In this document: positions 1 to 64,000 of the stretch, piece by piece
How the letters are laid out: each line of letters starts with the position of its first letter
Position numbering within the stretch: the first letter of the stretch is position 1
Assembly (NCBI RefSeq): GCF_025717005.1
Contig: NZ_JAOVZU010000009.1
Coordinates: forward strand, 124,001 to 188,000
Direction: 5' to 3'
DNA length: 64,000 nt
Source of the DNA: Actinotalea endophytica
GTDB taxonomy: Bacteria; Actinomycetota; Actinomycetes; Actinomycetales; Cellulomonadaceae
Translations under genes and position numbers: made by a program
The notes under the pieces: generated by a model
What the model was told of the DNA's origin: nothing
Seen by the model: the letters and a program-made list of their open reading frames with translations, nothing else
Database searches by the model: none

Positions 1-247
1 GGTCGGCGATCGCCTGGGTCGTGACGTTCTCGAAGCCGCGCTCGGCGAACAGCTCCGCGGCGGCCGAGAAGATCCGGTCGCGCTTGTCCTGCTTGGACCG
101 TTCGCGGCGGCCGGGGGTCGTCGACCGCTCGGCGAGGCCGGGATCGCGCTTCGTGCGCGTGCCGGCCGTGACGTGGCCCGTCCGGTCTCCGGAACCCACC
201 ACGACGCCTCCCTGTCGCTGCGTGCCGCGACGTGGTCCGTCGGGCAT
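1..247 (-). CDS. TetR-family transcriptional regulator, N-terminal part (runs off the window)
   Basis: Reading leftward from the ATG at 247, the frame gives a ~45-residue basic, poorly conserved extension. A typical TetR helix-turn-helix start follows (RIFSAAAELFAERGFENV, then TTQAIAD), and the gene leaves the window inside the HTH, so the ligand domain and regulated genes cannot be seen. The long N-terminal extension means that internal GTG codons (around 200) are alternative starts. The ATG overlaps one end of a 38-bp palindrome at 246-283, which suggests autoregulation. No ribosome-binding site is visible before the ATG. The family assignment is firm; the ligand is unknown. Confidence 0.8.
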   Translation of the reverse strand, partial: MPDGPRRGTQRQGGVVVGSGDRTGHVTAGTRTKRDPGLAERSTTPGRRERSKQDKRDRIFSAAAELFAERGFENVTTQAIAD

Positions 248-283
248 TTCGGATCGTGCTCAAAAATGAGCGTACTCCGAAAT
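246..283. promoter_or_regulatory. Palindromic operator, probably of the adjacent TetR regulator
   Basis: Arms ATTTCGGA (246-253) and TCCGAAAT (276-283), and inner arms GCTCA (258-262) and TGAGC (267-271), share one centre at 264.5. Thirteen of 19 possible base pairs match. It is the most AT-rich stretch nearby and touches the TetR start codon. Size and position fit a TetR dimer (or pair-of-dimers) operator; binding is inferred. Confidence 0.6.
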
Positions 284-398
284 TGGGTCGACGGCACAAC
301 CCCGGTCGTCCGAGCGGGTGAGTGTGGGGCGCGTGGAGGGCCCGAGCGGCGCGGCGGGGGAGGGGGCCGAGCGTGCGCCGCGGTCGACGCCGGGTCGG

Positions 399-563
399 TC
401 AGGTCCTGGGCGAGCTCGCCGGTGCGGGGCGCTCGCGGTCGTGGCCGGCCGACGGCCGCGCCGTCGCGCCGGTGTGGATCCCCTCCATCTTGCGGCTGTG
501 GATCGCCTCGTGGATGCAGCACTCCCGGGTCAGGCGGGGGCGCGGCGTCTTCGTCGTGGACAT
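399..563 (-). CDS. Small protein of unknown function (54 aa)
   Basis: An ATG at 563 is preceded by a good ribosome-binding site (AGGGAGA, six bases away). The 54 codons are almost all G or C in the third position, as in real genes of this genome. The product is basic, with a Cys-Cys-Ile-His motif at residues ~15-18, further histidines (HEAIH, GIH), and a Pro/Ala/Arg-rich tail that looks disordered. I do not recognise the family. The upstream DNA holds an AT-rich GATAATGAG element and a 9-bp inverted repeat at 591-599/644-652. It is divergent from the redox operon and 151 bp from the TetR gene. The paired Cys/His residues might bind metal, but nothing proves it. Confidence 0.55.
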   Translation of the reverse strand: MSTTKTPRPRLTRECCIHEAIHSRKMEGIHTGATARPSAGHDRERPAPASSPRT

Positions 564-590
564 GGCGGGTCTCCCTGGTGGGTCGCGGTA

Positions 591-652
591 GCAATCGAGT
601 CTCATTATCGTTAGTGGCGGCGACTCTGACCAGGCCCGCGGGCCTCGATTGC
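591..652. promoter_or_regulatory. Inverted repeat flanking the promoter region of the small gene
   Basis: GCAATCGAG (591-599) and CTCGATTGC (644-652) are perfect 9-bp inverted copies. They flank a minus-strand AT-rich element (TAACGATAATGAG, about 600-614) that is the likely -10 region of the small gene ending at 399. The layout fits a repressor binding two half-sites, but no known consensus is recognised. Confidence 0.35.
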
Positions 653-692
653 GGGACGTCAGGCCCTGGCGGCCCTGCCCCTGCACCGTCCG

Positions 693-710
693 CATACCCC
701 CAGGGGTGTG
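693..710. promoter_or_regulatory. CsoR/CstR-type operator candidate
   Basis: CATACCCC-CA-GGGGTGTG is an 18-bp palindrome with one mismatch (695/708). TACCCC-GGGGTA palindromes are the typical sites of CsoR-family sensors (copper, formaldehyde or persulfide). It lies ~150 bp before the redox operon, and no CsoR gene is in the window. Assignment is by motif only. Confidence 0.35.
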
Positions 711-859
711 TTCTTCGCCGCATTCCACGGATGGCGGCGTGACATAGGGCCGGACCGGAGTCAGAGTGAAAGACGTCTCGTTGCCCGCGTGGCGCGTGAC
801 GCGTGCCTCGTGCCTCCGCGCCTCGTGCCCTGCGGGTGGTCAGCACTGGACGGAGCGCA

Positions 860-1819
860 ATGACGAGCTCTTCCGACGCCCTGAGGTCGGACCCTGCCCC
901 TACCCCACCCATCCCTGGCGCCGGGCCGGGCCTCCCGGTCGTCGACCGCGTGGACATCTCCGACGTCACCTTCAGCCTCGAGGTGCTCCATCCACAGATG
1001 GCGCGCGCCGCGCGGGCCGGCCAGTTCGTCATCGTGATGACCCACCCCGAGGGCGAACGGGTGCCGCTCACGATCGCCGACTTCGACCGGGACCGCGGGA
1101 CCGTCACGCTCGTCGTCCAGGCGGTCGGCAAGACCACCCGCGAGATGCAGCAGCTCTGCCAGGTCGGCACGGACCTGCACGGCATGGCCGGGCCGCTCGG
1201 CGTGCCGAGCACGATCGGCAGCGCGCGGACCGTGGTGTGCGTCGGCGGTGGGCTCGGGGTGGCGCCGGTCTACCCGCAGGCCCGCGCGTTCCACGAGCGC
1301 GGTGCGACCGTGATCGGCGTGCTCGGCTTCCGCAACGCCGACCTGGTGTTCTGGGAGGACAAGTTCCGCGAGGTGTGCGACGAGCTGATCCTGTGCACCG
1401 ACGACGGCTCGGCCGGCATCCAGGGCCTGGTCACCGACGGGCTGCGGCTCGCGCTCGAGCAGCACCCCGACGTGGCGGAGGTCGTCGCGATCGGACCGCC
1501 GGTGATGATGCAGGCGTGCGCCGAGGCGACCCGGCCGCACGGCATCAAGACGGTCGTCAGCCTCAACCCGATCATGGTGGACGGGACCGGGATGTGCGGC
1601 GGCTGCCGCGTCCGGGTGGGCGACCAGGTGCGCTTCGCCTGCGTGGACGGGCCGGACTTCGACGGCCACGCCGTCGACTTCGCCGACCTCCGCTCCAGGC
1701 TCGGTCGCTACCGCGGCGAGGAGGCCCAGGCCCTGGACCACTGGTACCACGCGTGCCGGCGGGCCGAGAACGCCGTGGCCGACGACCTGATCCCGGCGCC
1801 GACCGGCCAGGGAGCGTGA
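860..1819 (+). CDS. NfnA/SudB-like FAD/[2Fe-2S] NAD(P)H:ferredoxin reductase subunit
   Basis: A 319-residue flavoprotein of the dihydroorotate dehydrogenase electron-transfer / NfnA family. The FAD-binding region includes VPLTIADFD (~60-75), the nucleotide-binding loop is VGGGLGVAPV (~125), and the C-terminal [2Fe-2S] site is DGTGMCGGCRV with Cys246, Cys249 and Cys261. The start is ATG 860, with GGAG just upstream; an upstream in-frame ATG at 803 would add a poorly conserved 19 residues. It is followed one base later by the GltD-like partner, and the two together resemble Nfn transhydrogenase or sulfide dehydrogenase SudAB. In those enzymes this subunit exchanges electrons with NAD(H). Here its neighbours are 2-oxoacid:ferredoxin oxidoreductase genes, so it probably links that enzyme to pyridine nucleotides. 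SudAB-type polysulfide reduction cannot be excluded. Confidence 0.85.
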   Translation: MTSSSDALRSDPAPTPPIPGAGPGLPVVDRVDISDVTFSLEVLHPQMARAARAGQFVIVMTHPEGERVPLTIADFDRDRGTVTLVVQAVGKTTREMQQLCQVGTDLHGMAGPLGVPSTIGSARTVVCVGGGLGVAPVYPQARAFHERGATVIGVLGFRNADLVFWEDKFREVCDELILCTDDGSAGIQGLVTDGLRLALEQHPDVAEVVAIGPPVMMQACAEATRPHGIKTVVSLNPIMVDGTGMCGGCRVRVGDQVRFACVDGPDFDGHAVDFADLRSRLGRYRGEEAQALDHWYHACRRAENAVADDLIPAPTGQGA

Positions 1820-1820
1820 C

Positions 1821-3392
1821 ATGGCCAAGCGAACCATCCGCAGCATCCCGCAGGACCGAACCCCGGTCCGCGAGCAGCCCGCCGCCGAGCGGATCGGCAG
1901 CTTCGACGAGGTGAACCTCGGCTACGACGCCGACGAGGCCGCCCGCGAGGCGCAGCGTTGCCTGTTCTGCGCCGACGCGCCGTGCATGTCGGGCTGCCCG
2001 GTCTCGGTCGACATCCCGGAGTTCATCCGCAAGGTCTCCGACAAGGACGTCCAGGGCGCCTACGAGACGATCGCCCGGACGAACCTGCTGCCCGCCGTCT
2101 GCGGGCGGGTCTGCCCGCAGGAGTCGCAGTGCGAGAGCGTGTGCACCGTCGGCGGCGCCCTCGAACCCGTGGCGATCGGGCGGCTCGAGCGGTACGTCGG
2201 CGACCTGGCGATCAGCGAGGGCTGGTCGCAGCGTCCCTACGTGGTCCCGACCCCGTACCGGGTCGGCATCGTCGGGTCCGGCCCGGCCGGGATGGCCTGC
2301 GCCGCCGACCTCGCGAAGGCCGGCTGCCAGGTCACGGTGTTCGAGGCGCTGCACCTGGCCGGCGGCGTGCTGCGCTACGGGATCCCGGACTTCCGGCTGC
2401 CCAACGAGGTGATCGACGCCGAGATCGCGGCACTCGAGCGCCTCGGCGTCGAGTTCCGGACCAACACCGTGGTCGGCCGGCTGTTCACCGTCGAGCAGAT
2501 GGTCGACGAGATGGGCTTCGACGCGGTGTTCATCGGCACCGGCGCCGGCTACCCGACGATGCTCGGCATCCCGGGCGACTCGCTCGGCGGCGTGCTGTCC
2601 GCCAACGAGCTGCTGACCCGGGCGAACCTGATGAAGGCCCGGGACTTCCCGATGCACGACACCCCCATCCCGCTCGGCACCCGCGTCGCGGTGGTCGGCG
2701 CGGGGAACACCGCGATGGACGCGATGCGGGTCTGCCTGCGGCTCGGCGCCGAGTCGGTCCAGTGCGTCTACCGGCGTTCGCGGGCCGAGGCGCCCGCTCG
2801 CGCGGAGGAGCTGCACCACGCCGAGCAGGAGGGCGTCGAGTTCCACTGGCTGACCAACCCGGTCGCCGTGCTGGACGACGGCGAGGGCAACGTCCGCGGC
2901 CTGCGCTGCCAGCGCATGGAGCTCGGCGAGCCGGACGAGTCCGGCCGCCGGCGCCCGGTCCCCGTCCCGGGCAGCGAGTTCGCACTGCCGTGCGACCAGG
3001 TGGTCTTCGCGATCGGCACGAACGCCAACCCGATCATCGGGCAGACCTCGAAGCTCGTGCTCAACCGACGCGGCTACCTCCAGGTCGACGACGCCTTCGC
3101 GACCTCGATGGTGGGCGTGTTCGCCGGGGGCGACATCGTCACCGGTGCCGCGACGGTGATCGAGGCGATGGGTGCCGGGCGGAAGGCCGCCGCGAGCATC
3201 AAGCGGCACCTCGGCATCCGCGACACGAGCCTCTGGTACGACGACCCCGAGGGTGCACGGTTCGGGATCGCGGCGCACGAACGCAACTTCGTCCGTCTGC
3301 GCCTGGCCGAGCGCGAGCCGGCGTACTCGGCCGGACCCGCGTCGGGTGCCCCGACCGTCCCCTCGACCTCCACGGCGGTGACCGCACGATGA
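1821..3392 (+). CDS. NfnB/GltD-like FAD/[4Fe-4S] oxidoreductase subunit
   Basis: 523 residues. An N-terminal double [4Fe-4S] domain (CLFCADAPCMSGCPV at ~47-61 and CGRVCPQESQCESVC at ~94-108) precedes an FAD Rossmann domain (VGIVGSGPAGMACA, ~150) and an NAD(P) Rossmann domain (VAVVGAGNTAMDAM, ~290). This is the layout of glutamate synthase small subunit, NfnB and SudA. The closing FAD motif VGVFAGGDIVTGAATVIEAM is intact. About 55 residues beyond the usual end (after IKRHLGI) form a Pro/Ser/Thr-rich tail. No glutamate synthase large subunit is adjacent, so NfnB/SudA-like use is more likely than GltD. A GGGAG lies before ATG 1821. The stop codon overlaps the next start (ATGA), so translation is probably coupled. 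Confidence 0.9.
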   Translation: MAKRTIRSIPQDRTPVREQPAAERIGSFDEVNLGYDADEAAREAQRCLFCADAPCMSGCPVSVDIPEFIRKVSDKDVQGAYETIARTNLLPAVCGRVCPQESQCESVCTVGGALEPVAIGRLERYVGDLAISEGWSQRPYVVPTPYRVGIVGSGPAGMACAADLAKAGCQVTVFEALHLAGGVLRYGIPDFRLPNEVIDAEIAALERLGVEFRTNTVVGRLFTVEQMVDEMGFDAVFIGTGAGYPTMLGIPGDSLGGVLSANELLTRANLMKARDFPMHDTPIPLGTRVAVVGAGNTAMDAMRVCLRLGAESVQCVYRRSRAEAPARAEELHHAEQEGVEFHWLTNPVAVLDDGEGNVRGLRCQRMELGEPDESGRRRPVPVPGSEFALPCDQVVFAIGTNANPIIGQTSKLVLNRRGYLQVDDAFATSMVGVFAGGDIVTGAATVIEAMGAGRKAAASIKRHLGIRDTSLWYDDPEGARFGIAAHERNFVRLRLAEREPAYSAGPASGAPTVPSTSTAVTAR

Positions 3393-5290
3393 CCACGACG
3401 TCCGAGTCCGTCCCGCTGCCGGGTGCGCACCCGGCAGGTGCCGGCGCGCAGGTGACCACCGTCCCGGAGCACGTGGTGGAGATCATCAGCGACTCCGGCG
3501 AGGGTGCGCAGCGCTGCGGCCAGTCGTTCGGCGCGATCGCGGCGCGCACCGGCAACGGTGTGTGGACCGTCGAGATCATCCCTGCCGAGATCCAGCCGCC
3601 CGCCCGCAGCGTCGCCGGTGCGAGCGGCAACCGGGTGCGTCTCGGCTCGAGCCGGATCACCAACGGCGGGGACGCGGCCGACCTCGTGGTCGCGTTCAAC
3701 GAGCAGGTGCTGCTCGGCCGGGTGCACGCCAACGAGCTCAAGCCCGGCTGCACGATCCTGCTGGAGAGCATGTGGCGCGCCCACCGCAACCCGTCGATCG
3801 CGGCGTCCTACGCCGAGGCGTTCGACGCGCTGGTCGCGTCCGGCTACCGGGTCGTCGAGGTCCCGATGGAGCGGGAGTGCCGCAAGCTGGTGCCGGACAC
3901 GCGGCGCGGCAAGAACATGTTCGCCCTCGGGATGCTGTGCTCGATCTACCGGCTCGACCTCGACCTCGCGCGCGACCAGGTGGCGCTCACCTTCCGCAAG
4001 AAGACCCGAGCCCTGATCGAGACGAACACGCGGCTGCTGGTCGCGGGCTACGAGTGGGCCCGCGAGCACCTCGACCTCGCGTTCCACATCCCGGCCGCGC
4101 CTGCCGCGCAGGACCAGGTGGTCCTCAACGGCAACATGGCTCTCGCGCTCGGCGTCGTGGCCTCCGGCATGGAGGTCTGCTCGATGTACCCGATCACGCC
4201 GGCGACGTCCGCCTCGCACTACCTCAGCGAGATCTTCCCCAAGGTCGGCGGCGTGGTGCACCAGGCCGAGGACGAGATCGCCGCGTGCACCTTCGCGATC
4301 GGCGCGTCGTACGCCGGCAAGTGCGCCGTGACGATCACCTCCGGACCGGGCTACTCGCTCAAGCAGGAGGCGATCGGCCTCGCGGTGATGGCCGAGATCC
4401 CGCTCGTCGTGGTCGACGTGCAGCGTGGCGGACCGAGCACGGGGCAGCCGACCAAGGTCGAGCAGGGCGACCTGCTCACGACGGTCTTCGGCAGCCACGG
4501 CGACGCGCCGAAGGTGGTCATCGCGCCGAGCTCGATCGAGGACTGCTTCTACTCGGTGATCACCGCACGGCGGATCGCGGAGACCTTCAACATGGTGGTC
4601 GTCGTGCTGTCCGACGCCAGCCTCGCGACCGCGCAGCAGCCGTTCCCGCGCCCGGAGTTCGACCCCGCGTGGCTCGCCCCGCCGGTCGACCAGAGCCAGG
4701 TGCCCGAGGGCCTCGCGCCGTACGCCTGGGACGAGACCACCGGCCTGTCCCGACGCTTCGTGCCGGGTCAGCCGGGCGGCATGTACACCCTCACCGGCCT
4801 CGCGCACGACACCGCGGGCAGCGTGGCCTACGACCCGGACGCCAACGAGCAGGGTCTGCACGCGCGCAGCCTCAAGCTCGCTGCGCTGCAGCGCACGCTC
4901 ACCACGCCGACGGTGCACGGCGACGAGTCCGGCGACCTGCTGGTGATCGGCTGGGGCTCCACCAAGGGTGCGATCGAGGAGGCCGTGGACCGGGCCCGCG
5001 ACGACGGGCTGCGGGTGTCCTCGCTGCACCTGCGCTTCGTGAACCCGCTGCCCTCGGGCCTGAAGGAGATCATGGACCGCTTCGGCCGCGTGATGACCGT
5101 GGAGGGGAACTGGGGCGACCGGCCCGACGACCGGATCATCGACGAGTCGAACCGTCGGTACACCGCGCTCGCGATGCTGCTGCGCTCGCGCTACCTGGTC
5201 GACGTCGACTGCTGGAGCGAGGTCGGTGGCCAACCCCTCAAGCCCGGGCGGGTGCACCGGGTGATCACCAGGAAGCTGGGCCGGTCATGA
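3389..5290 (+). CDS. korA: 2-oxoacid:ferredoxin oxidoreductase, fused gamma-alpha subunit
   Basis: 633 residues. The gamma domain is N-terminal (SDSGEGAQRCGQSFG at ~34-48, with the AEIQPPAR loop), followed by the alpha pyrimidine-binding domain (LGVVASGMEVCSMYPITPAT, ~255-280) and the transketolase C-terminal-like domain (VIGWGSTKGAIEEAV, ~530). This gamma-alpha fusion with a separate beta subunit is the KorAB layout, which oxidises 2-oxoglutarate or a related 2-oxoacid with CoA and ferredoxin. Substrate choice between 2-oxoglutarate, pyruvate and branched 2-oxoacids cannot be read from these motifs. It overlaps both neighbours by 4 bp. Such oxygen-sensitive enzymes support fermentative or microaerobic metabolism, or replace the 2-oxoglutarate dehydrogenase complex in some actinobacteria. 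Confidence 0.88.
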   Translation: MTTTSESVPLPGAHPAGAGAQVTTVPEHVVEIISDSGEGAQRCGQSFGAIAARTGNGVWTVEIIPAEIQPPARSVAGASGNRVRLGSSRITNGGDAADLVVAFNEQVLLGRVHANELKPGCTILLESMWRAHRNPSIAASYAEAFDALVASGYRVVEVPMERECRKLVPDTRRGKNMFALGMLCSIYRLDLDLARDQVALTFRKKTRALIETNTRLLVAGYEWAREHLDLAFHIPAAPAAQDQVVLNGNMALALGVVASGMEVCSMYPITPATSASHYLSEIFPKVGGVVHQAEDEIAACTFAIGASYAGKCAVTITSGPGYSLKQEAIGLAVMAEIPLVVVDVQRGGPSTGQPTKVEQGDLLTTVFGSHGDAPKVVIAPSSIEDCFYSVITARRIAETFNMVVVVLSDASLATAQQPFPRPEFDPAWLAPPVDQSQVPEGLAPYAWDETTGLSRRFVPGQPGGMYTLTGLAHDTAGSVAYDPDANEQGLHARSLKLAALQRTLTTPTVHGDESGDLLVIGWGSTKGAIEEAVDRARDDGLRVSSLHLRFVNPLPSGLKEIMDRFGRVMTVEGNWGDRPDDRIIDESNRRYTALAMLLRSRYLVDVDCWSEVGGQPLKPGRVHRVITRKLGRS

Positions 5291-6273
5291 TCGACTTCAG
5301 TCGCGACGGCGTCGCCGAGTGCTTGCTCCGCCTCTACGACGAGCGGGTCGAGATCGAGGGGTTCCAGAAGGGCGTGCCGCGCTGGTGCGCCGGCTGCGGC
5401 GACAACGCGGTGCTCGCCGCGCTGCAGCGCCTGCTGCGCGACGAGGGGCTGCGCCCCGAGAAGACCGTGTTCGTCTCCGGGATCGGCTGCTCGAGCCGGC
5501 TGCCGCACTACATGAACACCTACGGCTTCCACGGCATCCACGGTCGCGCGCTGCCGGTGGCGGAGGGCATCCGGCTGGCCCGGCCCGACCTCAACGTCTT
5601 CGTCAACACCGGCGACGGCGACTCGTTCAGCATCGGTGCCGCCCACTGGCTGCATGCCATCCGCTACAACATGCGGATGGTCGTGATGGTGCACGACAAC
5701 CAGATCTACGGCCTCACCAAGAAGCAGGCCTCGCCGACCTCGCCCCGGGGCACCAAGAGCAACACGACGCCCCGGGGTTCCTACCTCGAGGGCCTCAACC
5801 CGCTCACCGTCACGCTCGGCGTGCAGAACGTCTCGTTCGTCGCGCAGGTCGCCGACTGGATCCCCGAGGTGCTGTACGACGTGATCCAGGCCGCCTTCCA
5901 CCACGACGGGCTGTCGTTCATCCGGATCGTCCAGCGCTGCCCGGAGTGGATGCCGGACAACTTCGACCGGTGGCTGCACGACCCGGCCAAGGTGACGCTG
6001 CTGCACCACCCGACGTCGCTGTCGATCAGTCCTGCCCTGGCGCGGCTCTACCCCAACCACCTCGAGCACGACCCGTCGAACATCCACCGGGCCCGCGAGC
6101 TCGCCTCGGTGCAGGACCCGGTGCCGATCGGCATCCTCTACCACGACCCGACCGTGCCGAGGTACGACGAGATCCTCCGGGCGGACGCGACCCACTCGGG
6201 CACCGCGGTGCGCCGGCTGCTCGACGCCGAGTTCGACAAGTTCGCGGTCCAGGGAGGTGGCACCCGTGTCTGA
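5287..6273 (+). CDS. korB: 2-oxoacid:ferredoxin oxidoreductase, beta (TPP) subunit
   Basis: 328 residues. The thiamine diphosphate/Mg motif is GDGDSFSIGAAHWLHAI (~113) followed by VMVHDNQIYGLTKKQASPTS, typical of KorB. Cys34 and Cys37 (RWCAGCGD), Cys68 (SGIGCSSR) and Cys218 (QRCPEW) match the four ligands of the single [4Fe-4S] cluster of this subunit. It pairs with the alpha subunit immediately upstream (ATGA overlap) to form the CoA-acylating 2-oxoacid dehydrogenase, which passes electrons to ferredoxin. The 3' end overlaps the next gene by 8 bp. That next gene carries its own ferredoxin-like domain and could be the electron acceptor. Confidence 0.9.
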   Translation: MIDFSRDGVAECLLRLYDERVEIEGFQKGVPRWCAGCGDNAVLAALQRLLRDEGLRPEKTVFVSGIGCSSRLPHYMNTYGFHGIHGRALPVAEGIRLARPDLNVFVNTGDGDSFSIGAAHWLHAIRYNMRMVVMVHDNQIYGLTKKQASPTSPRGTKSNTTPRGSYLEGLNPLTVTLGVQNVSFVAQVADWIPEVLYDVIQAAFHHDGLSFIRIVQRCPEWMPDNFDRWLHDPAKVTLLHHPTSLSISPALARLYPNHLEHDPSNIHRARELASVQDPVPIGILYHDPTVPRYDEILRADATHSGTAVRRLLDAEFDKFAVQGGGTRV

Positions 6274-8545
6274 GACCTTGCAGACCGACCGTGCGGCCGG
6301 GCCGGAGGGCCGCCCGGAACGGACCAGCTCGCAGGACCGGGCGTCGTTCTACCTCGCCGGTCACCGGATGCACACCCACCTCGGGGACGTCGCGTTCGGG
6401 CTCCGCTCGGCGCACTTCGCCCCGTTCCGGCGGCTCGACGAGCTGCGGTACGACTATCCGCTGGTGCTGGCCGACGGCGACGACGTGCACGGCACGATGA
6501 CGTCGCTGTCCGGTCTGGTCGACGACCTGCTGGCCCGGGTGGCCACCGGCGACGACGCGGACCGGCTGCGTCACCACGCGATGCTTCTCGAGCACGAGGT
6601 GCGGGTCCGCGCGAACGGCGGACGCGCCCGCCTGTCGGCGCTGTGGGACCAGGCGGTCGACGCGCTGGTCGCCGAGCACGGGTCGGACGACCTCGCGGAC
6701 AGCCTCGCGCGGCTGACCGTGGCCCGGGACGTCGACGGCGCCGTGGTGGCCTGCACCCGCGAGACCCCGCGGCACGTCGTCGGGCACCTGTGGCGGCTCG
6801 TCCAGCGTGAGCGGATGGGGCACCTCACGGCCAGGGTCGCGCGCCTGCGCGGCGCGCTGCAGGACATCCTGGACGCCGAGCAGGCCGACTCCCCGGCGGG
6901 GCTGGCCGCGGCCCGGCTGGCCGGGTCGTTGGGCCCGGTGGTCGGCGCGGAGGTGGACGCGGCGGCGCTGTCCCGGCTGCTCACCGAGAACCGGCCGAGG
7001 TTCGTGCTGCCGGACAGCCGGCGCGAGCGCGTCCAGGGGCTGCTCGACGTGCTCACCTCGCAGCGGTTCGTGCCGTGCGACCTGGAGGGCGGTCTCGAGG
7101 GCACCGAGCTGTACGGCTTCGAGTACACCGACGTCGGTGAGGCGATCGCGGCCTACCACGAGCGGTACGAGCCGACCGCGGAGCTCGCGAAGGCCCTCGT
7201 CGTGGCCGAGATGGAGGCCGACGGCCGCTACCGCGACGAGATCCACGACTCGCTCTTCGCGTCCTGGAGCGTCGCCGACCTGGACGCGGAGACGCTGGCG
7301 ATCTTCCCCGAGTACCTGGTGCGGGTGGACGCCGAGCAGATGAGCGCCGAGGAGAGCGTGGCCCTGCTCGAGGCGCTCGCCGCCGGCATCCCGCTCAAGG
7401 TGATGGTCCAGGTGAACGACCTGCTGCGGGGCTACTACCCGAGCGAGCGCCAGGCGCACAGCGGGGTGTCCGCCCGGATGCTCGCGAGCGCGGCACTGAC
7501 GTCCGGCGAGTCGTTCGTGCTGCAGTGCGCGAGCGCGGCGCTCTTCCACGCGCGCGACCGGATCATCGCCGGCGCGAGCGCGCCGGGGGCCGCGTTGTTC
7601 GTGGTCTACTCCGGCGAGGGGGAGTGGCTCGACGACCTGCCGCACTACCTGGCGTCGGCCGCGGCGATCGAGTCCCGCGTCTTCCCGTCGTTCTCCTACG
7701 ACCCGTCGGCCGGGGACACCTGGGCCGAGCGCTTCGCGCTGGCCTGCAACGTCCAGCCCGAGCGGGACTGGCCGGTGCACCGGCTCACCTGGTCGGGCGC
7801 CGACCTGCAGCGCGTGACGCAGGACGTGCCGTTCACCGCGGCCGACTTCTGGGCGTGCGACGCGCGGCTGGCGCCGCACCTCGCGGTCGCGGCGGAGGAC
7901 GGTTCGGACGGCACCGTGGTGCCGTTCGCCGAGCACGTCGCGGCCAACCCGGGGGCGTGGGCCGACGAGCTGCCGTACCTGCTGATGATCTCGCGTGACG
8001 ACCGGCTGCACCGCGTGCTGGTCGACCGGCCGCTGGTGCACATGACGCAGCGGAGCGTGGAGGCCTGGCGGCGGTTGCAGGAGCTCGGCGGCATCCACAA
8101 CTCGTACGTGACCCGGGAGCTCGCCTGGCAGCGCGAGGCGTTCGAGGCCGAGCGGGCCCGGTGGGCTGCCTCGGTCCCGTCCGCCACGACGGCGACGACG
8201 GCGCCGGGCGGGTCCGCGGCGACCGGCGGAGCCGGGGATGCGAGCGTGCCGGGCGCGACCGAGGTGGACGACCTCGGCGAACCCGACGCGCGCGACCCCT
8301 ACCTGCCGTGGATCGAGACCGCGCGCTGCGCGACCTGCAACGAGTGCACCGCGATCAACGACCGGATGTTCACGTACAACGACAACCGGCAGGCCTACAT
8401 CGCCGACCCGGACGCGGGGACGTACGCCGAGCTCGTGCTGGCGGCGGAGAGCTGCCAGGTCGCGATCATCCACCCGGGCCGTCCACGCAACCCGAACGAG
8501 CCCGGCCTGCCCGACCTGGAGAAGCGCGCGGAGCCGTTCGCGTAG
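6266..8545 (+). CDS. Large protein of unknown function with C-terminal ferredoxin-like domain
   Basis: 759 residues from GTG 6266. GGGAGG at 6252-6257 sits at good spacing; GTG 6257 is an alternative. Residues 1-~640 match no domain I recognise. They are mostly helical-looking, with a central conserved-looking stretch (ESRVFPSFSYDP, then ERDWPVHRLTW, ~470-510). A Ser/Thr/Ala-rich linker (~635-665) leads to a C-terminal domain with CATCNECTAIN and a later ESCQVAIIHPGR, i.e. Cys-x2-Cys-x2-Cys...Cys, the pattern of a single [4Fe-4S] ferredoxin. No signal peptide or membrane segment is seen. It is last in the NfnAB-KorAB-like operon and overlaps korB by 8 bp, so it probably works with that complex as an electron acceptor, scaffold or third catalytic component. 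That role is inferred from context only. Confidence 0.75.
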   Translation: MSETLQTDRAAGPEGRPERTSSQDRASFYLAGHRMHTHLGDVAFGLRSAHFAPFRRLDELRYDYPLVLADGDDVHGTMTSLSGLVDDLLARVATGDDADRLRHHAMLLEHEVRVRANGGRARLSALWDQAVDALVAEHGSDDLADSLARLTVARDVDGAVVACTRETPRHVVGHLWRLVQRERMGHLTARVARLRGALQDILDAEQADSPAGLAAARLAGSLGPVVGAEVDAAALSRLLTENRPRFVLPDSRRERVQGLLDVLTSQRFVPCDLEGGLEGTELYGFEYTDVGEAIAAYHERYEPTAELAKALVVAEMEADGRYRDEIHDSLFASWSVADLDAETLAIFPEYLVRVDAEQMSAEESVALLEALAAGIPLKVMVQVNDLLRGYYPSERQAHSGVSARMLASAALTSGESFVLQCASAALFHARDRIIAGASAPGAALFVVYSGEGEWLDDLPHYLASAAAIESRVFPSFSYDPSAGDTWAERFALACNVQPERDWPVHRLTWSGADLQRVTQDVPFTAADFWACDARLAPHLAVAAEDGSDGTVVPFAEHVAANPGAWADELPYLLMISRDDRLHRVLVDRPLVHMTQRSVEAWRRLQELGGIHNSYVTRELAWQREAFEAERARWAASVPSATTATTAPGGSAATGGAGDASVPGATEVDDLGEPDARDPYLPWIETARCATCNECTAINDRMFTYNDNRQAYIADPDAGTYAELVLAAESCQVAIIHPGRPRNPNEPGLPDLEKRAEPFA

Positions 8546-8611
8546 GGCTACCGTGGCGAGCACCGACCCGCGCGACGAGGCGCGTGCCGACCCAGCTGGA
8601 GAGAGGCTCCT

Positions 8612-9148
8612 GTGACGCGCGTGCCGCAGCCCGCAGTCGAGCGGATGGTGCCGCTCGCCGGCCACCCGCTGGTCGTGGAGATCGAGCTCGGCCAGCCGGA
8701 GCTGGTCGCGCTGACCGCGGCGATGTGGGCCACCGCGTCCGGCGCGTCGGCGCTCTACTTCGCCTTCGTCGACCCGGGGCGCTACACGCTCGAGGAGTAC
8801 CCGGACGGCACCGTCCTGCACCGCCCGATCGACCCGGACGGCGTGGACGAGGGCTGGCAGGAGACCCAGGCGCACGTGGAGGCCCACCTGCGCGAGGTGC
8901 TGGGGACCGACGGCGTGCCGTGGGAGTTCCGCTACCTCGCGGGCCGGGCGGACCGGGCGCTGACCCACCTGGCCCGCGCCGTGGACGCGGCGGGGTTCGT
9001 GGTGGGGACCCGCGCGCCGGGGCCCGGCGCCAAGGTGCGCGAGGTGCTCGAGGGCTCGCTGGTCGCAGGCCTGAGCCATCATCAGCACCGACCGGTCCTG
9101 GTGGTGCCCCTCGAGGTGGTCGACTGGAAGGCCAGCCACTGGAGCTGA
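8612..9148 (+). CDS. Small stand-alone protein, possibly universal-stress-protein-like
   Basis: 178 residues, GTG start at 8612 with GAGAGG upstream. The N-terminus lacks an obvious nucleotide-binding loop. The C-terminal half has FRYLAGRADRALTHLARAVD followed by FVVGTRAPGPGAKVREVLEGSL and HRPVLVVPLEVV, which closely follows the G-(R/T)-x9-GS-V-...-RPVLVVP ending of UspA-type proteins. A role in stress tolerance or ATP sensing is inferred from that similarity. A TACCGT box at 8549-8554 just after the previous operon is a likely -10 element, so this gene probably has its own promoter and a ~50-nt leader. It is separated from the convergent arsenate genes by only 40 bp. Confidence 0.65.
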   Translation: MTRVPQPAVERMVPLAGHPLVVEIELGQPELVALTAAMWATASGASALYFAFVDPGRYTLEEYPDGTVLHRPIDPDGVDEGWQETQAHVEAHLREVLGTDGVPWEFRYLAGRADRALTHLARAVDAAGFVVGTRAPGPGAKVREVLEGSLVAGLSHHQHRPVLVVPLEVVDWKASHWS

Positions 9149-9188
9149 GTGGCCGCTGACCGCCCGGCCGTCGCCCGCCGCGGGCCGC

Positions 9189-9614
9189 TCAGGCGACCGG
9201 CGTCACACCGAGCTCGCCGAGCAGGGCCTCGATCCGGCGGCGGATCTCGTCGCGGATCGGTCGCACCGCGTCGATGCCCTGACCGGCCGGGTCGTCGAGC
9301 GCCCAGTCCTCGTAGCGCTTGCCCGGGAAGACCGGGCACACGTCGCCGCAGCCCATCGTGATCACGACGTCCGAGGCCTGGACCGCGCCCGTGGTCAGCA
9401 CCTTGGGCTGCTCGGCCCGGATGTCGACGCCCTCCTCGAGCATCGCCTCGACCGCGACCGGGTTGATCTGGTCGGCGGGCATCGAGCCGGCGGATCGCAC
9501 CTCGACGGCGTCGCCGCCCAGGTGCCGCAGCCAGCCGGCGGCCATCTGCGAGCGGCCCGCGTTGTGCACGCAGACGAACAGCACGGACGGGCGGGTGGGG
9601 GTCGTGTCGGTCAC
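9189..9614 (-). CDS. arsC: Arsenate reductase, low-molecular-weight phosphatase type
   Basis: 141 residues starting at GTG 9614. The catalytic P-loop is VCVHNAGRSQMAAG (~11-24), a Cys-x5-Arg-Ser motif as in thioredoxin- or mycothiol-coupled ArsC. A downstream MGCGDVCPVFPGK supplies the extra cysteines needed for arsenate reduction rather than phosphatase activity, and DWALDDPAGQ is the acid loop. It reduces arsenate to arsenite in the cytoplasm. The start overlaps the stop of the upstream ArsR-phosphatase fusion (GTGA), so the two are co-translated. No arsenite efflux gene (arsB/acr3) lies in the window, so export must be encoded elsewhere. Confidence 0.92.
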   Translation of the reverse strand: MTDTTPTRPSVLFVCVHNAGRSQMAAGWLRHLGGDAVEVRSAGSMPADQINPVAVEAMLEEGVDIRAEQPKVLTTGAVQASDVVITMGCGDVCPVFPGKRYEDWALDDPAGQGIDAVRPIRDEIRRRIEALLGELGVTPVA

Positions 9615-10327
9615 GGGGTCTCCTCGGGGTCGGGGCGGACGGTGATGCGGGCGGGGTCGAGTCGGGGTGCCAGGTCGTCGACCCGGCGGCCGAGCTCGGC
9701 GATCGCCGCCTCGAACGCGGCGTCGCGACCGGCCGGGACCGGGTCGGGCACGGACCAGTGCGCGTCGGCGAGCCGTCCGGTCTCCTCGTGCGCGCGGTCG
9801 CACACCGTGACGACGAGGTCGGTCGCGGCGAGCACGTCCTGGACCGCGCGGGGCGGCTCGAGCGTCCCGAGGTGGTGCCGGGCCGCGGCGCGCGCCGCCC
9901 CGGGGGCGACGCTGCGCGCCGGGTGAGTGCCGGCCGAGGTGGCTGGCAGCGGGCTGGTCCGCCGCCAGAGCGCGGCCGCGAGCTGCGACCGTGCGGAGTT
10001 CGCGGTGCACACGAAGACGACCCGCTCGGGGGGGAGTGCCGTCGCGCTGCGGACCGGCACGAGCTCGGCGAGCGCGCCGGGCACGAGGCTCAGGTAGGTG
10101 CGTCGCCGGTCGCCCTCGGACCGGCGACGGCGCACCAGGCCGTGCTCGAGGAGCAGGTTGACGTGGTGGGCGAGCAGGTTGGACGTCATGCCGAGGGACT
10201 CGGCGAGCTCGGACGGGGACCGGTCGCTCCACGCGAGCAGGTCCACCACGGCGAGGCGCCCGGGGTCGCCGAGCACCGCGTGCAGCGCGGCGCGCCGCAC
10301 GACGTCGGCACTTTGGTCAGTGGTCAT
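9611..10327 (-). CDS. arsR: ArsR-family repressor fused to a low-molecular-weight phosphatase/arsenate-reductase-like domain
   Basis: 238 residues. Residues ~5-85 form an ArsR winged helix (ELAESLGMTSNLLAHHVNLL is the recognition region). Residues ~95-225 form an LMW phosphatase-like domain with VFVCTANSARSQLAAALW, whose Cys-x5-Arg-Ser loop is intact, and a VPDPVPAG acid loop. Such ArsR-ArsC fusions occur in actinobacteria. The second domain lacks the extra cysteine pair seen in the downstream ArsC, so it may sense rather than reduce. The start ATG 10327 sits inside a 46-bp palindrome. A predicted promoter (TTGCAC, 18 bp, GATCAT at 10340-10335) would start transcription at or next to the ATG, giving a leaderless message. 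Confidence 0.88.
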   Translation of the reverse strand: MTTDQSADVVRRAALHAVLGDPGRLAVVDLLAWSDRSPSELAESLGMTSNLLAHHVNLLLEHGLVRRRRSEGDRRRTYLSLVPGALAELVPVRSATALPPERVVFVCTANSARSQLAAALWRRTSPLPATSAGTHPARSVAPGAARAAARHHLGTLEPPRAVQDVLAATDLVVTVCDRAHEETGRLADAHWSVPDPVPAGRDAAFEAAIAELGRRVDDLAPRLDPARITVRPDPEETP

Positions 10328-10354
10328 TGAGTCAATGATCGCTGACCAGAAGTG
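10309..10354. promoter_or_regulatory. Long palindromic operator/promoter of the arsR-arsC operon
   Basis: CACTTTGGTCAG...TCATTGA on the left is mirrored by TCAATGA...CTGACCAGAAGTG on the right, centred at 10331. The arms match except for a one-base indel and two mismatches. It covers the arsR start codon and the predicted -10 (10335-10340, minus strand), with -35 at 10359-10364. Fits an ArsR repressor site that blocks its own promoter. Confidence 0.65.
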
Positions 10355-10407
10355 TGCGGTGCAAGTCGGACTCGGGCCCGGGCCCGGGCCGGAAGCCCGG
10401 TGCCGCT

Positions 10408-10443
10408 GGTGCTCTGCGGTGCTCGCAGGTGCTCTGCGGTGCT
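10408..10443. repeat. Two direct copies of a 16-bp sequence downstream of the GGDEF-like gene
   Basis: GGTGCTCTGCGGTGCT occurs at 10408-10423 and again at 10428-10443, a 20-bp period. The second copy overlaps the stop codon of the minus-strand GGDEF-like gene. A (CGGGCC)-rich tract lies beside it (10374-10400). No function is evident. Confidence 0.6.
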
Positions 10444-11332
10444 AGCCCAGCACGACCCGGCCGCGCCCCTCGCCCTTGGAGACGTGCATCGCGGCGTCCG
10501 CGCGTGCGGCCAGGTCGTCCGCCGAGGTGCCCGGCGAGCCGATCGCGACGCCGATGCTCGCGCGGAGCCCGACGATCCCCTCCGACAGCGCGACGGGTCC
10601 GCTGAGGCGTTCGCGGAGCCGCTCCGCGATCGCCGTCACCTGGTCCGGGTCGGCGAGGTCCGGGCACACGACGAGGAACTCGTCGGCCCCGAGCCGCCCG
10701 ACGTGGTCGCCTCCGCGCAGCACGGTGCCGATCCGCTCGGCGACCTCGAGCAGCATCTCGTCGCCCACCGCCCGGCCGAAGGTCTCGTTGAGCCGGGCGA
10801 ACTCGTCGAGGTCGACGCACACCACGCCGGTGAGGGCGCCGCGGGCGGCCTCGAGCGCGGCACCGAGCGCGAGGATCACCGAGTCGCGGTTGAGGCACCC
10901 GGTCAGGGCGTCGTGCGAGGCCCGTTCGCGCTCCTCCTCGAGGACCCGCGCGGTCGCGGTCACGTCGTGCAGGGAGACGAGGGCCTCGCGGGCGTCCCGT
11001 GGGCCGGTCACCGCGACCACCGTCGCGGCGCAGCGGCGGGCCTCGCGGTCCCCGACGGCGCTCACCTCGACCTCGAGCTCCTGCTGCGCCCCGGACCCGA
11101 GTGCCTCGACGACGGCCGCCACGAGCCTGGCCCGGTCCGCCGGGACGAGGGGCTCGACGTGGTCGTCCAGCGCCGTGCCCGACGCCGACCCGAGGATCTG
11201 GGTGAGCCGGGGGTTGGCGAAGACGACCCGGTGCTCGCCGTCGACCTGCATGACGCCGGTGGGCAGCGCGTCCGCGAGCCGGCGCAGGCGCACGAGATCG
11301 TCGTCACCGGTCGGGGGCGTGGCGTGGCTCAT
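10442..11332 (-). CDS. PAS-GGDEF protein with altered GADEF signature
   Basis: 296 residues. A PAS-like domain (~15-120; LPTGVMQVDGEHRVVFANPR, with conserved Asn-Pro) is followed by a short coiled linker (ARVLEEERERASHD) and a GGDEF domain (DALTGCLNRDSVI start motif, GVVCVDLDEFARLNETFG metal loop, then RLGADEFLVV). The signature reads Gly-Ala-Asp-Glu-Phe, so one glycine of the active loop is replaced. It may be a weak diguanylate cyclase or a c-di-GMP/GTP sensor. No EAL domain or membrane segment is present. The start is uncertain: ATG 11332 fits the domain boundary, while ATG 11386 would add 18 residues that look non-coding. Confidence 0.82.
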   Translation of the reverse strand: MSHATPPTGDDDLVRLRRLADALPTGVMQVDGEHRVVFANPRLTQILGSASGTALDDHVEPLVPADRARLVAAVVEALGSGAQQELEVEVSAVGDREARRCAATVVAVTGPRDAREALVSLHDVTATARVLEEERERASHDALTGCLNRDSVILALGAALEAARGALTGVVCVDLDEFARLNETFGRAVGDEMLLEVAERIGTVLRGGDHVGRLGADEFLVVCPDLADPDQVTAIAERLRERLSGPVALSEGIVGLRASIGVAIGSPGTSADDLAARADAAMHVSKGEGRGRVVLG

Positions 11333-11420
11333 GACAGTGCCATCGGTGCCTGGCGGCGCTGGGCTGAGCCTCCGTGCGGGTGACATCCGATGACTTGCCC
11401 GACTCCTCGACGCATCACGG

Positions 11421-12425
11421 CTACTCCGTGTCCGCGCCCGCCAGCCGCGCGTCGTCCGCGTCCCGGCGGGTCTTGATCAGGGAGGCGATGGCGGCGACGG
11501 CGAGCACCACGACGATGACGCCGAGCGAGACGAGGGTCGGGATGGCCGGCGCCCACTCGACGGGCTCGCCGCCGTTGATGAACGGGACCTCGTTCGTGTG
11601 CAGCGCCTCGAGCACGAGCTTGACCCCGATGAAGCCGAGCACCACGGCCAGGCCCTCGGACAGGTACACGAGCCGCTCGAGCAGGCCGCCGAGCAGGAAG
11701 AACAGCTGGCGGAGCCCGAGCAGCGCGAAGGCGTTCGCGGTGAAGACGATGTACGGCTCCTTGGTCAGCCCGAAGATCGCCGGGATCGAGTCCAGGGCGA
11801 AGAGCACGTCGGTCGTGCCGATCGCGAGCATCACCACGAGCATCGGGGTCACCAGGCGCCTGCCGTGCTCGACCACGGTGAGGCGGTCGCCGTGATACGC
11901 GGTGGTCGAGGGGACCACGTGCCGGACCCAGCGCAGCAGCGCGTTCTCGTGGAACTCCGCCTCGGTGTCGTGGTCCTCCCGGGCCAGCTGGATCGCCGCG
12001 TACACCAGGAACGCGCCGAACAGGTAGAAGACCCAGCTGAACTGGGCGATCACGACCGCGCCGACGGCGATGAAGGCGCCCCGGAGCACGAGCGCGATCG
12101 CGATCCCGACGAGCAGCACCTTCTGCTGGTACTCGCGCGGCACCGCGAACCGGCCCAGGATCAGCAGGAAGACGAACAGGTTGTCGACGCTGAGCGACCA
12201 CTCCGTCAGGTAGCCCGCGAAGAACTCGGTCGCCCGCGCCGCGCCGGCCGTCACGAGCATCCCGATCCCGAAGAGCACGGCGAGACCCACGTACCCGGCC
12301 GACCACGCCGCCGCCTCGCGGAACCGGGGCTCGTGCGGCGTGCGCAGGTGGACGAAGAAGTCGAACGCGACCACGGCCAGCACGCCGGCCACGGTCGCGG
12401 CCCACACCCAGAACGGGACGGTCAC
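11421..12425 (-). CDS. TerC/Alx-family integral membrane protein
   Basis: 334 residues, GTG start at 12425 after GGAGGAG. Eight or nine hydrophobic segments are spread through the protein. The TerC-family acidic motifs are present: WSLSVDNLFVFLLILG (~70) and DVLFALDSIPAIFG (~205), whose Asp residues are thought to bind Mn(II) or similar cations. Family members export manganese to load secreted enzymes, or relate to tellurite resistance. A short charged C-terminal tail follows the last helix. The gene is divergent from the ROK regulator, leaving ~195 bp between start codons. I see no yybP-ykoY manganese riboswitch there. Confidence 0.9.
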   Translation of the reverse strand: MTVPFWVWAATVAGVLAVVAFDFFVHLRTPHEPRFREAAAWSAGYVGLAVLFGIGMLVTAGAARATEFFAGYLTEWSLSVDNLFVFLLILGRFAVPREYQQKVLLVGIAIALVLRGAFIAVGAVVIAQFSWVFYLFGAFLVYAAIQLAREDHDTEAEFHENALLRWVRHVVPSTTAYHGDRLTVVEHGRRLVTPMLVVMLAIGTTDVLFALDSIPAIFGLTKEPYIVFTANAFALLGLRQLFFLLGGLLERLVYLSEGLAVVLGFIGVKLVLEALHTNEVPFINGGEPVEWAPAIPTLVSLGVIVVVLAVAAIASLIKTRRDADDARLAGADTE

Positions 12426-12520
12426 CTGACTCCTCCGGTCGCGTTGGTCGATCACGCTACGCGGGGCGCCCCGCGGCGCCAAACCATCCCACGGGTGCCG
12501 AGGTGGGCGCGTGGTGGAGG

Positions 12521-12526
12521 TAGGTT
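12521..12526 (+). promoter_or_regulatory. Probable -10 element of the ROK regulator gene
   Basis: TAGGTT lies 95 bp before the ROK start codon in the TerC/ROK divergent intergenic region. It implies a ~90-nt leader. No convincing -35 was found, so this is a motif-only call. Confidence 0.35.
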
Positions 12527-12621
12527 CTGTTCCGCGTGCGGCGGTCGCCCGCGGACGACGCCGCGCCGGCCGGCAGCGTTCCGGCCGGGTCCGACGGGGT
12601 GCAGACGGGAGGCGACCCGCG

Positions 12622-13797
12622 ATGGCTGGCTCGCAGTCCGCCCTGCGCGAGGCGAACCGGGCGATGGTCGTCGAGACCATCCGCCGCTACGGGGGTCTCA
12701 CCCAGGTCGAGCTCGCCGCCGCCACCGGGCTGTCCGCCGCGACCGTGTCGAACATCGTGCGCGAGCTGCAGGGCGCGGGCGCGGTGGACGTGCGCACCAC
12801 GATCCGCAGCGGTCGCCGCGCCCAGCTCGTCACGATGGCGCGCGGCACGGGTCTCGCGGTCGGCGTGCACATCGGGGTGCGGCAGATGTCGCTGACCCTC
12901 GCCGACTCGGCCCACGAGGTGCTCATCGAGCAGAGCCTCCCGCTGCCGCACGAGCACCGCGCGGACACGAGCCTGGACCGTGCCGCGCTCATGGTCGTGG
13001 ACCTGCTCGAGCGGGTCGGCTCGTCGCTCGGCGAGCTGCTCGGGATCGGCATCGGGCTCCCCGCACCGGTCGACGTCGCCACCGGGACCATCTCGGTGCC
13101 CGGGATCCTGCGCGGCTGGGACGACGTCCCGGTGGCGCAGGTGATGTCCAAGCGGCTCGGCGTGCCGGTCTTCGTGGACAACGACGCGAACCTGGGTGCG
13201 CTCGCGGAGAGCCGGCTCGGCGCGTCCCGGCCATTCCAGGACTCGGTGTACGTCCGGGTCGCGCACGGCACGGGTGCGGGCATCGTGCTCGCCGGCCAGC
13301 TGCACCGTGGCTTCGCGGGAACCGCGGGCGAGATCGGCCACGTGCAGGTCGACGCCGCGGGGGACGTCTGCATGTGCGGCAGCCGGGGGTGCCTCAACAC
13401 GGTCACCGGTGGGCCGGCGCTGATCGAGACGCTCCGTGCCAGCCGCGGACCGCTCACGATGGCGGACATCATCGGCCTGGCCAGGCGTGGCGACCCGGGG
13501 TGCCGGCAGGTCGTGGGCGATGCCGGTGCGCTGATCGGCACCGTGGTCGCCGGTCTGGCGATCGCGGTCAACCCGCAGTGCGTGGTCGTCGGCGGCGAGC
13601 TGGCCGAGACCGGTGAGACCCTGCTGGCCCCGATGCGCGAGGTGATCCGCCGCCGCGTACCGCTGAACCACATCGCACCGCTCGAGGTGCTCAAGGCCGA
13701 GCTCGGCACGCGCGCCGAGTCGCTCGGCGCGGTGCTGCTCGTGCTCGAGAGCACCGACCTGTTGACCCACTGGTTCGACGACCAGACGGGGAGCTGA
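12622..13797 (+). CDS. ROK-family transcriptional regulator
   Basis: 391 residues from ATG 12622, preceded by GGGAGG. An N-terminal winged helix (~10-75; YGGLTQVELAAATGLSAATV) is followed by a ROK sugar-kinase fold with phosphate/ATP loops (VDNDANLGALAE ~190; VAHGTGAGIVLAGQ ~215). The zinc site CMCGSRGCLN is at ~250. The usual Glu of the ROK sugar site after the GC (GCLE) is Asn here, so binding may differ from canonical NagC/XylR. It overlaps functionally with the downstream sugar ABC genes and lies one base before the orphan ATPase, so it probably regulates monosaccharide uptake. The inducer is unknown. Confidence 0.88.
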   Translation: MAGSQSALREANRAMVVETIRRYGGLTQVELAAATGLSAATVSNIVRELQGAGAVDVRTTIRSGRRAQLVTMARGTGLAVGVHIGVRQMSLTLADSAHEVLIEQSLPLPHEHRADTSLDRAALMVVDLLERVGSSLGELLGIGIGLPAPVDVATGTISVPGILRGWDDVPVAQVMSKRLGVPVFVDNDANLGALAESRLGASRPFQDSVYVRVAHGTGAGIVLAGQLHRGFAGTAGEIGHVQVDAAGDVCMCGSRGCLNTVTGGPALIETLRASRGPLTMADIIGLARRGDPGCRQVVGDAGALIGTVVAGLAIAVNPQCVVVGGELAETGETLLAPMREVIRRRVPLNHIAPLEVLKAELGTRAESLGAVLLVLESTDLLTHWFDDQTGS

Positions 13798-13843
13798 CAT
13801 GACGACCCCACAGCAGGGCACCGGACCTGCCCAGGAGGAACCG

Positions 13844-14629
13844 ATGACCGCAGGCACGACGCAGCGCCGGCCGCTGCTGTCGATGCGGCAGATCACCAAG
13901 CGATTCGGCGCGGTCGAGGCGCTGGTCGGCGTGGACCTGGACGTGCACGCGGGTGAGGTGGTCGCCATGGTCGGCGACAACGGCGCGGGCAAGTCCACCC
14001 TCGCGAAGGTGATCGCCGGTGTGCTCCAGCCCGAGGCGGGACTGATCGAGCTCGGCGGCGAGGAGGTGACCGTCCCGACGCCGGCCGCGGCCCACGCGCT
14101 CGGCATCTCGATCGTCTTCCAGGACCTCGCGCTGTGCGAGAACCTCAGCGTCGCCGACAACATCTTCCTGGGCCGCGAGCGGCGGGTGATGCGCGGTGGC
14201 CCGATGGACCGGGACGGCATGGAGCTGGCGGCGCGCTCGATCCTGCGGGACCTCACGGTGAACATCCCGTCGGTCCGGACGCCGGTGCGCGAGCTCTCGG
14301 CAGGGCAGCGTCAGGCCGTCGCGATCGCGCGGACCCTGACGAGCGAGCCGCGCCTGCTGGTGCTGGACGAGCCGACCGCCGCGCTGTCGGTGGTCCAGAC
14401 CGCCGAGGTGCTCACCCTGGTGCAGCGGCTCCGCGACCTCGGACTGGGCGTGATCATCATCGGCCACAACCTCGCCGACCTGCGCGCGGTCTCGGACCGG
14501 ATCGAGGTGCTCCGGCACGGCCGGAACAACGGCTCGTTCGAGTCCGCGACGGCGCATCCGGAGGAGATCATCGCGGCGATCGCCGGGGCCGGCAGGGTGC
14601 CCGAGCCGCGCTGGTCGACCGCTCCGTGA
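13844..14629 (+). CDS. Single-domain sugar ABC transporter ATPase (orphan)
   Basis: 261 residues with Walker A GDNGAGKST (~45), Q-loop IVFQDLALCE, signature LSAGQRQAVAIARTL (Ala in place of the second Gly of LSGGQ), Walker B LLVLDEPTAAL and switch His (IIGHNL). The single nucleotide-binding domain is FrcA-like, unlike the duplicated ATPase encoded next. ATG 13844 has a perfect AGGAGG five bases upstream; ATG 13799 is an alternative in frame, right after the ROK stop. No permease or binding protein belongs to it alone, so it may energise the following permease or be a relic of another transporter. It is followed by a 16-bp palindrome and a separate promoter. Confidence 0.85.
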   Translation: MTAGTTQRRPLLSMRQITKRFGAVEALVGVDLDVHAGEVVAMVGDNGAGKSTLAKVIAGVLQPEAGLIELGGEEVTVPTPAAAHALGISIVFQDLALCENLSVADNIFLGRERRVMRGGPMDRDGMELAARSILRDLTVNIPSVRTPVRELSAGQRQAVAIARTLTSEPRLLVLDEPTAALSVVQTAEVLTLVQRLRDLGLGVIIIGHNLADLRAVSDRIEVLRHGRNNGSFESATAHPEEIIAAIAGAGRVPEPRWSTAP

Positions 14630-14655
14630 TTGCGTTCAGCGGTTGTACCCAATTG

Positions 14656-14671
14656 CCGGGCGGCCGCCCGG
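14656..14671. terminator. Perfect GC palindrome after the ROK-ATPase pair
   Basis: CCGGGCGGCCGCCCGG is fully self-complementary, 27 bp after the ATPase stop codon. It may end the ROK-ATPase transcript or bind a regulator. There is no T-tract, so termination is uncertain. Confidence 0.35.
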
Positions 14672-14767
14672 ACCTGCCCGCCTGCGCCCGAATGGGTTGT
14701 TGAGACGCGCCTCGGACACATCGCCGTCACGGTTCGGTAACGACAACCGGAGCCTTGCCTTCAGAAG

Positions 14768-14797
14768 TTGACGACAAACTCTCGCGGCCCCTAGCGT
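14768..14797 (+). promoter_or_regulatory. Promoter of the monosaccharide ABC transporter operon
   Basis: TTGACG (14768-14773) and TAGCGT (14792-14797) are separated by 18 bp. Transcription from here gives a ~55-nt leader with a 7-bp hairpin (CCAGGCA/TGCCTGG, 14816-14833) before the ribosome-binding site AAGGAG. Confidence 0.6.
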
Positions 14798-14859
14798 CCG
14801 GAGCGACGTCGACGACCAGGCAGTGGTGCCTGGCGGGACGCAGCAAGGAGCGGCAGGTC

Positions 14860-16407
14860 ATGGCAGACACGCCAGTCGTCCTCGAGATGAGGTCGATCAC
14901 GAAGGTCTTCCCGGGTGTCCGGGCACTCGACGATGTGTCGATGACGGTGCGCGCCGGCGAGATCCACGCGATCTGCGGCGAGAACGGTGCGGGCAAGTCC
15001 ACCCTGATGAAGGTGCTCTCGGGCGTGTACCCGCACGGCACCTACGAGGGCGAGATCGTCTACCACGGCGAGGAGATGCGCTTCAAGGACATCAAGTCCT
15101 CCGAGCGCGCCGGGATCGTCATCATCCACCAGGAGCTCGCGCTCATCCCCGAGCTGTCGATCACCGAGAACATCTTCCTGGGCAACGAGGTCGGCGGCCG
15201 GTTCGGGATCGACTGGGACACCGCGCGGGTCCGGGCCGCGGAGCTGATGGCCCGGGTGGGCCTGGACGCCTCGCCGGACGAGCAGGTCAAGAACATCGGC
15301 GTCGGCAAGCAGCAGCTGGTCGAGATCGCCCGTGCGCTGTCCAAGGACGTGCGGCTGCTGATCCTGGACGAGCCGACCTCGGCGCTGAACGAGGAGGACT
15401 CCGAGCACCTGCTGGACCTGCTGCGCGGTCTGCGCAGCAAGGGCATGACCAGCATCATGATCAGCCACAAGCTCAACGAGATCACCGCGATCGCGGACTC
15501 GATCACGATCATCCGGGACGGCAAGACGGTCGAGACCCTCGACACGGCGACCGGGCAGGTCGACGAGGACCGGATCATTCGCGGCATGGTCGGCCGGACC
15601 CTGGACCACCGGTTCCCCGAGCACACCCCGAAGATCGGCGAGACGTTCTTCCAGGTCCAGGACTGGACCGTCGAGCACCCGCAGGTGCCGGGCCGGCTGG
15701 TGTGCAAGGCCTCGACCTTCCACGTGCGCCACGGCGAGATCGTCGGCTTCGCCGGGATCATGGGGGCCGGTCGCACCGAGCTCGCCCGCTCGTTGTTCGG
15801 ACGTTCGTACGGGCGCTACCTGGGCGGCCAGATCTGGATCGACGGTCGGGCCGTCGAGCTGCACACGGTGCAGCAGGCGATCGACCACAAGGTCGCCTAC
15901 GTGCCCGAGGACCGCAAGATCCAGGGCCTGAACCTGCTGGACACCATCACCGACACGATCGTCTCGGCCGATCTGCATAAGATCACCAACCGTGGGGTCC
16001 TCGACTTCGACGCCGCACACCTGGCCGCCGAGGAGTACCGCACGTCGCTGAACATCAAGACCCCGTCGGTGCGTGAAGGCGTCGCGAAGCTCTCGGGCGG
16101 CAACCAGCAGAAGGTGCTGCTCGGCAAGTGGATGTTCCCCGAGCCCGACCTGCTGATCCTGGACGAGCCGACCCGCGGCATCGACGTGGGCGCCAAGTAC
16201 GAGATCTACGGTCTCGTGCACCGGCTCGCCGACGCCGGCAAGGGCGTCATCGTGATCTCCTCCGAGCTGCCCGAGCTGCTCGGCATGTGCGACCGGATCT
16301 ACACCATCTTCGAAGGTCAGATCACGGGCGTGGTGGACCGCGCGGACGCCACCCAGGAGAACCTCATGCGCCTCATGACCGGCGCGACCCAGACCACGAC
16401 CCACTGA
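14860..16407 (+). CDS. mmsA: Multiple monosaccharide ABC transporter, duplicated ATPase (GguA/MmsA type)
   Basis: 515 residues, ATG 14860 after AAGGAG. Two nucleotide-binding domains are present. The first has Walker [14 protein letters not shown] (~36), Walker [12 protein letters not shown] and the degenerate signature [16 protein letters not shown]. The second has the degenerate Walker [11 protein letters not shown] (~300), signature [14 protein letters not shown] and [16 protein letters not shown]. This arrangement and length match the GguA ATPase of ChvE/GguAB-type transporters and related RbsA/XylG proteins. It powers import through the permease encoded 23 bp downstream with the lipoprotein encoded after it. 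Likely substrates are pentoses and hexoses such as xylose, arabinose, galactose or glucose; the exact range is inferred. Confidence 0.92.
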
Positions 16408-16430
16408 TAACGGCTAAAGGACCTCAGACG

Positions 16431-17690
16431 ATGAAGTCGCTCAAGGAGCTCTTCGGCGGCGGCGCCCGCCAGTTCGGCATGGTGTTCGCCCTTCTGGCGC
16501 TGGTGCTGATCTTCCAGATCAGCACGGGCGGCAAGGTGCTGACGCCGACGAACGTGCAGAACATCATCAACGGCAACAGCTACGTGCTGATCCTCGCGAT
16601 CGGCATGGTGCTGGTGATCATCGCCGGGCACATCGACCTGTCGGTCGGCTCGGTCGCGGCCGTGGTCGGCATCATCGTCGCCCTCGCGATCCGGGACTGG
16701 GGGATCCCGTGGTGGCTGGGCGTCCTGCTCGGCCTCGCCGTCGGGGCCGTGATCGGCGCCTGGCAGGGATTCTGGGTGGCGTACGTAGGGATCCCAGGCT
16801 TCATCACGACGCTCGCGGGCATGATGTTCTTCCGCGGCGCCAACCAGTACATCGGCAAGTCGAACACCATCCCGGTCCCCAAGGAGATCCAGTACCTCGG
16901 CGCCGGCTACCTGCCCGAGTGGGGCCCGAACACCGGTCTGAACAACTCCACGCTCGTGCTCGGCATCGCCGCGATCGCCGCGGTGGTGTGGGTCGAGACG
17001 CGTCGCCGCCGGTCTGCGGTCCGCCTGGGTGCCGAGCCGGCCCCGGTGTGGGTGTCCGCTGTGCGGGTCGTCGCGCTCGGCGCGGTCATCGCCTACCTCA
17101 CGTTCCTGTTCGGCGGCGGCCGGGTCGGCACCTCGTTCCCGTTCTCCGGCGTGATCCTCGCCGCGCTCGTGCTGATCTACGGCTTCCTGTCGACCCGCAC
17201 CGTCACCGGCCGGCACGTCTACGCCGTGGGTGGCAACAAGGTGGCTGCGTCGCTGTCCGGCGTGAACATCCGCCGCACGAACTTCTTCGTGATGATGAAC
17301 ATGTCGGTGCTCGCCGCGCTGGCCGGCATCGTCTTCATCGGCCGGTCCACCGCGTCCGGTCCGTTCGACGGCACCAACTGGGAGCTGGACGCGATCGCCG
17401 CGGTCTTCATCGGTGGCGCGGCGGTCTCCGGCGGTGTCGGCACCGTGGCCGGATCGGTCATCGGTGGTCTGGTCATGGCGGTGCTGAACAACGGCCTGCA
17501 GCTGATGGGCGTCGGCTCCGACCTCACCCAGATGATCAAGGGCCTCGTGCTGCTCGCCGCGGTCGCCTTCGACGTCTACAACAAGGGCGGACGCACCTCG
17601 ATCTTCTCGAGGCTGTTCAAGTCGCGGGGCGGTGACGGCACCGCGAACCTGACGCCCGCGGTGGCCGGAACGACCTCGATGCAGGGCTGA
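16431..17690 (+). CDS. mmsB: Multiple monosaccharide ABC transporter permease (GguB/MmsB type)
   Basis: 419 residues with about ten transmembrane segments. The BPD_transp_2 hallmarks are present: GMVLVIIAGHIDLSVGS (~60) and FIGGAAVSGGVGTVAGSVIG (~325). The extra central loop between ~180 and 215 (a basic TRRRRSAVRLG stretch) makes it longer than RbsC and typical of GguB/XylH. ATG 16431 lies shortly after AAAGGACC. It forms the membrane channel with the duplicated ATPase. A short Ser/Thr/Gly tail follows the last helix. Confidence 0.92.
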   Translation: MKSLKELFGGGARQFGMVFALLALVLIFQISTGGKVLTPTNVQNIINGNSYVLILAIGMVLVIIAGHIDLSVGSVAAVVGIIVALAIRDWGIPWWLGVLLGLAVGAVIGAWQGFWVAYVGIPGFITTLAGMMFFRGANQYIGKSNTIPVPKEIQYLGAGYLPEWGPNTGLNNSTLVLGIAAIAAVVWVETRRRRSAVRLGAEPAPVWVSAVRVVALGAVIAYLTFLFGGGRVGTSFPFSGVILAALVLIYGFLSTRTVTGRHVYAVGGNKVAASLSGVNIRRTNFFVMMNMSVLAALAGIVFIGRSTASGPFDGTNWELDAIAAVFIGGAAVSGGVGTVAGSVIGGLVMAVLNNGLQLMGVGSDLTQMIKGLVLLAAVAFDVYNKGGRTSIFSRLFKSRGGDGTANLTPAVAGTTSMQG

Positions 17691-17707
17691 TCCCAACCCC
17701 AAGCTGA

Positions 17708-17728
17708 CCCCGGCCGGACCCGGCGGGG
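17708..17728 (+). promoter_or_regulatory. Intercistronic hairpin before the binding-protein gene
   Basis: CCCCGGCCG and CGGCGGGG form an 8-bp stem with one bulged base, 18 bp after the permease stop. Stem-loops here often stabilise or separately adjust the message for the more abundant binding protein. There is no T-tract. Confidence 0.4.
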
Positions 17729-17782
17729 CTGCCCGACCGCACCCAAAGATGGGTGCCCAATCAGGAAGTGGTGACACCACAC

Positions 17783-18892
17783 ATGAAGAAGTTGACACTC
17801 GGGCTGGTGGCCGCGAGCGCGGCCGGGGCCCTCCTCCTCACCGGCTGCTCCTCGTCCGACCGCACCGACTCGACCTCGTCGTCGACCGAGTCGGCCTCGG
17901 AGGCCGCGGGCTTCGCGGCGGACGCCACCATCGGTGTCGCCCTGCCGCAGAAGACCTCGGAGAACTGGGTCCTCGCCGAGGACCTGTTCAACACCGGTCT
18001 CGCGGACGCGGGCTTCAACCCGATCGTGCAGTTCGCGAACGGTGGTGTGACCGAGCAGCAGAACCAGATCTCGGCCATGATCGAGCAGGGCGCCAAGGTC
18101 ATCGTCGTCGGTGCGATCGACGGCTCGCAGCTGGGCACCCAGCTCGAGGCCGCCGCGGCCGACGGCATCAAGGTGATCGCGTACGACCGCCTGGTGAAGA
18201 ACACCGAGGCCGTCGACATGTACGTGGCGTTCGACAACTACCAGGTCGGCGTGCTGCAGGGCACCGCGCTGCTCCAGGGCCTTGCCGAGCGCAAGGGTGA
18301 CGGCCCGTACAACATCGAGCTCATCGCTGGCTCGCCGGACGACGCGAACGCCACGCCGTTCTTCCTGGGCGCGATGAGCGTCCTGCAGCCGAAGATCGAC
18401 GACGGCACGCTCGTGGTCGTCTCGGGCCAGACCTCGTTCGAAGAGGTCGCGACCCAGGGCTGGAAGGCTGAGAACGCCCAGAAGCGCATGGACACCGTTC
18501 TGGCCGGCTTCTACACCGACACCGAGCTCGACGGCATCCTGTCGCCGAACGACACCCTGGGCCGCGCGGCGATGACCGCCGTGGCGCAGGCCGGCAAGGA
18601 GACCCCGGTCGTCACCGGCCAGGACTCCGAGGTCGAGTCGGTCAAGTCGATCATGGCCGGTGAGCAGTACTCCACGATCTACAAGGACACCCGCGAGCTG
18701 GTTGCCCAGACGATCAAGGAGATCACCCTCCTGCAGCAGGGCCAGGACCCGGAGATCAACGACACCGAGTCCTACGACAACGGCGTCAAGATCGTGCCGT
18801 CCTACCTGCTCACCCCGCTGATCGTGACCAAGGACAACGCGGCCACGGTGTACGCGAACGACACCACGCTCTTCCCGCTGACCCAGGGCTGA
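17783..18892 (+). CDS. chvE: ChvE-type monosaccharide-binding lipoprotein
   Basis: 369 residues from ATG 17783. The signal peptide (MKKLTLGLVAASAAGALLL) ends in lipobox LTGC with Cys near residue 22, followed by a Ser/Thr linker. The mature protein is a periplasmic-binding-protein fold with GVALPQKTSENW (~55) and IELIAGSPDDANATPFFLGA (~175), which are ChvE-family marks, and DTLGRAAMTAVAQAG near the hinge. It captures aldoses outside the membrane for the permease and ATPase encoded upstream. A strong terminator ends the operon. Codon usage is somewhat biased to C-ending codons, fitting high expression. Confidence 0.92.
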   Translation: MKKLTLGLVAASAAGALLLTGCSSSDRTDSTSSSTESASEAAGFAADATIGVALPQKTSENWVLAEDLFNTGLADAGFNPIVQFANGGVTEQQNQISAMIEQGAKVIVVGAIDGSQLGTQLEAAAADGIKVIAYDRLVKNTEAVDMYVAFDNYQVGVLQGTALLQGLAERKGDGPYNIELIAGSPDDANATPFFLGAMSVLQPKIDDGTLVVVSGQTSFEEVATQGWKAENAQKRMDTVLAGFYTDTELDGILSPNDTLGRAAMTAVAQAGKETPVVTGQDSEVESVKSIMAGEQYSTIYKDTRELVAQTIKEITLLQQGQDPEINDTESYDNGVKIVPSYLLTPLIVTKDNAATVYANDTTLFPLTQG

Positions 18893-18925
18893 GCGAGAGC
18901 ATGACCGGGTTCTGACCCGGCAGGC

Positions 18926-18954
18926 GGGGGCGGGTCCGCAGCGGACCCGCCCCC
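18926..18954 (+). terminator. Terminator of the monosaccharide transporter operon
   Basis: GGGGGCGGGTCCG and its exact complement form a 13-bp stem with a 3-base loop. A second hairpin (CCGGGT-TCTG-ACCCGG, 18905-18920) precedes it. No long T-tract follows, as is usual in this GC-rich genome. Confidence 0.75.
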
Positions 18955-19076
18955 GTCGTCGTGCCGGTGGGGCGCCGCGAGCCACGACGGATGGGTCACG
19001 GCGCGCGGCCCACGACGCGCGACCGACGACGGTGGCAGGCTGGAGCGGTGCGGACGCGCCGCCGGGAGGAGAGACG

Positions 19077-20303
19077 ATGAACGTGCCGGGCGACGGTGCC
19101 TACCTGGCTGCGCAGCGCGCAGACCTGCTGCGGTTCACGACCGGGGCCGTGCGCCCCGAGGGTTTCGGCTGGCTGGGTGACGACGGCGTGGTCGACACCA
19201 CCCGGCCGGTGGAGCTGTGGATCACGTGCCGGATGACGCACGTGGCGGCGCTCGGTCTGCTCGCCGGCGAGGAGCCGGCCGCGGGCGGGCCGGACCGCAC
19301 CGCGCTCGCTGCGCTCGTCGACCACGGGGTCGCGTCGCTGCGCGGGCCGCTGCGCGACGCCGAGCACGGTGGCTGGTTCGCCGCCGTGGACGCCTCGGGT
19401 CCGGTCGCGACCGCGAAGCAGGCCTACGGCCACGCGTTCGTCGTGCTCGCCGCGTCGTCCGCGGCCGCCGCTGGTGCCGCCGGCTCCGACGAGCTGCTGG
19501 CCGAGGCGCTCGAGGTCTCCGCGTCGCGGTTCTTCGACGACGAGACCGGGTTGAGCGTCGAGGAGTGGGACCGTGCCTGGACCGCGCTGGACACCTATCG
19601 CGGGGTCAACGCGAACATGCACACGGTGGAGGCCTACCTCGCCGCCGGTGACGTGACCGGTGACCGGGTCTGGCACGAGCGGGCCGGACGGGTCGCCGCG
19701 CACGTGGTCGCCTGGGCGCGGGCCAACGAGTGGCGGATCCCCGAGCACTTCGACGCCGCGTGGCAGCCCATGCTGGAGCACCACCGCGACCAGCCGGCGC
19801 ACCCGTTCCGGCCCTACGGCGCCACGGTCGGGCACGGCCTGGAGTGGGCGCGTCTGCTGCTGGCCGTCGACGGGACGCTCGGCCCGGCGGCGCCCGCCGG
19901 TCTGGTCGACGCGGCCGTCGCGCTGTACGACCGTGCCGTCGCGGACGGCTGGGCCTCCGACGGCGCCGACGGGTTCGTCTACACGACGGACTGGGAGGGG
20001 CGGCCGGTGGTGCGCGAGCGGATGCACTGGGTGCTGGCCGAGGGCGTGAACACCGCGCACGCGCTGCACGGCGTGACCGGCGACGCGCGCTACCTCACCG
20101 ACGAGGCGAGCTGGTGGGCCTACGCGGACGCGTACTTGATCGACCACGAGCTGGGGTCCTGGCACCACGAGCTCGACCCGCAGAACCGCCCGTCGGCGAC
20201 GGTGTGGCCCGGCAAGCCGGACACCTACCACGCCTACCAGGCCGCGCTGCTTCCCACGGTCCCGCTCGTCCCGTCGTTCGCCGCCGCGCTCGCGGCTCGC
20301 TGA
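19077..20303 (+). CDS. AGE-family sugar isomerase/epimerase (YihS/mannose isomerase-like)
   Basis: 408 residues, ATG 19077 preceded by GGGAGGAGAG. The (alpha/alpha)6-barrel family marks include ITCRMTHVAALG (~45), YGHAFVVLAAS (~120), NANMHTVEAYLAAG (~180), GHGLEWARLLL (~255) and a C-terminal GKPDTYHAYQA (~385) that carries a catalytic His-Ala-Tyr. This set resembles bacterial mannose/aldose-ketose isomerases and YihS sulfoquinovose isomerase more than N-acylglucosamine 2-epimerase. It would interconvert an aldose and ketose in the cytoplasm, plausibly mannose and fructose. It lies just after the monosaccharide transporter but has its own transcription region. Confidence 0.85.
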   Translation: MNVPGDGAYLAAQRADLLRFTTGAVRPEGFGWLGDDGVVDTTRPVELWITCRMTHVAALGLLAGEEPAAGGPDRTALAALVDHGVASLRGPLRDAEHGGWFAAVDASGPVATAKQAYGHAFVVLAASSAAAAGAAGSDELLAEALEVSASRFFDDETGLSVEEWDRAWTALDTYRGVNANMHTVEAYLAAGDVTGDRVWHERAGRVAAHVVAWARANEWRIPEHFDAAWQPMLEHHRDQPAHPFRPYGATVGHGLEWARLLLAVDGTLGPAAPAGLVDAAVALYDRAVADGWASDGADGFVYTTDWEGRPVVRERMHWVLAEGVNTAHALHGVTGDARYLTDEASWWAYADAYLIDHELGSWHHELDPQNRPSATVWPGKPDTYHAYQAALLPTVPLVPSFAAALAAR

Positions 20304-20329
20304 GCGCCGGCGGGCGGGTCCGGCGGGCC

Positions 20330-20380
20330 GTCGGTCCAGCCGCGCGGCCGGGACCGCGCGGCTCGGGCCGGAAGACCGAC
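20330..20380. terminator. Bidirectional terminator between the isomerase and FMN-binding genes
   Basis: AGCCGCGCGG (20338-20347) and CCGCGCGGCT (20354-20363) form a perfect 10-bp stem with a 6-base loop. An outer GTCGGTC/GACCGAC pair (20330-20336, 20374-20380) extends it. It lies between convergent genes. Confidence 0.7.
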
Positions 20381-20399
20381 GTCGTGCGTACGGGTCGGG

Positions 20400-21011
20400 T
20401 CAGGCGCCGAACGCCTGGTCGATGGCCTGCTGCAGCGACTGCGCGTACGCCTCGCTGGTGTACGTCGCGTGCGAGACCATCGCGATCGACGCGCTCTGCG
20501 CGCTCACGGCCTCGGAGTTCAGGGTCGGGATCGCCTGCGAGGAGATCATCTGCGACTTCGAGTCGTTCGAGCTCTGCGTGCCGCTCGCGTCGGTGATCGA
20601 ACCGTTGCTCACCGTGATCGTCACGGTCACGGTCCCGTACCGCATGCTCGTCGTGGCGGTGTACGTGCCGTCGGCGGCGGTGCTCGACGACGACGTGTCG
20701 GAGGAGCTCGACGAGCTCGACGACGAGTCGGAGGAGCTGCCGGACGAGGTCGAGGAGTCGGACGAGCTCGACGAGCTGCCGGACGAGGTGTCCGTGCTCG
20801 ACGAGCCGGTGCTGGACGAGTCGGTGCTGGAGGAGTCGGTGCTGGAGGAGTCGGTGCTGGACGACCCCGTGCTCGAGGCGCCGGCGTCCGTGCTCACCGC
20901 GGAGCTCTCCGCGCTCGACGCGGTGACGGACTGGTTCGTGCTCGTCGGGTAGAGCAGTGCGGCGATCACGGCGGCCGTCGTGCCGGTGGCCGCGAGCAGG
21001 ATGCGCTTCAT
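20400..21011 (-). CDS. Exported FMN-binding domain protein with Ser/Thr/Asp-rich linker
   Basis: 203 residues, ATG 21011 after AAGGAG. An N-terminal hydrophobic segment (residues ~5-20) is a signal or anchor. Residues ~28-110 are low-complexity Ser/Thr/Asp/Gly built from repeated SSSTDS units, likely a cell-wall-spanning spacer. The C-terminal ~90 residues are an FMN_bind domain (DGTYTATTSMRYGTVTVTIT ... SHATYTSEAYAQSLQQAID). In this family ApbE attaches FMN to the threonine of an SGATYTS-like motif. Here the Gly is His (SHATYT), so flavinylation must be tested. Family members carry electrons outside the membrane. No ApbE or partner reductase is adjacent. Confidence 0.85.
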   Translation of the reverse strand: MKRILLAATGTTAAVIAALLYPTSTNQSVTASSAESSAVSTDAGASSTGSSSTDSSSTDSSSTDSSSTGSSSTDTSSGSSSSSSDSSTSSGSSSDSSSSSSSSSDTSSSSTAADGTYTATTSMRYGTVTVTITVSNGSITDASGTQSSNDSKSQMISSQAIPTLNSEAVSAQSASIAMVSHATYTSEAYAQSLQQAIDQAFGA

Positions 21012-21138
21012 GGGTGCTGACTCCTTCGGTGAGATGGGACCACAGTGGCCGACGGTCCTGCCGCGGTGCTGAGCGAATCCCGGGAGTCCGCTGTGAGACT
21101 CGCGCCCCTCACGGGTTTCCCCGGCAGCAACCGTGTCG

Positions 21139-21144
21139 TAGGTT
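21139..21144 (+). promoter_or_regulatory. Probable -10 element of the CBS-domain gene
   Basis: TAGGTT, 53 bp before the CBS start codon, in the 185-bp region divergent from the FMN-binding gene. It implies a ~45-nt leader ending in AGGGAGG. Confidence 0.35.
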
Positions 21145-21196
21145 CGCGACAGGAGCCGTGACGACGAGGTCGCGGCGGGTTGCAGGGAGGTCGGCC

Positions 21197-21625
21197 ATGC
21201 GGATCAGCGACGTCCTCAAGCTCAAGGGCGACCGGGTCGCGACGATCGACCCGACCAGGCTCGTGCGTGACCTGGTCGTCGAGCTCGGCGAGCAGGGCGT
21301 GGGTGCCCTCGTGGTCTCGATCGACGGCCGGAGCATCCACGGGATCGTCAGCGAGCGCGACGTGGTGCGGCGGCTGCGCACCGACGGGGCCGGCGTCCTC
21401 GACCTGCCGGTGTCCGCGATCATGACCGCGGACGTCTACACGTGCGAGCCGAGCGCCACTGTCGAGGAGCTCATGGAGGTCATGACCGAGCGGCGGTTCC
21501 GGCACGTGCCGGTGGTCGTCGACGAGCACCTGGCGGGGATCGTCAGCATCGGTGACGTGGTCAAGCACCGGATCGCCGAGGTGCAGCTCGAGCGGGACCA
21601 CCTGACGGCTTACATCACCGGCTGA
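21197..21625 (+). CDS. Tandem CBS-domain protein
   Basis: 142 residues consisting of one CBS pair: the first repeat ~8-65 (VVSIDGRSIHGIVSERDVVR) and the second ~75-135 (VTERRFRHVPVVVDEHLAGI approximately, then VSIGDVVKHRI). Start ATG 21197 follows AGGGAGG. Stand-alone CBS pairs bind adenine nucleotides such as AMP or ATP and sense energy charge, and in actinobacteria many are hypoxia- or dormancy-linked. It is followed by a stem-loop, then by Hsp20, so both could belong to a stress set. No catalytic domain is attached. Confidence 0.88.
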   Translation: MRISDVLKLKGDRVATIDPTRLVRDLVVELGEQGVGALVVSIDGRSIHGIVSERDVVRRLRTDGAGVLDLPVSAIMTADVYTCEPSATVEELMEVMTERRFRHVPVVVDEHLAGIVSIGDVVKHRIAEVQLERDHLTAYITG

Positions 21626-21641
21626 GCCGCACGAGGAGCCC

Positions 21642-21689
21642 GGGCGGGCGACGGACGAGACCGACCAGGTCTCCCCGTGGAGCCCGCCC
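21642..21689 (+). terminator. Nested hairpin after the CBS gene; remainder of the 306-bp gap is featureless
   Basis: GGGCGGGC (21642-21649) pairs with GCCCGCCC (21682-21689), enclosing GAGACC/GGTCTC (21657-21662, 21668-21673). It starts 17 bp after the stop. I see no gene in 21690-21931. The Hsp20 ribosome-binding site GAGGAGAGGTGA lies at its end, and no HAIR (HspR) operator is visible. Confidence 0.5.
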
Positions 21690-21931
21690 CTGCCGGGGAC
21701 GTTCGCCTCTTCACACCCGGCCCGGGTCGGGCGCATGCTGGTCCTGTCACCGGGAAGGCCGGCCGGGCACGAGGACGACGAGGCGTGCCGGCGACGAGAC
21801 CCTCGGGCCTCCGGGCGCTGCTACCGCTCGCCCGCCCTTCCTCCCCGTCCTTCAGACGGTCGCGTGCCACCGCCTCCCCGGCGACCCCGGCCCCCACCGG
21901 GCCGGGATGCAGCGAGGAGAGGTGAGCAGCC

Positions 21932-22381
21932 ATGACACGGCTGGTCCGGCGCGAGCCGGCGGCCCTGGACATGCCGAGCTGGCTCTCGAGTCGACTGGAC
22001 CCGTGGTGGCCCGAGCTGATGACGAGCCTGGTCGGGGCCGAGCCGATGCGGGTGGAAGAGGTGCGTGACGGCGAGCACCTGGTGGTGCGGGCCGAGCTTC
22101 CGGGGATCGACCCGGACAAGGACGTGGCGATCACGATCGACGACGGGGTGCTGACCATCTCGGCCGAGCGGACCGCGCGTTCGGAGGAGAAGGAGAAGGA
22201 CTCCTACCGGAGCGAGTTCCACTACGGCTCGTTCAGCCGGACCCTGCCGCTGCCGAGCGGAGCCACCGACGCCGACGTCACCGCGACCTACAAGGACGGG
22301 GTCCTCGAGGTTCGCGTGCCGGTTCCGGCCGAGCCCCCGACACCGACCGCACGGACCGTTCCGGTCACGCGCGGCGAGTGA
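21932..22381 (+). CDS. Hsp20/alpha-crystallin small heat shock protein
   Basis: 149 residues. The alpha-crystallin domain spans ~38-130: VEEVRDGEHLVVRAELPGID at the start, DDGVLTISAER, SFSRTLPLPSGA and the ending A-x-YKDGVLEVRVPVP. The closing V-P-V segment serves as an IxI/V-like tail motif. The N-terminus has the usual Trp/Pro-rich arm (WLSSRLDPWWPEL). It is an ATP-independent holdase that binds unfolding proteins in the cytoplasm. ATG 21932 follows GAGGAGAGG. It is a single-gene unit. Confidence 0.92.
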   Translation: MTRLVRREPAALDMPSWLSSRLDPWWPELMTSLVGAEPMRVEEVRDGEHLVVRAELPGIDPDKDVAITIDDGVLTISAERTARSEEKEKDSYRSEFHYGSFSRTLPLPSGATDADVTATYKDGVLEVRVPVPAEPPTPTARTVPVTRGE

Positions 22382-22540
22382 GGTCGTGGGGCCGACGACG
22401 CGGGGCCGGTTCGTCGCGGCCGGCCCCGTGCACCGACGCTGCGCGCGCCGTCCGGCGACGCGTCGAGAGCCGCGGTTCGCCCGCATCCGACCTGATCATG
22501 CTCATTTTTCGGGACGGAAGACCCAGACGGGTGACCTTGT

Positions 22541-22569
22541 TTGACGCGGGCCAACGGAACGAGCACTAT
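22541..22569 (+). promoter_or_regulatory. Strong sigma70-like promoter directly before a terminator hairpin
   Basis: TTGACG (22541-22546), 17-bp spacer, CACTAT (22564-22569). The expected start is ~22576, two bases before the terminator stem. It therefore drives either a ~50-nt RNA or an attenuated leader. Confidence 0.55.
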
Positions 22570-22575
22570 TGAGCC

Positions 22576-22626
22576 CAGACAGTGCGCGTCGCCTGCCCCC
22601 TGCGCGGCGCGCACTGTCCTTTTTTC
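22576..22626 (+). ncRNA. Putative ~50-nt small RNA made of one terminator hairpin
   Basis: An 11-bp perfect stem (GACAGTGCGCG at 22578-22588 with CGCGCACTGTC at 22608-22618) extends by four more pairs including a G-U. The loop is C-rich (CCCCC), and a run of six T follows at 22620-22625. The promoter at 22541-22569 has no reading frame before the hairpin. The rest of the 22382-22748 gap holds no gene I can support. It could alternatively be an attenuator for the helicase-like gene at 22749, which however has its own -10 box. Confidence 0.45.
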
Positions 22627-22748
22627 TGCCCGGGCTCGTGCAGCGGCCGCCGCCTGCGCCGAAGCGGGACACCGCCGTCCGTGGCGGGCTCGGGCGCTGT
22701 GCGGCGTGGTGACCGCGGACCGGGCCGGGCCGCGGTTAGCGTGCTGAC

Positions 22749-25700
22749 GTGATCCCCGCGCACGACTCCGGGCTGCAGCCCGATCGCGGCCCGAGCGCTC
22801 CGCCGGTCGCGCCAGTGACGACCGCGGATCTGGTCGCCGGTTCGCTGGCGAGGTGGCGCGAGCTCCTGGTGGGGGCTGCCGGGGACTCGGCGCTGAGCGA
22901 CGTCGGCCGGCTGGGGGACGCGCAGCTCGACCTGTCGGCCGCGCACCCCTCGGGCATCGCGCAGCTCTTCGCGGGCCGTCCGACGCGGTTGTCCAACCTG
23001 GTCCGGGAGGGGGCCGCGCTCGCCCAGGCAAAGCGGCGCGCGCGGGCGGTCGGCGCAGCGGCCGAGGAGCACGCGCTGCGCAGCGGTCTGGCGACCGCGT
23101 TCCTCGCGATCGGCGTCGCGACCTGGAACGACCCCGGCGACGTCGGCAACACCGGTGGCACCGTCGACTCGGCGACACCGCCCGGCGACGACACGGTGCC
23201 GCGCGAGATCGACGGTGACACCGTGCCGAGGACCTCGCCTGCCGAGCCTCGGCAGATGCGGGCGCCCGTGCTGCTGCGTCCGGTGACGGTGACGCCGCGT
23301 GGCCGCGGCGAGGCCGACTACGACCTGGTCCTCGAACCCTCGCTCGAGATCAACCCGCTGCTCGCGGCGGCCCTGCGCCGCCGGGGCGCGCTCCTGGACC
23401 CCACCTCGCTCGCCCGGGGCGCCTTCACCGCCGCCGGCTTCGACCCCCGACCCGCACTGGACCGGCTCGCCTCGCTCGGCGACGCGGTCCTGACCGACTT
23501 CACGCTCGAGGACCGGGTCGTGGTCGGGACGTTCGTGCACCCGGAGCAGATGCTGGTCGACGACCTCGACGCGCTCGCCCCACGGCTCGCCGAGCACGAG
23601 GTGGTCGCGGCGCTCGCCGGCGATCGGCGGGCCTCCGGCGCGCTGGCCCACCCGCTGCCCGCGGTGCTGCGCGGTGACCGGGGCCTGGACCAGGAGCGCG
23701 GTGTCGGCGACCTCGACCAGACCCAGGCCTACGTGCTGGACGTCCTGGCCGCCGGTCACCACCTGCTGCTCGACGCTCCGGCAGGTGCCGACGTCGCCGG
23801 CACCCTGGCCGCCGTCGTGGCGGATGCCGCGGCCGCGGGCCGTCGCGTGCTCTACGTGGCGGGCCACCGGCGTGCGGCCCTCGCGCTGACCGAGCGCCTC
23901 GCCGCGCTCGGCCTGGACGACCTCGCGCTCGACGTCGCGCCGGACTCGGGGTGGCGCGGTCAGGTCGCGCGGCGCCTGCTCGGCGCGATGACGATCGAGC
24001 CGATCCTGGTCGACGGGGAGAAGGTCGACATCGTCGACCGCGAGCTGCTCGCCCGACGTTCCCGGCTGGCCGGCTACGTGGCCGCGCTGCACACCCGGCG
24101 CGAGCCCTGGGGCTGCTCGGCGTACGACGCGCTCCAGGCGCTCGCCCGGCTCACCGCCACGCGGCCCGCACCGCGCACGACGGTCCGGCTGACCGCGCCC
24201 GTCGCCGAGTCGCTGACGGCCGAGCGCCGTGCTCAGGCCGCCGCCGACCTGGTGACCGTCGCCGGGCTCGGCGCATTCACCACGAGCACGACCACCACGG
24301 CCTGGTACGGCGCCGACCTGGCCACGCCGGAGCGGGCGAAGGCGACGCTGGCGCGGGTGGAGCGGCTCCGCGACACGTTGCCCCAGCTGCACCTCGAGAC
24401 GATCGCCGTCGCGCGGTCGACCGGCCTCGTGCAGGCCGAGACGCCGGCCGAGTGGGCCGAGCAGCTGCGGATGCTCGGCGGCGTGCGGCACGCGCTCGAC
24501 GTGTTCCAGCCGATCGCCTTCGAACGCTCCGCTGCGGACATGATCGCGGCGACGGCCAGTGCGCAGTGGCGGACCGAGCACGACGTCTCGATGCCGGGCC
24601 GGGTCCGCCGCCGGCTGCGCCGGCAGGCCAAGGACCTGCTGCGTCCGGGTCGGCCGGTCGCCGACCTGCACGCCGCGCTCGTCGACGTGCAGCACCAGCG
24701 TGAGGTGTGGCAGGCGCACTGCCCGGCGGGGGGCTGGCCACGGCTTCCCGAGGGACTCGCCCGGATCGAGGCGGACCACCGCCAGGTCGCGGAGGACCTC
24801 GAGCTGCTCGGCGCCACGCTGGCCGGCACGTCCGCCGGCGGTGACCTGGCGTCCCTGCCGTGGGCGGCGCTGATCGACCGGCTGCAGCGGCTGCACGACG
24901 ACCAGGCCGCGCTCGTGACGCTCCCGGAGCGAACCGCGATGCTCCAGGACCTGCGCAAGCGCGGGCTCGGCGAGCTGCTCGACGACCTCGACGCGCGGCA
25001 CGTGGCGGCCGGTGTGGTCTCCGCCGAGCTGGATCTGGCGTGGTGGAGCACGGTGTTCGAGGAGATCGTCCGGGACGACCCGGCGATGGCGGCCTACGAC
25101 GGTGCGGCGTTGGCCCGGCTCGCCGCGGAGTACCGCACGCTCGACCGGCGCCACCTGTCCGACCGGGCCGTGCTGCACGTGGCGGCGTTCCGCGAGTCGC
25201 TGCGCCAGCGGCTGCACCGCTGCGACGAGCAGACCCAGTCGCTGTTCGGCGAGATCGTCGAGGAGCGGTTCACCAGCCTGCGCACCGCGGTCGAGCGGTA
25301 CCCCGACGTCACGCGCCACCTGCGCCCGTGCCTCGTCGTCGGTCCGATGCTCGTCCCGCACGTCCTGCCACCGACGCGTGACGAGGACCTGCTGATCCTC
25401 GACGCGGCCGAGCACCTGTCGACCGAGCTCGTGGTCGGCGCCCTGGCGCGGGCCAAGCAGGTCCTCGTGGTCGGCGACGTGCGGTGCTCCACGGGATCGG
25501 CCGTCCGCGACCTCGCCGAGATCCTGCCGACCGTCGCACTGCGGTCCGACGCCGTTCCGCGTCACCCGCGCCTGACGGACTTCCTCGCGGCCGCGGGCTA
25601 CGGCGACGCGCTCACCCCGACGCCGGTCCCGTCCGCCGCCGGCCTGCTCCGCGCGGAGCGGGTGGACGGCAGCGGCATGCCGGGGCCCGACGGCTCGGTC

Positions 25701-27086
25701 GCCTCGACCCGGGCCGAGGTCGATCGAGTCGTCGAGCTGGTCGTCGACCACGCCCTGACCCGCCCGACGGAGTCGCTCGCGGTGGTCTCGCCGTCCAGCG
25801 CGCACGCCGACCGCGTGCGCGAGGCGGTCCTCGCCGCGGTGCGGGAGAACCCGGCGCTCGGTCCGTTCTTCGACCCGGCCGCGCGTGAACCCTTCGCCGT
25901 GCTCGACCTCTACGCGACCGAGGGACTGCGTCGCGACGCGATCGTGCTCTCGGTCGGCTTCGGCCGGACCCCGCACGGCCGGGTGCTGCACCGGTTCGGT
26001 GCGCTGGCCGACGACGACGGCCGGGTGCGGCTGCTCCAGGCGGTCGGCGGGGTGCGGCGACGCCTGACCGTGGTGTCGACCTTCGGCGCCGACGACCTCG
26101 ATCCCGAGCGGCTCACGTCGCCCGGGCCGGTGCTGCTGCGCGAGCTGCTGCTCGCCGCCGCCGAGACTGACTCCGAGGATGCCGGGCAGCCGCCGCAGGG
26201 CCCGGACCGCCTGGTGCTCGACCTCGCCGAGCGGTTGTGGCGGATGGGCCTCACGGTGGCCATCGACCACGGGTCTCCGGGTGGACCCCGCATCCCGCTG
26301 GCCGTGGGGCACCCCGACCTGCCGGACACGTTGCTGGTCGCGGTGCTGACCGACGACGAGGAGTACCTCGCCGAGCCGAGCGTGCGGGTGCGCGACCGTC
26401 AGGTCGCCGAGCGCCTCGAGCGCCTCGGGTGGCACGCCGTCCAGGTCTGGTCCGCCGCGGCGTTCCTCGACCCCCAGGGTGAGGCCGACGCGGTCTGCCA
26501 GGCCGTGGTCGACGCCTACGCCGAGCGCACCCGCCACCGCCCCGTCGTCCAGCCGCGTGCTGTCCCCGCGGTCGCCGAGGCGGAGCCGGATCGGGCCGAC
26601 GACGTGGTGGCCGTCAGCGAGCCGCAGACCGCGGGCGTTCCCGAGCCTGCGGTCGACGGGGTCTCCGCCGCTGTGACCGATGACGTGCCGGAGCCCGAGT
26701 CGCCCGACGTGCTCGAGCCCGACCCGAGCGAGGCACCGGAGCCCGACGCGAGCGCGGACCCGGAGCCCGGGCCGAGCGAGGTCTCCAGCGAGCCGGACGC
26801 ACCCGCCGGTTCGCCGCACGGGGACGTGGTGACGGCGGGCGGGGCCGGTGACCAGGGTGTCCTGGAGCTGCGACCGCAGCGTCCGGAGGTGCCGCGAGGG
26901 CTCCCGATCGCCGCGTACACCGACGACCAGCTCGACGAGCTCATGGCGTGGTTGCTCTCCGACGACGCAGAGCGCGACGAGGCTCAGCTGGCAGCGGCGC
27001 TGCGCTCGGAGCTCGGCCTGACCCGGCACGGCAGCCGGATCGACGCGACGGTCCGCGCGGCGGTGAGTCGCGCCCTCGCACGATGA
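22749..27086 (+). CDS. Giant helicase-like protein with degenerate ATPase and nuclease motifs
   Basis: 1445 residues from GTG 22749, preceded at 6 nt by a TAGCGT box (likely leaderless). Layout resembles DUF4011/SF1 DNA2-type helicases. A Walker A position (LLLDAPAGADVAGTL, ~340) lacks the GKT/S. A Walker B-like DLLILDAAEHLS is at ~885. Later helicase motifs read AVLDLYATEGLRRDAIVLSV (~1050). A Vsr-like nuclease ending is VRVRDRQVAERLERLGWHAV then QVWSAAAF (~1215). An acidic Pro/Glu linker of repeated EP units (~1280-1365) leads to a small helical end domain (LAAALRSELGLTRHGSRIDA). Loss of the P-loop lysine suggests no ATP hydrolysis. Function is unknown; family members relate to DNA repair or defence. 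It is translationally coupled to the next gene. Confidence 0.7.
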   Translation: MIPAHDSGLQPDRGPSAPPVAPVTTADLVAGSLARWRELLVGAAGDSALSDVGRLGDAQLDLSAAHPSGIAQLFAGRPTRLSNLVREGAALAQAKRRARAVGAAAEEHALRSGLATAFLAIGVATWNDPGDVGNTGGTVDSATPPGDDTVPREIDGDTVPRTSPAEPRQMRAPVLLRPVTVTPRGRGEADYDLVLEPSLEINPLLAAALRRRGALLDPTSLARGAFTAAGFDPRPALDRLASLGDAVLTDFTLEDRVVVGTFVHPEQMLVDDLDALAPRLAEHEVVAALAGDRRASGALAHPLPAVLRGDRGLDQERGVGDLDQTQAYVLDVLAAGHHLLLDAPAGADVAGTLAAVVADAAAAGRRVLYVAGHRRAALALTERLAALGLDDLALDVAPDSGWRGQVARRLLGAMTIEPILVDGEKVDIVDRELLARRSRLAGYVAALHTRREPWGCSAYDALQALARLTATRPAPRTTVRLTAPVAESLTAERRAQAAADLVTVAGLGAFTTSTTTTAWYGADLATPERAKATLARVERLRDTLPQLHLETIAVARSTGLVQAETPAEWAEQLRMLGGVRHALDVFQPIAFERSAADMIAATASAQWRTEHDVSMPGRVRRRLRRQAKDLLRPGRPVADLHAALVDVQHQREVWQAHCPAGGWPRLPEGLARIEADHRQVAEDLELLGATLAGTSAGGDLASLPWAALIDRLQRLHDDQAALVTLPERTAMLQDLRKRGLGELLDDLDARHVAAGVVSAELDLAWWSTVFEEIVRDDPAMAAYDGAALARLAAEYRTLDRRHLSDRAVLHVAAFRESLRQRLHRCDEQTQSLFGEIVEERFTSLRTAVERYPDVTRHLRPCLVVGPMLVPHVLPPTRDEDLLILDAAEHLSTELVVGALARAKQVLVVGDVRCSTGSAVRDLAEILPTVALRSDAVPRHPRLTDFLAAAGYGDALTPTPVPSAAGLLRAERVDGSGMPGPDGSVASTRAEVDRVVELVVDHALTRPTESLAVVSPSSAHADRVREAVLAAVRENPALGPFFDPAAREPFAVLDLYATEGLRRDAIVLSVGFGRTPHGRVLHRFGALADDDGRVRLLQAVGGVRRRLTVVSTFGADDLDPERLTSPGPVLLRELLLAAAETDSEDAGQPPQGPDRLVLDLAERLWRMGLTVAIDHGSPGGPRIPLAVGHPDLPDTLLVAVLTDDEEYLAEPSVRVRDRQVAERLERLGWHAVQVWSAAAFLDPQGEADAVCQAVVDAYAERTRHRPVVQPRAVPAVAEAEPDRADDVVAVSEPQTAGVPEPAVDGVSAAVTDDVPEPESPDVLEPDPSEAPEPDASADPEPGPSEVSSEPDAPAGSPHGDVVTAGGAGDQGVLELRPQRPEVPRGLPIAAYTDDQLDELMAWLLSDDAERDEAQLAAALRSELGLTRHGSRIDATVRAAVSRALAR

Positions 27087-27439
27087 GCGGAGAGACCGAC
27101 CCGGCCGGTGGTCCCGGCGAGCTCGACGCGCCCGACGCCGCCGGGAGGCCTGAAGCCGCCGAGCACACCGGCGACCCTGCGCCGGCCGACGCCACCGAGA
27201 GGCCAGAGGCCGCCGAGCGCACCGGCGACACCGAGGCGGCCGACGCCGCTCCGGACGGCACGTCGCGTCCCCGGCGCCGCGGCTATCGCCGCGCGGTGGG
27301 CGGGACCCGGCCGACCGACCAGGACGAGCCCGAGCCACGAGCGCCGCGGGCGCCGGAGGACACCGACACCGCCTGGGGCGAGCGCCCCGACGGCGACGAC
27401 GACGAACGCATCCTGCGGGAGGTGCCGCCGCACTGGTGA
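27083..27439 (+). CDS. Small acidic, probably disordered protein
   Basis: 118 residues, starting in the ATGA overlap with the helicase-like gene. The first ~75 residues are Glu/Asp/Ala/Pro-rich with a duplicated block (RPEAAEHTGD... RPEAAERTGD). A basic patch RPRRRGYRRAVGG and an acidic tail end in ERILREVPPHW. The Trp-ending motif looks conserved while the rest is low complexity. I do not recognise a family. The overlap with the giant protein suggests a partner or accessory subunit, which is inferred from coupling only. Confidence 0.65.
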   Translation: MSGETDPAGGPGELDAPDAAGRPEAAEHTGDPAPADATERPEAAERTGDTEAADAAPDGTSRPRRRGYRRAVGGTRPTDQDEPEPRAPRAPEDTDTAWGERPDGDDDERILREVPPHW

Positions 27440-27449
27440 GACGGGCGGC

Positions 27450-27854
27450 TCAGGCCGAGGCGTCCCTCGCGAGCAGGTCGCGGATCTCGGTGAGCAGCTG
27501 GATGTCCGCCGCCGGGGCCTCGGGTTCCACGGGGGCCTCCTCGGCCTTCTTGCGGCGTGCAGCCAGGGTGTTCATCGGCAGGACGACGATGAAGTAGACG
27601 GCCGCGGCGATCAGCGCGAAGTTGAGCGCCGCGTTCAGGACGACTCCGATCTGGAGCGGCGCGGTGCCCTCGCGCAGCGTGATGTCCCACAGGTTCGTGA
27701 GGTCGGGCTGGCCGAAGACCGCCGCGATGAGCGGGTTGAGGAAGCCGTCCACGACGCTCGCGACGACGGCGCCGAAGGCGGCGCCGATGACCACGGCGAC
27801 CGCGAGGTCGACGACGTTGCCCCGCATGATGAAGTCCTTGAAGCCCTTGAGCAC
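27450..27854 (-). CDS. mscL: Large-conductance mechanosensitive channel MscL
   Basis: 134 residues, GTG 27854 after GGAGGG. It has the classic N-terminal amphipathic helix and first membrane span (KDFIMRGNVVDLAVAVVIGAAF), the periplasmic loop, the second span (ALNFALIAAAVYFIVVLP) and a cytoplasmic tail with the charged RRKKAEEAP cluster. The pentameric channel opens under membrane tension to release solutes on osmotic downshock. It converges on the small acidic protein gene with 10 bp between stops. The tail carries an Ala/Pro/Glu insert usual in actinobacteria. Confidence 0.95.
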   Translation of the reverse strand: MLKGFKDFIMRGNVVDLAVAVVIGAAFGAVVASVVDGFLNPLIAAVFGQPDLTNLWDITLREGTAPLQIGVVLNAALNFALIAAAVYFIVVLPMNTLAARRKKAEEAPVEPEAPAADIQLLTEIRDLLARDASA

Positions 27855-27948
27855 TGGTGCCCTCCAGAGGTCGAGGTGAAGGCCGCGAGCCCGGCGACGC
27901 CGCGAGTCCGGCGACTGGTCCGAACGGGTGACGGCCGTGCGCGGGTGA

Positions 27949-28515
27949 TCATGTCACGACGACCGCCGCGAGCGAGCAGTCGGCCCGTACGCCGATCACG
28001 GCCTGGGCCTCGGAGGAGGTGACTGCGACGAGCACCGAGCGGTCGTCGGGCTGGTCGACCACGACGGCGGCGTGGGCGAGGGCACCCTCCGGGGTGCATC
28101 CCGGCGCGAGCAGATCCACCCGGTCACCCGGTCTGAGCAGGGCCGCGGCGTCGACCTCGACCGGCAGCACGACGCTCCCCTCGGGAGGGTCCACGGCGAA
28201 GCGCTCGCCCGCGAGCAGGGTCGGCACCAGGGGCAGGCCCTCGGGCACGGCGACCGCGACGGCGCGGCCCAGCAGCCCGGACGGGTCCGCGCCGCTCGCG
28301 GACGGAGGCGACGCGAGCGTGGCGAGCCGGAGGTCGCCTGCGGTCAGCTCGGCGCCCGCGGGCACGTCACGCGCGGCGACGAGCACCTCGGTGCCAGGGC
28401 TCTGCGGAGCCGTCGCGACCCGCACCGCGGTGAGCAGCACGGCCACGGCGACCAGGGCGGCCAGCACCGGGCGGGCGCGCCAGAACCAGATCCGGACGAG
28501 TAGCAGCACGGGCAC
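27949..28515 (-). CDS. SAF-domain protein with N-terminal membrane anchor (CpaB/RcpC-like)
   Basis: 188 residues if started at GTG 28515; GTG 28509 is close by. A short basic N-terminus and one membrane span (ARPVLAALVAVAVLLTAVRV, ~10-30) precede a SAF domain (VAARDVPAGAELTAGDLRLA, ~45-65) and a beta-rich region (VLPVEVDAAALLRPGDRVDLL, ~115). SAF domains with this layout occur in Flp pilus assembly protein CpaB/RcpC. No pilus genes are nearby, so a direct role in pilus assembly is unproven; it may bind glycans or cell-wall material. It follows fmdB on the same strand with a 90-bp gap. Confidence 0.75.
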   Translation of the reverse strand: MPVLLLVRIWFWRARPVLAALVAVAVLLTAVRVATAPQSPGTEVLVAARDVPAGAELTAGDLRLATLASPPSASGADPSGLLGRAVAVAVPEGLPLVPTLLAGERFAVDPPEGSVVLPVEVDAAALLRPGDRVDLLAPGCTPEGALAHAAVVVDQPDDRSVLVAVTSSEAQAVIGVRADCSLAAVVVT

Positions 28516-28604
28516 CGGTGCATCCTCGGCGCGGACGGCGACCCGTCGTGCTGGGTGCGCGGTCGCAGTGGATCGGCCTGGCCCAGGCGGGTCCGTGGAC
28601 CGGC

Positions 28605-29060
28605 TCAGCCGGCCGAGGAAGCTGCCTTCGCCGAGCCACCCGAACCGGACCCGCCCGAGCCCGAGCCACCCGAACCGGACCCGCCCGAGCCCGAGCCACC
28701 CGAACCGGACCCGCCCGAGCCTGAGCCACCTGTGGAGCCGGAGGACCCGCTGCCGGACGAGGACCCGCTGCCCGACGGACCCGACGAACCCGAGCCCGAG
28801 CCCGAGCCCGACGACGAGCCCGAGCCCGACGACGATCCTCCGCCGGACGACGAGCCGGACCGGGCGCCGGGCTTCTTGCCGCCGTTGCGGGAGTCGTTCC
28901 GGTAGAAGCCCGAACCCTTGAAGACCACGCCGACGTTGCCGAACAGCTTGCGCAGCGGCCCGCCGCACTGGGGGCACTCGGTGAGCGCGTCGTCGCTGAA
29001 CGCCTGCTGCGCGTCGAATCGGTGGTCGCACGCCGTGCAGGCGTAGGAGTAGGTCGGCAC
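28605..29060 (-). CDS. FmdB-family zinc-ribbon protein with long Gly/Ser repeat tail
   Basis: 151 residues. The zinc ribbon PTYSYACTACDHRFD ... ECPQCGGPLRKLFG occupies ~1-45 with two CxxC pairs and the GSGFYRNDSR box (~55-65). The usual FmdB protein ends soon after, but here ~85 residues of Gly/Ser follow, including a perfect 10-residue tandem repeat. GTG 29060 follows GGAGGAAGA. FmdB proteins are named from formamidase operons, but their role is unknown and no formamidase is near. It is divergent from the penicillin acylase gene; their starts are 41 bp apart. Confidence 0.88.
   Translation of the reverse strand: MPTYSYACTACDHRFDAQQAFSDDALTECPQCGGPLRKLFGNVGVVFKGSGFYRNDSRNGGKKPGARSGSSSGGGSSSGSGSSSGSGSGSGSSGPSGSGSSSGSGSSGSTGGSGSGGSGSGGSGSGGSGSGGSGSGGSGSGGSAKAASSAG
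28631..28730. repeat. 30-bp perfect tandem repeat inside the FmdB tail
   Basis: Three identical 30-bp units begin at 28631, 28661 and 28691, with a partial fourth with one change. Translated on the minus strand they give Gly/Ser decapeptides. Copy number could vary by slippage. Confidence 0.9.
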
Positions 29061-29101
29061 TCTTCCTCCGAGGTCGGGTTTCCGCCCGTTAGTCTCGCAC
29101 C

Positions 29102-31642
29102 GTGCCCCGCCGTCGCGCTCTCCGCGTCCTCGCCGTGGTCGCCGCCGCCGTTGTCGTCGCCCTGGTGGCGGTCGTCGCGGTGGGCGTCGTCCTGGTTCGC
29201 CGACCCCTGCCGGACCACTCCGGCTCCGCGACGCTCCCGGGGCTCGACGCCGAGGTGACAGTGCTTCGCGACGCCCGCGGTGTGCCGTCGATCTACGCCG
29301 ACACCCCCGAGGACCTCTTCCGGGCGCAGGGCTACACCGACGCACAGGACAGGTTCTTCCAGATGGACCTTCGCCGGCACGTGACCGCGGGCCGGCTCGC
29401 CGAGCTGGTCGGCGACGACGAGCAGGCGATCGCCTCGGACAAGGTCGTCCGCACGCTCGGCTGGCGGCGGGTCGCGGCGGCCGAGTGGGAGATGCTCGAC
29501 GACACGACGCGCGGCTACCTGCAGGCCTACGCCGACGGGGTCAACGCCTACGTCGAGTCGCGCGACCTGACCGGGCTCGGCGTCGAGTACGAGGTGCTCG
29601 GCGCGCGCGTCACGCTCGACCAGCCCGAGCCCTGGGACCCGATCGACTCGCTCGCGTGGCTCAAGGCGATCGCCTGGGACCTGCGCAGCAACGACCGCGA
29701 CGAGGTCTCCCGGGTGCAGGTCTACGCCGCCGTCGGCGACGTGAGCCTCACCGACGAGCTCTTCCCGACCGCGAGCGCCGCCACGCCGATCGTCGGCGGT
29801 GAGGTCGAGGCTGCCTCGTCGGTCACCGATGTGGTGCTGGGCAGCGGTGCGCAGCGCGCGATGGAGCTCGCGGACGAGGCACTGGCCGCGGTGCCCCACC
29901 TGCTCGGCAGCGGCGACGGGCTCGGCTCCAACTCGTGGGTGGTCTCCGGCGAGCACACCGCGAGCGGCGCCCCGATGCTCGCGAACGACCCGCACCTCGG
30001 GCTGTCCGCGCCGGGGGTCTGGTCCCAGGTGGGCCTGCACTGCACCCAGGTGGGCACCTCCTGCCCGTTCGACGTCTCCGGCTTCTCGTTCGCGGGTCTG
30101 CCCGGCGTGGTCGTCGGCCACAACGCGGACCTCGCCTGGGGGCTGACGAACATGGGGGCGGACACCTCGGACTTCTTCCTCGAGCGGACGGACCCGGAGG
30201 CCAGGACGTACCTTCGGGACGGCGAGCAGATCGCCCTGGAGCGGCGCACCGAGACGATCGAGGTCGCCGGCGGGGACCCGGTCCAGCTCGAGGTGCGCAC
30301 CACGGTGCACGGCCCGATCGTCTCCGACGTCCTCGACCCTCTGCTCGGCGCCCCGGTGCCGAGCGGCGGGACGGGCACCTCCGCGGTCGCGCTCGCCTGG
30401 ACGGGCCTGGAGCCCGGCACGACAGCCGCCGCGATCTTCGCGATGGACACCGCGAGCGACGCCCAGGACGTCGCGCAGGTCGCCGGGCTGTTCGAGGTGC
30501 CGGCGCAGAACATCGTGTTCGCCACCACGGACGGGCAGATCGGCTACCAGGCGCCCGGGCGCATCCCGGTGCGTGCCCGGGTGACCGACGGCCCGGTGCC
30601 CTCCGACGGCACCTGGCCCCGTCCGGGCTGGGACTCGCGGTACGACTGGCAGGGCTGGGTGCCGGTCGACCAGCTGCCCGCCGAGGTCGACCCGCCCGAG
30701 GGGTTCATCGTCGCCGCGAACCAGCAGGTCACGGCGAGCGGCGAGGGGCCGTTCCTCGCGCGGGACTGGGACTACGGCTACCGCGCCGCGCGGATCCGGG
30801 ACCTCCTCGAGACCGCGATCGCCGACGGCACACCGCTCGACGTCGCCGCCATGCAGCAGATCCAGGTCGACGACCGCACCGGGCTGGCCGACTTCCTGGT
30901 GCCTGCCCTCCTGGCCGCTCCCGTGCCGGACGAGTTCACCCGTGAGGCCGTGGCGCTGCTGCGGGACTGGGACGGTCGGATGGACCAGGACAGCGCGGCT
31001 GCCGCGTACGTCGCCGCGGTCTGGGACGAGCTGCTCTCCGAGACCTTCGACGACGACCTGCCCGAGTCCCAGTGGCCGGACGGAGGCGACCGCTGGTACG
31101 CCGTGGTCGCCGCGCTGCTCGAGCAGCCCGCCAGCCCGTGGTGGGACGACCGGACGACGGTGAACGTCGTCGAGACCCGCGACGAGGTGCTCTCGCGCTC
31201 CCTCGTGCAGGCCCGGCTCGAGCTCACCGTGCAGCTCGGCAAGGACCCGTCCGGCTGGCAGTGGGGCCGCCTGCACCGCGCCGCGCTGCACCACCCCGTG
31301 CTCGGCAACGGCACCGCACCCTGGCCGGTGGGCTACGTCGTCGACCCGACCCCGGTGTCGGTGCCCGGCGGTAGCTCGATCATCGACGCGATGGCCTGGG
31401 ACGCCGCGTCCGGCTCGTACGACGCGGTGTCCGGACCGTCGATGCGGATGGTGACCGACCTGGCCGACTGGGACGCCGCGACGTGGGTCGTGAGCACCGG
31501 GACGTCCGGTCACCCCGGGAGCAGGCACTACACCGACCAGATCGGCGCCTGGGCGGAGGGCCGGCAGTACCCCTGGCCGTTCACCGCGGACGCGGTCGAC
31601 GAGGCGGAGCGGGCGACGCTCACGCTGCGCCCCGCCGGCTAG
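29102..31642 (+). CDS. Penicillin acylase family (S45) amidohydrolase
   Basis: 846 residues, GTG 29102. A TAGTCT box lies six bases before the start, so the message is probably leaderless. An N-terminal membrane span or signal (~7-33) is followed by the alpha-chain region (DARGVPSIYADTPEDLFRAQ, ~57-76). The autocatalytic site has Ser276 in GDGLGSNSWVVSG, the N-terminal nucleophile of the beta chain after cleavage. The substrate-pocket mark ANDPHLGLSAPGVW follows, then PADWDxAxxV-like and GHPGSRHYTDQI near the end. It would hydrolyse amide bonds of acylated compounds (beta-lactams, acyl-homoserine lactones or lipids) at the cell surface; substrate unknown. It is a single-gene unit. Confidence 0.92.
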   Translation: MPRRRALRVLAVVAAAVVVALVAVVAVGVVLVRRPLPDHSGSATLPGLDAEVTVLRDARGVPSIYADTPEDLFRAQGYTDAQDRFFQMDLRRHVTAGRLAELVGDDEQAIASDKVVRTLGWRRVAAAEWEMLDDTTRGYLQAYADGVNAYVESRDLTGLGVEYEVLGARVTLDQPEPWDPIDSLAWLKAIAWDLRSNDRDEVSRVQVYAAVGDVSLTDELFPTASAATPIVGGEVEAASSVTDVVLGSGAQRAMELADEALAAVPHLLGSGDGLGSNSWVVSGEHTASGAPMLANDPHLGLSAPGVWSQVGLHCTQVGTSCPFDVSGFSFAGLPGVVVGHNADLAWGLTNMGADTSDFFLERTDPEARTYLRDGEQIALERRTETIEVAGGDPVQLEVRTTVHGPIVSDVLDPLLGAPVPSGGTGTSAVALAWTGLEPGTTAAAIFAMDTASDAQDVAQVAGLFEVPAQNIVFATTDGQIGYQAPGRIPVRARVTDGPVPSDGTWPRPGWDSRYDWQGWVPVDQLPAEVDPPEGFIVAANQQVTASGEGPFLARDWDYGYRAARIRDLLETAIADGTPLDVAAMQQIQVDDRTGLADFLVPALLAAPVPDEFTREAVALLRDWDGRMDQDSAAAAYVAAVWDELLSETFDDDLPESQWPDGGDRWYAVVAALLEQPASPWWDDRTTVNVVETRDEVLSRSLVQARLELTVQLGKDPSGWQWGRLHRAALHHPVLGNGTAPWPVGYVVDPTPVSVPGGSSIIDAMAWDAASGSYDAVSGPSMRMVTDLADWDAATWVVSTGTSGHPGSRHYTDQIGAWAEGRQYPWPFTADAVDEAERATLTLRPAG

Positions 31643-31738
31643 GCCCACGCGGACGCCGCGTCCGGTCGCCGCGCGCAGGGAGCGTCGGGCTGCCGCCGCC
31701 GCCGTGACCAGCCGTCCGGCGGAGAGGCCCGCCGGCGG

Positions 31739-32377
31739 TCAGACGGGCAGCATCCGCCAGCCGGACGGGGTGGCCACCCCGTCGACCTTGCGGTCGTGCG
31801 CCTCGACCGGCAACGGGTGCGTGTCGACGTCGTAGATCTCCTCGGGCCAGACCACGGCGAGCACGACGACGCCGGGCCGCACGTGCTCGAGGACCCGGTC
31901 GTACCAGCCGCCGCCGTGGCCCAGGCGCTGCCCCGAGGTGTCGACCGCGAGCGCCGGGACGACGACCGCGTCGGCCTGCGCCAGGACCTCGGCGTCCATC
32001 GTCGGTCCGGGCGGCTCGGGCGGGCGTCCGGGTGCCCGCTGCTCGAGCTCGTCGGTGCTGGTCAGCCAGGCCCACTGGCGCTGCAGCCCGGTGCCGAGCA
32101 CGGGGAGCAGGACGCGGGCGCCGCGACCGGCGAGCCGGTCGAGCAACGGGACCATGCCGGGCTCGTTCGCGCGCGATGCGTAGGCGGCGACCGTCGTCGC
32201 ACCCCTGACCTCGTCGAGGTCACCGACCACCTGGGCGAAGTCCAGCGCCGAGCGTTCGCGCTCGCGCGGCGAGCGCTTGTCCCGCTCGGCGATGATGGCG
32301 CGGCGCAGCTGGTCCTTCACCACCGGGAGTTCGTCGCCGTCGCCGAACGGCACGTACGGCTGGCCGATCGAACTCAT
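31739..32377 (-). CDS. 5-formyltetrahydrofolate cyclo-ligase
   Basis: 212 residues from ATG 32377 (GCGAGGG eight bases upstream); GTG 32395 is an alternative. The ATP-binding basic region KDQLRRAIIAERDKRSPRE (~20-40) and the closing RLGHGGGWYDRVL (~145-157), which binds ATP phosphate, are the signature of the MTHFS family. It converts 5-formyl-THF to 5,10-methenyl-THF with ATP. It is divergent from the UDP-glucose pyrophosphorylase gene, with starts about 100 bp apart, an order common in actinobacteria. Confidence 0.93.
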   Translation of the reverse strand: MSSIGQPYVPFGDGDELPVVKDQLRRAIIAERDKRSPRERERSALDFAQVVGDLDEVRGATTVAAYASRANEPGMVPLLDRLAGRGARVLLPVLGTGLQRQWAWLTSTDELEQRAPGRPPEPPGPTMDAEVLAQADAVVVPALAVDTSGQRLGHGGGWYDRVLEHVRPGVVVLAVVWPEEIYDVDTHPLPVEAHDRKVDGVATPSGWRMLPV

Positions 32378-32483
32378 GGCGCCACCCTCGCACACCCGGT
32401 GGCGCCGTGGCGCGGATCAGCGAGGGCGTGGCGCGCACCTCTCGGGATGAGGTCGGCCGCGGGCACTGCCTAGCATGCTCATC

Positions 32484-33908
32484 ATGGAGTTCGACGGCCT
32501 CGCCCGTGCCCGATCGCTGATGCGTGACATCGGTGTGCACCCGCACGCGATCGAGGTGTTCTCCTACTACTACCGGGTGCTGGCGGAGGGCGAGACCGGG
32601 GTGCTCGCCGAGAGTGACCTCGAACCGGTCGCCGAGCTGCCGCACATCGACGACCTCGAGGTGGACGACGACGCGGCGGCCGAGGCGCTGCGCCGCACGG
32701 TCGTGGTCAAGCTCAACGGCGGCCTGGGCACGTCGATGGGCATGGACCGGGCGAAGTCGCTCGTCGAGGTCCGTCCCGGCCGGAGCTTCCTGGACCTGAT
32801 CGCCCAGCAGGTGCTCGACCTGCGATCCCGGTACGACGCCGACCTGCCGCTGCTGATGATGAACAGCTTCCGCACCCGCGAGGACACGCTCGCGGCCCTC
32901 GGCGCGCACCCCGAGCTGCCGATCGACGGGCTGCCGCTGGACTTCCTGCAGCACCAGGAGCCGAAGCTGCTGGTGGACGACCTCACGCCGGTGAGCTGGC
33001 CGGCGGACCCGTCCCTGGAGTGGTGCCCGCCGGGCCATGGGGACATCTACACGGCCCTGGAGACCTCGGGCGTGCTCGCGATGCTGCTCGAGCGCGGCTA
33101 CCGGTACATGTTCGTGTCGAACGCGGACAACCTCGGTGCCTGGCCGGACCCGCGCCTGGCCGAGTGGTTCGCCGGCGGCGGGTTCCCGTTCGCCGCCGAG
33201 TTCTGCCGCCGGACCGCGGCCGACCGGAAGGGCGGGCACCTCGCGCGCCGCCGCGCCGACGGCCAGCTCGTGCTGCGGGAGCTCGCCCAGACTCACGACG
33301 AGGACGCCGAGGCCTTCGGCGACGTGGACCGGCACCGGTTCTTCAACACCAACAACCTGTGGCTCGACCTGCACGCACTGGACGAGCACCTGCGGGCCGG
33401 GCACGACGTGCTCGGGCTCCCGCTGATCCGGAACGTGAAGAACGTCGACCCGTCCGACCCGAGCTCGCCGCGGGTCGTGCAGATCGAGACCGCGATGGGC
33501 GCCGCGATCGGGGTGTTCGACGGGGCGGCGGCCATCGAGGTCGACCGCTCGCGCTTCCTGCCCGTGAAGACGACGAGCGACCTGCTGGTGCTCCGCTCCG
33601 ACGCCTACCGGCTGAACGACGGCGGCGAGCTTGAGCTCGCGACGGGCGGCGTCGCGCCGCTGGTGCACCTCGGCGACGCGTACAGGCTGCTCCCCGACTT
33701 CGACGCGCGCTTCCCGTCCGGGGCGCCCTCGCTGGTGGGCTGCGAGAGCCTCGTGGTGACCGGCGACTGGACGTTCGGTCGCGACGTCCGGGTGCGCGGT
33801 GTGGTGCACGTGGCCGGCGAGGGCGGGACGATCCCGGACGGTGCCGTGCTCGACGACGCGCTGCCCGACGGTCGAGTGCCCGAGGGATCGCCCGCTCCCG
33901 GCGGCTGA
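32484..33908 (+). CDS. UTP-glucose-1-phosphate uridylyltransferase, UDPGP (eukaryotic-type) family
   Basis: 474 residues from ATG 32484; TAGCAT (32471-32476) lies seven bases before, suggesting a leaderless message. The UDPGP nucleotide-binding loop is VVKLNGGLGTSMGMDRAKSL (~75-95). Also seen are PGHGDIYTAL (~180), SNADNLGA (~213) and the substrate loop NTNNLWLDL. This belongs to the eukaryotic UGP1-like family, not the short bacterial GalU family. It makes UDP-glucose for envelope glycans and trehalose or glycogen metabolism. Confidence 0.92.
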   Translation: MEFDGLARARSLMRDIGVHPHAIEVFSYYYRVLAEGETGVLAESDLEPVAELPHIDDLEVDDDAAAEALRRTVVVKLNGGLGTSMGMDRAKSLVEVRPGRSFLDLIAQQVLDLRSRYDADLPLLMMNSFRTREDTLAALGAHPELPIDGLPLDFLQHQEPKLLVDDLTPVSWPADPSLEWCPPGHGDIYTALETSGVLAMLLERGYRYMFVSNADNLGAWPDPRLAEWFAGGGFPFAAEFCRRTAADRKGGHLARRRADGQLVLRELAQTHDEDAEAFGDVDRHRFFNTNNLWLDLHALDEHLRAGHDVLGLPLIRNVKNVDPSDPSSPRVVQIETAMGAAIGVFDGAAAIEVDRSRFLPVKTTSDLLVLRSDAYRLNDGGELELATGGVAPLVHLGDAYRLLPDFDARFPSGAPSLVGCESLVVTGDWTFGRDVRVRGVVHVAGEGGTIPDGAVLDDALPDGRVPEGSPAPGG

Positions 33909-33967
33909 AGCACGCCGGGCGACGGGTCCCCCCGCTGCCGGTGTGACGCTGCCATGATGGCGCCCTG

Positions 33968-35242
33968 ATGAGAAGCGTCGCAGACCACCTCGCCGCCGTC
34001 CTGGACGCGGCGCGTCCGGTCGCGGCCCTCGACGTGGTGCTCGCCGACGCCGAGGGCTGCGTCCTCGCCGAGGACGTGCACGCTCCGCACGACGTCCCCG
34101 GGTTCACCGTGGCCGCCTGCGACGGCTACGCCGTGCACGCCTCCGACGTCGGCCTGCGCGGGCCCGGTCCCGCGAGCGAGGTGACCCTCCCGGTGGTCGA
34201 GGACGTCGCGGTCACCGCACCCGAGCCGCTGCGGCTCGTCGCCGGGGCCGCTGCCCTGGTCGCAGCCGGTGCGCCGGTGCCGGCCGGTGCCGACGCGGTC
34301 GTGCCGCTGGACCGCACCGACCGTGGCCGGGCACGGGTGGTGATCCGAGGCGGCGCGGAGCCGGGGGAGAACCTCCGCCCCGCCGGGCACGACGTGCCGG
34401 TCGGAGCCACGGTCCTCACGCGCGGGACCCGACTCGCGGCGCGGCACCTCGCCGTGGCGGCCGCCGTCGGGCGGGGACGCCTCGCGGTGCACCCCCGGCC
34501 GCGCGTCGTGGTGATGACGGTCGGCGACGAGCTCGCCGAGCCGGGGCGCGCCGCCCGTCCGGGCACCCGCCCGGACGCCAACGGGCACGCGCTCGCCGCT
34601 GCCGCTAGGGACGCCGGTGCGAGCGCGCTGCGCGTCGGACCGGTGGGCGACGAGCGCGGCGGGCTGCGCGAGGCGATCGCGGACCAGCTGGTCCGGGCCG
34701 ACCTGCTGGTGCTGACCGGCGGACTGAGCCCGGGGCCATGGGACACGGTCGCGGACGTGCTCGCGCCGCTCGGCACCGTGCGCTTCGACCAGGTCGCGAT
34801 GGCCCCTGGAGGGCGGCAGGGCTTCGGCACGGTCCGGGTGCTCGACGACGCGACGGACCTGCTGCACCCGGGCGGCCTCGGCACCGGGGGCTCGGGGGTC
34901 CCGCTGTTCGCGCTGCCCGGGGATCCCGTGGCAGCGCTGGTCTGCTACGAGGTGTTCGTCCGGCCCGCGCTGCGCGCGATGGGCGGCCACTCGGACGTCT
35001 ACCGTCCCTCGCTGCGGGCGGCCGTCGCACGCCCGATCAGCTCGCCGGCAGGGCTGCGCCAGTTCGTGCCCGCCCGTCTGAGCGGCTCGCCGTCCGAGGG
35101 CTACGTCGTCGACCCGCTCGGTGGGGCAGGCGACCCGTCGCTCGCCGGGTTGTCCGCGGCCAACGCGCTGCTGGTGGTGGGCGAGGACACCACCCGGGTC
35201 AGGGCCGGCGACACGCTCGCCTGCCTGGTGCTGGACGGATGA
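33968..35242 (+). CDS. moeA: Molybdopterin molybdenumtransferase MoeA
   Basis: 424 residues. The N-terminal MoeA domains include VHAPHDVPGFTVAACDGYAV (~38-57) and VPAGADAVVPLDRT (~97). The MPT-binding domain has VVVMTVGDELAEPG (~180) and LTGGLSPGPWDTVADVL (~245), where the usual GGxSxG is GGLSPG. GDPVAALVCYEVFVRPALRA lies near residue 320. It inserts molybdate into adenylylated molybdopterin. Its 3' end overlaps the rimJ-like start (ATGA). No other molybdenum cofactor gene or molybdoenzyme is in the window. Confidence 0.93.
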   Translation: MRSVADHLAAVLDAARPVAALDVVLADAEGCVLAEDVHAPHDVPGFTVAACDGYAVHASDVGLRGPGPASEVTLPVVEDVAVTAPEPLRLVAGAAALVAAGAPVPAGADAVVPLDRTDRGRARVVIRGGAEPGENLRPAGHDVPVGATVLTRGTRLAARHLAVAAAVGRGRLAVHPRPRVVVMTVGDELAEPGRAARPGTRPDANGHALAAAARDAGASALRVGPVGDERGGLREAIADQLVRADLLVLTGGLSPGPWDTVADVLAPLGTVRFDQVAMAPGGRQGFGTVRVLDDATDLLHPGGLGTGGSGVPLFALPGDPVAALVCYEVFVRPALRAMGGHSDVYRPSLRAAVARPISSPAGLRQFVPARLSGSPSEGYVVDPLGGAGDPSLAGLSAANALLVVGEDTTRVRAGDTLACLVLDG

Positions 35243-35883
35243 GCATGGCGAGGGGTTGGCCGGCCGTGCTCCGCGAGGGCGACGTGGTGCTGCGTCCGCT
35301 GCGGCGCTCCGACGCTCGCGCCTGGATGGCCGTGCGGCGCGACAACGCCGACTGGCTCGCGCCGTGGGAGGCGACCTCGCCCGAGCCGGCGCGCGGCCCG
35401 GCGCCGACCTTCGGCCAGTACGTCCGGATGCTCCAGCGCCAGGGGCGACGCGGTGAGGCGCTGCCGTTCGCCGTCGTCCACCAGGGCGAGCTCGTCGGTC
35501 AGCTGACCGTCTCGGGGATCCAGCGGGGCTCCGCGCTGTCGGCGTCGATCGGGTACTGGGTGAGCCGGCAGGTCGCGGGCCGCGGCATCATCCCGACGTC
35601 GGTCGCGCTCGCCGTCGACCACTGCTTCGGGCCCGTCGGTCTGCACCGCGTCGAGATCGCGATCCGGCCGGAGAACGCCGCCAGCCTGCGGGTCGTGGCC
35701 AAGCTCGGCCTGCGCGAGGAGGGGCTGCGCGAGCGCTTCCTGCACATCCAGGGCGGTTGGCGCGACCACCGCACGTTCGCGGTGACGACGGAGGAGGTCC
35801 CGGGCAGTCTGATCGCCCGGTGGCGCGCCGTCCGGGGCACCGAGCCCGGCACGGGGCCCGACACGCCGCGACGCGTCCGCTAG
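35239..35883 (+). CDS. GNAT acetyltransferase, RimJ-like
   Basis: 214 residues, co-translated with moeA. The GNAT fold shows VVLRPLRRSDARAWMAVRRD (~17-36), the beta4 segment SASIGYWVSRQVAGRGIIP (~97-115; R-x2-x-G-R/Q-x-x-A-type CoA loop) and the terminal L-H-R-V-E-I-A-I-x-P-E-N-x-A-S motif typical of RimJ/RimL N-terminal acetyltransferases. It probably acetylates an N-terminal residue, classically of ribosomal protein S5. The moeA-rimJ-sepX order is common in this phylum. Substrate is inferred from the family. Confidence 0.88.
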   Translation: MSMARGWPAVLREGDVVLRPLRRSDARAWMAVRRDNADWLAPWEATSPEPARGPAPTFGQYVRMLQRQGRRGEALPFAVVHQGELVGQLTVSGIQRGSALSASIGYWVSRQVAGRGIIPTSVALAVDHCFGPVGLHRVEIAIRPENAASLRVVAKLGLREEGLRERFLHIQGGWRDHRTFAVTTEEVPGSLIARWRAVRGTEPGTGPDTPRRVR

Positions 35884-35913
35884 GGGCGATCCCCGGGCGC
35901 CTACCGTCAGCGT

Positions 35914-36921
35914 GTGGGGAAGGACACGGGCGGCCTCGTGGTGACCGCGCTGGCCGCGCTGTGGATCGTCTACCTGGTCCCGCAGCTGCTCCGGCACCGT
36001 CAGCAGCTCGCCGAGGCCAGGCTCGACGACCGGTTCTCGGAGCATCTCCGGGTGCTCCGGGTGGCCGATCCGGACCTACCGTCCGGGGCGCACGCCCCGT
36101 CGCACGGCCGGGTGCAGCTGCACCCACGAGGAGGGGAACGGACGATGTACCGACCACAGTCCGTGGGCGACCGCGTGAGCGCGGACGCCGCCCACCTCAC
36201 CGCCGCGGAGCACGCCGCACGTGCCGCGGCGCTGACCCGTCGCGCTGCTGCTGCACGGCGGCGCGCGGCCCTGGCCCTCACCCTGCTGATGCTCACCGCC
36301 GGTGCCTGGGTGGGTGCCGCGCTGGGTTCGGTGTCCGTGGCGCTCGCGGTCGCGCCGACCGCGCTGCTGACCGCGGTGCTGGTCGCCGGCCGTCGCGCGG
36401 TCCTCGCGGGGCAGCGTGCCGACGTGGCCTGGGCCGAGGGCGCAGCGCGTCGTGCGGCACGCCCACGTCCGCACGTACCCGGGCGTCCCGTGGCCGTGGG
36501 CCGCGCCGTGCACCCGTCGGAAGCGATCACCGAGGTGATGGCCAAGGTGCCCACCGGCCCGGTGCGGGCGACCGCGTCCAGGGTCCTGGCGACCGGTGAG
36601 GTCCCCGTCGTCGGCGAGGTGCCGATGGTGGGGGAGCCGGACCGGGTGTCGAGCGACCCGCGGCCGGCACGACCTGCGGCCTCCGCGGACGAGGACGACC
36701 CGGCCGTGTGGGTGCCGGTGCCCGTGCCGCCGCCCGCCTACACCCTCAAGCCCGAGGCGCGTCGTCCGGAGCCTCGTCCGCTGACCGGGCAGCAGCCCGT
36801 CGCGACCGGCGTGGCCGCGACCGAGGACGGCCACGGCGGTGAGGAGCCCGAGCGTCGCCCCACGACCGGAGGCATGGAGCTCGACGCGATCCTGGCCCGG
36901 CGCCGGGCATCCGGGGAGTGA
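35914..36921 (+). CDS. Divisome membrane protein SepX/GlpR
   Basis: 335 residues from GTG 35914; a TACCGT box six bases upstream suggests a leaderless message. An N-terminal membrane helix (GGLVVTALAALWIVYLVPQL) precedes a short conserved stretch (DDRFSEHLRVLRV). Two further spans (~128-165) and a Pro/Glu-rich cytoplasmic region follow. The protein ends in MELDAILARRRASGE, a conserved C-terminal motif of this family. SepX supports Z-ring and septum formation in actinobacteria. Its position after moeA and rimJ and before a tRNA gene matches the usual order. Confidence 0.88.
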   Translation: MGKDTGGLVVTALAALWIVYLVPQLLRHRQQLAEARLDDRFSEHLRVLRVADPDLPSGAHAPSHGRVQLHPRGGERTMYRPQSVGDRVSADAAHLTAAEHAARAAALTRRAAAARRRAALALTLLMLTAGAWVGAALGSVSVALAVAPTALLTAVLVAGRRAVLAGQRADVAWAEGAARRAARPRPHVPGRPVAVGRAVHPSEAITEVMAKVPTGPVRATASRVLATGEVPVVGEVPMVGEPDRVSSDPRPARPAASADEDDPAVWVPVPVPPPAYTLKPEARRPEPRPLTGQQPVATGVAATEDGHGGEEPERRPTTGGMELDAILARRRASGE

Positions 36922-36956
36922 CCGATCCCGAGTTCGGGCCGGCGTCGATGGGGTGC

Positions 36957-36962
36957 TAGCCT
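36957..36962 (+). promoter_or_regulatory. Probable -10 element of the tRNA-Ala gene
   Basis: TAGCCT sits 12 bp before the tRNA, with a weak TTCGGG -35 candidate 18 bp upstream (36933-36938). Confidence 0.45.
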
Positions 36963-36974
36963 TGTCCACGCTCT

Positions 36975-37049
<75 letters not shown>

Positions 37050-37053
37050 CCAG

Positions 37054-37081
37054 AACGGCCCGGCGGACCCGCCGGGCCGTT
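37054..37081 (+). terminator. Terminator of tRNA-Ala
   Basis: AACGGCCCGGCGG and CCGCCGGGCCGTT make a 13-bp stem with a tiny loop, followed by a T-rich CGTCGTTCC. It starts 7 bp after the tRNA. Confidence 0.8.
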
Positions 37082-37147
37082 CGTCGTTCCCGGGTTGCCG
37101 AGCGTGCGTCGGGCGGCGTCTCCCGGGCGGCCAGGACTGGAGGACCG

Positions 37148-37813
37148 ATGGCAACCGTCGTGATCGTGGGTGGGCACGGCCGGATCGCGCTCGAGCTGGC
37201 GCGCCGGCTCAGCGGGCGCGGCGACCGGGTGAGGTCGGTGGTGCGGAACCCGGAGCACGCCGACGACGTGCGCGCGGCGGGCGCCGAGGTCGTGGTGCAC
37301 GACCTGGAGACCGGTGCGGCGGCGGACCTCGCGGCGGTCCTGGCGGGGGCCGACGCGGTGGTGTTCTCCGCGGGTGCCGGCGCCGGTTCCGGTGTGCTGC
37401 GCAAGCGGACCGTCGATCTCGGCGGGGCGCTCGCGACCATCGACGCCGCCAAGCAGGCCGGGGTCGCACGGCTGGTGCAGGTCTCGTTCCTCGGAGCCGC
37501 ACTGCCGACGGCGCCGGGCACCGACCCGGTGTTCGCGGCCTACTGGGACGCGAAGCGCCAGGCGGACGACGCGCTGCGGGGCTCCGGCCTGGACTGGACG
37601 ATCGTCAAGCCGGGTCGCCTGCTCGACGGGCCCGGGTCGGGCAGCGGTGAGGTGAGCACCGCCGACGGCGCGCGCGGTGCTGCGACGCGCCGCGCCGACA
37701 TCGCGGCGCTCGTCGTGCTGGCGCTCGACGACCCACGCGCCGTCGGCCACGAGCTCGTCGTGACCGAGGGCGACGTCCCGCTCGCGGCGGCTCTGGACGC
37801 GGCGCTGGCCTAG
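37148..37813 (+). CDS. NAD(P)-binding SDR-like protein (YwnB/NmrA type)
   Basis: 221 residues. The N-terminal Rossmann loop is VVIVGGHGRIALELARRL (~4-21). VVRNPEHADDVRAAGAEVVV follows, with Arg for NADP preference, then VFSAGAGAG and the DWTIVKPGRL box (~155), which replaces the usual catalytic Tyr-x3-Lys. Such atypical SDR proteins reduce or sense flavins and other small molecules. The physiological substrate is not known. It is flanked by tRNA-Ala and the convergent mannosyltransferase. Confidence 0.85.
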   Translation: MATVVIVGGHGRIALELARRLSGRGDRVRSVVRNPEHADDVRAAGAEVVVHDLETGAAADLAAVLAGADAVVFSAGAGAGSGVLRKRTVDLGGALATIDAAKQAGVARLVQVSFLGAALPTAPGTDPVFAAYWDAKRQADDALRGSGLDWTIVKPGRLLDGPGSGSGEVSTADGARGAATRRADIAALVVLALDDPRAVGHELVVTEGDVPLAAALDAALA

Positions 37814-37876
37814 CGTCGGCGGCGCCGGCCGCCCGGGGCCCGGCCCGCCCGGGCATGCCCGCTCAGCCGTGCCCGC

Positions 37877-39391
37877 TCAGACCCAGCTCGGCAGCCACAT
37901 GTGCAGCTGCCAGAACCGGAACGGCACCGTCATCGCCGTCCAGATCGGGTAGTAGAACGCCGTCACCACGACGATGAGCACCGCGGCGGCGATCACCGCG
38001 TACAGACGCCAGCGGGGCGCCGGCGGTGCCCCGGGATCGTGCATCCGCAGGAAGCGTGCCCCCGCCCAGGTCAGGCTGAGCGCGAGCCAGGGCAGCATGA
38101 CGATCGCGTAGAACGTGAAGATCGTGCGGTCCCAGTACAGGAACCAGGGCAGCCAGCCGGCGAACAGGCCGCTCACCGCCGCGACCGCGATCCCGTCGTG
38201 CCGCCGGATCGCCCACCACACGCACGCCGCCACCGCGATGGTGCCGAGCCACCAGATCAGCGGGTTGCCGAGCGACGTGATGGCCTGCGAGCACTTGTCG
38301 GCGCCGCACAGCTCCTGCGCGGGGGTCGGCGACTCGTAGTAGAACGACGTCGGCCGCCACTGGATGAGCCAGCCGACGGCCTTCGCGGCGTAGGTGTGCT
38401 CGGACGTGAGGTGGGTGTGGAACTCCCACATCTGCCGGTGGTACTCGACGAAGGAGCGCAGCACGTCCGGGAGCCAGGTCACCCCCTCGCCGGGATGGCG
38501 CACCGCCCAGGTCTTGCCGTAGGCGCCCGGGGTGCGGAACCAGCTGAACCAGCCCGCGAGGTAGACCACCACCGAGACCCCGACCAGCGACACGAAGGCC
38601 GGTCCGGCGTCGCGCAGGAACGCGCCCTGCCACCACGAGCGCAGCCCGACCCGACGCCGGGCGACCGCGTCCCAGCCCACCGTGAGCAGGCCGAAGAACG
38701 CGACGTACCAGATCGCCGACCACTTCACCCCGCAGGCCAGGCCGAGCAGCACGCCCGCGAGGAGCCGCCAACCACGGAAGCCCAGCGGTGGCCCGAGCGC
38801 GCCGACGCCGCCGGCCGCGACGAGCCGCTCCAGCCGTTCGGCGGTCCGGTCGCGGTCGATCAGCAGCGCCCCGAACGCGGCCAGCAGCAGCGGCATCAGG
38901 ACGCCGTCCAGCAGCGCTGTCCGGCTGTGCACGATGGCCAGGCCGTCCAGGGCCAGGATCAGCCCGGCCGCCGCGCCGAGCGCGTCCGAGCGGAACAACC
39001 GCCGCGCGATCCGGGTCAGCAGCAGCACCGCGAGGATCCCGGCGACCACCGAGGACAGGCGCCACCCGACGCTGCTCTCGGCGCCCAGCAGACGCAGGCC
39101 GCCCGACAGGATCCACTTGCCGATCTGCGGGTGGACGACGTAGGACGCCTTGTCGAGGTAGCTGTTGACGTCACCCGCCTCGAACGCGGCGTTCGGGTCC
39201 TCCGGCCACTGCGCCTCGTAGCCGAGGTGCATCAAGGTCCAGGCGTCCTTGACGTAGTAGGTCTCGTCGAAGACCAGCGCGTGGGGACGGCCGAGCGCCG
39301 GCAGCCGCAGCGCGGCTGCGAGGGCCGTCACCCCGGCTGCGACGAGCCACCCACGCAACCGGTGCTCGCGCAGGACCGAGGCGGGACGCAC
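37877..39391 (-). CDS. Dolichyl-phosphate-mannose--protein mannosyltransferase (PMT)
   Basis: 504 residues with about eleven membrane spans. The first extracytoplasmic loop contains VFDETYYVKDAWTL, whose Asp-Glu pair is the PMT catalytic motif. HPQIGKWIL and a long second extracytoplasmic region (HTHLTSEHTYAAKA) follow. Start GTG 39391 lies six bases after a TAGCCT box; GTG 39397 is alternative. It transfers mannose from polyprenyl phosphate to Ser/Thr of secreted proteins. It is divergent from rsmI, with starts 50 bp apart, a conserved actinobacterial pairing. Confidence 0.93.
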   Translation of the reverse strand: MRPASVLREHRLRGWLVAAGVTALAAALRLPALGRPHALVFDETYYVKDAWTLMHLGYEAQWPEDPNAAFEAGDVNSYLDKASYVVHPQIGKWILSGGLRLLGAESSVGWRLSSVVAGILAVLLLTRIARRLFRSDALGAAAGLILALDGLAIVHSRTALLDGVLMPLLLAAFGALLIDRDRTAERLERLVAAGGVGALGPPLGFRGWRLLAGVLLGLACGVKWSAIWYVAFFGLLTVGWDAVARRRVGLRSWWQGAFLRDAGPAFVSLVGVSVVVYLAGWFSWFRTPGAYGKTWAVRHPGEGVTWLPDVLRSFVEYHRQMWEFHTHLTSEHTYAAKAVGWLIQWRPTSFYYESPTPAQELCGADKCSQAITSLGNPLIWWLGTIAVAACVWWAIRRHDGIAVAAVSGLFAGWLPWFLYWDRTIFTFYAIVMLPWLALSLTWAGARFLRMHDPGAPPAPRWRLYAVIAAAVLIVVVTAFYYPIWTAMTVPFRFWQLHMWLPSWV

Positions 39392-39441
39392 GGGCACAGG
39401 CTACGGCGTCGGCCGGGGTCCTGGGCCCGTACCCTGGCCCG

Positions 39442-40275
39442 GTGAGTCCCGTGGTGCTGGCCGCGACGCCGATCGGTGACGTCGGCGACGCCTCGGCCCG
39501 GCTGCGTGAGCTGCTCGCGACCGCCGACGTGGTCGCCGCCGAGGACACCCGGACCGTCCGTGACCTGGCGCGGCGGCTGGACCTGACGATCACGGGTCGG
39601 CTGGTCAGTCACCACGAGCACAACGAGGCGGGCCGGGTCGCGGAGCTGCTCGAGGTGGCCGGCGCCGGTGGCACCGTCGCGGTGGTCAGCGACGCCGGCA
39701 TGCCGACCGTGTCCGACCCCGGGCTGGTGCTGGTGCGTGCGGCCGTCGAGGCCGGGGTCCGGGTCACCGCGCTGCCCGGGCCGTCGGCCGTCCTGACCGC
39801 GCTCGCGCTCTCCGGCCTGCCCACCGATCGGTTCTGCTTCGAGGGTTTCGTGCCGCGCAAGGCCGGTCCTCGAGCGGCCGCACTCGGCGCGCTCGCACAC
39901 GAGCCGCGCACGATCGTGCTGTTCGAGGCGCCGCACCGGCTCGCCGCGACGCTCGCCGCCGCCGCTCAGGCCTTCGGTGCCGACCGGCCCGCCGCAGTGT
40001 GCCGCGAGCTGACCAAGACCCACGAGGAGGTCGTCCGGGCGCCGCTCGGCGAGCTGGCCCGGTGGGCGGTCGAGCACGAGCCACGGGGCGAGATCGTGCT
40101 CGTGGTGGGGGGTGCGACCGACGCGCCCCCGGCGCTCGAGGACCTCGTCCCGGAGGTGCTGGCCCGGACCGACGCCGGCGAACGGCTCAAGGACGCGGTC
40201 GCCGCCGTGGCCGAGGCGACCGGGGTCGCCAAGCGCGAGCTCTACGCCGCCGCGCTCGCCGCACGCGGACGCTGA
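39442..40275 (+). CDS. rsmI: 16S rRNA C1402 2'-O-methyltransferase RsmI
   Basis: 277 residues, GTG 39442, six bases after TACCCT (39430-39435), so probably leaderless. Tetrapyrrole-methylase-like fold: VLAATPIGDVGDASARL (~5-21), AAEDTRTV (~34), VSHHEHNE (~54), VVSDAGMPTVSDPG (~80) and ALPGPSAVLTALALSGL (~112). These are RsmI signatures. It methylates C1402 in the ribosomal P site together with RsmH. Confidence 0.94.
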   Translation: MSPVVLAATPIGDVGDASARLRELLATADVVAAEDTRTVRDLARRLDLTITGRLVSHHEHNEAGRVAELLEVAGAGGTVAVVSDAGMPTVSDPGLVLVRAAVEAGVRVTALPGPSAVLTALALSGLPTDRFCFEGFVPRKAGPRAAALGALAHEPRTIVLFEAPHRLAATLAAAAQAFGADRPAAVCRELTKTHEEVVRAPLGELARWAVEHEPRGEIVLVVGGATDAPPALEDLVPEVLARTDAGERLKDAVAAVAEATGVAKRELYAAALAARGR

Positions 40276-40307
40276 CCGGGCGGGCCCCGGGGGCGTGCCC
40301 GGTCAGC
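40271..40307. terminator. Bidirectional terminator between rsmI and pncA
   Basis: GCTGACCGGGC and GCCCGGTCAGC form a perfect 11-bp stem. The left arm includes the rsmI stop codon, and the genes converge here. Confidence 0.75.
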
Positions 40308-40335
40308 GCTGCGCGCGCGTCCCGAGAGGTGCGCG

Positions 40336-40926
40336 TCAAGCCTTCTCGGACGGCACCAGAAGGGCCCCGGCCGCAGCCATCTCGGCTCGCGCGGCGGCAC
40401 CCAGCTCGGCCGAGACCGGGACGGTGAGGTCGGTCAGCACCCGCGTGCCCAGCCCCGCGGCCAGCGCGTCGAGCGCGGTCGCGCGCACGCAGTGCGACTC
40501 GGCGATCCCCACCACGTCGACGTCGGTGATGCCCGCGTCGGCCAGCACCGTGCGCAGGTCGCGGTCGTCCCCGGTGCTGCCGTCGAAACCCGAGTAGCCC
40601 GCCGAGTACTGGCCCTTCTTCACCGCGGCGTCGGCCGCGAGCCCCGAGAGCGCCGGGTGCAGCGCGGCGGTCGGGGTCCCGGCACGCCCGTGCGGCGGCC
40701 AGGTGTCGACGAAGTCGGGTTCGTCGGGCGGGGTCGCGAAGTGCCGTCCCGGTTCGACGTGCCAGTCCTGCGTCGTCACCACGAGGTCGTAACGGTCGCG
40801 GTGCGCCGCGGCGTAGCCGGCGATCGCCAGGGCGACCGCGTTGCCGCCGTCGACCGGCAGCTCACCGCCCTCGCAGAACGTCGGCTGGACGTCGACCACG
40901 ATCAGCGCACGGCGGGTGTCGGCCAT
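40336..40926 (-). CDS. pncA: Nicotinamidase/pyrazinamidase (isochorismatase family)
   Basis: 196 residues from ATG 40926; a TAGGGT box lies seven bases before it. Catalytic Asp (VVDVQPTFCEGG, ~12), the metal-binding region TTQDWHVEPGRHF, Lys (AVKKGQYSAGYSGF, ~103) and nucleophile Cys (IAESHCVRATA, ~147) are all present. It hydrolyses nicotinamide to nicotinate for NAD salvage and can activate pyrazinamide. It is convergent with rsmI and divergent from the sugar dehydrogenase gene. Confidence 0.93.
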   Translation of the reverse strand: MADTRRALIVVDVQPTFCEGGELPVDGGNAVALAIAGYAAAHRDRYDLVVTTQDWHVEPGRHFATPPDEPDFVDTWPPHGRAGTPTAALHPALSGLAADAAVKKGQYSAGYSGFDGSTGDDRDLRTVLADAGITDVDVVGIAESHCVRATALDALAAGLGTRVLTDLTVPVSAELGAAARAEMAAAGALLVPSEKA

Positions 40927-40980
40927 GGACCTCACCCTAGGCGGCGTGCGGGACGCGGGCAGGGCGGTGAGACTGCCGTC

Positions 40981-42192
40981 ATGCGCACGCACACCGGCGG
41001 CGTGATCAGGGCCGCGCTCGCCACGGCCCTCGCCGCGACCCTCGTCGTGGCCCTCGGCGCGTGCACCGTAGGCGGCGCCGGCCCGACGGCCACGACGAGC
41101 GCGCCGGCCCGCGCCTCGACGAGCGCCACGGCACCGGCGTCGACGAGCACGTCGCCCGCAGCTCCTGCGACACCCGCCGACCCCTTCCCGGCCGGGCCGA
41201 CGCTGCCCGCGGCCACGGCGACACCGCAGGACGTCGTCACCGGGCTGGACGCGCCGTGGGACCTCGCCTTCCTGCCGTCCGGCGCGGTGCTGGTCACCTA
41301 CCGGGACCTGACCACCGTCTCGATGCTCACCGCCGACGGCCCGGTCACGCTGACCGGCCCGGGCGCGGACCTGCTGGCCACGGACGCGTACACCGAGAGC
41401 GAGGCCGGGCTGCTCGGCATCGAGGTGTCCCCGGACTTCCTCGACGACCGCCTGGTCTACCTCTACCGGTCGACGCCGTCCGGGAACCAGGTGGTGCGCG
41501 CCGAGCTGTCGCCCGACGGCACGCTCGGCGACCTCCAGGTGCTGCTCGACGGGATCCCGCACAACAGCTACCACGACGGCGGCCGACTCGCGTTCGGCCC
41601 CGACGGGTACCTCTACGTCACCACGGGGGACGCGGGCGACCGCCCGCTGTCGCAGGACACCGGCTCACCGGCGGGCAAGATCCTGCGGATCACGGCCGAG
41701 GGCCAGGCTGCGCCAGGCAACCCGATCGACGGCAACCCGATGTGGTCCTACGGGCACCGCAACGTGCAGGGCGTCGGCTGGACGAGCGACGGCACGATGT
41801 ACGCCAGCGAGTTCGGCTGGGACACCTGGGACGAGCTCAACGTGATCACGCCCGGGTCGAACTACGGCTGGCCGGTCGTCGAGGGCGTCGGGCACCGCAG
41901 CGGGTACGTGGACCCCGTGGTGACCTGGCCCACCGACGACGCGTCGCCGAGCGGCATCGCGGTGACCGACGACGCGGTCTACCTCGCGGCGCTGCGCGGT
42001 GAGCGGCTCTGGAAGGTCCCGCTCGCCGACGGGGCGGTCGGCACCCCCGTGGTCGGGCTCGACGGCCTCGGCCGGCTCCGGGACGTCGAGGTCGGGCCGG
42101 ACGGCGCCCTGTGGATCGTGACCAACAACACCGACGGCCGGGGGAACCCACGAGCCGGGGACGACCGGATCGTCCGGATCACGCCTCCGTGA
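40981..42192 (+). CDS. PQQ-dependent sugar dehydrogenase-like lipoprotein (GSDH/YliI family)
   Basis: 403 residues. A lipoprotein signal (LVVALGAC, Cys ~28) is followed by a Ser/Thr/Pro linker and a six-bladed propeller: GLDAPWDLAFLPSGAVLVTY (~87-106), GLLGIEVSPDFLDD, HDGGRLAFGPDGYLYVTTGD (~200) and YGHRNVQGVGW. The His of the HDGG motif matches the catalytic base of soluble glucose dehydrogenase. It oxidises aldoses using PQQ outside the membrane. No PQQ synthesis genes are seen, so cofactor supply is unclear. The true in vivo substrate is unknown. Confidence 0.88.
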   Translation: MRTHTGGVIRAALATALAATLVVALGACTVGGAGPTATTSAPARASTSATAPASTSTSPAAPATPADPFPAGPTLPAATATPQDVVTGLDAPWDLAFLPSGAVLVTYRDLTTVSMLTADGPVTLTGPGADLLATDAYTESEAGLLGIEVSPDFLDDRLVYLYRSTPSGNQVVRAELSPDGTLGDLQVLLDGIPHNSYHDGGRLAFGPDGYLYVTTGDAGDRPLSQDTGSPAGKILRITAEGQAAPGNPIDGNPMWSYGHRNVQGVGWTSDGTMYASEFGWDTWDELNVITPGSNYGWPVVEGVGHRSGYVDPVVTWPTDDASPSGIAVTDDAVYLAALRGERLWKVPLADGAVGTPVVGLDGLGRLRDVEVGPDGALWIVTNNTDGRGNPRAGDDRIVRITPP

Positions 42193-42255
42193 CGGTCGCC
42201 CGGGCCCGGTGCGCCACACGCCGCCCCGCCGCGCGCGCTGCCTAGACTCCCGGCC

Positions 42256-44610
42256 ATGACGGCGACCGGCGTACAGGTCGTCGACCGCTCGTCCGTGCGG
42301 GTGCACAGCGCCGAGGACGCGGTCGGCGCCGTGCTCTCCGCGCTCGGCGTGGCCGCGGTGATGCTGCTGGCGGTCTACGCGCACGCCACGACCACCGGGG
42401 TCGCCGAGGACGTCCAGGGCATCGACGCGCTGCTCGGGCAGATCCTCGTCGTGCCGGTCGCGGTGATCGCGGGGATCGTCGCGATCACCGTGCCGGTGAT
42501 CGTGCTGGTGGACCTCGCGGTCCGCGGTTCGGGGCGTCAGGTCCTCGACGCGCTGCTCGGCGCGGTCGGTGGGGCCGTCCTCGCGGGCGTCGTGGTGCTC
42601 GTCGTGCAGTGGGTCGGCTCGGACGCCCTCGTGCGGGGGCTCGCCGCGCCCCGCGGTGGAAGCTCGATCCCGCTCGAGTGGGCGACGCTCGCCGGACTGC
42701 TCACCGTCGCGGGGCCGCGCTCGGCGCGGCGTCCGGTCGCCTGGTCGCAGAACGCGCTCGCGGTCGCGATCGGCGTCCAGCTCGTGGCCGGCCGGGTGTC
42801 GCTGCCCGGCGTCGTGATCGCGGTCCTGCTCGGGCGACTGGCCGGCAGCGTCGTGCGGCTGGTCTCCGGCGTGCCGACCGCACGCGCCTACGGCCCGGCG
42901 CTCGTCGAGGGGCTCGGCCGGGTCGGCATCGCACCGCTGCGGCTCGTGCGTCAGCCCGGTGACGGTCCGCGCACCTACGCCATGACCACGTCCGACGGGC
43001 CTCTTGTGCTCACCGTGCTCGACGGCGACCGGCAGGTGCTCGGTGTGCTGACCCGACTGTGGCGGTCGCTGCGCCTGCGCGGCATCGAGGGCCGCGCCTG
43101 GCAGTCGTTGCGGCAGGCCGCCGAGCGCGCGGCGCTGGTGGCGCACGCGGCGCGCACCGCGGGCACCCGCACCCCCCAGGTCGTCGCGGTCGGGCAGTCG
43201 CGAGACTCGATGCTGCTGGTCACCGAACCCGCGCCGGAGCGAACCCTGGCGGACCTCGACGACCTGCCGGCCGAGGTCGCCGACGAAGCGCTGGTCGACG
43301 CGTGGCGCCAGCTCCGCACGGCGCACCGGGCCGGTCTCGCGCACCGGTCGCTGGACGCGTCCGCGGTCCGGGTCACCAACGACGGCCAGGCCTGGCTGGT
43401 GGGCTGGGCCGACGGCGACATCGCGGTCCCGGACCTGACCCGGCGGATCGACGCGGCGCAGCTCCTCGCGGTCCAGGCGCTGACCGCCGGCGAGGCCCGG
43501 GCGCTCGACGCCGCCCGTGCGGTGCTGCCCGGCGGTGAGCTCGCCGCGCTGGCGCCGCTGCTGCAGCCGGTCGTCATGCCTCGCACGACCCGCACGGCGT
43601 TGCGGGATCACCAGGACGTCCTCGCCCGGCTCCGCGAGGCACTCGCCGAGGACCTCGGCGACGCCGAGATCGCACCGGTACGGCTCACCAGGTTCTCGCT
43701 CGGCACGCTGATCACGGTCGTGCTGCCCGTGGTCGCGATCGTCGTGGTGCTGGCGAAGATCAACGTCGACGAGGTGGTCGCGGCAGTCGAGCAGAGCGAC
43801 TGGCGCTGGGCCCTGGCCTCCTTCCTGCTCGGGATCGCGACGTTCTTCGGTGCGGCCCTGACCGTGCAGGCGTTCTCGCCGGTGTCGTTGCCGTTGTGGC
43901 GGGTGACGCTGGTCCAGGCCGGGGGAGCGTTCCTCGCGCTGGCGACACCGGCGCACCTGGGCGCCGGTGCGTTGAACGTGCGGATGATGATGCGTCGCGG
44001 CGTGAACGGGGCGCTCGCCGTGGCGACGGTGGCGCTCGTCCAGCTGTCGCAGTTCGTGGTCACCGTGGTGCTGCTGGTCGTGGTCTCGGTGGCCTCGGGG
44101 TCGGAGGCCGCCACGGCGCTGATCCCCAGCGGTGGGACCCTCGAGCTGATCGCCGCGGCGGTGCTGCTGGTCGCAGCGCTGCTGCTGGTCCCGCAGATCC
44201 GGCGCTGGGCGCTGGCCAAGGTCATGCCGATGCTCGAGCAGGTGTGGCCGCGGCTGATCGACGTGATGGGTCAGCCCGGGCGGGTCGTCGTCGCGGTGGC
44301 CGGCAACGCGATCCTCACGCTCGGCTGGGTGCTCGCGTTCGACACCGCGCTCGCGGCGTTCGGCGTCCATCTCTCGCTCATCCAGGTCGCCGTCATCTAC
44401 TTCGCGGGGAACCTCGCGGGGTCTGCCGTGCCGACCCCGGGCGGGGTCGGCGGCATCGAGCTGGCGCTGATCGGTCTGCTCTCCGCGGCCGGCGTGAACG
44501 CCGGTGTCGCAGCGTCCGCGGTCCTCCTGTTCCGGGTCGCGACCTACTGGCTGCAGATCCCGATCGGCTGGCTGGCGATGCGCGTGCTGCGCCGGGTGGG
44601 CGAGCTCTAG
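42256..44610 (+). CDS. Multi-domain membrane protein: degenerate kinase domain plus LPG-synthase/flippase-like transmembrane region
   Basis: 784 residues, ATG 42256, seven bases after TAGACT (likely leaderless). Several membrane spans lie at ~25-190. A cytoplasmic ABC1/RIO-like kinase domain follows (~215-430), in which catalytic motifs are altered: LAHRSLDASAV in place of HGDLHxxN and LVGWADGDI in place of the DFG region. A C-terminal UPF0104/LPG_synthase_TM flippase region (~480-780) ends the protein, with GNLAGSAVPTPGGVGGIELAL typical of AglD/MprF-type flippases. It may move a lipid-linked sugar or aminoacyl lipid across the membrane. The ligand of the pseudokinase is unknown. This fusion is shared by related actinobacteria as far as I recall. 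Confidence 0.82.
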   Translation: MTATGVQVVDRSSVRVHSAEDAVGAVLSALGVAAVMLLAVYAHATTTGVAEDVQGIDALLGQILVVPVAVIAGIVAITVPVIVLVDLAVRGSGRQVLDALLGAVGGAVLAGVVVLVVQWVGSDALVRGLAAPRGGSSIPLEWATLAGLLTVAGPRSARRPVAWSQNALAVAIGVQLVAGRVSLPGVVIAVLLGRLAGSVVRLVSGVPTARAYGPALVEGLGRVGIAPLRLVRQPGDGPRTYAMTTSDGPLVLTVLDGDRQVLGVLTRLWRSLRLRGIEGRAWQSLRQAAERAALVAHAARTAGTRTPQVVAVGQSRDSMLLVTEPAPERTLADLDDLPAEVADEALVDAWRQLRTAHRAGLAHRSLDASAVRVTNDGQAWLVGWADGDIAVPDLTRRIDAAQLLAVQALTAGEARALDAARAVLPGGELAALAPLLQPVVMPRTTRTALRDHQDVLARLREALAEDLGDAEIAPVRLTRFSLGTLITVVLPVVAIVVVLAKINVDEVVAAVEQSDWRWALASFLLGIATFFGAALTVQAFSPVSLPLWRVTLVQAGGAFLALATPAHLGAGALNVRMMMRRGVNGALAVATVALVQLSQFVVTVVLLVVVSVASGSEAATALIPSGGTLELIAAAVLLVAALLLVPQIRRWALAKVMPMLEQVWPRLIDVMGQPGRVVVAVAGNAILTLGWVLAFDTALAAFGVHLSLIQVAVIYFAGNLAGSAVPTPGGVGGIELALIGLLSAAGVNAGVAASAVLLFRVATYWLQIPIGWLAMRVLRRVGEL

Positions 44611-44688
44611 CGGCCCGTCCGTCGACCTCGCGGGGCGTCCGAGCGCACGGTCCGGGGTCCTGCTGCGCGATCACTAGGATCGGGGGCC

Positions 44689-46506
44689 ATGGCCCACATC
44701 CTGTCCGCCGTCGCATGGCCCTACGCGAACGGTCCTCGTCACATCGGCCACGTCGCCGGCTTCGGTGTCCCGTCCGACGTGTTCAGCCGCTACATGCGGA
44801 TGGCCGGCCACGACGTGCTGATGGTCTCCGGCACCGACGAGCACGGCACACCGATCCTGGTGCAGGCCGACAAGGAGGGCGTCTCCGCCAAGGACCTCGC
44901 GGACAAGAACAACGCGATCATCGTCCAGGACCTGGTGGACCTCGGGCTGTCCTACGACCTGTTCACCCGCACCACGACCGGCAACCACTACGGCACGGTG
45001 CAGGAGCTGTTCACCACGGTGCACCGCAACGGCTACATGGTCGAGCAGACCACCCAGGCGGCGATCAGCCCGTCGACCGGTCGCACGCTGCCGGACCGCT
45101 ACATCGAGGGCACCTGCCCGATCTGCGGCTACACCGAGGCCCGCGGCGACCAGTGCGACAACTGCGGCAACCAGCTCGACCCGACCGACCTGATCGACCC
45201 GCGCTCGAAGATCAACGGCGAGACGCCCGAGTTCGTCGAGACGCAGCACTTCTTCCTCGACCTGCCGGCGCTGGCCGGCGCGCTGGGTACCTGGCTCGAC
45301 GGCCGCGAGGCCACCGGGCTGTGGCGCCCGAACGTGATCAAGTTCAGCCAGCACCTGCTCGAGGAGGTCCGCCCCCGGGCGATGACCCGGGACATCGACT
45401 GGGGCATCCCGATCCCCCTCGAGGGGTGGCGTGAGCAGCCGACGAAGCGGCTGTACGTCTGGTTCGACGCGGTGATCGGGTACCTCTCGGCGAGCATCGA
45501 GTGGGCGCGCCGCCTCGGCGACCCCGAGCGCTGGCGTGACTGGTGGAACGACCCCGAGGCCCTGTCGTACTACTTCATGGGCAAGGACAACATCGTCTTC
45601 CACTCCCAGATCTGGCCGGCCGAGCTGCTCGGCTACAACGGCCAGGGCGACCGGGGCGGCGAGCCGGGCCGGTACGGCACGCTGAACCTGCCGACCGAGG
45701 TGGTCTCCAGCGAGTTCATGACGATGGAGTCCAAGCAGTTCTCGACGTCCCGCGGCCACGTGATCCTGGTCGGGGACATGCTCGCGCGGTACCAGCCCGA
45801 CGCGCTGCGCTACTTCATCAGTGCCGCGGGACCGGAGACCTCCGACTCCGACTTCACCTGGTCGGAGTTCGTCCAGCGGACGAACTCCGAGCTGGTGGCC
45901 GGCTGGGGCAACCTGGTCAACCGCACCGCGACGATGATCGCCAAGAGCTTCGGCGAGATCCCGGCCGCCGGGCCGCTCGAGCCGGTCGACGAGGCCGTGC
46001 TGGCTGCCGTCCGGACCGGGTTCGACACGGTGGGTGGGCTGATCGGCCGCCACCGGCAGCGCGCCGCGATCGCCGAGGCCATGCGCGTCGTCGGCGAGGT
46101 GAACAAGTACCTGACGGCGACCGAGCCCTACAAGATGAAGGACGAGTCGCAGCGCGAACGTCTCGGCACGGTGCTGCACGTCGCGGCGCAGTGCGTGCAG
46201 GACTGCAACACGCTGCTCGCGCCGTTCCTGCCGCACTCCGCGAACCGCGTCCACCAGGTCCTCGGCGGCGAGGGCGAGCTCATGCCGATGCCTCGCGCGG
46301 AGCAGGTCACCGAGCTCGACCCGGACAACGGCGCCGGTCTGGCGACGTACACGATCATCACCGGCGACTACTCCGGGACGCCCGCGTGGGAGTCCCGCCC
46401 GGTGCAGGTCGGCGCGCCGGTGGCCAAGCCGACCCCGGTGTTCACCAAGCTCGACCCGTCCGTGGTCGACGAGGAGATCGCTCGCCTGGCCTCGACCGAG
46501 CAGTGA
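44689..46506 (+). CDS. metG: Methionyl-tRNA synthetase
   Basis: 605 residues, ATG 44689, eight bases after TAGGAT. The class I HIGH motif is [10 protein letters not shown] (~15). Zinc-binding knuckles [18 protein letters not shown] (~144) and [20 protein letters not shown] (~290) fit MetRS. The KMSKS loop reads [12 protein letters not shown] (~345), a KFSTSR-type variant. The anticodon-binding domain is the C-terminal 200 residues ([20 protein letters not shown]). No tRNA-binding C-terminal extension is present. It charges initiator and elongator tRNA-Met and is followed 10 bp later by tatD, a common pairing. Confidence 0.95.
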
Positions 46507-46516
46507 GCCCGCGCCC

Positions 46517-47485
46517 GTGAGCCGCAAGCGGCGCGACCGGTCGTGGCCCGGCGTCCCCGAGCCGCTGCCCCACCCTCTCGTCGACAACCACACCCACCTC
46601 GACCACGTGCTCGAGGTGACCGACGGGTTCGGCTGGCGGGAACGGTCCGCGGACGGTCCCGGCCGGGCGTGGCTGGACCGCGAGCCGCGGGTGGCCGACC
46701 ACCTGGAGCTGGCCGCCCGGACCGGGGTCACCCGGCTGGTGCAGATCGGCTGCGACCTGCCGGCGATCGCCTGGACCGAGCGCACGCTCGCCGACCCGGC
46801 CGTCGCGCCGGCGCTGCTCGGTGGCGTCGCCATCCACCCGAACGAGGCCGTGCTGCACGCGGGCGTGCGGGAGGTCGCACCGGACGGCCTGGACCCGGAC
46901 CCGCGCCCGCACCACGACGTGCCACTGGCCGACGCGATCGCCGAGGTCGCCCGGGTCGCCGCGGCCGACCCGAGGGTCCGGGTGATCGGCGAGACCGGCC
47001 TCGACTTCTTCCGGGCGGGCGAGGCGGGGCGCGCGGTGCAGCGCGAGGCGTTCCGGGCGCACATCGCGCTCGCCAAGGAGCTGGACCTGGTGCTGCAGAT
47101 CCACGACCGGGACGCGCACGCCGAGGTGGTCGAGGTGCTGCTCGCCGACGGCGCTCCACCACGCACGGTGTTCCACTGCTTCTCGGGCGACGCCGAGCTG
47201 GCCCGGACCTGCGCCGAGCACGGCTGGTACGCGTCGTTCGCCGGCCCGGTCGGCTACCCCGGGTCGGCCGATCTGCGCGCCGCGCTGCACGCGACGCCGC
47301 CCGGCCTGCTGCTCCTCGAGACCGACGCGCCCTACCTGCCGCCGCATCCGTGGCGCGGTCGCCCGAACGGCCCGTACCTGGTCGCGGAGACGGCACGGCA
47401 GGTCGCCGACGAGCTGGGCACGGCTCTCGAGCGGCTGTGCGAGCAGGTCTGGCGCACGAGCACGGAGCTCTACGGACCCTGGTGA
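46517..47485 (+). CDS. tatD: TatD-family metal-dependent deoxyribonuclease
   Basis: 322 residues from GTG 46517, shortly after metG. Metal ligands are in order: VDNHTHLDHV (His-x-His, ~23), IGETGLDFFR (Glu, ~155), LQIHDRDAH (His, ~192), VFHCFSG (His, ~217) and LLLETDAPYLPP (Asp, ~270). It is a TIM-barrel hydrolase acting as a 3'-5' exonuclease in repair. The metG-tatD-rpf-rsmA-ispE order is typical of actinobacteria. A slightly long insertion lies around residues 35-55. Confidence 0.93.
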   Translation: MSRKRRDRSWPGVPEPLPHPLVDNHTHLDHVLEVTDGFGWRERSADGPGRAWLDREPRVADHLELAARTGVTRLVQIGCDLPAIAWTERTLADPAVAPALLGGVAIHPNEAVLHAGVREVAPDGLDPDPRPHHDVPLADAIAEVARVAAADPRVRVIGETGLDFFRAGEAGRAVQREAFRAHIALAKELDLVLQIHDRDAHAEVVEVLLADGAPPRTVFHCFSGDAELARTCAEHGWYASFAGPVGYPGSADLRAALHATPPGLLLLETDAPYLPPHPWRGRPNGPYLVAETARQVADELGTALERLCEQVWRTSTELYGPW

Positions 47486-47593
47486 GGGTCCGATTCCTCC
47501 CGTCGTGCCCCGCTCGGGACCTTCTCCGCTTTCGCCGACCGTGTCCATTCCGTTACCGTTCTTCGGTCCGTGCCTGCTCCGGAGAGACGACTG

Positions 47594-48772
47594 ATGCGAC
47601 TGCCGACCACCGTGCGACGCCCCGCGAGGGTGTCCGCACGCACGCGTCTGGTCGCGCAGACCCTGGTGCTGACCGCGGTCGTGGCGGGCACCACCGGCTT
47701 CGCCGCACTGCACAAGCAGGTCACCCTCGAGGTCGACGGGTACGCCGCGCCGGTGACCCTCTACGGCCGCACCGTCGCCGACGTGCTGGCCGCGCGCGGC
47801 GTCGAGGTCGGTGAGCACGACCTGGTCACGCCGGCCCTGGACGCGACCGTCTCGAGCGACAGCCGGGTGGTCGTCCAGCACGCCCGCGAGCTGCAGGTGG
47901 TCGTGGACGGGCAGGAGCGCACCGTGTGGAGCACGGCGCTCACGGTCGGCGGCGTGGTCGACGAGCTCGGCCTGCGCGACTCGCGGACCTCGGTGTCCCG
48001 ATCCTCGGCACCGGGTCGTGACGTGCTGCGGCTGTCGACGCTGAAGCAGGTGCACGTCGCGGTCGACGGTTCCACGCTCGACCTGAGCACCACGGGCGCC
48101 ACCGTGCGCGAGGTCCTCGCCGACGCCGGGGTCGTGCTCGGTGAGCACGACCTGGTCTCGGTGCCGCTGGACGCGGCCGCGGTGGACGGGCTGGTCGTGA
48201 TGGTCACCCGGGTGCAGACGGTGATCGGGTCGCAGACCGAGACCACTCCGTTCCAGACGGTCCGCCAGGACGACGCCTCGCTGCTCAAGGGCAACGAGGT
48301 CACGGCGACGCGCGGCCAGGACGGATCCGCCGTCGTCACCTACGAGGCGTACACGGTGGACGGTGTCGAGATCGGGCGGACCGTGCTGACCGAGTCGGTG
48401 CTCACCGAACCGGTCGACGAGGTGATCCGGGTCGGCACCGGCGAGCTGCCGCAGGTGGCCGCGGTCGAGCCGGGCACGGCGCGCGCGGTCGGCCTGGAGA
48501 TGGTGCTGGCCCGGGGCTGGGACCAGCAGCAGTTCGCCTGCCTCGACTCGCTGTGGTCGCGGGAGAGCGGCTGGCGGGTGAACGCGAGCAACGCGTCGAG
48601 CGGCGCGTACGGCATCCCGCAGGCGCTGCCCGGCTCGAAGATGGCCGCGTTCGGTGCCGACTGGCGCACCAACCCGGCGACCCAGATCGCCTGGGGCCTG
48701 AGCTACATCTCGGGGCGGTACGGCACACCGTGCGGCGCGTGGGGCTTCTTCCAGTCGCACAACTGGTACTGA
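47594..48772 (+). CDS. Cell-wall lytic protein with DUF348 repeats, G5 and a C-terminal transglycosylase-like domain
   Basis: 392 residues, ATG 47594 after GGAGAG. A signal/anchor (~25-45) is followed by three DUF348 (YabE) repeats (~50-90, ~100-135, ~155-200; each like VTLYGRTVADVLAARGVEVG). A G5 domain comes next (~215-290; TTPFQTVRQDDASLLKGNEV), then a C-terminal domain (CLDSLWSRESGWRVNASNAS, then YGIPQALPGSKMA) with Glu in WSRESGW as a lysozyme/transglycosylase-like acid. It should cleave or remodel peptidoglycan outside the cell. It is paralogous to the Rpf gene that follows and precedes rsmA in the same order as in related genomes. Confidence 0.88.
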   Translation: MRLPTTVRRPARVSARTRLVAQTLVLTAVVAGTTGFAALHKQVTLEVDGYAAPVTLYGRTVADVLAARGVEVGEHDLVTPALDATVSSDSRVVVQHARELQVVVDGQERTVWSTALTVGGVVDELGLRDSRTSVSRSSAPGRDVLRLSTLKQVHVAVDGSTLDLSTTGATVREVLADAGVVLGEHDLVSVPLDAAAVDGLVVMVTRVQTVIGSQTETTPFQTVRQDDASLLKGNEVTATRGQDGSAVVTYEAYTVDGVEIGRTVLTESVLTEPVDEVIRVGTGELPQVAAVEPGTARAVGLEMVLARGWDQQQFACLDSLWSRESGWRVNASNASSGAYGIPQALPGSKMAAFGADWRTNPATQIAWGLSYISGRYGTPCGAWGFFQSHNWY

Positions 48773-49067
48773 CGGTCGCCCGGGCGCCGAGGCCCGTCCG
48801 GCCGGCACCCGCGCAGGTGCTCACCTTGATCTGCACACACCTCTCACACCGTGGGTCGAATCTCAGGTCACGATTCGGTTACGGTCGATGCAGGCGTCGT
48901 CAGAGGCGCTGCAGCCCCCGCCCGTGAGCGGTGGGCCCGACGGCCGGATCAGGGAGTCCGGACCAGCCGGACCGTGGTCATGGACCCGGTCATCCCCCCT
49001 TCTTGTCGGCTGGGCGCCAGTAGTGGCGCAGCTCCCTGTGCCCGGATGGCACGACGACTGGATCTCG

Positions 49068-50303
49068 GTGACCTTCTCCGCTCTGCGCCGCGTGTTCGCG
49101 CGACCCACGCCCTCCAGCACCACCCCTGACCAGACCCCCGAACAGACCCCCGACCAGGCCCCCGGCGAGACCGCCGAGACGGGCACCACCCGACCGCTGG
49201 CCCGACGACTGCGCGTCCCGGTCGTGATCGCGACCGCCGGGGCGCTCGCGCTCACCGGCGGCGGCATCGCGCTCGCCCAGGCGCACAAGGTCGTGACGCT
49301 CGACATCGACGGCGCGACCCAGCAGGTCTCCACCTTCGCCGGTGACGTCGACGGCCTGCTCGCCGCGCAAGGTGTCGAGCTCGGCGAGCACGACTCGCTC
49401 TCGCCGGCCGGCACGACGGCGCTGCAGGACGGAACCGCGGTCGTGGTGCGCCACGGCCACGAGCTCACGCTCTCCGTGGACGGCACGGAGCAGACGGTCT
49501 GGTCGACGGCGCTGTCCGCGCAGGACGCGCTCGACTCGTTGGCGCTGCGCGGCGAGGACGTCCGGCTCATGGTGTCCCGGTCGCACGACCGCGCCGAGCT
49601 CCCCGTCGACCTGACGGTGAGCGGCTCGGTCGACGTCGTCGCCGACGGCCGGACCACCACCGTCGACGGCGCACAGAGCCTCGCCGACGCACTGGGCAAG
49701 GCACAGGTGCTCCTCGCCACCCCGGACCGGGTGCAGATCCTGCCGTCCGGGGACGCGGGACGGTTGACCGTCCTCGTGCAGCGGGTCGTGGTCCACGAGA
49801 CCACCGAGACCCAGGCGATCGACTTCGACACCGAGACGCGGTCCACCGACAGCCTGTACAAGGGGCAGAGCCGCACCGTGACCCAGGGTGTCGCGGGTGA
49901 GCGGACGCTCACCTACGAGGTCACGCTCGTGGACGGTACCGAGGAGTCCCGGACCCAGCTCGGCGACGACGTGACCACCGAGCCGGTCACGGCCGTCGTC
50001 GAGGTCGGCACGAAGGCGCGGCCGGTGGCCACGACCTCGTCGAGCTCGTCGAGCACCGTGAGCGGCGACGTCTGGGCCCGGCTCGCGCAGTGCGAGTCCG
50101 GCGGCAACCCCACGGCGGTGTCCTCGAACGGCCTCTACTACGGGCTGTACCAGTTCTCGCTGCCGACCTGGCGTGCGATGGGTGGCTCCGGCCTGCCGAG
50201 CCAGGCGTCGGCCGCCGAGCAGACCCAGCGGGCGCAGGCGCTGCAGGCACGTTCCGGCTGGGGCCAGTGGCCCTACTGCTCGGCCAAGCTCGGCCTGCGC
50301 TGA
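49068..50303 (+). CDS. rpf: Resuscitation-promoting factor (DUF348, G5, Rpf domain)
   Basis: 411 residues if started at GTG 49068; the frame is open up to ATG 48888, and the start is uncertain. A Pro/Thr/Gln linker and a membrane/signal segment (~45-70) are followed by DUF348 repeats, a G5 domain (~260-330), a Ser-rich linker and the C-terminal Rpf domain. That domain has WARLAQCESGGNPTAVSSNG with catalytic Glu, YYGLYQFSLPTWRAMGG and a final WPYC. Rpf cleaves peptidoglycan and helps dormant actinobacteria resume growth. The 295-bp upstream region 48773-49067 contains a TACGGT -10 candidate at ~48881 that would give a ~180-nt leader. I see no ydaO (c-di-AMP) riboswitch consensus in it. Confidence 0.9.
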   Translation: MTFSALRRVFARPTPSSTTPDQTPEQTPDQAPGETAETGTTRPLARRLRVPVVIATAGALALTGGGIALAQAHKVVTLDIDGATQQVSTFAGDVDGLLAAQGVELGEHDSLSPAGTTALQDGTAVVVRHGHELTLSVDGTEQTVWSTALSAQDALDSLALRGEDVRLMVSRSHDRAELPVDLTVSGSVDVVADGRTTTVDGAQSLADALGKAQVLLATPDRVQILPSGDAGRLTVLVQRVVVHETTETQAIDFDTETRSTDSLYKGQSRTVTQGVAGERTLTYEVTLVDGTEESRTQLGDDVTTEPVTAVVEVGTKARPVATTSSSSSSTVSGDVWARLAQCESGGNPTAVSSNGLYYGLYQFSLPTWRAMGGSGLPSQASAAEQTQRAQALQARSGWGQWPYCSAKLGLR

Positions 50304-50323
50304 GCCACCGGGCGAGCGGAGTC

Positions 50324-50359
50324 CCGAGGTCCGGTCCCACGACGGGGGCCGGACCTCGG
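50324..50359 (+). terminator. Terminator downstream of rpf
   Basis: CCGAGGTCCGG (50324-50334) and CCGGACCTCGG (50349-50359) form a perfect 11-bp stem with a 14-base loop, 21 bp after the stop. Confidence 0.7.
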
Positions 50360-50397
50360 CGCGTTCGGGCGCGGCCGTCTGGCCCTAGGCTCGCGGC

Positions 50398-51267
50398 ATG
50401 ACCCAGGCGTTGCTCGGACCGAGCCAGGTGCGCGAGCTGGCCGGTGCGCTCGGCGTGCACCCGACCAAGACCCTCGGGCAGAACTTCGTGGTGGACCCGG
50501 GCACCGTGCGCAAGATCGTCCGGGTCGCGCGGGTGTCGGCGGGTGAGCGCGTCGTCGAGGTCGGCCCGGGGCTCGGCTCGCTCACCCTGGGGCTGCTCGA
50601 GGCCGGGGCGTCGGTGGTGGCCGTCGAGATCGACCCGGTCCTGGCGGGCGCGTTGCCGAGCACGGTCGCGTCCCGGCTGCCCGAGGCCGCCGACCGGCTC
50701 ACGGTCGTCGGCGCCGACGCCCTCGACGTCCGGGAGCTGCCCGACCCGGCGCCGACCGCCCTGGTCGCGAACCTGCCGTACAACGTCGCGGTGCCGGTGC
50801 TGCTCTCCTTCCTCGAGCGGTTCGACTCGCTCGAGCGCGTGCTCGTGATGGTCCAGGCCGAGGTCGCCGACCGGCTGGTCGCCGCGCCCGGGTCGCGCAC
50901 GTACGGCATCCCGTCGGTCAAGGCCGCCTGGTACGCGCACGCCCGCCCGGCCGGGCCGATCGGCCGTGCGGTGTTCTGGCCCGTGCCGCGGGTCGACTCC
51001 GCGCTCGTCTCGCTCGAGCGCCGACCCGTCCCGGTGACCGCTGTGACCCGCGAGCAGGTGTTCACCGTCGTCGACGCGGCGTTCGCGCAGCGACGCAAGA
51101 TGCTGCGCTCGGCGCTGGCCGGGCTGGCCGGGTCGTCGGCCGCCGCCGCGGAGGCGCTGGCTGCAGCCGGCGTCGAGCCGACCGACCGTGGCGAACGCCT
51201 CACCGTGGAGCAGTTCGCCGCCGTCACCGAACGGCTGGTCGCTGCCGGGGTCGCGCTCGGTGGCTGA
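50398..51267 (+). CDS. rsmA: 16S rRNA dimethyladenosine transferase RsmA (KsgA)
   Basis: 289 residues, ATG 50398 six bases after TAGGCT (50386-50391), so probably leaderless. [18 protein letters not shown] (~26) is the RNA/SAM entry motif. SAM loop [15 protein letters not shown] (~51), acidic VEIDPVLA and catalytic [18 protein letters not shown] (~123) are all present. It dimethylates A1518 and A1519 of 16S rRNA late in 30S assembly. Its position between rpf and ispE is conserved in actinobacteria. Confidence 0.95.
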
Positions 51268-51360
51268 GCCGCGCGTGGCCTCCCGGTCGGGCGGGGCCGT
51301 TGCGGTACCCGCCCGCGGACCCGCGAGCAGGCCCGCGGGCACCGTGCCAGAGTGGGCGTC

Positions 51361-52259
51361 GTGAGCACCCGTGACGCCGTGACGGCCCGGGCGCCGGGCA
51401 AGCTCAACCTGAGCCTCGGCGTCGGGCGTCGGCGTGACGACGGGTACCACCCGCTGGCCACGGTCTTCCAGGCCGTGTCGCTGTACGAGGAGGTCGTGGC
51501 GACCGCCGCGGACGAGCTGACGGTCACCGTCGAGGGACCCGGCGCGGAGGTCACCCCCACCGATGCGACGAACCTCGCATGGCGCGCCGCCGAGCTGGTC
51601 GCCGCCGAGGTCGGCATCGAGCCGGCCGTGCACCTGCACCTGCGCAAGCAGGTCCCGGTGGCCGGCGGGATGGCCGGGGGCTCGGCCGACGCAGCCGCCG
51701 CGCTGCTGGCCTGCGAGACGCTGTGGGACGCGGGCCTGACCCGCGAACGGATCGCGCTGCTCGCCGGCGAGCTGGGCGCCGACGTTCCGTTCCTGCTGCA
51801 CGGGCACACCGCGGTGGGCACCGGCCGGGGCGACCTGATCAGCCCGGCGCTGTGCCGCGGCCGGTACCACTGGGCGCTGGCGACCCGGCGCAGCGGCCTG
51901 TCCACGGCCGACGTGTACGGGCGCTTCGACGACCTCGCCGAACCCGGCCTGGCCGACCCCGAGCCGGACCGGGAGCTGCTCACCGCGCTGCGCGCGGCCG
52001 ATCTGGAGGCCGTGGGGCGCAACCTCGGCAACGACCTGCAGGGCGCCGCGCTCGAGCTCGCGCCGGACCTCGCGCAGACGGTCGCCGCGGCACGCAGCGC
52101 CGGGGCGCTCGGCGTCGTCGTGACCGGCTCGGGTCCGACCGTCGCCGCGCTGGCCCGCAGCCGCCGCCACGCGATGGCGATCGGTGCGGCGGTCACCGCC
52201 GCCGGCCAGGCCGACGAGGTCGCCTGGGTGGTCGGCCCCGTCGGCGGGGCGCGCGTGCT

Positions 52260-52263
<4 letters not shown>
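51361..52263 (+). CDS. ispE: 4-diphosphocytidyl-2-C-methyl-D-erythritol kinase IspE
   Basis: 300 residues from GTG 51361, seven bases after CAGAGT. GHMP kinase motifs: ARAPGKLNLSLGVGRRRDDG (~10-29), ATP loop VPVAGGMAGGSADAAAALLA (~100), and VVTGSGPTVAALARS (~255). It phosphorylates CDP-methylerythritol in the non-mevalonate isoprenoid pathway. The stop codon overlaps the start of the ABC-F gene (GTGA). Confidence 0.94.
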
Positions 52264-54053
<1,790 letters not shown>

Positions 54054-54064
54054 GAGCCGGGTCC

Positions 54065-54835
54065 TCACCGGGGAGGCGCGGCCTGGCCCCGGGCGCGGTG
54101 TGCTCGGACCCGGGCGACGACCGCGAGACCCCCGAGAACCGTCGCGACGGGTAGCAGGATCATCATGGTCGGGAGCTGCCAGAGCACGGGGACGACGACG
54201 TCGTCGGACCACGCGCCGAGCTCGAGGGAGCAGGTCTCGACCGAACCGTCGGGCGATGTCGCGCACGTGCCGGGGCCGTAGACGATGTAGAAGGCGTGCC
54301 GCGCCGATATCAGCGCCATGAGCGCGGCGGAGACCAACCCGGGGACGAGGCGTGCCCGGCGGGCCAAGAGAGCGGTCCCCGCGCCGACCAGCGCGGCGGC
54401 GAGCAGGTTCCAGACCCCGGCGGCGGTCGTGGCCACGATCACGTCGCTCAGCCGTGGGAGCACGGGGTGGGCCATGTCGTAGGACTGGTTCACGGTGGGG
54501 AACCACGAGGCGGTGTAGGCCACGGAGGTCAGTGCGACCCAGCCGACGAACCCCGCCAGCCCGAGCAGGGCCATCGCCGGCCGGTGCACCAGGTCGTGCC
54601 ACCCGAGCCTCGGCACTGCCCGCAGCGCCTGGCCCCACCACCATCGGCGTGCCGCACGCTCCCCCCGGGAGGCCGCGACCCCTGCGCGCGCCTCGGCGAG
54701 ATCGCCGAGCAACTCGTCCTCGTCCCGGACGAGCCCGGCCAGCACGAGGGTGAGCAACCGCTCGAGGGCTCCGGTGGGTCCGAGGGCGGAGGCCGGGTCC
54801 GCGGCGCGACCGGCTCCGCGCTCGTCGGGGCTCAT
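54065..54835 (-). CDS. Membrane protein with permease-prefix-like N-terminus, partner of PadR regulator
   Basis: 256 residues from ATG 54835 (ATGA overlap with the PadR gene). A charged helical N-terminus (RDEDELLGDLAEARAG, ~30-55) is followed by four or five membrane spans. PadR-linked proteins with such a helical prefix and a membrane domain are common (HAAS-like signalling units), but this one lacks an ABC permease core. Two Cys lie in the extracytoplasmic loop (GTCATSPDGSVETC), perhaps a disulfide. Function unknown; likely membrane stress or compound sensing with its regulator. Confidence 0.72.
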   Translation of the reverse strand: MSPDERGAGRAADPASALGPTGALERLLTLVLAGLVRDEDELLGDLAEARAGVAASRGERAARRWWWGQALRAVPRLGWHDLVHRPAMALLGLAGFVGWVALTSVAYTASWFPTVNQSYDMAHPVLPRLSDVIVATTAAGVWNLLAAALVGAGTALLARRARLVPGLVSAALMALISARHAFYIVYGPGTCATSPDGSVETCSLELGAWSDDVVVPVLWQLPTMMILLPVATVLGGLAVVARVRAHRARGQAAPPR

Positions 54836-55152
54836 GCGGGGCCCCACTGCGGGGCCGAGCCCCACCGCCGCGCGGCCCGCTCGCGCTCGGCGGCCAGCAC
54901 CTGGTGCCCGGCCGTCGTGAGCCGGTACTCCCGGCGAGAGCGGCCGCCGCGCACGGGCAGCGGGTCGGTGGTGCGCGAGGTCAGCAACCCCTTGGTCTCC
55001 AGGCGCGACAGGGTGGTGTAGGTCGCGCCGACGGACAGCTCCCGGCCCCGCTCCGCGCTGACCTCCTCCCGGACGAGCAGCCCGTAGGCCGACCCGTCGT
55101 GCCGCGCGACCGCGAGCAGCACGTCAAGTTCCAGAGCGCCGGTCGTCCGCAT
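54832..55152 (-). CDS. PadR-family transcriptional regulator
   Basis: 106 residues from ATG 55152 (upstream in-frame ATG 55188 would place 12 extra residues). ELDVLLAVARHDGSAYGLLV is the PadR winged-helix start (~7-26) and VGATYTTLSRLETKGLL the recognition helix (~40). SRREYRLTTAGHQVLAAER is the wing and C-terminal helix. It is the first gene of a two-gene unit with the membrane protein. A TTTGT-AGA-ACAAA palindrome (55162-55174) overlaps its likely -10 (TACAAA), so autoregulation is likely. The inducer is unknown. Confidence 0.86.
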   Translation of the reverse strand: MRTTGALELDVLLAVARHDGSAYGLLVREEVSAERGRELSVGATYTTLSRLETKGLLTSRTTDPLPVRGGRSRREYRLTTAGHQVLAAERERAARRWGSAPQWGPA

Positions 55153-55161
55153 GTGTCTTAC

Positions 55162-55174
55162 TTTGTAGAACAAA
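55162..55174. promoter_or_regulatory. Small palindrome over the PadR promoter
   Basis: TTTGT-AGA-ACAAA, an exact inverted repeat, overlaps the minus-strand TACAAA (-10 candidate) about 9 bases before ATG 55152. It fits a PadR-type operator by position. Confidence 0.45.
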
Positions 55175-55218
55175 TCCTGGATCGTCAATCGTCGCGCGCA
55201 GGACGCCGGGCCGTCCGG

Positions 55219-55716
55219 TCAGGCGTCGAACGGCGCGACGAGCACCCGCAGCAGCTCGGCCAGACGCGCGCGGTCGGCGGGCTCGAGGTCGGCCAGCAGG
55301 GTGCGTTCGACGTCGAGCAGGTCGGCGAGCGCTGCGTCCACCCGGGCCCGTCCGGCGTCGGTGAGCCGGACCAGCACGCCGCGGCGGTCCGCCGGGGCCG
55401 GCCCGCGACGTACCAGCCCCCGGGCCTCGAGCCGGTCGATCCGGTTGGTCATCGTGCCGCTGGTCACCATGGTCTGGGTGACCAGGACGCCGGGGGAGAG
55501 CTCGTACGGGGCCCCGGCCCGGCGCAGCGCGGAGAGCACGTCGAACTCCCACTGCTCCAGGTCGTGGTTGGCGAACGCACCGGACCGTGCCGTCGCGAGG
55601 TGACGGGCGAGGCGGGTGATCCGGGACAGCACGGCCAACGGCTCGACGTCGAGGTCCGGGCGCTCGCGGCGCCAGGCCTCGAGGATCCGGTCGACCTCGT
55701 CGGTCCGCAGGGTCAT
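55219..55716 (-). CDS. MarR-family transcriptional regulator
   Basis: 165 residues from ATG 55716, overlapping the TetR stop (ATGA). MarR winged helix: EQWEFDVLSALRRAG (~52), TQTMVTSGTMTNRIDRLEAR (~78-97), DRRGVLVRLTDAGRARVD (~107). The first ~45 residues (EAWRRERPDLDVEPLAVLSR) and a C-terminal helix complete the fold. It is co-translated with the TetR gene and the two probably sense related compounds. No transporter or enzyme target lies in the window. Confidence 0.9.
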   Translation of the reverse strand: MTLRTDEVDRILEAWRRERPDLDVEPLAVLSRITRLARHLATARSGAFANHDLEQWEFDVLSALRRAGAPYELSPGVLVTQTMVTSGTMTNRIDRLEARGLVRRGPAPADRRGVLVRLTDAGRARVDAALADLLDVERTLLADLEPADRARLAELLRVLVAPFDA

Positions 55717-56342
55717 GCCTGACCGCGCAGGCTCGGCTTGACCTGGAGACCCGACAGCCCGTTCCACGCCAGGTTCACCAGGTGGGCGGCGACCTCGTCC
55801 TTCTTGGGCTTGCGGGCGTCCAGCCAGTACTGCCCGGTGAGCGCGACCATGCCGACCAGCATCTGTGCGTAGATCGGCGCCGTGCGCGGGTCGAGACCGC
55901 GTCGCTTGAACTGCGCCGCGAGCAGGTGCTCGACCTGCATCGCGACGTCGCCGATCAGGCTGGAGAAGGTCCCGGTGGACTGCGTCACGGGGGAGTCGCG
56001 CACCAGGATGCGGAACCCGTCCGTGGAGGACTCGATGTAGTCGAGGAGCGCCAGCGCGGTGCGCTCGACCAGCACCTGCGGGTGGCCGCCGGCCTCCAGG
56101 GCGCCGGTCAGAGCCCCCGTCAGGGCCTGGATCTCGCGGTCCACGACGACCGCGTAGACGCCTTCCTTGCCACCGAAGTGCTCGTACACGACGGGCTTGG
56201 ACACCTCGGCCCGGGAGGCGATCTCCTCGACGCTCGTGCCCTCGAACCCCTTCTCGGCGAACAGCTGTCGGGAGACGTCCAGGAGCTGTTCGCGGCGCTG
56301 GGCAGCGGTCATCCTGGCGCGAGGGGGTCGAGTGGTGGCCAC
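55713..56342 (-). CDS. TetR-family transcriptional regulator
   Basis: 209 residues from GTG 56342, with a CATGAT box six bases upstream; ATG 56363 is the alternative start. HTH: RREQLLDVSRQLFAEKGFEG (~14-33), VEEIASRAEVSKPVVYEHFG (~37-56) then GKEGVYAVVV. The remaining ~145 residues are the ligand/dimer domain (DSPVTQSTGTFSSLIGDVA). It is first of a two-gene unit with the MarR regulator. No palindrome as clear as that of the window-start TetR was found before it. Confidence 0.9.
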   Translation of the reverse strand: MATTRPPRARMTAAQRREQLLDVSRQLFAEKGFEGTSVEEIASRAEVSKPVVYEHFGGKEGVYAVVVDREIQALTGALTGALEAGGHPQVLVERTALALLDYIESSTDGFRILVRDSPVTQSTGTFSSLIGDVAMQVEHLLAAQFKRRGLDPRTAPIYAQMLVGMVALTGQYWLDARKPKKDEVAAHLVNLAWNGLSGLQVKPSLRGQA

Positions 56343-56421
56343 CCGCCCATCATGCCGTGCCATCCGGTCCGGGCTGGCAGACTGGCCCGGCGGCGCGTCA
56401 GCGCCGAACGCTCGCGGGCGG

Positions 56422-56493
56422 TCCGCCCTGGTGTAACGGCAGCACGCAGGCCTTTGGAGCCTTGCGGTCCAGGTTCGAATCCTGGGGGCGGAG
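56422..56493 (+). tRNA. tRNA-Gln(TTG)
   Basis: A 72-nt cloverleaf. Acceptor TCCGCCC/GGGCGGA, D arm GTGTAACGGCAGCAC, anticodon loop CTTTGGA with anticodon TTG (codon CAA), T arm CCAGG-TTCGAAT-CCTGG, discriminator G. CCA is not encoded. The 27-43 pair is a mismatch. It lies ~100 bp before glmU. Confidence 0.94.
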
Positions 56494-56552
56494 CCCGAGC
56501 CGGACCCGTGGCCGGCGGTCGGCCCGCGGTCTCAGCGACCGCGGGGCGACGG

Positions 56553-56558
56553 TAGAGT
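56553..56558 (+). promoter_or_regulatory. Probable -10 element of the glmU operon
   Basis: TAGAGT, 41 bp before the GTG start of glmU. It would give a ~35-nt leader with GGGAG near the start. Confidence 0.5.
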
Positions 56559-56598
56559 GGCCGCGGCCGACCTCGCAGGTGAATCGACGGGAGTCCTG

Positions 56599-58290
56599 GT
56601 GACCGCAGCTCGACCCGCCGCCGTAGTCGTCCTCGCCGCAGGTGAGGGCACCCGGATGCGGTCGACGACACCCAAGGTCCTGCACGCCCTCGCGGGCCGC
56701 ACGATGCTGGGGCACGCGATCGGCGCGGCGAGCGACCTCGAGCCGGACCGCCTCGTCGTCGTGGTGCGCCACGGGCGTGACCGGGTCGCGGCACACGCCC
56801 TCGAGCTCGCCCCGAGCGCCCTGATCGCCGACCAGGACGAGATCCCGGGCACCGGTCGGGCCGTGCAGTGCGCCATGTCGGTGCTCGACGCGGCGGCCGC
56901 GGCCACGGCGGCGGGCACTGGTGACGGTGCGGGGATGCCGGCCGGGACCCCGCTGGCCGGCGAGCCGCTGCCCGGCGTCACCGGACCCGTCGTCGTGATG
57001 GCCGGCGACATCCCCATGCTGGACGGCGGCACCCTGGCCGAGCTGGTCGCCGCGCACCTGGCGGACGGCAACGCGGTGACGGTCCTGACCACCGAGGTCG
57101 CGGACCCGACGGGCTACGGCCGGATCGTGCGCGAGCCCGGGACGGGTGACGTGCTGCGGATCGTCGAGCACCGGGACGCAACCGCCGAGGAGCGCGCGAT
57201 CGCCGAGATCAACTCCTCGGTGTACGTCTTCGACGCGGCGGTGCTCCGGTCCGGCCTCGGCCGGCTCGGTCGCGACAACGCTCAGGGCGAGGTCTACCTC
57301 ACCGACGTCCTCGCGCTCGCGCGGGCCGACGGCGGCGCGGTGCGCGCGGTGCGGGTCGACGACCCGATGATCGTCGAGGGGGTCAACGACCGTCTCGCCC
57401 TGGGCCGGCTGGCCGCGGAGATGAACCGCCGGATCCTCGCCGACTGGATGATCGAGGGCGTCACCGTGATGGACCCGGCGAGCACCTGGGTGGACGTCGA
57501 CGTCGAGCTCGCCGCCGACGTCACGCTGCTGCCGGGCACGCACCTCGCGGGCCGGACGGTGGTCGATACCGGAGCCGTGGTCGGCCCGGACACCACGGTG
57601 CGGGACTCCACGATCGGCGCCGGCGCCCAGGTGGTCCGCAGCCACGTGCTCGGGTCGCAGGTCGGTCCGGACAGCCTGGTCGGTCCGTTCTCCTACCTCC
57701 GGCCCGGTACGGACCTGCGCGAGCACGGCAAGATCGGCGCCTACGTCGAGACCAAGGCCGCCACGATCGGCGCCCACTCGAAGGTGCCCCACCTGTCCTA
57801 CGTCGGCGACGCGACGATCGGTGAGCACAGCAACGTCGGCGCGGGGACGATCTTCGTCAACTACGACGGCGTGACCAAGCACCACTCGACGGTCGGTGAC
57901 CACGTGCGGATCGGCTCGGACAACGCCCTGGTCGCGCCCGTGTCGATCGGGGACGGCGCCTACACGGGCGCCGGTTCGGTGATCCGGCGGGACGTGCCCG
58001 CCGGCGCTCTGGGCATCAACACCGCCCCGCAGCGCACGATCGACGGCTGGGTGCTGCGCCGCCGGCCGACCAGCCCGTCGGCGACCGCTGCGCGTGCTGC
58101 GCTCGGGGTCACCGAGGAGGAGCCCACGGCCCTGTCACCGCAGGCACAGCTGGAGCTGCGAGGCCATGCGCGCGGCCAGGACAGCGATGACACGAACGGC
58201 CGTGATGGCACGAACGACAGTGATCGCACGAACGACAGTGATCGCACGAACGACAGTGATGGCACGAACGAAGGGCAGCCGCGGTCATGA
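56599..58290 (+). CDS. glmU: Bifunctional GlmU (acetyltransferase/uridylyltransferase) with repeat tail
   Basis: 563 residues from GTG 56599 after GGGAG. The N-terminal uridylyltransferase has VVLAAGEGTRMRSTTPKVLH (~8-27) and VVVMAGDIPMLDGG (~133). The C-terminal left-handed beta-helix (~265-465) includes GKIGAYVETKAATIG, NVGAGTIFVNYDG and ALGINTAPQRTIDGWV. It makes UDP-N-acetylglucosamine for peptidoglycan. Beyond residue ~505 it has an unusual ~55-residue hydrophilic tail containing TNDSDR repeats (58189-58272 in the DNA). The stop overlaps the prs start. An Ala/Gly insertion at ~112-130 is also unusual. Confidence 0.93.
   Translation: MTAARPAAVVVLAAGEGTRMRSTTPKVLHALAGRTMLGHAIGAASDLEPDRLVVVVRHGRDRVAAHALELAPSALIADQDEIPGTGRAVQCAMSVLDAAAAATAAGTGDGAGMPAGTPLAGEPLPGVTGPVVVMAGDIPMLDGGTLAELVAAHLADGNAVTVLTTEVADPTGYGRIVREPGTGDVLRIVEHRDATAEERAIAEINSSVYVFDAAVLRSGLGRLGRDNAQGEVYLTDVLALARADGGAVRAVRVDDPMIVEGVNDRLALGRLAAEMNRRILADWMIEGVTVMDPASTWVDVDVELAADVTLLPGTHLAGRTVVDTGAVVGPDTTVRDSTIGAGAQVVRSHVLGSQVGPDSLVGPFSYLRPGTDLREHGKIGAYVETKAATIGAHSKVPHLSYVGDATIGEHSNVGAGTIFVNYDGVTKHHSTVGDHVRIGSDNALVAPVSIGDGAYTGAGSVIRRDVPAGALGINTAPQRTIDGWVLRRRPTSPSATAARAALGVTEEEPTALSPQAQLELRGHARGQDSDDTNGRDGTNDSDRTNDSDRTNDSDGTNEGQPRS
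58189..58272. repeat. 18-bp tandem repeats in the glmU 3' end
   Basis: Copies of CACGAACGACAGTGAT-type 18-bp units begin at 58207, 58225 and 58243 (the last two identical), with a partial fourth at 58261 and a degenerate copy from 58189. They encode (TNDSDR/G) hexapeptides. Confidence 0.85.
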
Positions 58291-59270
58291 CCGGGATCGT
58301 CTCGACCGACGGGGAACGACGCCTCGTCCTCATCTCGGGCAGGGCGCACCCTGAGCTGGCGGACGACGTCGCACGCGAGCTCGGGGTCGAGCTCGTCCCG
58401 ACCACGGCCTACGACTTCGCGAACGGCGAGATCTACGTGCGGTTCGGCGAGAGCGTGCGCGGTGCGGACGCCTTCGTGCTGCAGAGCCACACGTCGCCGA
58501 TCAACCAGTGGATCATGGAGCAGCTGATCATGGTCGACGCGCTCAAGCGCGCCTCGGCCAAGACGATCACCGTGATCCTGCCGTTCTACGGCTACTCCCG
58601 CCAGGACAAGAAGCACCGCGGCCGCGAGCCGATCTCGGCCCGGCTGATGTCCGACCTGTTCCGCACGGCCGGCGCGGACCGGCTGATGAGCGTCGACATG
58701 CACTCCGCGCAGACCCAGGGCTTCTTCGACGGCCCGGTCGACCACCTCTGGGCGATGCCCCTGCTGGTCGACTACGTGCGGACCCGGGTCGACCCCACGA
58801 ACGTCGCGGTCGTCTCGCCGGACGCCGGTCGGATCCGGGTCGCGGAGCAGTGGGCCGCGAAGCTCGGCGGCTGCCCGCTGGCGTTCATCCACAAGACCCG
58901 CGACATCACCCGGCCCAACCGGGCCGTGGCCAACCGGGTGGTCGGCGACGTCGAGGGACGGACCGCGATCCTCACCGACGACCTGATCGACACCGGTGGC
59001 ACGATCGCCGAGGCGGTCCGGGTGTGCCTCGCCGCCGGTGCGAAGGACGTGATCGTCGCGGCGACCCACGGTGTGCTCTCCGACCCCGCCGCGCAGCGGC
59101 TGTCCGGCTGCGGCGCGCGCGAGGTGGTCGTCACCGACACGCTGCCGATCGACGAGGAGCGCCGCTTCGAGCAGCTCACCGTGCTGTCGATCGCTCCCCT
59201 GCTCGCCCGGGCCATCCGCGAGGTCTTCGACGACGGGTCGGTGACCTCGCTCTTCGACGGCGCGTCCTGA
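58287..59270 (+). CDS. prs: Ribose-phosphate pyrophosphokinase
   Basis: 327 residues, ATGA overlap with glmU. ANGEIYVRFGESVRG (~46), HTSPINQWIMEQLIM (~70), ILPFYGYSRQDKKHRGREPI (~97) and the PRPP loop TDDLIDTGGTIAEAV (~230) are all present. It makes PRPP from ribose 5-phosphate and ATP for nucleotides, His, Trp and NAD. The flexible loop reads HKTRDITRPN in place of the more usual KxRxxxxPN, so the active-site loop is slightly divergent. glmU-prs pairing is conserved across actinobacteria. Confidence 0.95.
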   Translation: MTGIVSTDGERRLVLISGRAHPELADDVARELGVELVPTTAYDFANGEIYVRFGESVRGADAFVLQSHTSPINQWIMEQLIMVDALKRASAKTITVILPFYGYSRQDKKHRGREPISARLMSDLFRTAGADRLMSVDMHSAQTQGFFDGPVDHLWAMPLLVDYVRTRVDPTNVAVVSPDAGRIRVAEQWAAKLGGCPLAFIHKTRDITRPNRAVANRVVGDVEGRTAILTDDLIDTGGTIAEAVRVCLAAGAKDVIVAATHGVLSDPAAQRLSGCGAREVVVTDTLPIDEERRFEQLTVLSIAPLLARAIREVFDDGSVTSLFDGAS

Positions 59271-59956
59271 TGGGTGACCCCGGCTTCCGTCGCGGTGGTG
59301 GCATCACCACGGTCGGCAGCGGCCGGGTGCCCGTGGTGCCCGACGTGGCGGTCGTGCGGCTCGCCGCACAGGCCTCGGACACCTCGGCGCGGGCTGCGCA
59401 CGAGGCCGCCGTGGAGGCCGCCGAGGCGCTCCTCGTGGCGCTCCGGGCGGCCGGCGTCGCGGACCGCGACCTGCGCACCGCAGCGACGCACGCGTGGACG
59501 GATCCCGGTGCCACGGTGCAGGAGGGGGAGCAGACCGCGACCCGGCTGCCGCGCACCACGGTGACGATCGCCGTCGAGGCGCGGCTGCGCGAGCTGGTCC
59601 GAGCGGGCGAGGTGATCGGCGCTGCGCTCGAGGCCGCGGGTGACGCGGCCCGGCTCGAGGGCACCACGCTGCAGGTGTCGGACCAGTCCGCCGCTCGCGG
59701 CCAGGCGCGCGAGCTGGCCTTCGCCGACGCGGTCGCTGCCGCGCGACAGCTCGCCGCGCTCGCCGGCCGTGAGCTCGGCCGAGTGATCGACGTGCGTGAG
59801 TCCGGGTCCGGCGACGTGGCGCCGGTGGCCGGGCGGATGGCGATGCGGGCCGCCGCGGCCGTGCCGGTCGAGGCCGGCGAGCAGGAGGTCGTCGTCGAGG
59901 TCGTCGTCCGGCACGGCTGGGCGGACGTGGACGACGCACCCCGGACGAGCGGCTAA
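59270..59956 (+). CDS. SIMPL (DUF541) domain protein
   Basis: 228 residues, ATG 59270 sharing one base with the prs stop. The SIMPL fold starts with TTVGSGRVPVVPDVAVVRLA and continues with the helix ARAAHEAAVEAAEALLVALR, the strand ATRLPRTTVTIAVEARLREL and a final beta segment EVVVEVVVRHGW. It has no signal peptide. The function of this family is not well established (oxidative-stress and periplasmic proteins are known). It is probably co-expressed with prs. Confidence 0.85.
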   Translation: MGDPGFRRGGGITTVGSGRVPVVPDVAVVRLAAQASDTSARAAHEAAVEAAEALLVALRAAGVADRDLRTAATHAWTDPGATVQEGEQTATRLPRTTVTIAVEARLRELVRAGEVIGAALEAAGDAARLEGTTLQVSDQSAARGQARELAFADAVAAARQLAALAGRELGRVIDVRESGSGDVAPVAGRMAMRAAAAVPVEAGEQEVVVEVVVRHGWADVDDAPRTSG

Positions 59957-60108
59957 ACTGTTCCGGTTGCCTCGGCGAGGGAGAGCGGGCGGGCTGACCT
60001 GCCTGCGGTCTCCGTGATCGACGCGGTGCGCCTGGCGCGCCCGCTGTCCCGCGCCTGGGCACACCGCCCTTCCGGGGTCACCACCCCACGAGACAACAAG
60101 GAGTACCT
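59954..60108 (+). promoter_or_regulatory. rplY promoter and leader
   Basis: A TAAACT -10 box (59954-59959) overlaps the stop codon of the SIMPL gene. The ~143-nt leader to GTG 60109 is GC-rich with possible stems and ends with AAGGAG. No named RNA element is recognised. Confidence 0.4.
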
Positions 60109-60738
60109 GTGGCTGCCACGTCCGAGAACAAGCTCGCCGCGACGATCCGCACCGAGTTCGGCAAGGGCGCCGCGCGTCGACTGCGCCGTGCCCACCAGAT
60201 CCCGGCCGTGCTCTACGGCCACGGCACCGACCCGCAGCACATCGCGCTGCCGGGCCACGAGACGATGCTCGCGCTCAAGCACGCGAACGCGCTGTTCACC
60301 CTCGACATCGAGGGCACCGAGCAGCTCGCCATCGCGAAGGACGTGCAGCGCGACCCGGTCCGCTACGACATCGAGCACGTCGACCTGCTCGTGGTCCGCA
60401 AGGGCGAGAAGGTCACGGTCGAGGTCGCGGTCCACGTGACCGGCGAGTCCGCCCCGGGCACCATCCACATGGTCGAGGCGCAGACCGTCACGGTCGAGGC
60501 CGAGGCGACCAACCTGCCCGAGGCGATCGAGGTCTCGGTCGAGGGTCTCGAGGCCGGCGCGCAGGTGCACGGGTCCGCCCTCGTCCTGCCGGAGGGCGCG
60601 ACGTACCTGGGCGACCCCGAGGCCGTGATCGTCACCGTCACCATCCCGAAGGCCACCGAGGCCGAGGGCGAGGCCGAGGGCGCCGAGCTCGAGGTCGAGG
60701 CGGCCGAGGAGTCGGCGGAGACCGCCGACGAGGCCTGA
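60109..60738 (+). CDS. rplY: Ribosomal protein bL25 / general stress protein Ctc
   Basis: 209 residues from GTG 60109 with AAGGAG. The N-terminal L25 domain (~1-95) has [20 protein letters not shown] (~18-37) and [18 protein letters not shown]. The C-terminal TL5/CTC beta domain (~100-190) includes [13 protein letters not shown]-like strands and [10 protein letters not shown]. It ends in an acidic Glu-rich tail of ~25 residues. It binds 5S rRNA in the large subunit. rplY-pth order follows. Confidence 0.94.
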
Positions 60739-60790
60739 GCGACTGCTCACCGCCCTGCGTCCGTGGTGGCGCAGGGCGGGCGGAGGTGAC

Positions 60791-61384
60791 ATGACCACAC
60801 CGTGGCTCGTGGTCGGCCTCGGCAACCCCGGTCCGGGGTATGCCGGCAACCGGCACAACGTCGGGCAGATGGTCACCGGCGAGCTCGCCAAGCGCGCCTC
60901 GACGGCATTCGGGTCGGACCGGTCGCGCGCGAAGGTCGCCGACGTTCGTCTGGGCATGCTGCCGGGCGGGGTGCCCGGCCCCCGCGTCCTGCTGGCGCAG
61001 CCCACCACGTACATGAACGTGTCCGGGGGGCCGGTCGCGGCGCTCGCGCGCTACCACCAGGTGCCGGTCGACCGCGTCGTCGTGGTGCACGACGAGCTCG
61101 ACCTGCCGTTCGCTGCCGTGCGGCTCAAGTCGGGTGGTGGCGAGGGCGGCCACAACGGCCTGCGCAGCATCAGCCAGGCGCTCGGCACGCGCGACTACCT
61201 GCGCGTGCGGGTCGGCATCGGGCGCCCGCCGGGGCGGATGGATCCGGCGGACTTCGTGCTGGCCAACTTCAGCTCGGTGGAGGCCAAGGAGCTGCCGTGG
61301 CTCGTCGACGCCGCTGCGGATGCGGTCGAGATGCTCGTCGTGCAGGGGCTCGCGGCAGCCCAGCAGCGCTTCCACTCGGCTTGA
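60791..61384 (+). CDS. pth: Peptidyl-tRNA hydrolase
   Basis: 197 residues, ATG 60791 after GGAGGTGA. Motifs: [19 protein letters not shown] (~8-26, with catalytic His), [13 protein letters not shown] (~70), [12 protein letters not shown] (~95), [14 protein letters not shown] (~115), [20 protein letters not shown]. It recycles peptidyl-tRNA released from stalled ribosomes. It lies 52 bp after rplY. Confidence 0.95.
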
Positions 61385-61484
61385 ATCGATATGGAGGTCA
61401 CGGCCGGGTCACGGACTCGTCCGGCGCACGTTCCGAACGGGTGAAATCGGGCATTGGGGACATCTCAGGACCAATACCCCGCGG

Positions 61485-61490
61485 TAACCT
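61485..61490 (+). promoter_or_regulatory. Possible -10 element of the glycosyltransferase gene
   Basis: TAACCT, 52 bp before GTG 61542, inside a CCCCG/CGGGG inverted repeat in the 157-bp intergenic region after pth. Motif-only evidence. Confidence 0.3.
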
Positions 61491-61541
61491 CGGGGTGACC
61501 CCCAGCCGATCTGCCCGCTGCGTGCGAGGAAGAGGTGGCTC

Positions 61542-63068
61542 GTGACGCTCGCCATCGACCGCTCGCTCGACTGGCCCGTCGTCCCTGACCGTCGTGGTGC
61601 CGCCGTCGAGCCGCGCCGGTCCTGGGCGTCCCCCCAGCCTGTCGAGTACCGCGGTACGCCGTTCAACGACGCCGCGCTCACGTCCCAGCGATGGCCGCGC
61701 ATCGCGACGGTCTACCGGCACCGCACCATCGCCCTCGACGCGGTCTTCGCCATGGTGGTCTCGGCCGCCTTCCTGATCGGTGTCCTCGGCCCCGTGTGGG
61801 ACGTCGTCTTCCTGGCGGCCTCGACGGCCGCCGTCTTCTGCCTGCTGGTCTGGATGCGCCAGGGCTACGACCCCCGCCTGCTCGGCGACGGGCCCGAGGA
61901 GTTCCAGGCCGTGCTGCGCGCCGGCGCCATCGGCGCCGCCATCGTCATGGCGTTCTCGTACGCGACCAAGGCCGAGGTGTCGCGCCTGCTCGTCTTCGTC
62001 GGGGCCCCGACGCTGATCGCCGTCGTCGCGCTGGTCCGCTACGCCCACCGGCGCTTCCTGCACCACGCCCGCGCCGACGGCCTCGCGATGCGGAACACCG
62101 TCGTGGTGGGCCCGGAGGAGGACGTCGAGCGGATCGCGCGGCGACTGAGCCGGTCGAGCCACCACGGCTACCGGCTCACCGGGGTATGCCTGCCGAGCGT
62201 CGGTCAGGTCGAGGACGTCGCCGACCTACCGGTGGTCGGGGCGGTCGCGGACGTCGCCCAGGTCGTGGTGGACCGCGCGGTCGACGTCGTGGTGGTCGCC
62301 GGTCCGGCGCTGTCGCCCGATGCGCTGCGTCGTCTGTCCTGGGCGCTCGACCGGGTCGGAGCCCAGCTGGTCGTGGTTCCGGGGCTGGTCGAGGTCACCG
62401 GGCCCCGGATCACGCTGCGCCCCACGGCGGGTCTCTCGCTGCTCGAGCTCGAGGTCGCCGCACCTCGTCGCCGGCTGATCGCCAAGACCGCGATGGACCG
62501 GATCGCCGGTGCTCTCCTGCTGATGGTCGCCTCGCCGATCATCGCGCTCGCCGCACTGTCGGTGCGTGCGACGTCGCGCGGGCCGGCCTTCTACCGCCAG
62601 ACCCGGGTCGGGGTCGACGGCGCACCGTTCACCATGTGGAAGCTGCGCAGCATGTACGTCGACGCGGACCGCCGGCGCTCGAAGCTCGCCGAGCAGAGCG
62701 ACGGCAACGGGATGCTCTTCAAGATGCGTGACGACCCGCGGGTCACCCCGGTCGGTCGCGTCCTGCGGCGCTACTCGCTGGACGAGCTGCCCCAGCTGTT
62801 CAACGTGGTGCGCGGCGAGATGTCGCTCGTCGGGCCGCGCCCGCCGCTCGGCGAGGAGGTCGCCCGGTACGAGGACGCCGCCCATCGGCGCCTGCGGGTG
62901 CGTCCCGGGCTGACCGGGCTGTGGCAGGTCTCCGGCCGCTCGGACCTGTCGTGGGAGGAGTCGGTCCGGCTCGACCTGCGCTACGTCGACAACTGGTCGG
63001 TCATGATGGACCTGATGATCCTCTGGAAGACCCTGCGGGCCGTGCTGCGGCCCAGCGGCGCTTACTGA
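61542..63068 (+). CDS. Polyprenyl glycosylphosphotransferase (WcaJ/PssY-like)
   Basis: 508 residues from GTG 61542 after GAGGAAGAGG. Four membrane spans (~65-170) precede a soluble CoA-binding-like domain (~190-300; RNTVVVGPEEDVERIARRLS). A fifth span then leads to the catalytic bac_transf domain (~310-508): FTMWKLRSMYVDADRRRSKL, DELPQLFNVVRGEMSLVGPR and RPGLTGLWQVSGRSDLSWEE. It transfers sugar-1-phosphate to undecaprenyl phosphate to start an exopolysaccharide repeat. It is probably the first gene of a locus that continues past the window or on the other side of the terminator region. Confidence 0.92.
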   Translation: MTLAIDRSLDWPVVPDRRGAAVEPRRSWASPQPVEYRGTPFNDAALTSQRWPRIATVYRHRTIALDAVFAMVVSAAFLIGVLGPVWDVVFLAASTAAVFCLLVWMRQGYDPRLLGDGPEEFQAVLRAGAIGAAIVMAFSYATKAEVSRLLVFVGAPTLIAVVALVRYAHRRFLHHARADGLAMRNTVVVGPEEDVERIARRLSRSSHHGYRLTGVCLPSVGQVEDVADLPVVGAVADVAQVVVDRAVDVVVVAGPALSPDALRRLSWALDRVGAQLVVVPGLVEVTGPRITLRPTAGLSLLELEVAAPRRRLIAKTAMDRIAGALLLMVASPIIALAALSVRATSRGPAFYRQTRVGVDGAPFTMWKLRSMYVDADRRRSKLAEQSDGNGMLFKMRDDPRVTPVGRVLRRYSLDELPQLFNVVRGEMSLVGPRPPLGEEVARYEDAAHRRLRVRPGLTGLWQVSGRSDLSWEESVRLDLRYVDNWSVMMDLMILWKTLRAVLRPSGAY

Positions 63069-63078
63069 CCCACGACGA

Positions 63079-63205
63079 CTCCGCCGACCGCGTGCCGGTC
63101 GAGGGGGGGGGGGGGGGCGGGGGGGGGGGGGGGGGGGCCGGGGGGGGGGGGGGGGGGGGGCGGGGGGGGGCACCCCCGACGCCTCCGCCGACCGCGTGCC
63201 GGTCG
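63079..63205. repeat. Near-pure poly-G block between two direct repeats
   Basis: The 23-bp sequence CTCCGCCGACCGCGTGCCGG-TCG occurs at 63079-63101 and again at 63183-63205. Between them, 63102-63170 is almost entirely G, interrupted only by single C, CC and C. Such a block looks like an assembly or two-colour sequencing artifact rather than natural DNA. It lies between convergent genes. Confidence 0.8.
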
Positions 63206-63207
63206 CC

Positions 63208-63247
63208 GCGACGGGGCCCCGGGCCGGGCGGACCGGGGCCCCGTCGC
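63208..63247. terminator. Strong bidirectional terminator hairpin
   Basis: GCGACGGGGCCCC (63208-63220) and GGGGCCCCGTCGC (63235-63247) form a perfect 13-bp stem with a 14-base loop between the glycosyltransferase gene and the convergent beta-helix gene. Confidence 0.75.
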
Positions 63248-63256
63248 GTCGTGGGA

Positions 63257-64000
63257 TCAGCCGCGGTTGACCTTGAAGGCCGTCCCGTCGCTGAAGGTGT
63301 TCCCGGAGATGGTCGAGATGCTCGACGTCGTGAGCGGCGTGATCACCGCGCAGTGGTCGATGCTCTGCCCGACGCCGAAGGCGTTGTCGAGGATCTGCAG
63401 GCCCTGCACCGGGCCGTAGGACTTCTCGGCGACGTTGATCGTGCACACGCCGTTGTCGGCGATGTTGCCGGCGAAGGTGAGGTTCGAGACGGCGGCCCGG
63501 TCCTGGGTGATCATCAGGCCCGCGTTGGTCGAGCCGGTGAGCACGTTGTTCCGGATCTCGATGTTCGAGCCACCCTGGATCTGGATGCTGTCCGAGTGGG
63601 TGTCGTGCCCGGCCGGGGTGGTCGCGTAGTAGAGGTTGTCGTGCAGCCACGAGTCCTCGACGACCACGTTCCCGCCGGTCAGCTTGATCGCGTCGACGAC
63701 GCCGTGGACGTTGACCCGGGTGAAGGTCACGTTGTTGCCGACGAAGCCGTCGACGCCCCAGGTCGGGTAGTCCGCCACGATCTCGGAGTCGATGATCCGC
63801 ACGCCCGTGTAGCCGGAGCTCTGCACCAGGGCCATCTCGGTCGTCAGCCCGTCACGGCCGCGGACCACGGTGTTGATCACCGTGACGTTCGCAGCCTTGA
63901 TGCGCAGGTAGCCGCGGATGTCGAGCGAGTCGACGACGGCGCCCGGCGTGGTGATCGTCAGGTCACCCTCGTGCACGGTGAGCGCGGTGCCGGCGGGCAC
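63257..64000 (-). CDS. Right-handed parallel beta-helix protein, C-terminal part (5' end outside the window)
   Basis: 247 residues are visible to the stop at 63257; the gene continues beyond 64000. Repeated short beta-strand coils with Asn ladders (IKAANVTVINTVVRG, NIEIRNNVLTGS, SISTISGNTF) are typical of pectate-lyase-like and other right-handed beta-helix (Pbh1) proteins. HDNLYYATTPAGHDTHSDSI is a loop that may carry active-site residues. Such proteins are usually secreted glycan-active enzymes or adhesins. Two cysteines (GVCTIN and DHCAVI) could pair. No catalytic type can be assigned from this part. Confidence 0.8.
   Translation of the reverse strand: MPAGTALTVHEGDLTITTPGAVVDSLDIRGYLRIKAANVTVINTVVRGRDGLTTEMALVQSSGYTGVRIIDSEIVADYPTWGVDGFVGNNVTFTRVNVHGVVDAIKLTGGNVVVEDSWLHDNLYYATTPAGHDTHSDSIQIQGGSNIEIRNNVLTGSTNAGLMITQDRAAVSNLTFAGNIADNGVCTINVAEKSYGPVQGLQILDNAFGVGQSIDHCAVITPLTTSSISTISGNTFSDGTAFKVNRG

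Follow-up and report, generated by a model that had tools for sequence, protein, structure and literature searches.

The start of the window, the whole 64,000-nucleotide stretch of DNA analysed here, raises the question of why genes for Nfn-like and Kor-like enzymes are joined in one operon to a gene for a large fifth protein, here called X5, and whether the five products may act together.

Gene content of the operon and its counterparts

The genes for NfnA, NfnB, KorA, KorB and X5 follow one another with junctions of +1, -4, -4 and -8 nt (Table 1). NfnB starts after a one-base gap, the starts of KorA and KorB form ATGA overlaps, and X5 starts with GTG in an 8-nt overlap with KorB, with AGGGAGG immediately 5'.

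Table 1. Genes of the operon and segments of X5, in positions of the window
Feature	Position	Strand	Basis
NfnA-like subunit (P0001, 319 aa)	860..1819	+	NF004862 (366 bits, cut-off 220); PF10418; best solved match 5jca_S (P. furiosus NfnI), E 2e-88
NfnB-like subunit (P0002, 523 aa)	1821..3392	+	TIGR01316 (580 bits, cut-off 472); PF14691; PF07992; best solved match 4ylf_B, E 1e-159
KorA (P0003, 633 aa), gamma-alpha fusion, 2-oxoacid:acceptor oxidoreductase	3389..5290	+	TIGR03710 (515 bits, cut-off 483); 6n2n_A match
KorB (P0004, 328 aa), TPP/[4Fe-4S] beta subunit	5287..6273	+	PF02775 and PF12367 (both above cut-off); motifs
X5 (P0005, 759 aa), pseudo-PFOR C-terminal half with ferredoxin	6266..8545	+	hhalign, Foldseek
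X5 residues 155-474, counterpart of PFOR TPP domain without TPP motif	6728..7687	+	hhalign 99.0%
X5 residues 476-612, homologue of long-PFOR C-terminal extension	7691..8101	+	hhalign 99.7%
X5 residues 640-674, linker (low-confidence prediction)	8183..8287	+	composition
X5 residues 684-736, single-cluster [4Fe-4S] ferredoxin	8315..8473	+	cysteine conservation

NfnA carries an FAD/NAD(P)H module with ERxPxT from residue 66 and the [2Fe-2S] motif DGTGMCGxCRx10CV from residue 241, and NfnB carries two [4Fe-4S] motifs from residues 46 and 95 together with FAD/NAD(P)H domains. R192 of NfnB aligns with Arg187 of T. maritima NfnB (numbering counted by hand on the alignment), which is the FRLP Arg at the bifurcating flavin (b-FAD N5; PMC6405883). 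Five motif checks (the two NfnA motifs above, NfnB RCx2Cx4Cx3CP and GRVCPQExQCx3C, and the b-FAD N5 Arg), defined after PMC6405883 with slightly relaxed spacers and with the x13Gx2ER tail left out, all passed in the window and in 33 complete related loci (34/34). NfnB matched the E3 model TIGR01350 weakly (44 bits, cut-off 409), as is usual for flavoproteins, and no SucA or lipoyl-E2 family was present among the matches listed for the operon proteins (at most 25 families per protein); the operon does not appear to encode a 2-oxoglutarate dehydrogenase complex as defined by a SucA-type E1, a lipoyl E2 and an E3.

KorA has YPITP from residue 267 and R346, and KorB has C34, C37, C68 and C218 with GDGD from residue 109; KorB was below the curated TIGR02177 cut-off (237.7 versus 261.9 bits). 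Across the window and the 33 loci, KorA R346, KorB R71 and the four cluster cysteines of KorB are kept in 34/34, as are YPITP and the carboxylate Arg in KorA and GDGD and DNxxYGLTK in KorB. The KorB pattern GIGCS is found in 28 of the 34, the remaining six reading GIGCA with the cysteine retained. At the level of sequence, none of the motifs checked is missing from KorAB or NfnAB.

The gamma-alpha KorA, and a KorB with one [4Fe-4S] cluster and TPP and no internal ferredoxin, are shared with the two-subunit OFOR/KorAB enzymes (StOFOR of Sulfolobus tokodaii, 6n2n of Magnetococcus marinus, mycobacterial KorAB), which occur in aerobes (PMC5020499, PMC2773412); unlike these, KorAB here shares its operon with NfnAB and with a ferredoxin subunit derived from PFOR. 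NfnAB resembles the enzymes of T. maritima (4ylf) and P. furiosus (NfnI, 5jca) in having both subunits, the nfnA-nfnB order and the tested motifs, but is here tied to a 2-oxoacid oxidoreductase and a dedicated ferredoxin domain. The KorABC enzyme of Azoarcus evansii joins KorAB to its own nicotinamide-reducing flavoprotein and is not known to have NfnA or a PFOR-derived ferredoxin subunit; instead of the single NADP-reductase subunit beside KorAB that we take to define this type, the operon has two Nfn subunits and X5. In the four-subunit OGOR of H. pylori, OorDABC (8ys5), KorAB has an extra small ferredoxin-like subunit where X5 stands here, and no Nfn is known to belong to it. A second operon in the same genome, on contig C16, holds a long PFOR with a C-terminal ferredoxin and a fused Nfn, and so pairs Nfn with a 2-oxoacid enzyme as here; its gene order is that of Pattern C of PMC6405883, whose Figure 2 legend names PFOR among the nfn neighbours. 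X5 shows homology to the C-terminal half of PFORs of this kind; on C16 the TPP motifs are intact, whereas in X5 the corresponding half is inactive and catalysis would fall to KorAB. No published description of the five-gene set or of an X5-type protein was found in titles and abstract openings among the best-ranked matches listed, in a collection with little coverage of subscription journals.

X5 and its relation to PFOR

Family models gave little indication of the nature of X5, with no Pfam model above cut-off, no NCBIfam match at E<=0.1 and only a sub-threshold Fer4_13 match at residues 684-736 (20.6 versus a cut-off of 24.5 bits). Profile comparison with the C-terminal half of long PFOR nevertheless gave hhalign 100% (E 1.4e-73), and again 100% (E 6.5e-41) with the ferredoxin removed; the TPP region alone matched PFOR at 97.4-97.9%, the N-terminal 330 residues at 55-74% only, and the controls (PFOR residues 1-700, KorA, KorB and NfnB) at 1.3% or less. 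In Foldseek, all 18 X5 matches with E<=0.001 were PFOR chains, to which TM-scores were low (0.16-0.23, query-normalised; rmsd at least 10 Å). By these profile and structure comparisons, X5 is a homologue of the C-terminal half, with the TPP domain, of a PFOR of unusual length, and is identified as such although above no Pfam or NCBIfam cut-off. The initial annotation had described X5 as a new ferredoxin-fusion protein of unknown type. That part did not hold, X5 being a degenerate PFOR C-terminal half (hhalign, Foldseek), whereas its joining of Nfn-like and Kor-like enzymes in a single operon kept as a unit did. A wholly new fold is likewise rejected on the PFOR homology.

Given this ancestry, X5 might be thought a working TPP enzyme, and its homology to the PFOR TPP domain speaks for this. 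However, the NTGG/YGLT and CxGCG motifs are present in 0 of 34 X5 segments, and the sole PFOR cluster cysteine retained is the one aligned with C163; the idea was rejected on the missing motifs and is extremely improbable. Because it has neither the TPP motif nor the proximal [4Fe-4S] cysteines, X5 was not filed as a PFOR enzyme.

The ferredoxin, by contrast with these lost motifs, is retained: C688, C691, C694 and C730 are invariant in 39/39 rows of alignment A2, which comprises P0005 and 38 of 48 loci (all but L014, L043, L045, L047, L048 and L051-L055). In L040, L041, L043, L046 and L050 the ferredoxin lies beyond the BLAST segment of the motif check; A2 shows it in L040, L041, L046 and L050, and in L043 a contig end cuts X5 short. 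The linker before it is 36-75 aa long, with a median Ala+Pro fraction of 0.50 versus 0.21 in the body (in the window, 0.33 versus 0.19).

Distribution and gene context

All five genes are present in a single order and on a single strand in 33 of 48 related loci, as judged by fixed bit-score thresholds, which together with the gene coordinates bears out the earlier description of a five-gene electron-transfer operon with near-zero junctions. The complete loci belong to Actinomycetota, Pseudomonadota and one Acidobacteriota MAG; the 15 incomplete loci comprise seven cut by a contig end, six from Gemmatimonadota with a different layout, and two that are broken. Scattered orthologues, which the initial annotation had set against its own reading, were looked for and not seen: with Gemmatimonadota and the contig-cut loci set aside, 35 loci are left, and 33 of them are complete. 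Genome contigs were scanned with two peptide patterns, both from X5, so that distant relatives are under-sampled; Kor relatives without X5 were sought within a sample of genomes from the window's phylum. In that sample of 396 genomes, with at most three KorA candidates per genome scored, KorA of at least 69% identity was found in two genomes, both X5 carriers, and the next match listed had 41%; identity to the other KorA matches listed was 35-41%, G511 excepted. Among the matches listed, no KorA of this clade occurred apart from X5. The five distance matrices, built like the tree from the window plus all 33 complete loci, gave ten pairwise correlations of 0.81-0.965, none reached in 999 permutations, although common descent alone also correlates distances.

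Neighbouring genes were clustered in 41 loci with a home-made gene caller that missed or mis-started some genes; names outside the NCBIfam check are by clustering or by eye. In these raw counts, a citrate synthase cluster lies near the operon in 7/41 loci and an SdhA/FrdA-type cluster in 4/41, and NCBIfam confirmed two of the citrate synthases, one SdhA, and the sucA adjoining the operon in L027. Among the neighbours listed, such gltA, sdh, mdh and sucA genes belong to Kiloniellaceae and Betaproteobacteria; the operon of the window itself has no recognised TCA gene alongside. The substrate was judged from gene context and KorB R71, and on gene context 2-oxoglutarate is the favoured candidate. 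A SoxB cluster lies near the operon in 5/41 loci, all within one close six-row clade, and the Sox neighbours therefore represent about one event.

A search for 2-oxoglutarate dehydrogenase E1 (TIGR00239) was run on the source genome plus those of 38 of the 48 loci (without L026, L029, L045, L047, L048 and L051-L055). E1 was above cut-off in 33/39 carriers and matched at any score in 35/39, and in the genus it was above cut-off in all three carriers; the four carriers with no match were L019, L020, L034 and L044. These four, and the operon's position beside gltA and, in L027, sucA, would fit replacement of the host's ordinary 2-oxoglutarate dehydrogenase, but since operon and E1 coexist this was rejected as a general role and is very improbable. 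Possession of E1 by carriers is also an observation against the one-complex reading set out below, since it calls the need for such a system into question.

Proposed electron path and its alternatives

We lean, with modest confidence, towards the operon encoding a single 2-oxoacid:NAD(P) oxidoreductase complex, in which KorAB would be the active centre, X5 the scaffold and NfnAB the nicotinamide end. KorAB would take up CoA and the 2-oxoacid, which is most likely 2-oxoglutarate, and would release low-potential electrons by way of its TPP and its [4Fe-4S] cluster. X5, no longer TPP-binding, would be a pseudoenzyme scaffold whose ferredoxin may swing on its flexible linker between the KorB cluster and the distal NfnB cluster, and NfnAB would pass these electrons to and from NADP(H) as well as NAD(H), possibly via con- or bifurcation. 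The net result would be a reversible, ferredoxin-independent coupling of 2-oxoglutarate/succinyl-CoA to NADPH. The fullest form of this proposal, a bifurcating ferredoxin-independent 2-oxoglutarate dehydrogenase/synthase in which the tethered ferredoxin of X5 shuttles from KorAB to NfnAB and back, is put forward as tentative and less likely than not.

Co-expressed but separate enzymes, with KorAB and NfnAB sharing a soluble ferredoxin pool and X5 as an extra carrier only, would accord with the use of soluble ferredoxin by two-subunit OFORs without internal ferredoxin (PMC5020499) and with free-standing NfnAB elsewhere (PMC6405883). We regard this as quite unlikely: the five genes are conserved as a unit, the KorA clade accompanies X5 throughout the matches listed in the phylum sample, and a conserved PFOR-like body of ~600 residues would be superfluous for a simple carrier. 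A complex without bifurcation would simply oxidise 2-oxoacids with NADP+ (or NAD+), much as the 2-oxoglutarate:NADP+ oxidoreductase of Azoarcus evansii does. NAD+-dependent activity is missing from some Nfn homologues, P. furiosus NfnII among them (PMC6405883), which favours such an enzyme, but the conservation of all tested Nfn motifs, among them the FRLP Arg beside the b-FAD, argues for the opposite, and NfnA would seem superfluous in a simple reductase; the possibility appears somewhat doubtful.

The substrate may instead be pyruvate, the complex then serving as a pyruvate synthase for acetate assimilation. An acetate--CoA ligase upstream in L008 (NCBIfam) would fit pyruvate equally, and an AMP-ligase frame, read by eye, adjoins X5 in L006. 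X5 is itself of PFOR origin, and KorB has Arg at the position of S. tokodaii K49, where the change K49R favoured pyruvate (PMC5020499); Arg is also found there in the H. pylori and M. marinus proteins. Against this stand the TCA-type neighbours in Kiloniellaceae and Betaproteobacteria and the best solved match of KorA, the Magnetococcus enzyme 6n2n_A, titled 2-oxoglutarate:ferredoxin oxidoreductase, and pyruvate is considered unlikely.

If the complex exists as proposed, a dead oxidoreductase domain would have been turned into a scaffold that wires electrons by means of a mobile ferredoxin, in principle a parallel to the lipoyl arms in 2-oxoacid dehydrogenases. The carriers, presumably facultative and aerobic bacteria to judge by their names, would then couple a 2-oxoacid enzyme directly to flavin-based bifurcation while exposed to oxygen. 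They could oxidise 2-oxoglutarate to yield NADPH without a free low-potential ferredoxin pool or, alternatively, use NADPH to power CO2 fixation into 2-oxoglutarate, likewise without such a pool. According to PMC2773412, the physiological acceptor of mycobacterial KorAB had not been identified, and an NAD(P) route built into the enzyme of related bacteria would offer a testable answer of this sort.

Relatives in Gemmatimonadota are arranged differently. Their KorAB relatives adjoin Rnf-type genes and a full PFOR, with no Nfn match in the stretches examined; the partner therefore differs among relatives, and KorAB need not pair with Nfn. A separate protein 3' of KorB, here called U, had no Pfam match (two tested) and no Foldseek match at E<=0.001 (PFOR third, E 0.12). 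Protein U matched X5 by hhalign at 92.9% (E 3.8e-7) and long PFOR at 7.3% only, and is likely kin of X5.

Operon layout and catalytic subunits

The genes for NfnA, NfnB, KorA, KorB and X5 (the fifth product, 759 aa) were described in the initial annotation as overlapping or one base apart, and the junctions bear this out: a one-base gap separates NfnA from NfnB, ATGA overlaps occur at both NfnB/KorA and KorA/KorB, and KorB overlaps X5 by 8 nt. X5 starts at GTG, with AGGGAGG upstream. The genome (GCF_025717005.1) comprises 20 contigs and 4.25 Mb. The operon's downstream neighbours (ArsR/phosphatase, TerC, ROK, ABC and one without an assigned family) gave no functional clue.

Coordinates of the operon, related clusters and neighbouring genes (L0xx, X5-related loci in other genomes; L056, a stretch of the same genome as the window)
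Feature	Location	Strand	Description
Five-gene operon	window 860-8545	+	single tight unit
ArsR/phosphatase gene	window 9611-10327	minus	ArsR-type helix-turn-helix fused to low-molecular-weight phosphatase (arsenate reductase-like) domain
PFOR-Nfn two-gene operon	L056 6709-14540, contig C16	minus	1662-aa PFOR with C-terminal ferredoxin, then NfnB-NfnA fusion
Gemmatimonadota cluster	L053 119-13967		KorA-KorB-U-RnfB-like-long PFOR-RnfC; similar in L047, L048, L052, L054, L055
Second Kor set	L017 2-4369; L024 1-4202		GltD-like, KorA, KorB
Crp/Fnr-family regulator	L030 12631-13359		after X5

For NfnA the closest solved protein was P. furiosus NfnI (E 2e-88); for NfnB it was T. maritima NfnB (E 1e-159). 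Five Nfn motifs (flavin strand, [2Fe-2S], two [4Fe-4S] motifs and the Arg at the bifurcating flavin), defined from PMC6405883 with slightly relaxed spacers, were all present in 34/34 sets (the window and 33 complete loci). KorA and KorB match two-subunit 2-oxoacid oxidoreductases, KorB scoring below the TIGR02177 cut-off. Four KorB cysteines, KorB R71 and L143, and KorA R346 were invariant in the same 34 sets.

Derivation and anatomy of X5

X5 matched no Pfam or NCBIfam family above cut-off, and the first lead was a weak match to the 1662-aa pyruvate:ferredoxin oxidoreductase (PFOR) of the same genome. Profile-profile comparison of 39 X5 proteins with six long PFORs aligned X5 residues 40-756 at 100% (E 1.4e-73). 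Split tests examined whether the ferredoxin by itself causes this match; X5 without it still reached 100% (E 6.5e-41), the TPP region alone 97.4-97.9% and the C-terminal extension 99.7%, while the N-terminal 330 residues gave just 55-74%. With PFOR residues 1-700, KorA, KorB and NfnB as controls, no comparison exceeded 1.3%. Furthermore, a structure search with the AlphaFold model (pLDDT 85, pTM 0.76) returned 18 matches with E<=0.001, all PFOR chains, although TM-scores were low (0.16-0.23) and rmsd was large. X5 is thus homologous to PFOR, not a new ferredoxin-fusion protein of unknown type as initially annotated.

The NTGG/YGLT and CxGCG motifs were absent from all 34 X5 segments, and the string GDG occurred at scattered positions in nine. 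Cysteine C163, whose PFOR counterpart is a cluster ligand, and the four cysteines of the C-terminal ferredoxin were invariant across the alignment (39/39). The ferredoxin is joined by a linker of 36-75 aa with a median Ala+Pro fraction of 0.50 versus 0.21 in the body (0.33 versus 0.19 in the window protein), and the model has low confidence at residues 640-674. This anatomy is that of a swinging domain, from which we infer movement of the ferredoxin.

Conservation and distribution of the operon

Two X5-derived peptide patterns were scanned against 84,980 species genomes, which yielded 48 loci. The co-occurrence that the initial annotation had proposed to examine held in 33 of these, where all five genes are complete, ordered and on one strand. 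Among the 15 incomplete loci, seven are cut by a contig border (L022, L026, L029, L035, L037, L045, L051), and six belong to Gemmatimonadota (L047, L048, L052-L055). The remaining two are broken: L042 lacks an upstream Nfn match, and L049 carries 200 N and a truncated KorA. X5 was carried by 3/19 genomes of the genus, 3/150 of the family sample and 2/396 of the phylum sample, its own genome included. KorA homologues (E<=1e-60) occurred in 159 of those 396, and among the matches listed only the two X5 carriers exceeded 41% identity (69% and 100%). Distance matrices of the five proteins were correlated pairwise at 0.81-0.965, and the joint tree intermixed Actinomycetota, Pseudomonadota and one Acidobacteriota MAG. 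This patchy occurrence fits transfer of the whole unit; losses or MAG binning errors are alternatives.

Proposed electron route, substrate and related clusters

KorAB would oxidise a 2-oxoacid, with the KorB cluster as the electron exit; the X5 ferredoxin, anchored by the PFOR-derived body, would carry electrons to NfnB, and NfnAB would make NADPH, perhaps with NADH oxidised alongside. In reverse, NADPH could drive reductive carboxylation. Going beyond gene content, we consider it somewhat more likely than not that one complex forms with X5 as its electron link, and less likely than not that bifurcation takes place inside it. The dedicated 2-oxoacid-to-NAD(P)H complex initially proposed is partly supported, by operon conservation and the retained Nfn and Kor motifs; its large protein is PFOR-derived rather than of unknown type.

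The long PFOR and fused Nfn on contig C16 represent the same pairing as the five-gene operon, but there the PFOR is intact and its catalysis would not be lost. The order within that fusion follows Pattern C of PMC6405883. In Gemmatimonadota, where U is a separate protein after KorB, 2-oxoacid enzymes are apparently wired to an Rnf pump. RnfC_N and RnfB-type FeS domains in L053 and PFOR in L048 were confirmed; the remaining genes, including further Rnf genes in L053, were assigned by eye. The second Kor set in L017 and L024, about 28-36% identical, lies directly upstream of the five-gene operon and is reminiscent of Azoarcus KorABC.

Gene context favours 2-oxoglutarate as the substrate. A citrate synthase cluster lay near the operon in 7/41 loci (Kiloniellaceae and Betaproteobacteria) and SdhA/FrdA-type genes in 4/41, both raw counts; NCBIfam confirmed two citrate synthases, one SdhA, one malate dehydrogenase and sucA of L027. 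Pyruvate may be the substrate instead, which an acetate--CoA ligase near L008 would fit. General replacement of 2-oxoglutarate dehydrogenase by the operon was rejected, since E1 scored above cut-off in 33 of 39 carrier genomes; the search found no match in four (L019, L020, L034, L044). SoxB (thiosulfate oxidation) is a neighbour of the operon within a single close clade (L012, L013, L014, L016 and L018, confirmed in the last), and the L030 regulator is a possible hint of oxygen control.
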